The position numbers and the translations under genes are program-made. From positions 1 through 20,783 of the IMG/VR virus record IMGVR_UViG_3300025810_000116: 20,783 nucleotides of DNA, one strand, 5' to 3'. Shown here piece by piece: positions 1-20,783 of the stretch; position 1 is the stretch's first letter, and every line of letters starts with the position of its first letter. The notes beneath the pieces are model-generated. The model had not been told where the DNA came from. It was given only the letters and a program-made list of their open reading frames with translations, and made no database searches. The stretch is from a virus.

Positions 1-69
1 GAAAGCGAACTAAATATACTTAGTGATAAATATAAAAAACAAAAAGGCAAAAGACCTGAAGAGATATAG
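1..69 (+). CDS. 3' end of an upstream gene (unidentified)
   Basis: The first 23 codons read open in frame 1 and end in TAG at 67-69, giving a charged 22-residue C-terminus (ESELNILSDKYKKQKGKRPE then EI). The next gene starts directly after this stop, so this is most likely the end of a real gene in the same operon rather than chance. In this kind of gene order the portal or terminase usually lies upstream of the scaffold, so it could be the tail of either. Nothing in these 22 residues identifies it. Confidence 0.6.
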   Translation, partial: ESELNILSDKYKKQKGKRPEEI

Positions 70-351
70 ATGAAAAAGAAAAAAGGTGGTGGACTTAAAA
101 AATGGTTTAAAGAAGACTGGGTAGATATATCTACAGGTAAACCATGTGGAAGAAAATCAGCTAGTAAATCAAAAAGAAAGTATCCTGTATGTAGACCAAA
201 GGCAGTTGCAAGTAGAATGACTGCAGGACAAAAGGCTGCAGCAGTAAAAAGAAAAAGGGCAAAGACTAATGTAGGACCTAAACCAACTTCTATTAGATAT
301 CCTATTAGTGCAAGTGGACGAAAACAAAAAGTAAAAAAGAAAAGGGGATAA
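70..351 (+). CDS. Small, strongly basic conserved phage protein
   Basis: This 93-residue protein is dominated by Lys and Arg, with almost no acidic residues after position 20. A conserved-looking core reads GGGLKKWFKEDWVDI, then GKPCGR and YPVCRP, with two Cys (about 26 and 41) in Gly/Pro-rich turns. From memory it resembles the small viral family listed as DUF5872 (GLKxWFxExWVD...GKPCGR...YPxCRP). That match was not computed. The charge suggests nucleic-acid binding, perhaps to DNA in the capsid or to a DNA-binding machine. The ATG follows the upstream TAG with no gap, and GAAGAG about 7 bases upstream can serve as the ribosome site. No catalytic motif is visible. Confidence 0.85.
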   Translation: MKKKKGGGLKKWFKEDWVDISTGKPCGRKSASKSKRKYPVCRPKAVASRMTAGQKAAAVKRKRAKTNVGPKPTSIRYPISASGRKQKVKKKRG

Positions 352-354
352 ATT

Positions 355-822
355 ATGATTGACCCATTTACAGCTTTTGCAGCTTTGAAGGGAGCTACAG
401 AAGCTATATCACAGGGTATTAAAACAGGTAAAGACTTAATTAATATGTCAAGTTCAGTATCAAGATGGGCGAAGGCAGAGGCAAGTCTTCAAGTTGTGTC
501 AAGTGAAAAACCTAAAGGGTTAGGTAAATTGTTTGGTAAACTTACAGGTGCTGAACAAAATGCTATTGATGCTCATTTTAGAAAAGAGGAAGCTAAAAGA
601 ATTAGAGACGAAATGAGAGAAATGTTTTTACTATATGGTGCACCTGGTCAATGGGAAAGATTACAAAAAGAAATTGCAACTGAACGTAAACGTCAAACTA
701 CTTTATTAAAACAAAAAATAGCTGCAGCAAGACGTAAGAAAAATATTATTTTGTGGACAATTGGTGGAATATTAGGATTGGGTTTTCTGGCAATTGAATT
801 TTATATATTAACCAATCTATAA
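355..822 (+). CDS. Conserved protein with single C-terminal membrane segment
   Basis: This 155-residue protein has an Ala/Gly-rich N-terminal helix (about 5-30), a middle charged helical region with likely coiled-coil character (about 75-130), and a basic stretch AAARRKKN. One hydrophobic segment follows, about 131-152 (IILWTIGGILGLGFLAIEFY). The arrangement is that of a tail-anchored protein with the bulk in the cytoplasm under the positive-inside rule. It sits between basic small proteins ahead of the scaffold gene. A lysis role (holin or spanin-like) is possible because of the membrane segment, but one C-terminal helix after a long charged domain is not typical of a holin. It may instead be a virion or membrane-docking protein. 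Function unknown. The ATG is 3 bases after the previous stop and is preceded by AAAAGGGG. Confidence 0.85.
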   Translation: MIDPFTAFAALKGATEAISQGIKTGKDLINMSSSVSRWAKAEASLQVVSSEKPKGLGKLFGKLTGAEQNAIDAHFRKEEAKRIRDEMREMFLLYGAPGQWERLQKEIATERKRQTTLLKQKIAAARRKKNIILWTIGGILGLGFLAIEFYILTNL

Positions 823-832
823 AGGAGCAATA

Positions 833-955
833 ATGAAAAAATCTAAAATGGGTTATGCTGGTGGCAAAAAAGTTAAGATGGGTTATGCTGGTGGTAAAAA
901 AGTTAAAATGATGAAAGCTGGTGGTAAAGTTCCACTTATATATGGACCAAAATAA
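833..955 (+). CDS. 40-residue Gly/Lys repeat peptide
   Basis: A 40-codon ORF runs from ATG at 833 to TAA at 953-955. The ribosome site AAAGGAG (821-827) is five bases before the ATG, immediately after the previous gene's stop. The peptide is almost wholly a repeat: after MKKS it reads KMGYAGGKKV twice in tandem, then KMMKAGGKV and a short PLIYGPK end. It has no acidic residue. The GG-K motif also appears near the C-termini of the larger basic proteins at 6091-8629, so this may be a free-standing version of that motif. The next gene starts two bases after this stop and has no strong ribosome site of its own, so translation of the peptide may also feed that gene by coupling. Function unknown. 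Confidence 0.7.
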   Translation: MKKSKMGYAGGKKVKMGYAGGKKVKMMKAGGKVPLIYGPK

Positions 956-957
956 AT

Positions 958-1617
958 ATGTCTCATCTTATATCCAATATACCTTTTTTTAGGTGTTGGG
1001 TAAGGAAGGAGTTTACTCATAATCATCAGGCTTATCATGGGGAATATTTACATGCCTTAGCTATTGCAGTTAATTGTATGCCTGATAGATGTTTAAGTTT
1101 CCAAGTTGTCTTTACAGGTTGTGAAGCTGAAGAACAAAATTTACATGGTGGTGCTATGTGGGCACGTATGCCAATAACAGGTTTAATAGGTGATATACCA
1201 TTAGATGAATGGACTCCACCTATTGAAACACATTTTGCTCAACCTTGGGATTGTCCTAGTCATAATCATAGTATTATAGTTATGGATAGAGTTAGTTCAA
1301 GTCCTTGGATGTGTAAAGTAAATGGTGAATTTTATACTGGTAAATATTATTTTACAGTTGACTTCACTGATAGTGCAGTAGCAGATGACCCTGCACAACA
1401 TAAACAATCACATGTTTTACATTTAACATCTGGTCCATATAAAGGTGCAATGGTAGCTTTACCTAATAATAGAGTTAGAGTTACAAGTCCTGCAATGTGG
1501 TCATCAGGTGAAGGTGCTCCAGACTTTGTACCTTCTCAGTATAAACATACTGCTGAAGCACATGATGACTATATGGATGTAAATAAAACATTTGATAATC
1601 TATATAATAATAAATAA
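958..1617 (+). CDS. Conserved Cys/His-rich phage protein, unknown function
   Basis: This 219-residue protein is predicted soluble, with no signal peptide or membrane segment. It is rich in Cys (13, 40, 45, 55, 99, 119), His and Trp. Notable motifs are THNHQAYHGEYLHAL (20-34), VNCMPDRC (38-45) and WDCPSHNH (97-104), the last two being plausible metal-ligand clusters. The C-terminal third is polar, with many His/Asp, and ends in an Asn/Lys-rich tail. I recall similar proteins at this place, just before the scaffold gene, in uncultured marine phages, but I know of no assigned function. The start is the only good ATG near the N-terminus. Its ribosome site is poor, so coupling to the peptide ending at 955 is likely. 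A hairpin follows the gene. Confidence 0.85.
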   Translation: MSHLISNIPFFRCWVRKEFTHNHQAYHGEYLHALAIAVNCMPDRCLSFQVVFTGCEAEEQNLHGGAMWARMPITGLIGDIPLDEWTPPIETHFAQPWDCPSHNHSIIVMDRVSSSPWMCKVNGEFYTGKYYFTVDFTDSAVADDPAQHKQSHVLHLTSGPYKGAMVALPNNRVRVTSPAMWSSGEGAPDFVPSQYKHTAEAHDDYMDVNKTFDNLYNNK

Positions 1618-1647
1618 TTTAGTGTCTTGTATGCTACACTAAATTAT
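1614..1647. repeat. Perfect 12-bp inverted repeat after the Cys/His-rich gene
   Basis: The left arm ATAATTTAGTGT (1614-1625) and right arm ACACTAAATTAT (1636-1647) are exact reverse complements around a 10-base spacer. The left arm overlaps the stop codon of the preceding gene. The stem is A/T-rich and no T-run follows, so it is a poor intrinsic terminator. The promoter-like site at 1627-1655 begins inside the spacer, so this could be an operator for a dimeric regulator, or an RNA hairpin protecting or processing the mRNA. Role uncertain. Confidence 0.6.
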
Positions 1648-1655
1648 AGTATTAT
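1627..1655 (+). promoter_or_regulatory. Candidate sigma70-type promoter before the scaffold gene
   Basis: TTGTAT (1627-1632) is followed after exactly 17 bases by TATTAT (1650-1655). This lies in the gap before the scaffold gene at 1706. The same -35 hexamer, the same 17-base spacing and a near-identical -10 occur at 15374-15402, in the other sizeable gap without a terminator. In A/T-rich DNA such matches can arise by chance. The placement at a gene-module boundary is the main support. Confidence 0.35.
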
Positions 1656-1705
1656 AGTAACATTAAACATTGCGTAATCGTTTGGTTCGCATCAACGGAG
1701 AAAAA

Positions 1706-2731
1706 ATGGAAGTAGAAAATAAAGAAGAATGGAGTGACATTGACACTTCAAAACCTGAATCTAAAGAAGAAGACAAAGTAGACTTTGAGGTTGAAAAAAC
1801 TTCTGAAGATAAAGAAGAAAAGGTTGAAGCTGTAGTTGAAGAACAACCTGTAGCTGAAACTAAAACTGAAACGAAGAAGGAAGATACTCAACCAGAGGAA
1901 CAACCTGATGAAGCTAAAGACATTGAGTCTGAAAGAGCACAAAAAAGAATACGTCAGTTAGTTCGTCAAAGAAAAGAAAAGGAAGAAGAAGTTGCCAGAC
2001 TTTTAGCTGATAAACAAGAACTTGAAAAAAGACTTACTACAAACCAAAGTAATCAATTTGATTTAACTAAAACAAGTCTTGAGTCTCAAGAAAAAAGTTT
2101 AGAGAATCAACTTAATCTTGCTAAACAAAACTACTTAGATGCTTTTGAAAAAGATGATAAGAGTCAATTATTAAAAGCACAAGAAGCTTTAAATGAAGCA
2201 CAGATTAATTTAAATAGTGTAAAAACAAATAAGGTAAATTTTGATAAAGATTACGAGAATTACCAGAACAGTATTAAACAACAGCCTGTTCAACAATCTC
2301 AACCTCAACAACCCCAATACGACCCTAAAGCAGTCGCATGGGCAGAAAATAATGAGTGGTTTGGTCAGGATAAAATAATGACTGCAGCAGCTTTAGCTTT
2401 AGATGCTCAGTTAAAAGAAGAAGGTTTTAATCCTGCAGATGATGATTTCTATAAAGAAGTTGATGTTAGATTAAAGGATGCATTTCCAAATAAATTTAAA
2501 ACATCTGAACAGGAAACTCAACAAGTTCGTCAGAAGGCTACGTCAAGTCCTTCCCAAGTGGTAGCAGGAACATCTCGCACTCCTGCCTCCAAAAAAATCA
2601 AGCTAAGTCAAGAAGACGTTAGGTTGGCTAATAAATGGAATATACCACTAGATAGGTATGCAAAAGAAAAGTCTAAAGTAGAGACTGGAGAAGAGTATAC
2701 TACAATAACAACACAAATGCGTAGGAGTTAA
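1706..2731 (+). CDS. Scaffold-like head assembly protein
   Basis: This 341-residue protein is very acidic at its N-terminus (Glu/Lys/Asp-rich, about 1-90). A long helical, coiled-coil-prone Gln/Lys/Glu-rich centre follows (about 90-200), then a Gln/Pro linker (about 200-215) and a more ordered C-terminal region with WAENNEWFGQDKIMTAAALA. That layout, and the position two genes ahead of cement and capsid genes, is typical of scaffolding proteins. These line the inside of the procapsid and leave before DNA packaging. In related phages the WxxxNxWFG-type C-terminal segment is commonly seen in scaffold-like genes (recall, not searched). The ATG at 1706 is chosen because ACGGAG (1695-1700) lies six bases upstream. 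An in-frame TTG at 1670 would add 12 residues but has no ribosome site. Confidence 0.8.
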   Translation: MEVENKEEWSDIDTSKPESKEEDKVDFEVEKTSEDKEEKVEAVVEEQPVAETKTETKKEDTQPEEQPDEAKDIESERAQKRIRQLVRQRKEKEEEVARLLADKQELEKRLTTNQSNQFDLTKTSLESQEKSLENQLNLAKQNYLDAFEKDDKSQLLKAQEALNEAQINLNSVKTNKVNFDKDYENYQNSIKQQPVQQSQPQQPQYDPKAVAWAENNEWFGQDKIMTAAALALDAQLKEEGFNPADDDFYKEVDVRLKDAFPNKFKTSEQETQQVRQKATSSPSQVVAGTSRTPASKKIKLSQEDVRLANKWNIPLDRYAKEKSKVETGEEYTTITTQMRRS

Positions 2732-2733
2732 AA

Positions 2734-3225
2734 ATGGCTATTAATAAAATAAAACGTAGTGAAGAAACTAGAGAAGCTACTTCAAAACAAGAAACAACTT
2801 CATTTGAAGAAACTAATTTTTTACATATACCTGAAGGAGTTAAAAACAGATTTGATTCTCAAGGTATGTCTTTAAGATGGATTAGGATTACATTAAATGG
2901 AGAAGATGACTACAAGAACGTAGGTAAAAGACAACGTGAAGGTTGGACATTTGTTTCCCCTGAAGAAGTTCCAGAGTTAGCTTCAACATCTATTGTCAAA
3001 GAAGGTGGTAGATATAGTGGAGTCGTTTCCAGTGGTGATGTTGCTTTAGCAAAGATACCAACAGATAAGATGATAGCTAGGCAAGAGTATTATCATAATA
3101 AGCACAAGCAACAAGAAGATTCTCTTGATGCAAACTTACGTGCTCAATCTGATTCTCGTATGCCAATAACTAACTCAAGTAAATCAACTGTTACAAAAGG
3201 TCGTGAACCTCGTTTTCAAAGATAG
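2734..3225 (+). CDS. Conserved head-module protein of unknown role
   Basis: This 163-residue hydrophilic protein has disordered ends (Thr/Glu/Ser-rich 1-28, Ser/Arg-rich 135-163). Its more ordered centre contains LHIPEGVKNRFDSQGMSLRW and a KRQREGWTFVSPEEVPEL segment. No membrane segment or enzyme motif is visible. From memory, proteins with the same Gly-Met-x-x-x-Trp and Glu-Gly-Trp-x-x-V-x-x-x-E-x-P signature sit between scaffold and capsid genes in many marine podoviruses and cyanophages, so a structural or assembly role in the head is likely. It starts two bases after the scaffold stop, with TAGGAG inside the end of that gene as ribosome site, so the two are probably translated together. 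Confidence 0.85.
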   Translation: MAINKIKRSEETREATSKQETTSFEETNFLHIPEGVKNRFDSQGMSLRWIRITLNGEDDYKNVGKRQREGWTFVSPEEVPELASTSIVKEGGRYSGVVSSGDVALAKIPTDKMIARQEYYHNKHKQQEDSLDANLRAQSDSRMPITNSSKSTVTKGREPRFQR

Positions 3226-3268
3226 TTTGTAACAAATATTAATTATTCTTAATTGAAGGAGATAACAA

Positions 3269-3850
3269 ATGAGTGCAAGTAAAGCATTATTTGGAATGGT
3301 CCCTTTGAGAAAAGTTGGTTCTAATTACAATTCTACTGCTCAATCGCAGTACGATATTGCTAATGCAACAGCTTCTAACATTTTTCATGGAGACTTAGTT
3401 ACAATTGCAGATGGATTTATTACTCCAATTGCAACGACAACTGATTATGCTGTAGGTGTGTTTGTGGGTTGTGAATATACTGACCCTGTTTCTAAACAAC
3501 CTACATTTAGTCATTACTTTCCTGCAAATACTTCAAGTGCTATTGGTAATCCAGTAGGATTTGTTGTTGACGACCCATATGCTTCGTTTATGATACAAGC
3601 AGATGGAGCTGTTACTGCAGGTGATATTAACTCTCAAAACTTTGAGGTAACTTTAGGTTCAGGTTCAACTGTAACTGGTAACTCAGGCTTTGGTATTAAA
3701 GCTTCAAGTAGAGCAACTGCTACTAAGGCTGTAAGACCTATAGCATTAATTGATGAACCAGGAAATGCTTTATCAGGTACTGATGGTGCGTTCCCTAAAC
3801 TTGAAGTGAAAATCGTCCAACACTGGATGAAACGTCAAGCAACAGCATAG
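3269..3850 (+). CDS. Putative capsid cement/decoration protein
   Basis: This 193-residue protein is rich in beta-branched and small residues. A segment GDLVTIADGFITPIATTTDYAVGVF (described at about 41-65) resembles the beta core of phage capsid-stabilising proteins (DUF2190-like or gpD-like), in which a Gly-Asp-Leu-Val turn precedes strands carrying Gly-Val-x-x-Gly. A near C-terminal block LEVKIVQHWMKRQATA is basic. The gene lies immediately upstream of the major capsid gene, the usual place for a decoration protein. Its ribosome site GAAGGAGAT, close ahead of the ATG, is strong, which fits a protein made in high copy. An alternative is another minor head protein. The role comes from position and fold-like pattern, not from a search. 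Confidence 0.7.
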   Translation: MSASKALFGMVPLRKVGSNYNSTAQSQYDIANATASNIFHGDLVTIADGFITPIATTTDYAVGVFVGCEYTDPVSKQPTFSHYFPANTSSAIGNPVGFVVDDPYASFMIQADGAVTAGDINSQNFEVTLGSGSTVTGNSGFGIKASSRATATKAVRPIALIDEPGNALSGTDGAFPKLEVKIVQHWMKRQATA

Positions 3851-3865
3851 AGAAGGAGATATAAT
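3851..3865 (+). promoter_or_regulatory. Strong ribosome binding site of the capsid gene
   Basis: AGAAGGAGATATA occupies 3851-3863, with the capsid ATG at 3866. The AAGGAG core is seven bases from the start codon. The element is nearly the same as the well-known leader of T7 gene 10, the major capsid gene of T7. This is the best Shine-Dalgarno match seen in the window and fits the need for hundreds of capsid copies. Confidence 0.75.
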
Positions 3866-4777
3866 ATGGCTATAAATAGAGCAAGTATTGCAAAACAACT
3901 TCTTCCAGGACTTAATGCTGTATTTGGTGTTGAGTATGGTGATGTTAATGACGAACATACACCCCTATTTGAAACTGAAAATTCAGATAGGTCTTTTGAA
4001 GAAGAAGTGCTATTCACAGGATTTGGCACAGCTCCAGTAAAATCTGAAGGTGCTGCTGTTTCTTTTGATGATGCACAAGAATCGTTCACAGCTAGATATA
4101 ACCACGAAACAGTGGCTTTAGCTTTTTCAATCACTGAAGAAGCAATGGAAGATAATCTATATGATACTTTCGCTAAAGTTCGTTCTCGTGCACTAGCAAG
4201 AGCAATGGCTAACACTAAACAAGTAAAAGCAGCAGCTATTTTTAATAATGGCTTCACTGCTGGTGATTCTGCAATTGGAGATGGTCAAGCATTCTTCTCT
4301 GCATCTCACCCAGTTGTTGGTGGTGGCAACCAAAGTAACCTATTAGCTGCAGCAGATTTAGCTGAAGCAGCTTTGGAAACTGCGTTAATTTCAATTGATG
4401 GAACTAAAGATGACAGAGGTATCTTAATTGGTGCACAAGCTCAATCTTTACACATTCCGTCTGACCTTAAATTTACTGCTGATAGGCTTCTAGCTTCTCC
4501 AGGTAAAGTTGGGTCTGCAAACAACGACATTAACGCAATTAGAAACATGGGAGTAATACCTGGTGGTTATATGGTAAACAGAAGGTTTACAGACACCAAT
4601 GCTTACTTCATTAAAACTGACGTACCTAATGGTACTAAAATGTTTGTAAGAGTTCCTCTACAAACTAAAATGGAACCAGATTTTGATACTGGTAACGTCA
4701 GATTTAAAGCAAGAGAGAGATACTCTTTTGGTGTTTCTGATTGGAGAGGATTCTTTGGTTCTGCAGGTGGCAGCTAG
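3866..4777 (+). CDS. Major capsid protein, HK97 fold
   Basis: This 303-residue protein looks like the major head subunit of a tailed phage. Supporting features are an N-terminal helix with LLPGLNAVFGVEYGDV, a segment ARYNHETVALAFSITEEAMEDN (about 74-95) like the E-loop/spine start of Mu gpT-type capsids, and the motif FFSASHPVVGGGNQSN (about 143-158) shared by many HK97-fold capsids. The C-terminal strand region ends in RYSFGVSDWRGFFGSAG. Length and position after scaffold and cement genes agree. It assembles the icosahedral shell. Expression is expected to be very high: a T7 gene 10-like ribosome site lies ahead and an intrinsic terminator immediately follows. No separate protease gene or N-terminal delta domain is visible, consistent with assembly on a separate scaffold. 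Confidence 0.92.
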   Translation: MAINRASIAKQLLPGLNAVFGVEYGDVNDEHTPLFETENSDRSFEEEVLFTGFGTAPVKSEGAAVSFDDAQESFTARYNHETVALAFSITEEAMEDNLYDTFAKVRSRALARAMANTKQVKAAAIFNNGFTAGDSAIGDGQAFFSASHPVVGGGNQSNLLAAADLAEAALETALISIDGTKDDRGILIGAQAQSLHIPSDLKFTADRLLASPGKVGSANNDINAIRNMGVIPGGYMVNRRFTDTNAYFIKTDVPNGTKMFVRVPLQTKMEPDFDTGNVRFKARERYSFGVSDWRGFFGSAGGS

Positions 4778-4786
4778 AATCTAAAC

Positions 4787-4818
4787 ATATAAGGGGTCTC
4801 TTAGGAGACCCTTTATAT
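4787..4818 (+). terminator. Intrinsic terminator after the capsid gene
   Basis: Left arm ATATAAGGGGTCTC (4787-4800), loop TTAG (4801-4804) and right arm GAGACCCTTTATAT (4805-4818) form a 14-bp stem with one G-U pair. A short T/A-rich stretch (TATTAT) follows. The G+C core stands out in this A/T-rich region. It lies 10 bases after the capsid stop. The 4820-4838 remainder holds only the ribosome site (AGAAGG) of the next gene and no clear promoter, so downstream genes probably depend on read-through. Confidence 0.85.
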
Positions 4819-4838
4819 TATTATAGAAGGAATTATAA

Positions 4839-5120
4839 ATGACAAATTTAACATCAAGATATATAACAACAGTAGCGAGTGTGGCAGTAGACCACCCTAC
4901 TCGTATTAGAGGTTTTAATGTAGCTAATGCAAAAAATGCATTAGGTGTATTTGAATTAAGAGATGGTACAGCTACAAGTACAGGTGAATCAAAAATTAAA
5001 ATAAATATAAATGCAGATGGTTCTTTAGATACTTACTTAGCAGATGAAGGTGTAAGATTTGAAAGTGGTGTAGTAGTAAGTACAACTGCAAGTGTATTTT
5101 CTACAATTTATTTTGGATAA
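4839..5120 (+). CDS. Small beta-rich conserved phage protein
   Basis: This 93-residue protein has alternating hydrophobic/polar residues typical of beta strands and many Thr, Ser and Val. Segments RIRGFNVANAKNALGVFELR (22-41) and YLADEGVRFESGVVV (65-79) are characteristic. I recall similar small proteins in marine phages near the capsid gene, and they are often listed as structural. No signal peptide or membrane segment is seen. A virion role (for example a decoration or connector accessory subunit) is likely but unproven. It is the first gene after the terminator, so its amount probably depends on how much transcription passes that hairpin. A ribosome site GAAGGA lies close ahead. Confidence 0.8.
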   Translation: MTNLTSRYITTVASVAVDHPTRIRGFNVANAKNALGVFELRDGTATSTGESKIKININADGSLDTYLADEGVRFESGVVVSTTASVFSTIYFG

Positions 5121-5125
5121 TAACA

Positions 5126-5434
5126 ATGCCTACAAAAACTAAAAAGAAAAAATCAAAAGGCATGGGAATTAAGACTAGTGTAAAGTCAGGTAATTTTTTA
5201 CCCACTAGCAAAGGTGCAGGTATGACAAAGAAGGGTGTTGCTGCTTATCGTAAAGCAAACCCAGGTTCTAAATTAAAGACTGCAGTAACTGAATCAAAAC
5301 CTACAGGAAAAAGAGCAAAGAGAAGAAAATCATTTTGTGCTCGTTCAGCAGGACAAGCTAAGATGCATAACATAAGCTGTAAGAAAACTCCAAAGAAAAG
5401 AATTTGTGCAGCTCGTAGAAGATGGAAATGTTAG
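5126..5434 (+). CDS. Basic Cys-containing small protein (DUF6321-like)
   Basis: This 102-residue protein has Lys/Arg-rich ends and almost no acidic residues. The C-terminal half reads KRAKRRKSFCARSAGQAKMH followed by a Cys-Lys-Lys, then RICAARRRWKC, so four Cys sit in Arg/Lys-rich surroundings and the last residue is Cys. The RRKSFCAR...RRWKC signature agrees with my memory of a viral family named DUF6321, also reported in large eukaryotic viruses (not computed). It may bind nucleic acid, with the Cys residues holding a metal or disulfides. It starts five bases after the previous gene and its stop abuts the next ATG (TAGATG), so it belongs to the connector operon. Precise role unknown. Confidence 0.85.
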   Translation: MPTKTKKKKSKGMGIKTSVKSGNFLPTSKGAGMTKKGVAAYRKANPGSKLKTAVTESKPTGKRAKRRKSFCARSAGQAKMHNISCKKTPKKRICAARRRWKC

Positions 5435-6091
5435 ATGGCAGATTTTACAACTTTAACAACAGAGATAGTAAATACAACTGAGAATAATGCTCAAGAGTTC
5501 TTAGACCAAATACCTAACATTGTTAATAGGGCAGAAGAAAGATTAACAGATGAATTAGATGATTATGGTTTAGTAACTTATACATCAGTAGCAGTATCAC
5601 AAGGTAATAATATTGTTACCTTACCAACTGGTACAAGAATAGTAAAAAATTTTAATGTAGATATTAATGGAGCAAAGACAAGTATACTTTTAAAGACTGA
5701 TGAATATTTAAGAGATTACTGGAATGTGTCAGCTTCAACAGGTGAGCCAAAGTATTATGCACATAAAGATAATACAACAATAATGATTGCACCTACACCT
5801 TCATCAACAAGTAATGGTGAAGTAGTACATGTAACTAGACCAACAACATTAACATCAGCTTCACCTGATAATTATTTTACACAGTTTTGTTATGACGCAT
5901 TGTTTAATGCCTGTATGGTAGAGTCTTACATCTTTATGAAGAACTTTCAGATTGTTCCTTTATTTGAACAACGATATCAAACTTCAATACAGACTGTAAG
6001 AAATAGAGCCAGAAGATTTAGACGTGACGATATGACAAGACCTGCAAGTCCTGCAGGAGCAGATAACACAGTCGTAGATGGGAGTAACTAA
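5435..6091 (+). CDS. Head-tail adaptor-like protein, copy 1
   Basis: This 218-residue protein has N-terminal helices with a long acidic helix (about 15-43). A beta region follows with VAVSQGNNIVTLPTGT (about 52-67), the segment KTDEYLRDYW (about 87-96), and GEPKYYAH...IMIAPTP. A C-terminal helical part contains YDALFNACMVES, and the end is Arg-rich (NRARRFRRDD). This layout matches adaptor proteins that extend the portal in short-tailed phages (P22 gp4 / SU10 adaptor type). They bind the portal's exit and carry the hub. A second protein with the same order of segments is encoded at 8634, so one may be the true adaptor and the other a neck or tail paralogue. It starts directly after the stop of the basic Cys protein. 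Assignment is by pattern, not by search. Confidence 0.7.
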   Translation: MADFTTLTTEIVNTTENNAQEFLDQIPNIVNRAEERLTDELDDYGLVTYTSVAVSQGNNIVTLPTGTRIVKNFNVDINGAKTSILLKTDEYLRDYWNVSASTGEPKYYAHKDNTTIMIAPTPSSTSNGEVVHVTRPTTLTSASPDNYFTQFCYDALFNACMVESYIFMKNFQIVPLFEQRYQTSIQTVRNRARRFRRDDMTRPASPAGADNTVVDGSN

Positions 6092-6666
6092 TGGCTAGAG
6101 AAAAAATAACAAAACCAGGACAATTAGATTTATTTTTAAAAAAAGAAGGTGTATATAATATTGATGGTGATAAAGTAAAACCTGAAGATTTAAAAGGTTA
6201 TTACAAAGATAAATATCTTTCCTATAACCATGATGATGTTGAATATAAAAATCGTGATAATTTAGCTAAAGGAATTAAAGCAAAAAAACTTTTAGGACTT
6301 GAATTATCAGAAAAAGATAAAAATTTTAAAAGTAATAAACAAATAAAAGCTATAAGAGAAAAAGAAATAATTAAAGAAAAAGAAAGAGAGAGAAAAAGAA
6401 TAGAGGAGAGAAAAAAGATAATACAAAAACATAAGGAGAGTAGAGGTATAAGAACTAATACTAAATTACAACAAAAAATAGCTAAAGAATTAGAGAAAGC
6501 AAAAAAAATTGGTTCAAAAGTAATGCCAAAAAGACTTAAAATATTAAAGTCTTTATTAACTAAAAATAAAAACACCAAACCTAAACCTCCTACTAAAAAG
6601 AAATCTGGTGGTAGATTAAATGATGGTACTGCATTTATTAAAAGTTTATATAAGGATAAATTATAA
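6091..6666 (+). CDS. Lys-rich coiled-coil protein with GG-R motif (cassette 1)
   Basis: In this 191-residue protein about 30% of residues are Lys or Arg. The centre (about 85-115) is a continuous highly charged helix of Glu/Lys/Arg, probably a single alpha-helix or coiled coil. The end contains PPTKKKSGGRLNDGTAFIKS, carrying the GG-R motif found in the following genes. There are no Cys, no membrane segment and no enzyme motif. Its ATG overlaps the adaptor's stop as TAATG, so it is translated by re-initiation. It is the first of five basic proteins in a row, set between the two adaptor-like genes. A virion-internal or DNA-associated role is plausible from charge and place. No function is recognised. 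Confidence 0.8.
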   Translation: MAREKITKPGQLDLFLKKEGVYNIDGDKVKPEDLKGYYKDKYLSYNHDDVEYKNRDNLAKGIKAKKLLGLELSEKDKNFKSNKQIKAIREKEIIKEKERERKRIEERKKIIQKHKESRGIRTNTKLQQKIAKELEKAKKIGSKVMPKRLKILKSLLTKNKNTKPKPPTKKKSGGRLNDGTAFIKSLYKDKL

Positions 6667-7127
6667 TGGTTATTAGTAGAAGTTCAATACCACAACAGAT
6701 AAGTAAACCTGGTGTAAAGAAAAAGAAAAAAAGTTTATATAGTAAAGCTAAAGACCAAATAAAAAAATTGGATATAACTAAAAAAATGCCTGACAGTTTA
6801 AAAAAAAATCCTATTCGTAAAGCTTTAAGTAAAGCTGCAAGATTTGGTTTAAGAACTGCAACAGGAAGTAATCCATTAGGCTTTGGTATATATTCTGGGT
6901 TAGATGCACTTGAGGAATATAATAAACCTGAAAATAAATTAAAAAGATTAAAAAGACAAAAAAAAGTTTTAAAAAAAAGAAGAACTGGAACTGATAGACA
7001 AAGAGCAAGACATGGTTCAGGAGTTCTTACTGCTGCTGAAGAAAGAGAACTAGATAGAAAACAAAAAGAACTTGAAGAAGTTGTAAATAAATACATGGGT
7101 GGTTCATTAAATACAAGGAGAAAGTAA
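6666..7127 (+). CDS. Lys-rich protein with SIPQQISKPG and GG motifs (cassette 2)
   Basis: This 153-residue basic protein begins MVISRSSIPQQISKPG, an N-terminal motif I have seen in small marine-phage proteins. A run of Lys follows, then a helix KALSKAARFGLRTATGSNPL with some hydrophobic character (about 56-80). The coiled Lys/Arg/Glu region (about 88-145) ends in YMGGSLNTRRK. The GG here is followed by Ser rather than Lys/Arg, the weakest match to the cassette motif. The gene begins with the overlap TAATG on the previous stop and ends with the same overlap to the next. Charge suggests nucleic-acid or capsid-interior contact. Function unknown. Confidence 0.8.
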   Translation: MVISRSSIPQQISKPGVKKKKKSLYSKAKDQIKKLDITKKMPDSLKKNPIRKALSKAARFGLRTATGSNPLGFGIYSGLDALEEYNKPENKLKRLKRQKKVLKKRRTGTDRQRARHGSGVLTAAEERELDRKQKELEEVVNKYMGGSLNTRRK

Positions 7128-7639
7128 TGTCTGAAAAGAAAATAAAAACAAAATTTCCAGGAATTGTAGGTAAAACATTTGATAAGTTACCTGCAAGTAA
7201 ACAAAAAGAAGTTGTTAAGTTTATGAAAACAATTCCTGAATATGCAAATAAAACTGTAACAGAATTAAAAAGAATAGCTAAAAAAGTATATACAAAACTA
7301 CCTACAAGAAGACCTAAGAAAAATGAAAGAGAACCACTCTTTGACCCTTCAGATAGAATCTTAGCTAAAGATGGTGACGTTACTATGGTAAATAGACCTT
7401 CAAAACTTAAAGCTGATATTGAAGAAATAAAAGGACTTGGTGGTTTTAAATTAGTTGGACCTAAATCTGTAAAAGAAAATAAGAAAACAGGTAAATTAGA
7501 AGAATCACTAAAAACAGGTCGTATGGATAAACCTTCTAGTGATACACCTGTATTTGATGTAGGTAAAGGTCTACCTCAAATGAATAAAGGTGGAAGAGTT
7601 CGTAGCTATCGTGGTTATGGAAAAGCCAGACGTGGTTAA
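7127..7639 (+). CDS. Basic protein with C-terminal GG-RV...RG tail (cassette 3)
   Basis: This 170-residue protein opens with KKIKTKFPGIVGKTFDKLPA and helical basic stretches (about 1-70). A more mixed centre follows with EREPLFDPSDRILAKDGDV, a possible small folded part. The end (from about 151) reads MNKGGRVRSYRGYGKARRG, Gly/Arg-rich and nearly free of hydrophobic residues. The tail resembles those of the next two genes (GG-x-V/L, then Arg-Gly and Gly-Lys spacing). Its start overlaps the previous stop as TAATG. The tail looks like a separate flexible appendage that could bind nucleic acid or a common virion partner. No known domain is recognised. Confidence 0.82.
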   Translation: MSEKKIKTKFPGIVGKTFDKLPASKQKEVVKFMKTIPEYANKTVTELKRIAKKVYTKLPTRRPKKNEREPLFDPSDRILAKDGDVTMVNRPSKLKADIEEIKGLGGFKLVGPKSVKENKKTGKLEESLKTGRMDKPSSDTPVFDVGKGLPQMNKGGRVRSYRGYGKARRG

Positions 7640-7661
7640 TAAACATTGAAAGGAGAAACAG

Positions 7662-8141
7662 ATGGCAGAACAAAATAAAAAAAAAGTAAGATTTTCTTCA
7701 GAAGAAAAATCTCTTATAAATAAATTAAATAAGATAATTAAAGTTAGAAAAGGTATACCTAAATTAGTTGCTGAAGCTATGGTTGAACCAGCTAAAAAAT
7801 TAGCAGAAAAATATACAGGAGATACACTAACAAAAATATTAAAAGGTATATCTAAACATAAAGATAAAATAGAAGATGTACCTGGTTATAAAGCAGATGT
7901 AGTAAAAAGAAAAGCTGCTAATGCTAAAAATATTAGAATGAAAAATGTACAACTTGAAGATGCAGAAAGATTTCAAAAAAGTACAACTGGTGGAGCTGAA
8001 GCATTTCAAGAACCTTATATGAAACCATTAACATCAAGAAAATCTGGTGGTAAAGTTAAAAAATTACAATCTGGTGGTAGAGTTGGTGCACCTAGAGGTA
8101 CTGGAGCTGCTTTACGAGGATTTGGGAAAGGATATAAATAA
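7662..8141 (+). CDS. Basic protein with double GG tail (cassette 4)
   Basis: This 159-residue protein has helical Lys-rich segments at about 1-110 (for example LINKLNKIIKVRKGIPKLVA). A short linker follows, then a tail from about 126 with two GG motifs: SRKSGGKVKKLQSGGRVGAP followed by RGTGAALRGFGKGYK. The second half of this tail closely resembles the end of the next protein. It is the only cassette gene with a true gap before it (7640-7661), which holds the strong ribosome site AAAGGAG. It therefore starts translation independently, and the gene after it follows by TAATG overlap. No membrane segment, Cys or enzyme motif is visible. Function unknown. I recall similar GTGAALRG endings in marine-phage hypothetical proteins. 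Confidence 0.82.
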   Translation: MAEQNKKKVRFSSEEKSLINKLNKIIKVRKGIPKLVAEAMVEPAKKLAEKYTGDTLTKILKGISKHKDKIEDVPGYKADVVKRKAANAKNIRMKNVQLEDAERFQKSTTGGAEAFQEPYMKPLTSRKSGGKVKKLQSGGRVGAPRGTGAALRGFGKGYK

Positions 8142-8629
8142 TGGGTAGATTTTTTAAATCAGATAAAAAACAATCAGGCTATGGTCAAGCTGCAGATAAA
8201 AGAGCAACATCTGGTAAATTTAGTGATTTTCCTACTAAGATTGCTAAAAAAATTGACACACTACAAAATAAAATTGATACTATAGTAGATACGTATAAAG
8301 CTGTAGGTAAATCTCTTCCTATTAGTAAAAAAAATCTTATTAAAACTTTAAAAAATAAAATTCAAGGTCTTAAAATAGGAGATAAAAAACAGTACGAAAT
8401 AAAAGCTACACAACAAAATCTTCAGACTACTAAAAATAATCCAAGATTAAAAGCACAAATGGATGAGATGAATAAAGAAAATAATAAGATAAAACAATAT
8501 CTTAAAGAAGGTATTATTACAAAAGGTGAAGCTAAAAAAATGGGACAAGCATTATCTAGAAAAAAAGGTGGTAAACTAAGAGGTATGGGTAAAGCACTAC
8601 GTGGTGGTGGTAAAGTAATGAGAGGTTAA
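8141..8629 (+). CDS. Basic protein with double GG tail (cassette 5)
   Basis: This 162-residue protein begins MGRFFKSDKKQSGYGQAADK. A helical part follows with likely coiled-coil phasing (about 35-62, KKIDTLQNKIDTIVDTYKAV), and a second helix (about 95-125) is Lys/Asn/Gln-rich. The tail from about 137 is SRKKGGKLRGMGKALRGGGK followed by VMRG. It matches cassette 4's tail in order: GG, then (K/R)-(V/L), Arg-Gly, Gly-x-A-L-R-G, Gly-x-G-K. The upstream two thirds of the two proteins do not look alike, which suggests a transferable C-terminal module. It starts by TAATG overlap and is followed after four bases by the second adaptor-like gene. Function unknown. Confidence 0.82.
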   Translation: MGRFFKSDKKQSGYGQAADKRATSGKFSDFPTKIAKKIDTLQNKIDTIVDTYKAVGKSLPISKKNLIKTLKNKIQGLKIGDKKQYEIKATQQNLQTTKNNPRLKAQMDEMNKENNKIKQYLKEGIITKGEAKKMGQALSRKKGGKLRGMGKALRGGGKVMRG

Positions 8630-8633
8630 ATAA

Positions 8634-9317
8634 ATGGCAACTAATAATACGTCAGGCACTTATGACTTTAATTTAGAAATAGGTGACGTTATACAGGAAG
8701 CTACTGAGATGATTGGTGGTGAAGTAACTCTTGGTGAAGAACCAAGAAGTGCTAGACGTTCAATTAATCTTATATTAAATGACTGGCAAAATAGAGGTGT
8801 TTGTTTATGGACAACAAATACAACTATTGTGAGTATTGCTGCAAGTACATCTCAAGTAAGTTTAGGTAGTCATGTAAGTGACATAATGCAAGTTGTTGTC
8901 AATAGAGATAATACAGATTTAGAAATGACTCGTATATCGTATGAAGAATATTTAAAAGTTCCTAATAAAGGACAAACAGGTAGACCTTCACAATATGCAG
9001 TTAAAAGATTTGGTGATAATGTACAATTATATCTATGGTCATTATCAGATGTTAATACTGATAAACTAAAAATTGAAAAGATTGATTATATGCAAGACGT
9101 AAATAAATCTGCAATACAAAATGCAGATATGCCTAGAAGATTTTTACCTGCATTAACAACTGGTCTAGCATATTATATGTCATTAAAAAGACCAGGAATA
9201 ACTGAAGCAAGAGCAAAGTTTTTAAAAGCTGAGTACGAAGAAAGACTTGGTTTTGCAATGACTGAAGATAAAGAACGTGCATCACTTTACATTACACCTA
9301 AGATGGGTGTAATATAA
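8634..9317 (+). CDS. Head-tail adaptor-like protein, copy 2
   Basis: This 227-residue protein has N-terminal helices with EIGDVIQEATEMIGGEVTLG and RSARRSINLILNDWQNRGV (about 40-58). The ARRxLNxxLxxWxxxGxxLW pattern is characteristic of P22 gp4-type adaptor proteins. A strand region follows with SIAASTSQVSLGSHVSDIMQ (about 67-86), the segment SYEEYLKVPNKGQTGRPSQYAV (described at about 102-123), and a C-terminal helical part with MPRRFLPALTTGLAYYMSLK. In the virion such proteins form a ring under the portal. It is a better family match than the copy at 5435, so this is the preferred candidate for the real adaptor. The order of segments is shared between the two. It overlaps the following gene as TAATG. 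Confidence 0.8.
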   Translation: MATNNTSGTYDFNLEIGDVIQEATEMIGGEVTLGEEPRSARRSINLILNDWQNRGVCLWTTNTTIVSIAASTSQVSLGSHVSDIMQVVVNRDNTDLEMTRISYEEYLKVPNKGQTGRPSQYAVKRFGDNVQLYLWSLSDVNTDKLKIEKIDYMQDVNKSAIQNADMPRRFLPALTTGLAYYMSLKRPGITEARAKFLKAEYEERLGFAMTEDKERASLYITPKMGVI

Positions 9318-9607
9318 TGGCAGTAGGTAAAAGAGCAAAAGCAGTATGTGACATATGTGGATTTGTTTATCCTCATAATGTTATGAAGTTAAATTCTTAT
9401 GGCTTATTAGTTTGCCCTACTGATTTTGATGGTGCATATGATGAAAATAATCATCCACAAAATAAAGCACCTAATGTAAAAGATGACGAAACGATTAGAA
9501 ACCCAAGACCTACTCAAAATGAAGCTTTGACTACTTGGGCAAATCAGAATACTAACTGGGAAGCAACGTCCCAATTTTGGAACTTAGTGAGTAATACAAA
9601 TGCCTGA
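9317..9607 (+). CDS. Small zinc-knuckle-like phage protein
   Basis: This 96-residue protein has Cys 11 and 14 in AVCDICGFVYPHNVMKL, and a third Cys at about 33 in LLVCPTDFDG. Family relatives I recall carry a second CxxC (CPECW-type) and bind zinc. Here the fourth position is Asp 36 (CPTD), so metal binding would need Asp or the nearby His 20 or His 43. The rest is hydrophilic, with NHPQNKAPNVKDDETIRNPR and a Trp-containing end. In marine phages this small gene usually sits between adaptor and fibre genes, so a tail or neck accessory role is inferred. Its start overlaps the adaptor stop (TAATG), and its last 8 bases overlap the fibre gene. Confidence 0.85.
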   Translation: MAVGKRAKAVCDICGFVYPHNVMKLNSYGLLVCPTDFDGAYDENNHPQNKAPNVKDDETIRNPRPTQNEALTTWANQNTNWEATSQFWNLVSNTNA

Positions 9608-11477
9608 TTTAACTGGACAAGAAATATCAAATTCATATAAGCGATTAATGCAAGTAAAGACTTCAGCTAATGAAGGAATTACTACAACTCTAAGGACTAT
9701 TCAGTCAGGTGACAATGCAGACTCACCTTTACAACTCAACAACTCTACATTAAATGTTAATGGTACTTTTGCAATAGGTGGTGTAAATCTAACTGCAACT
9801 GTATCGTCTTTAAATGCAATTGTAGACATTACAGGTGGTGCAGGTTATGTAGTTGTTTCAGGTACTGATGTTTATAAAAGAAGTTTTTCTGCAGGTAATG
9901 GTATTAACATTACTAACAATGATGGTACTGAGGGTAACACAGGTATTGCCTTAACAAGTACAATAAGTAACATTCAAGATTTTGGTGCTTCAGCAGTTTC
10001 AGCTAATACATTAAATGTTACAGGAACTATGACAGTTTCCTCAATGAGTGTTACTGATTTTAATGCAGCTACTGTAAGTGCTACTTTATTAAAAGGTAAT
10101 AATGCAACAATTGTAAGTACAGTATCAGCAGCATTTTTTGTAGGTGATGGTTCAGGTTTAACAAATGTTCCTTCTGCTGAAGGTGGAACTATGAAATTTA
10201 TTACTGCAGGTACAGGTATGAATGCAACTGTAAATGCAGGAACAACTGCTACAATTCCTGTAAGTGGTACATTAAATTTAGATGCTGACCAATCATTTGG
10301 TACAGTTTCAGTTTCAACAGGTTTAGTTGTTCCACAAGGAGCAGCAACTTTTTCAGTTCCTATTAGTGGTACTTCAGCAGTCTTTACAGGTGATGTATCA
10401 GCAGCTAATGTTTTTGCAGGAACAAATGTTTATGTAGGTGGTACAGCAGTTCCAACTGCATCAGATGTTGCAGCAGTATCTGCATTAACTAAAACTAATT
10501 TAGATTCTATAACTTCAATTAATACAGTTGTTGCAAATGTTTCAGCCTTGACATCAGTTAATAAAGCTGATATAATAGTAAATGTTTCAGCTATTGCTTC
10601 AATTAATGCAATCATAGGTGATGGTGGTAACTATGCAACTTCTGCTGAACTTGCTACAGTATCTGCAGCCCTTGCAACTTCAATAGGTAATTCAAATACA
10701 AACATAGCTGCAGTATCAGTTTTAACTTCAGTTAATAAAGCTGACATTGCAACAAATGTAGCAGCGATTACAAGTATTAATACTGTAGTTGATAATTTAG
10801 ATTTTGCTACAAGTGCTGAGTTAGCAACTGTATCGTCAGCATTAGCAACAAGTATTGGTAATAGTAATACTAATATAGCTGCAGTTTCAGTATTAACATC
10901 TGTAAACAAAGCTGATATAGCTACCAATGTAGCAGCCATTACAAGTATTAATACAGTTGTTGATGGACTAGACTTTGCAACAAGTGCAGAACTAGCTACA
11001 GTTTCTTCAGCATTAGCTACAAGTATTGCCAATCATTTACCACTAGCAGGTGGTACAATAACAGGTACAGTATCTGCTCAATCAGTTTATGTAAGTGCAT
11101 TAGGTGCAAATACTACAGCAACTTTAGGTAAACGAATTAGAATGGATGGAGCTGCAGTAGCTGACATTGTAAGTTTAACAGATGGTGCAAGTATTGCGAT
11201 TAACTTTAATGATGGACAAAACTTTGCAGTACAATTAACAGATAACAGAACTTTAGAAAATCCTACAAACTGTGTTCCAGGTCAGACAGGAAGTATATTT
11301 GTAATACAAGATGGAACTGGTAGTAGAACTTTATCATTTGGAGCTAACTATAAATTCCCTGGTGGAACTGCTCCAACATTATCAACAGGTGCAAGTGCAT
11401 GTGATAGAATTGACTATATTACATTTACGTCAAGCAACGTACATGCAGTAGCCACATTGAATGTGAGTACAGCTTAA
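9600..11477 (+). CDS. Tail fibre protein with 57-residue repeats
   Basis: This 625-residue protein begins DLTGQEISNSYKRLMQVKTS, a common N-terminus of podovirus fibres that dock to the tail. A long Thr/Ser/Ala/Val-rich low-complexity shaft follows, with many VSA/TVS steps and a GDGSGLTNV motif (about 182-190) typical of fibre folds. At residues 346-459 a 57-residue unit occurs twice, with a partial third copy starting at 460 and a diverged copy just before. The C-terminal module (541-625) is shared with the other fibre at 16080. There 39 of the first 60 positions are identical without gaps, including VIQDGTGSRT. The product is probably a trimeric host-binding fibre. It starts within the end of the zinc-knuckle gene. 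Confidence 0.8.
   Translation: MPDLTGQEISNSYKRLMQVKTSANEGITTTLRTIQSGDNADSPLQLNNSTLNVNGTFAIGGVNLTATVSSLNAIVDITGGAGYVVVSGTDVYKRSFSAGNGINITNNDGTEGNTGIALTSTISNIQDFGASAVSANTLNVTGTMTVSSMSVTDFNAATVSATLLKGNNATIVSTVSAAFFVGDGSGLTNVPSAEGGTMKFITAGTGMNATVNAGTTATIPVSGTLNLDADQSFGTVSVSTGLVVPQGAATFSVPISGTSAVFTGDVSAANVFAGTNVYVGGTAVPTASDVAAVSALTKTNLDSITSINTVVANVSALTSVNKADIIVNVSAIASINAIIGDGGNYATSAELATVSAALATSIGNSNTNIAAVSVLTSVNKADIATNVAAITSINTVVDNLDFATSAELATVSSALATSIGNSNTNIAAVSVLTSVNKADIATNVAAITSINTVVDGLDFATSAELATVSSALATSIANHLPLAGGTITGTVSAQSVYVSALGANTTATLGKRIRMDGAAVADIVSLTDGASIAINFNDGQNFAVQLTDNRTLENPTNCVPGQTGSIFVIQDGTGSRTLSFGANYKFPGGTAPTLSTGASACDRIDYITFTSSNVHAVATLNVSTA
10635..11030 (+). repeat. 171-bp tandem repeat inside the fibre gene
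   Basis: Copies run 10635-10805 and 10806-10976, with a partial copy from 10977 to about 11030. A diverged copy in the same 171-base register probably precedes (from 10464). Each full copy encodes 57 residues beginning ATSAELATVS and containing VNKADIATNVAAITSINTVV. The two full copies differ in 33 of 57 codons but in only two amino acids (Ala/Ser, Asn/Gly). The repeat is therefore conserved at the protein level and well scrambled at the DNA level. It most likely forms repeating structural turns of the fibre shaft. Confidence 0.9.
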
Positions 11478-12961
11478 TGAGTATATTTAATAATAACATA
11501 TTAGCAGGAGCAGCATCTCAATCTACAACTACTCCTGTACACACAATAGACCAATCAATTAGGTTTAATTCTGCAGATGATGGAAATATGTATAGAGTTG
11601 TCGGGTCAGGGGGTAATACAAAGACGTGGACATTTAGTGGTTGGTTTAAATTAGGTTTATTAGGTTCGCAAAGAGGTGCATCACCTTTTCTTTGGTCAGG
11701 TTATCAAGATGATAGTAATAGGTTACAATTAATGCTTGATAATGCTGTTGGAACTGGTGCAGCAGGAGATTTTTTGTGTTTATATTCTTCAACATCAGGA
11801 AGTATATTTCAAACAACAAGGGTTTTTCGTGACCCTTCTGCATGGTACCACATTGTAGTGGTATCAGACACATCTAATGCAGTTTCTTCTGAAAGAATTA
11901 GATTATATATAAATGGTATAAGAGAAACTTCTTTTTCCACTATTAATTATCCTAGTTTAAATGCAGATTTAGCTTGGAATAAAGATGGTTCAACTTGGTA
12001 TTTAGGTAAATATTATAGTGGTTCAGGTTCTGGAACATATAACTATGATGGTTACATGGCAGAATTAGTAAATCTTGATGGTACTGCAACAGATTGTAAT
12101 AGTTTCGGTGAATTTAATAGTAATGGAATCTGGGTCCCAAAAGATGTTAGTGGTCTATCATTTGGCACTAAAGGTTGGTATATTGATGGTAGAGATTCCT
12201 CAGATTTAGGAGATGATGAATCGGGTAATGGTAATGATTTTACGACAAGTGGACTTGCCTCACATGACCAAGTGGCTGACTCACCTACGAATAATTTTGC
12301 AGTTACAAATGCCGTTAATTCACACCCTAATGTAGCTTTAAGTGAAGGTAATTTAAAACAAGTAAATTCTGGAACATCTATAGCTTATGGTTCTTCTAGC
12401 ACTATTTTATTAACATCTGGTAAATGGTATGTTGAGTGGAGATTAAATACTTTAGTTTCAAATGAATATCCAGTTGTAGGTTTATATTCTACAAATGAAG
12501 GAAGAAGTTCTTTGTCAACAGCATCTAGTTTTCCAGGATTATTAGGTACTTTTGCTGATATAGGTTTTGGTGCTAATGATGGAAATAGATTTGAAGATAA
12601 CACTACAACAAGTTCTTGGGGTAATGCTTATGCTAATGGTAATATTGCTGCTTTAGCTATTGATATGGATAATAAAAAGATTTGGTTTGGACATAATAAT
12701 AGTGGTTCTTTTGTATGGCAAGCTAGTGGTGACCCAGCAGCAGGAAGTAATGAAGCTAATACAAAAGCCTTTGCTAGTGATGTAGTTGTAGGAGTTGGTC
12801 ATTATAGTAGTTCCTCAGTAACTTTTAACTTTGGACAAGATGGAACTTTTGGTGGAACAGAAACAGCACAAGGTAATGCAGATGGTAATGGAGTGGGCAA
12901 CTTCTACTATGCACCACCAACTGGTTTTTTAGCAATTTGCACAAAGAATTTAGGGAGTTAA
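11477..12961 (+). CDS. LamG + SPRY tail fibre/appendage protein A
   Basis: This 494-residue protein has two lectin-like domains. Residues about 22-210 form a concanavalin/LamG-type sandwich (TWTFSGWFKLG, SAWYHIVVVSDTSNAVSSER, IRLYINGIRE, GYMAELVNLDG). A linker follows, with DSSDLGDDESGNGNDF (240-255) and HDQVADSPTNNFA. Residues about 313-465 form a SPRY-like domain (SGKWYVEWRL, VGLYS, AALAIDMDNKKIWFGHNN, VTFNFGQDGTFGG). It ends abruptly at PPTGFLAICTKNLGS, where related long proteins continue. The product is probably a host-surface binding part of the tail. The start is by TAATG on the fibre stop. A related, longer protein is encoded by the next gene, beginning one base after this stop. Confidence 0.85.
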   Translation: MSIFNNNILAGAASQSTTTPVHTIDQSIRFNSADDGNMYRVVGSGGNTKTWTFSGWFKLGLLGSQRGASPFLWSGYQDDSNRLQLMLDNAVGTGAAGDFLCLYSSTSGSIFQTTRVFRDPSAWYHIVVVSDTSNAVSSERIRLYINGIRETSFSTINYPSLNADLAWNKDGSTWYLGKYYSGSGSGTYNYDGYMAELVNLDGTATDCNSFGEFNSNGIWVPKDVSGLSFGTKGWYIDGRDSSDLGDDESGNGNDFTTSGLASHDQVADSPTNNFAVTNAVNSHPNVALSEGNLKQVNSGTSIAYGSSSTILLTSGKWYVEWRLNTLVSNEYPVVGLYSTNEGRSSLSTASSFPGLLGTFADIGFGANDGNRFEDNTTTSSWGNAYANGNIAALAIDMDNKKIWFGHNNSGSFVWQASGDPAAGSNEANTKAFASDVVVGVGHYSSSSVTFNFGQDGTFGGTETAQGNADGNGVGNFYYAPPTGFLAICTKNLGS

Positions 12962-12962
12962 T

Positions 12963-15371
12963 ATGGCAACACCAACAATACCAAATGGCGAAGAATATTT
13001 CTTTCCAGTAATTTATTCTGGTAATGGACAGGGTCAACGAGTAGGTAAGTTCGTACCTTTTACAGATAATGGCACGATAGATAATAGTTGTTTATTTGAC
13101 CACGTGACAAATGCTTATGTTTCAAGAACTCCTAGTTCAAATGGTAGTGGAACAACATTAACATTCTCTTGTTGGATAAAAAGAGAACCAGCATCTTTAG
13201 GTTCAGCAACTTATATTATGTTTACTAATGATTTTTCTGCTAATGGTGAAGTTTTGCAATTTGATTCCTCTAACAGATTATATTATTACAAAGTTACAAG
13301 TGGATGGTCTTATGTATCAAATAGAACATTTGAAGATACTTCAAAATGGTACAATATAGTTATAGTTAGAAATACAAATGATTCCACAGCAAGTGATAGA
13401 GTAAAAATTTATGTTGATGGAGATAGAATAACAAGTTTTAATTCATCTTCTGACCCATCTTCAGGTGCTACTGGATTTTGGAATCAAACAACTTATGCAA
13501 ATGTGGTAGGAAATAGTGGAAATGGAAGTTTTGTAGATGGGGCTGGTTATCTTGCAGAAGTAAATATGGTTGATGGCACAGCTATGGATGTATCAACTTT
13601 TGGTGTTACTGATACCTCAACTGGCAGATGGATACCTAAAACATTAAGTGGTATTACTTATGGCACTAATGGTTTTAGATTAAAGTTTCAAGATAGTTCA
13701 GCACTTGGAGATGACACCAGTGGAAATACCAATGATTTTTCAGTTAATGGTTTAACTGCTTCAGACCAACGAACTGATTCACCTTCAAATAATATAGCTA
13801 TACTTAGAAATTATGACACTTCTATTCCACAAACAATAACTGAAGGTGGGTTACGAACTGTTGTACCAGGCTCAAACACAGGTTACCCAATCGTTTCAAC
13901 TTTAAGACCTAAAGGGTCTGGAAAGTTTTATTGCGAAGTAAGTCCAATAGCAACACCTGGTGGTTATACTTTGGCTATGGGTGTTTACTATCAAGAAGAT
14001 TTAGCAGATGCTTCAGGTGGTAGCAACTGGTACCCTGGTGGTTCAACTGCTCCTGGAGTTGGTTTATGGATAGCATCAAATTATGTTGGATATACTGATG
14101 CTATACAACAATTTAGTGAAAGTGCTAGTTCTTTTGCTGCTAATGATGTTATAGGTATGGCTGCTGATTTAGATAATGGTACACTAACCTTTTATAATGA
14201 TGATGGAAATGTTATAGGAGGACCAATAGGTTTAAAAAATAAAAGTATTTGTTTTACTGCTATGTCTAATCGTACTGGCAAAGCATATAATTGGAACTTT
14301 GGTGATAACCCAACATTTAATGGTACAGTTACAGCAGGTGGAAATACAGATGCTAATGGAGAAGGTAACTTTTATCACACAGTTCCAACTGGATTTAAAA
14401 TGCTTAAACAAGATAACATGGCAGAGACAGCTAAAGGCATAAGTGGATTAACTTGGACTAAAAATAGAGATGGAACAGATTGGCACTATCTTGTTGACTC
14501 CAGTAGAGGTAATACAAAAGTTATAAATCCTAATGATACAGCAGCAGAAGAAACACATCAGAATGGAGTTCAAAAATTTTTAAAAGGTGGTATTTCTGTT
14601 GAAGATAGAGATAATGTAAATAAATCAGATAATTCATTTGTTAACTGGACTTGGGTAGCAAATTCAGGAACTACTAGTTCAAATACTGATGGTTCAATTA
14701 CCTCAACTGTTCAGGCTAATACGACAGCTGGATTTAGTATATGTAGATGGACTGCACCTTCTTCTGCTGGAAAATTTGGACATGGATTAAGTCAAGCTCC
14801 AGAATGGATTGTTGGTAAAGATTTAGGAAGAACAACAGGTTGGTTTGTATATCACAAAGATGTAGGTACTGGTAAATTATTTTATTTAAATTCAACTGCT
14901 GCCCCAGTAACAAATAGCACTGTTTATTCCACAGCACCAACAGCAACAGTTGTTGACCCTGGCACAGGTTTAACGTCTGCGTCATCTTATGGTGAACAAG
15001 TGTATTATTGTTGGCATGGCGTTGATGGCTTTAGTAAATTTGGAAAATACACTGGAAACGGAAATGCAGATGGTCCGTTTGTGTACACAGGATTTAAACC
15101 AGCATTCCTATTAATTAAAAACATTCAAAGGGCAACAAACTGGCATATATATGATACTCAAAGAGGAACATTTAATCCCACTGATAAACATTTATATATA
15201 ACATCAGCTGCTGAAGTAACTGGAGCAGAAGCTATAGATATATTATCTAATGGTTTCAAATTAAGAAGTGCAAATGCTGGTACAAACAGAAGTGCTGAAG
15301 CAAATATTTACATGGCATTTGCTGAACATCCATTCGTTGGGGACGGAACTAGCCCTGTTACTGCGAGGTAG
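12963..15371 (+). CDS. LamG + SPRY tail fibre/appendage protein B, with C-terminal extension
   Basis: This 802-residue protein begins MATPTIPNGEEYFFPVIYSG, a segment that in related proteins usually follows a SPRY domain. A LamG-like domain (about 45-215, with LTFSCWIKRE and KWYNIVIVRNTND) is followed by a linker close to that of protein A (23 of 36 aligned residues identical around DSSALGDDTSGN). A SPRY-like domain comes next (about 285-455). The long extension (about 460-802) contains GFSICRWTAPSSAGKFGHGL, YYCWHGVDGFSKFGKYTGNG, PFVYTGFKPAFLLIKN and IYMAFAEHPFVGDG. This ending is familiar from marine-phage fibre-like proteins (I recall DUF7483, not checked). It is likely a receptor-binding or glycan-binding appendage. 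It starts one base after the stop of protein A. Confidence 0.85.
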   Translation: MATPTIPNGEEYFFPVIYSGNGQGQRVGKFVPFTDNGTIDNSCLFDHVTNAYVSRTPSSNGSGTTLTFSCWIKREPASLGSATYIMFTNDFSANGEVLQFDSSNRLYYYKVTSGWSYVSNRTFEDTSKWYNIVIVRNTNDSTASDRVKIYVDGDRITSFNSSSDPSSGATGFWNQTTYANVVGNSGNGSFVDGAGYLAEVNMVDGTAMDVSTFGVTDTSTGRWIPKTLSGITYGTNGFRLKFQDSSALGDDTSGNTNDFSVNGLTASDQRTDSPSNNIAILRNYDTSIPQTITEGGLRTVVPGSNTGYPIVSTLRPKGSGKFYCEVSPIATPGGYTLAMGVYYQEDLADASGGSNWYPGGSTAPGVGLWIASNYVGYTDAIQQFSESASSFAANDVIGMAADLDNGTLTFYNDDGNVIGGPIGLKNKSICFTAMSNRTGKAYNWNFGDNPTFNGTVTAGGNTDANGEGNFYHTVPTGFKMLKQDNMAETAKGISGLTWTKNRDGTDWHYLVDSSRGNTKVINPNDTAAEETHQNGVQKFLKGGISVEDRDNVNKSDNSFVNWTWVANSGTTSSNTDGSITSTVQANTTAGFSICRWTAPSSAGKFGHGLSQAPEWIVGKDLGRTTGWFVYHKDVGTGKLFYLNSTAAPVTNSTVYSTAPTATVVDPGTGLTSASSYGEQVYYCWHGVDGFSKFGKYTGNGNADGPFVYTGFKPAFLLIKNIQRATNWHIYDTQRGTFNPTDKHLYITSAAEVTGAEAIDILSNGFKLRSANAGTNRSAEANIYMAFAEHPFVGDGTSPVTAR

Positions 15372-15373
15372 GG

Positions 15374-15402
15374 TTGTATTTAAAGTAACAATAGTTTATA
15401 AT
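15374..15402 (+). promoter_or_regulatory. Candidate sigma70-type promoter before the fibre-assembly gene
   Basis: TTGTAT (15374-15379) is followed after exactly 17 bases by a perfect TATAAT (15397-15402). The gap continues to a strong ribosome site AAGGAG (15423-15428) before ATG 15436. The site starts three bases after the stop of the 802-residue protein and lies in one of the few non-coding gaps. It shares hexamer and spacing with the site at 1627-1655. No terminator-like hairpin was seen in this gap. Confidence 0.5.
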
Positions 15403-15435
15403 ATTAATTAACACAATAACATAAGGAGAAATATA

Positions 15436-16068
15436 ATGTGGGCAAAAGTAAAAGCTGACCAAGTTATTGAAATCTTCAGTGGTGCTAAAGCTATAACTGA
15501 TAATAATGGTATTCAGCATCCTGCAAGTATATTTAGTAATTGGTCAAAAGCAGAGTTAGCTAATATTGGTTTTTATCCAGTAACTCAGGCAACACCTGTT
15601 GATAATAGATTTTATAGAAATGGAGCTGCAAGTTATAGTTTTAGTAATGGAGTCGTTACTGAAACTATAAGTTCAACTGCACATGAAATAGCTGACGTTA
15701 CAGTTACAGATGAAGATGGTAACGTAGTTAATGATAATGAAGGTAATCCAACAATACAAACTGGTTTAATATCTCAATATAAAATGGATATTGATAAACG
15801 TGCTTATGATTTATTACAACCATCAGACTGGATGGTGGTAAGAGAAATGGAATCTGGTGTATCAGTTCCAGATGCATGGTCAACGTATAGAACAGGTGTA
15901 CGAACTAAAGCTGCAGAAATGAAAACTGCAGTGTCTGCTGTAACTTCAGTAGGTGAATTAAAAGATTTACATGTAGTTTATACACAAGTAACTGCAGAGG
16001 ACAATACTGTTTCAACAACAATAGCAAGTGGAATATTATATAATTTTGGTGAACCACCAACAGAATAG
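15436..16068 (+). CDS. Tail fibre assembly/chaperone-like protein
   Basis: This 210-residue protein has an N-terminal beta-rich half with AKVKADQVIEIFSGAKAI and PASIFSNWSKAELANIGFYP, the latter being a small helix motif seen in XkdW-like and gp38-like proteins. The C-terminal half reads KRAYDLLQPSDWMVVREMES then AWSTYRTGVRTKAAEMKTAV. The DW...R...AW..YR..L pattern is typical of tail-fibre assembly and DUF4376-type phage proteins. They help fold or attach fibres, or remain as small tail parts. It lies between the two groups of fibre genes, which fits. A promoter-like site and a strong ribosome site precede it, so it may begin a separate transcript. Confidence 0.7.
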   Translation: MWAKVKADQVIEIFSGAKAITDNNGIQHPASIFSNWSKAELANIGFYPVTQATPVDNRFYRNGAASYSFSNGVVTETISSTAHEIADVTVTDEDGNVVNDNEGNPTIQTGLISQYKMDIDKRAYDLLQPSDWMVVREMESGVSVPDAWSTYRTGVRTKAAEMKTAVSAVTSVGELKDLHVVYTQVTAEDNTVSTTIASGILYNFGEPPTE

Positions 16069-16079
16069 GGGAAAATTAA

Positions 16080-17051
16080 ATGGCAACATTTACATCAAGA
16101 ATTAGACTTGAGAAGCAAGATAATGGAGCAAACTCAGGAACATGGGGTACTGTACTTAATCAAAACGTAATTGATTTGGTTGATGATGCAGTCGCAGGTT
16201 ATACAATTGTTTCATGTAGTTCAGCAATAACATTATCATCTAATAATGGTTCTGCTGACCAAGCTCGTAGTGCAATTCTTGAACTTCAAGGAACATTAAC
16301 ATCTAGTGTTGACATTACAATTCCCTCAGTATCTAAAATTTATTTTGTAAAAAATAATACTTCAGGTTCATATCCCATAACTTTAAAAACTGCAGCAACA
16401 ACTGCAAAAACAACAGTAACTCAAGGTGGTACTGGTCCATTTATTTGTGATGGTACAAATGTATTTACTGGAGCTGACACTACAGGTTTAGGTTTGGGTA
16501 CAGCAGCTACGTTAGACTTTGGTACTGGTGATGCTAATTTAATTCCAGTATCAAGTGCAGATGTTCGTTATGTACAAACTTCAACAGATTCATCAATCAC
16601 TGGTGCTAAAACATTTACAAGTGCAACAACTTTTACTGGTGACGTAATTACTTCAGGCACTGCAACATTTACTTCAGTAGCAACTTTTAGTGCTGCTGTA
16701 TCTGCTTCATCATCTGTAACTTTTGCAGGAGCAGTAGGAACACCTATTGTTTCACTATCTGCAGCTACATCATTAGCTTTAGACTTATCAACTGGTAATG
16801 ATTTTGCAGTTACATTAACTGGAGCTACAACATTATTAAATCCAAGTAATGCAAAGATTGGACAATGTGGTACAATCAGAGTTATTCAAGATGGCACTGG
16901 TAGTCGTACAATGTCATATGGAGATGCTTATAATTTTGCAGGAGGAACTGCACCTACACTTACAACAAATGCAAGTGCAGTAGATTTATTAATTTACAAA
17001 GTAAGGGAAGTATCATCAGTAGATGTAGCATCAATACTTAATTTATCGTAG
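16080..17051 (+). CDS. Second tail fibre-like protein sharing the C-terminal module
   Basis: This 323-residue protein begins MATFTSRIRLEKQDNGANSG, then TWGTVLNQNVIDLVDDAVAG, an N-terminus common in phage fibres and tail spikes of marine phages. A beta-rich region follows, with IYFVKNNTSGSYPITLKTAA (about 87-106) and a Thr/Ser/Ala/Val-rich shaft (about 175-225). The C-terminal module (241-323) has VIQDGTGSRTMSYG and FAGGTAPTLTTNASA and matches the end of the 625-residue fibre. The shared ending suggests that both fibres use the same tip or trimerisation unit. A ribosome site AGGGGA precedes the ATG, overlapping the previous stop. It is probably a structural tail fibre or a short tip protein. 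Confidence 0.8.
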   Translation: MATFTSRIRLEKQDNGANSGTWGTVLNQNVIDLVDDAVAGYTIVSCSSAITLSSNNGSADQARSAILELQGTLTSSVDITIPSVSKIYFVKNNTSGSYPITLKTAATTAKTTVTQGGTGPFICDGTNVFTGADTTGLGLGTAATLDFGTGDANLIPVSSADVRYVQTSTDSSITGAKTFTSATTFTGDVITSGTATFTSVATFSAAVSASSSVTFAGAVGTPIVSLSAATSLALDLSTGNDFAVTLTGATTLLNPSNAKIGQCGTIRVIQDGTGSRTMSYGDAYNFAGGTAPTLTTNASAVDLLIYKVREVSSVDVASILNLS

Positions 17052-17059
17052 GAGTTTAA

Positions 17060-18892
17060 ATGTCAACAGAAACACAGCTTCAGCTACTTAAACTTGACTT
17101 TGCTCCAGGCTTTCACAGAGAGTCAACTCAGTATGCAGAGCAAGGTAAATGGTATGATGGTAATAGAGTTAGATTTAGAGCAGGTAAACCTGAAAATATA
17201 GGTGGTTGGAACTTTAAAGTTAATACTTCTTTTGAAGGAACTGGTAGAGATTTAATTAGTTGGACTGATAATGATACATTAAAGAGGGCAGCTTTTGGAA
17301 CTGAATCAAAACTTTATACTTATTTTGGTGGTGTTAATTATGACATTACTCCTATTACCTCAACAGTTACTGTAACAAATAAATTAACAACTGCAGCAGG
17401 TAGTACAAAAGTTTTAGTAAGTACAGCTAATACTTTAACCACTGGAGACTTTGTAGAATTTACATCAATGGCAGCAACTATTGGTGGTAATATATTTTTT
17501 ACAAGTGGTAGTGATTTTAAAGTTAGTGTTATTGATAGTAATTCATTTGAAGTATTATCGTCAACAACTGCAGCAGCTACATCAGCAGCAACTGGTGACG
17601 TAACTATAAACTTTTTATTACCAGTAGGTACTTCAACAGCAGTAGCAGGTTTAGGTTGGAATGCAGGTTACTATGGTCAAGGTGGTTATGGAGAGCCAAA
17701 GACTCAATCAGATATAACTATACTACCAAGACAGTGGACATTAGACACATGGGGTGAAGACTTAGTAGCAGGATTAAGAAGTGGACGTGTTTATTATTGG
17801 GAAACTTCTGCAGGTATTGATGCTAGAGCAATTGAAGTAAGTGCAGCACCAAGTGTAAGTAATACATTAATTGTTTCTCAAGAAGATAGACATTTAATTT
17901 GTATGGGAACAAATGAATTTACAGGTGGTGCATTTAATCCTTTATTAGTTAGATGGTCAAATCAAAATGATTTTAATAACTGGACACCTTCAGTAAGTTC
18001 AACTTCAGGTGAAGCTATATTAGGTTCAGGTAATAGAATTGTAGCAGCAGCTCGTAGTAGAAATAATATAATTATTTTAACTGATAAGTCTGCACACACA
18101 ATGCAGTTTATAGGACCACCCTTTACTTTTGGTTTTAATGAGATAGGTACAAACTGTGGTGCAGTAGGTTTACATGCAGCTAAAGATTTTGATGGTAGAG
18201 TTTATTGGATGGGTACTGCAAACTTTTATGTGTTTGATGGTACAGTTAAAAATTTACCATGTACAGTAAGACGATTTGTTTTTGACGATATTAATTTAGA
18301 CCAGTCAGATAAAATATTTGCAGGTGTTAATTCACAGTTTAAAGAGATAACATGGTTGTACTGTTCTAAGAATGCAACTGAATGTGATAGATATGTAACA
18401 TTTAATCCAAATGAAAACTATTGGGTATATGGTTCTACACACTTTACAACCTTTGCAGATAAAGGTGTATTTGCAAATACCATAACAACTGGTCGTGAAG
18501 ATGATGGTGATTCATATTTATATGACAATGAGCCTGAAGGAATTTATACTGCAAATGGAAATGGTATTGAGTCTTTTGTAGAGTCAGCAGATTTTGATAT
18601 GTCTCAAGGTAATGAGATAATGTTTATAGATAGAATGGTTCCTGACTTTACGATAGGTAATGAAGTATCAGGAACAACTGGACAACTTAATGTACAATTT
18701 ACTACAAAGAGATATCCAGATGCAAATGAGTCAACAACAAAGGGACCTTTTATTATACAACCAAATACTGAAAAGGTTTCAATGAGAGCCAGAGGAAGAC
18801 AAGCAAAGATAAGAGTGGCAACTTCAACAACAGGTACAAGTTGGAGATATGGTACTGTAAGACTTGACATAGGCTCAGATGGGATGAGATAA
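17060..18892 (+). CDS. Tail hub/nozzle protein, P22 gp10-like
   Basis: This 610-residue protein opens LLKLDFAPGFHRESTQYAEQ then GKWYDGNRVRFRAGKPENIG. This N-terminus is typical of packaged-DNA-stabilisation (P22 gp10-type) hub proteins in marine podoviruses. Later segments include GYYGQGGYGEP (about 207-217), RQWTLDTWGEDLVAGLRSGR (about 226-245), TDKSAHTMQFIGPPFTFG (about 341-358) and DGRVYWMGTANFYVFDGTVK (about 378-397), consistent with a beta-propeller-like body. The end is LNVQFTTKRYPD...GRQAKIRVATSTTGTSWRYG. The protein closes the bottom of the neck and holds DNA in the capsid until infection. The ATG lies eight bases after the previous stop, and that stop TAG is part of the ribosome site TAGGAG. 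The next gene overlaps as TAATG. Confidence 0.85.
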   Translation: MSTETQLQLLKLDFAPGFHRESTQYAEQGKWYDGNRVRFRAGKPENIGGWNFKVNTSFEGTGRDLISWTDNDTLKRAAFGTESKLYTYFGGVNYDITPITSTVTVTNKLTTAAGSTKVLVSTANTLTTGDFVEFTSMAATIGGNIFFTSGSDFKVSVIDSNSFEVLSSTTAAATSAATGDVTINFLLPVGTSTAVAGLGWNAGYYGQGGYGEPKTQSDITILPRQWTLDTWGEDLVAGLRSGRVYYWETSAGIDARAIEVSAAPSVSNTLIVSQEDRHLICMGTNEFTGGAFNPLLVRWSNQNDFNNWTPSVSSTSGEAILGSGNRIVAAARSRNNIIILTDKSAHTMQFIGPPFTFGFNEIGTNCGAVGLHAAKDFDGRVYWMGTANFYVFDGTVKNLPCTVRRFVFDDINLDQSDKIFAGVNSQFKEITWLYCSKNATECDRYVTFNPNENYWVYGSTHFTTFADKGVFANTITTGREDDGDSYLYDNEPEGIYTANGNGIESFVESADFDMSQGNEIMFIDRMVPDFTIGNEVSGTTGQLNVQFTTKRYPDANESTTKGPFIIQPNTEKVSMRARGRQAKIRVATSTTGTSWRYGTVRLDIGSDGMR

Positions 18893-19179
18893 TGGCAACA
18901 AATAAAGCTACAGTTTTTCCTGAACTAAGAGATACGTTTGGGGTATTAACAACAAGAGAACAAAAGATTATATTTGACATTGTAAAACAATGGGCAGATT
19001 CTTTAACAACTGAATTAACGTCACAGATTATTCAGGAACAAGCTAGAGAATCAATACGAGTTGCAAGAGTGGACGATACAGCAAATGTACCTAATCCTCA
19101 AGCAGGTGATATAAGATTTAACATTTCAACTTCAAAGTTCCAGGGATATACTGGAAGTGCTTGGGTTGATTTTCATTAG
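18892..19179 (+). CDS. Small protein with fibre-tip-like C-terminus
   Basis: This 95-residue protein has a mostly helical N-terminal part (about 8-60, ELRDTFGVLTTREQKIIFDI and following). The C-terminal segment NPQAGDIRFNISTSKFQGYT then GSAWVDFH ends the protein. The GDIRFN-x-x-x-x-K-F-x-G-Y-x-G-x-A-W-V-D pattern is a short beta motif common at the ends of phage fibres and structural proteins. Here it stands at the end of a short gene. It begins by TAATG on the hub gene stop. Its own stop TAG forms part of the next gene's ribosome site TAGGAG. It is probably a minor tail or internal virion subunit. Confidence 0.8.
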   Translation: MATNKATVFPELRDTFGVLTTREQKIIFDIVKQWADSLTTELTSQIIQEQARESIRVARVDDTANVPNPQAGDIRFNISTSKFQGYTGSAWVDFH

Positions 19180-19187
19180 GAGTAATT

Positions 19188-19901
19188 ATGGGAGCAGGTG
19201 GAAACTACGCACAAGCAGCATTTCAAACTTTAGCAGGTGAGAAACTCAAACAGATGAGTAATCAAGCTGCTCAACCTGCAGAAGTTAATCAAGAATTAGT
19301 TGAGCAATATACTCCTCAATCAACATCTGTTGGTGATACAGTTCAAGATGTTTTAAAAAGATATACTGAAGGAACAGGAGCAGTACCTACTTCACAATCA
19401 AGAGGACTACAAGGTATATTAGATAAGATAGCTGCAGAGAAAGAAGCATTAAAAGATTTAACTGTAACTGAAACTTCTACTAGAATGGTTCCACAATATG
19501 AAATGAGTTATAATCAACCTATGTATGGTTCTGCAAAACCAAGTAAAATTGTATCAAGTTTACCTAAAGGAGCTGTAAAAACTAGTGGTGGTTTTGGACC
19601 AAGCTTTTATCAAGTTCCTTCATCTGACCCTTTTTTAAGACCAACCACAGGACCTAAATATAGACAAGTAGGTAGTAAAAAAGTTACAGACACAAATGTA
19701 AGACCTGCAATAGCTGGTGACTCAGTATTTGATAAACAACAAAAATTAATAGATGCTTTACAAGGACAGTACAATATAAGAAGTAAATATACTTCACCAA
19801 GTGCATCAGGAATACAGGGTTTAATTGCTGAACCTATTGTAAATCAGCCACAAACAGGTTATAATAATATCAACGAAATTATGAAAAGGTATATAGGATA
19901 A
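19188..19901 (+). CDS. Hypothetical structural protein between hub and internal protein genes
   Basis: This 237-residue protein begins MGAGGNYAQAAFQTLAGEKL, Gly/Ala-rich as in small internal virion proteins. A helix-prone region with ILDKIAAEKEALKDLTVTET (about 74-93) follows. A Pro/Gly/Tyr/Ser-rich, probably extended part (about 98-170) comes next, with MVPQYEMSYNQPMYGSAKP. The end contains KQQKLIDALQGQYNIRSKYT and INEIMKRYIG. There is no Cys, signal peptide or membrane segment. The gene lies between the hub protein and a large Gly/Ala-rich protein, where podoviruses often encode proteins ejected into the host with the DNA. That role is inferred from place and composition only. The next gene begins by TAATG. 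Confidence 0.78.
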   Translation: MGAGGNYAQAAFQTLAGEKLKQMSNQAAQPAEVNQELVEQYTPQSTSVGDTVQDVLKRYTEGTGAVPTSQSRGLQGILDKIAAEKEALKDLTVTETSTRMVPQYEMSYNQPMYGSAKPSKIVSSLPKGAVKTSGGFGPSFYQVPSSDPFLRPTTGPKYRQVGSKKVTDTNVRPAIAGDSVFDKQQKLIDALQGQYNIRSKYTSPSASGIQGLIAEPIVNQPQTGYNNINEIMKRYIG

Positions 19902-20783
19902 TGATGCAAAATAAAATGACAGCTCCACCATTACAAGGAATATCTAACTTGATGAAAATGCAAGGTAGAATGGGTGACACTGAGTTAGTTCACATGACTA
20001 AGCCTGAAGTAAAAGGTTTAGCATCATTAGGTATATTAACTACCAATCCTAATACTGGATTACCTGAAGCATTTCTTGGTAGTTTTGGTAGAGCATTTAC
20101 AAATTATATAATACCTGCAGCTTTAACAATTGCTTCAGGTGGTAATCCTGGTCCTGCTGCAGCTTACTCAGGTTTAAAAGGAACAATAGAATCAGGCAAT
20201 CCTATAGTAGGTGTTCAAGATGCTTTATTTAGTTATGGTGGTGCAAAACTAGGAGCAGGTCTTGGAGATTTAGTTGGAGGTTTAGGTAGTGGTGCAAGTG
20301 AAGGAGTTAAAGAAGGAGTTAAAGGTACAATTCAATCTGCTGCTGATTTAACTGGTAAGGCAGCACCTTTTATGGAAGCTGGTTTTGATGCAGCTAGACA
20401 AGCAGGTATTCAAGGAGGAATAGCAGCAGCAGGTCCTGCAACATTAGGAGAATTAGCTTCAACATATGGAACAAAAGGTTTAACTGAAGGATTTAAAACA
20501 ATGGCAAGTAGGGCATTTGATTATGCAAAAACTCCTGAAGGTATTGGTCAAGCATTAGGTTCAGGTGTAGCTCAAATGGGACTAGATGCTGCTAAACAAC
20601 AACAAGAATTACAAACAGCTAATATTCCTGAAGAAGTTAAAGACGCAGAAAAGGTTGAATTTTCAACAGGTAAACTACAAAATCTAAATCCTCAGTATGC
20701 ACAAGGTGAATTACCTGCATCAAGAATAGTTGGAGCAATGACAGGTACAGCTCCTGCATTACAATTTACTGACCCTAGTTATT
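19901..20783 (+). CDS. N-terminal part of a large internal virion-like protein (truncated by window)
   Basis: The reading frame from ATG 19901 stays open to the last base, giving at least 294 residues. The start overlaps the previous stop as TAATG; a second ATG follows directly. Residues about 25-57 (GDTELVHMTKPEVKGLASLG, then NPNTGLPEAF) match a motif I know from marine podovirus internal or tape-like proteins (GDT-x-L-x-H...NPxTGLPE). From about 60 to 205 the protein is rich in Gly, Ala, Ser and Leu, with hydrophobic amphipathic helices (IIPAALTIASGGNPGPAAAY, GAKLGAGLGDLVGGLGSGAS). Such regions suit a membrane-inserting or channel-forming internal protein. Residues beyond 220 are polar. The full length and any enzyme domain lie outside the window. 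Confidence 0.8.
   Translation, partial: MMQNKMTAPPLQGISNLMKMQGRMGDTELVHMTKPEVKGLASLGILTTNPNTGLPEAFLGSFGRAFTNYIIPAALTIASGGNPGPAAAYSGLKGTIESGNPIVGVQDALFSYGGAKLGAGLGDLVGGLGSGASEGVKEGVKGTIQSAADLTGKAAPFMEAGFDAARQAGIQGGIAAAGPATLGELASTYGTKGLTEGFKTMASRAFDYAKTPEGIGQALGSGVAQMGLDAAKQQQELQTANIPEEVKDAEKVEFSTGKLQNLNPQYAQGELPASRIVGAMTGTAPALQFTDPSY

Follow-up and report, generated by a model that had tools for sequence, protein, structure and literature searches.

The capsid targeting sequence (CTS) of phage T4 is an N-terminal tag of the MKT[YF].. type, which forms a single class and is cleaved by the prohead protease. Encapsulin systems are cellular, and to our knowledge their cargo-loading peptides contain no basic RG repeats. 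The internal proteins of T4 have only the packaging leader in common, and they block different restriction enzymes (PMC3012670, PMC12373910). In encapsulins, a C-terminal peptide directs unrelated cargo into an HK97-fold shell (PMC7925596). Furthermore, hypervariable gene islands with internal virion proteins among their genes were reported in related marine phages as metaviromic islands, but the parts of PMC3909814 cited here stress host-recognition genes and mention neither this island flanked by adaptors nor a common tag at the C-terminus. The locus described in this work resembles the T4 internal-protein loci with their CTS in having a short constant tag, unrelated small bodies, clustered genes and polymorphism between close relatives. 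On the other hand, its tags are C-terminal, mostly Gly/Arg/Lys-rich, and divided into several slot-specific classes. Like encapsulin cargo-loading peptides the tags are C-terminal, and the Mu gpT-like capsid protein encoded nearby would fit this likeness.

The window (the whole stretch of DNA analysed, 20,783 nucleotides, IMG/VR record IMGVR_UViG_3300025810_000116) covers part of the genome of a relative of pelagiphage HTVC023P. It contains the following features:

70..351, + strand: DUF5872 companion module, basic, 93 aa, net charge +29 (PF19197, E 1.6e-7; phrog_23735)
833..955, + strand: tiny basic GG-repeat ORF, 40 aa, MKKSKMGYAGGKKVKMGYAGGKKVKMMKAGGKVPLIYGPK; a possible further member, putative
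1670..2731, + strand: putative scaffold, acidic in its N-terminal third, upstream of the major capsid protein
3866..4777, + strand: major capsid protein, Mu gpT-like (Phage_capsid_4, E 8.9e-14; 57% identity to HTVC023P)
5126..5434, + strand: DUF6321 companion module, basic, 102 aa, net charge +32 (PF19846, E 2e-14)
5435..6091, + strand: adaptor 1, SU10_adaptor PF24175 (Pfam E 7.4e-19), upstream island boundary
6091..6666, + strand: island gene 1, 191 aa, net charge +31, tail T1 at about 6604-6663 (SGGRLNDGTAFIKSLYKDKL)
6666..7127, + strand: island gene 2, 153 aa, net charge +28, tail T2 at about 7089-7124 (KYMGGSLNTRRK)
7127..7639, + strand: island gene 3, 170 aa, net charge +24, tail T3 at about 7583-7636 (NKGGRVRSYRGYGKARRG)
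7662..8141, + strand: island gene 4, 159 aa, net charge +23, tail T4 at about 8070-8138 (SGGRVGAPRGTGAALRGFGKGYK)
8141..8629, + strand: island gene 5, 162 aa, net charge +28, tail T5 at about 8561-8626 (KKGGKLRGMGKALRGGGKVMRG)
8634..9317, + strand: adaptor 2, SU10_adaptor PF24175 (Pfam E 3.9e-6), downstream island boundary

The original prediction of five adjacent Lys/Arg-rich proteins between two adaptor-like genes is borne out by the ORF coordinates and by PF24175 on both flanks, which scored 69.4 bits in adaptor 1 and 27.9 bits in adaptor 2, both above the curated cut-off of 27 bits. Lysine and arginine together make up 30.4, 28.1, 25.9, 24.5, and 25.3% of island proteins 1 to 5, respectively, in agreement with the value of about 30% given earlier for the first. 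Most remaining ORFs of the window contain 3-17%, and only two small ORFs (70-351 and 5126-5434) are equally basic. The start codon overlaps the previous stop codon in four of the five genes, and a ribosome-binding-like AAAGGAG lies just ahead of gene 4. The GC content is 0.23-0.31 in the block compared with 0.32-0.39 in the rest, so AT-rich codon bias may contribute some of the lysine; it does not account for the Gly/Arg pattern. No convincing domain was found in any of the five proteins with Pfam or PHROGs, as had been stated. Their bodies are mutually unrelated, since no pair scored better than E=0.15 once the 28 C-terminal residues were removed, and genes 4 and 5, for which like tails on unrelated bodies had been proposed, matched each other (E 0.003) only with the tails kept in. 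The supposed shorter forms of this tail on genes 1 and 2 proved to be two other recurrent tails, T1 and T2. AlphaFold models gave a mean pLDDT of 62 for gene 3, with a helical N-terminal half predicted at low confidence and an unordered tail, and of 71 for gene 5, with a small helical body and a low-confidence or unordered tail. A fold search with these two models returned no significant match.

In 38 related contigs, 1-6 genes are enclosed by similar flanking genes, and the 39 islands including that of the window measure 734-2542 bp. Their 112 unique proteins fall into approximately 20 body families, and just four of them lack an assigned tail. The C-terminal tails form five recurrent classes, which follow the order T1 or T2, T3, T4, T5 in nearly all islands. 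In related islands T1 is found on at least seven body families, T3 on at least six, T4 on at least four, and T5 on at least two (25 ORFs), while T2 is found on one only; tail alignments were made for T3 and T5. A single body carries three different tails, namely T4, T3, and T5 in contigs L125, L127, and L130, respectively. The joins of body and tail resemble deletion fusions.

In other contigs, a tail profile built from the tails of the window's own group alone matched 13 ORFs; every match was C-terminal, and the ORFs belong to 10 body clusters, with 0 matches in reversed and 0 in shuffled controls. After iteration, it matched 61 ORFs at 48 loci in 29 body clusters, and the controls remained at 0. 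An RG regex occurred in 140 of the 6659 distinct ORF C-termini, compared with a mean of 15.6 when these were shuffled, and in only 1 of 2228 stretches of the preceding 45 residues. The first proposal of a transferable tail is supported: unrelated bodies carry it, one body occurs with three tails, and the profile extends over 10 and then 29 clusters and is not confined to close homologues of one family.

It is very improbable that the tails are a by-product of recombination, in which short conserved stretches of DNA serve as crossover points between variable genes and the peptide has no function. The DNA of T4 and T5 is highly conserved within the window's group, and this, together with the fusion-like joins, would suit such sites; T5 is nearly invariant beside adaptor 2, so its conservation may be partly flanking homology. 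However, the widespread type A core peptide is kept across other phages in 100 distinct DNA versions whose third codon positions vary freely, as judged with a search pattern that itself fixed several residues. T3 differs at 35% of third positions and at only 4% of first and second positions, and a strict core regex was C-terminal in 303 and N-terminal in 0 of 14,897 distinct ORFs, both of which count against DNA crossover sites. The codon-position patterns of the type A core and T3 show protein-level constraint on the tails.

Of the 26 tails in 10 long contigs or genomes whose head genes are recognisable, 25 lie inside the head-assembly block, from terminase/portal to the adaptors, and the 26th is on a LysM protein. 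An RG-tailed LysM-domain protein adjoins a gene read as an M15-type peptidase. All four tails of HTVC023P (gp30, gp32, gp51, and gp53) lie inside the head-assembly block. These tails are modular, their bodies are exchangeable, their slots are ordered, and their place is the head block. No convincing tail was observed in HMO-2011, HTVC010P, phage C75C1, marine virus AG-345-E15, or the BUCT555 region, and contig G003, chosen by DNA pattern, was without a tailed ORF and was set aside.

The position between two adaptors, with four of five starts overlapping the previous stop codon, would also be expected of head-to-tail parts, that is, minor connector, cement, or plug subunits whose tail hooks into adaptor, portal, or capsid interfaces. 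Moreover, some tailed proteins in other contigs begin with a module that also forms the N-terminus of annotated virion structural proteins of 121Q and GAP32. We nevertheless consider this explanation improbable. Islands hold 1-6 genes and their bodies turn over, whereas adaptor 1 is 96-100% identical among the closest contigs and adaptor 2 is 84-100% identical among the contigs compared; fixed parts of a connector would be expected to evolve in step with the adaptors, and body turnover thus counts against them. In addition, no clear RG-tailed ORF was seen in the part of HTVC027P that was inspected.

DUF6321 (PF19846), DUF5872 (PF19197), and phrog_27331 resemble the tails in occurring in the same region and sometimes on the same proteins, although their sequences are different and longer (approximately 36-75 aa) and no homology to the tails was seen. 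An RG-tailed protein in L057 is matched by phrog_23735, as is the DUF5872 ORF of the window, and the phrog_27331-type module is also present on RG-tailed proteins. In S-CREM2, DUF6321 and the phrog_27331-type module form the C-terminal modules of ORF137 and ORF160; the C-terminus of ORF137 and the DUF6321 ORF of the window share 69% identity over 74 aa. Both S-CREM2 proteins were detected in cyanophage virions by mass spectrometry (PMC10665884). Since S-CREM2 itself lacks a clear RG tail, its virion proteome speaks for the companion modules only. The suggestion that the tail serves capsid loading, binding of packaged DNA, or ejection is consistent with the near-exclusive head-block location and with these companion modules.

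Gly-rich basic RG tails fit DNA binding equally well, and the main rival explanation is that bodies and tails neutralise packaged DNA in the style of protamines or core proteins, the tail being a DNA binder and no specific loading signal. Bodies would then vary because charge alone matters. The five window proteins carry net charges of +23 to +31 in 153-191 aa, most with Gly/Arg/Lys tails; the DUF5872 and DUF6321 companions are strongly basic too, the genes lie in the head block, and lysines of T4 internal proteins touch DNA phosphates (PMC3012670). On the other hand, charge requires neither exact slot-specific sequences with invariant Gly, Ala, and hydrophobic positions, nor a fixed class order, nor tails that survive body swaps, and T1 (..GTAFIKSLYKDKL) is not an RG-type tail. 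We regard DNA condensation as unlikely on balance, though the strongest of the rivals.

No island body matches known effector or anti-defence families, and no description of these tails was found in the literature or among domain models. NCBIfam and PADLOC scans of tailed proteins produced just scattered, weak, single matches, which were not accepted as identities. PDB sequence searches with a type B tailed protein and with adaptor 2 returned no relatives, and a lone weak match of a 90-tailed-protein profile to a ribosomal protein was judged to be chance. Against named phages, full-length gp51 and gp53 of HTVC023P matched themselves only, and tblastn with the tails alone gave no match, probably owing to the low-complexity filter.

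We hypothesize, tentatively and at a little under an even chance, that a pelagiphage-like podovirus carries this block as a hypervariable cargo island, in which a virion-loading tag is attached to exchangeable internal proteins. Each island gene would encode a small basic body with a short C-terminal address tag, and the tag would be recognised at head assembly by the scaffold, the capsid interior, the portal, or an adaptor site, so that the protein enters the virion regardless of its body. The putative scaffold, with net charges of -8 and -4 in its first and second 50-residue blocks, is a candidate partner for the basic cargo; among those genes of the window that were inspected, none was recognised as a prohead protease. 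The bodies would be exchanged by recombination within the interval that the two fixed adaptor genes delimit; they are probably delivered with the DNA and may act, for example, against host defences or at the cell envelope. Packaging, the tag as loading signal, delivery, and the role of the bodies are inferred. No T4 CTS and no sequence relation to it was seen in the tail and island sequences inspected, and the tag is not N-terminal; the T4-like trait of short tags common to unrelated bodies is present (approximately 20 body families, five classes). By analogy, the C-terminal slot-specific tags are best explained by a locus that would work in the manner of the internal-protein locus of T4, with its tag at the opposite end. 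It is possible, though rather doubtful, that an undescribed C-terminal sorting code is common to many tailed phages of aquatic habitats, in which several short, mostly Gly/Arg/Lys tail classes, tied to separate slots of the head-assembly operon, load exchangeable proteins into the virion for delivery to the host.

By the shared tail, scattered hypothetical proteins would become one testable class that can be recognised by the last 25 residues, and its members would be candidates for packaging and injection. Confirmation of loading would make the tail the C-terminal equivalent of the T4 CTS, and in viruses that infect SAR11 and other aquatic bacteria it would provide a probe for delivered proteins, possibly including anti-defence factors.

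The window (20,783 bases) is a viral contig. It encodes a capsid protein sharing 57-58% identity with those of the Pelagibacter phages HTVC023P and HTVC027P, of 023Pt_psg01, and of Roseobacter phage CRP-902. Its gene order is as follows:

70-351, DUF5872 protein, followed by a scaffold-like protein and the capsid protein
5126-5434, DUF6321 protein
5435-6091, SU10-type adaptor 1
6091-8629, island of five basic ORFs (genes 1-5)
8634-9317, SU10-type adaptor 2, followed by tail and fibre genes

The block coordinates and both flanking adaptors agreed with the original prediction, and strong basicity with absence of domains was observed in all five island proteins. The window bodies (proteins minus the C-terminal tail) are mutually unrelated, and, as also proposed, the likeness of genes 4 and 5 comes from the tail only. 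Genes 1 and 2, on the other hand, had been read as bearing shortened forms of this tail; they carry two other tails, both recurring in relatives. In HTVC027P, 023Pt_psg01, and CRP-902, an adaptor 2 family protein precedes adaptor 1 and no such block lies between the two. Two of the tailed genes of HTVC023P are located just upstream of its adaptor 2. Outside the island, GYAGGKKVK repeats make up a 40-aa ORF (833-955), similar in style to the GG-repeat proteins of other tailed loci. The 958-1617 protein resembles by eye HTVC023P gp44 (L002:14672-15316), which occupies a different position and whose PurM annotation looks doubtful. A 171-bp tandem repeat in two copies (10695-11028) lies inside the fibre-like ORF 9600-11477.

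Using adaptor 2, 80 loci were retrieved, and islands were compared in the window and 38 contigs with both adaptors present and adaptor 2 at least 84% identical. The island proved hypervariable, the inter-adaptor space being 734-2542 bp with one to six genes. Among 112 unique island proteins, about 20 body families (single-linkage BLAST) and five tail classes (T1-T5, window genes 1-5, respectively) were distinguished; few exceptions aside, the tail classes are arranged as T1/T2, T3, T4, T5. At least seven body families bore T1, six T3, four T4, two T5, and one T2; all these counts are descriptive because the classes were set after data inspection and near-duplicates occur among the contigs. The most clear-cut example is one body (~195 residues) carrying T4 in L125, T3 in L127, and T5 in L130.

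The expectation that the tail would be found on unrelated bodies elsewhere was borne out. A profile of T4 and T5 tails from the window's group only gave 13 matches (E<=0.01) on 10 body clusters among 6,366 distinct ORFs of other contigs, each of the 13 ending no more than 15 residues from the C-terminus, and zero in reversed and block-shuffled controls. Five iteration rounds extended this to 61 ORFs at 48 loci on 29 body clusters, again with zero control matches. A DNA pattern scan for KGGKVRGxGxA returned at least 120 stretches; among the matches listed, three more tail types were recognised, A (KGGKVRGAGIARKGVRPAKMR), B (KVRGTGAATKGLYARGPMA), and C (IARGCGAVMENRRKKTLYT), in many cases several per contig in neighbouring genes. 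The strict core regex was C-terminal in 303 cases and N-terminal in 0 among 14,897 ORFs. The sole N-terminal RG (Gly/Arg/Lys-type) core seen (MAGRGMGCATRGGGAV) belongs to phage DSL-LC04 (L326:1315-1542), a locus outside that count; the 75-aa protein adjoins a Pam1-type adaptor.

Codon-position comparisons pointed to selection at the peptide level. The type A core occurred in 100 distinct DNA versions, among which third-position variation was ~1.0-1.9 bits, several residues being preset by the search pattern. Within the window's group, third positions versus first and second positions differed by 35% and 4% in T3, and by 12% and 2.5% in T4. T5 differed by 2% at both; therefore, the conservation of T5 alone could be accounted for by neighbouring DNA. 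That the tails are recombination by-products is a less likely explanation than DNA condensation.

The four RG tails of the whole HTVC023P genome (gp30, gp32, gp51, gp53) all lie between terminase and adaptor 2, with zero in the replication and metabolic regions. Of the 22 tailed ORFs in nine long contigs whose head genes could be recognised, 21 are located between the portal and adaptor genes. Together, 25 of 26 tails fall in the head region, an estimated fifth to third of each contig, in a non-random sample picked by capsid, adaptor, or tail matches. The tailed proteins could be structural connector parts, which we consider less likely than DNA condensation. The one tail elsewhere ends a 362-aa protein (L304:15174-16262) that may act on the cell wall, because it has a LysM domain (Pfam E 1.7e-4) and immediately precedes a gene interpreted as an M15-type peptidase. 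The phrog_16759 module, which resembles phiKZ PHIKZ165.1, opens three tailed proteins (L022:911-1375, L080:6784-7200, L075:2563-3003) and is also the N-terminus of jumbo-phage proteins annotated as virion structural (121Q, GAP32, CBB).

No virion proteome of a phage with these exact tails was found. ORF137 and ORF160 of S-CREM2 were both detected in its virion proteome (PMC10665884, Table 3). The C-terminal DUF6321 of ORF137 shares 69% identity across 74 residues with the window 5126-5434 protein, and the C-terminal module of ORF160 shares 81% identity across 36 residues with an RGCG-tailed protein (L207). One protein (L215) combines DUF6321 with an RG-type tail. These companion modules tie the tails to virions by association only. 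The virion-detected S-CREM2 (L320, L323) ORF6, ORF13, ORF14, ORF136, and ORF154, and more weakly ORF12, share an N-terminal MK[DNR][FL]..FL.E-like start; they include a SAM hydrolase, an APH-like kinase, a cytidylyltransferase, others, and small proteins. This start, which presumably resembles the T4 capsid targeting sequence, may account for packaging of the enzymes.

The internal proteins of T4 have only a packaging leader in common; their bodies are unrelated, and once injected they block different GmrSD enzymes (PMC3012670, PMC12373910). The island is alike in anatomy, but its tag is at the opposite end and of several classes. Membership of the T4 internal-protein family was rejected because the N-terminal capsid targeting sequence was tested for and was not found. 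The strongest rival to the loading-tag reading is DNA condensation, because everything in the island is basic. No description of the tails was found in the open-licence papers and family libraries searched, and an earlier mention is possible; the principle of a constant tag on variable bodies is already known. The island proteins are probably packaged in the virion. The tail may be their loading signal, at slightly under even chances, and the proteins may also be delivered into the host, a proposal only slightly less likely again.
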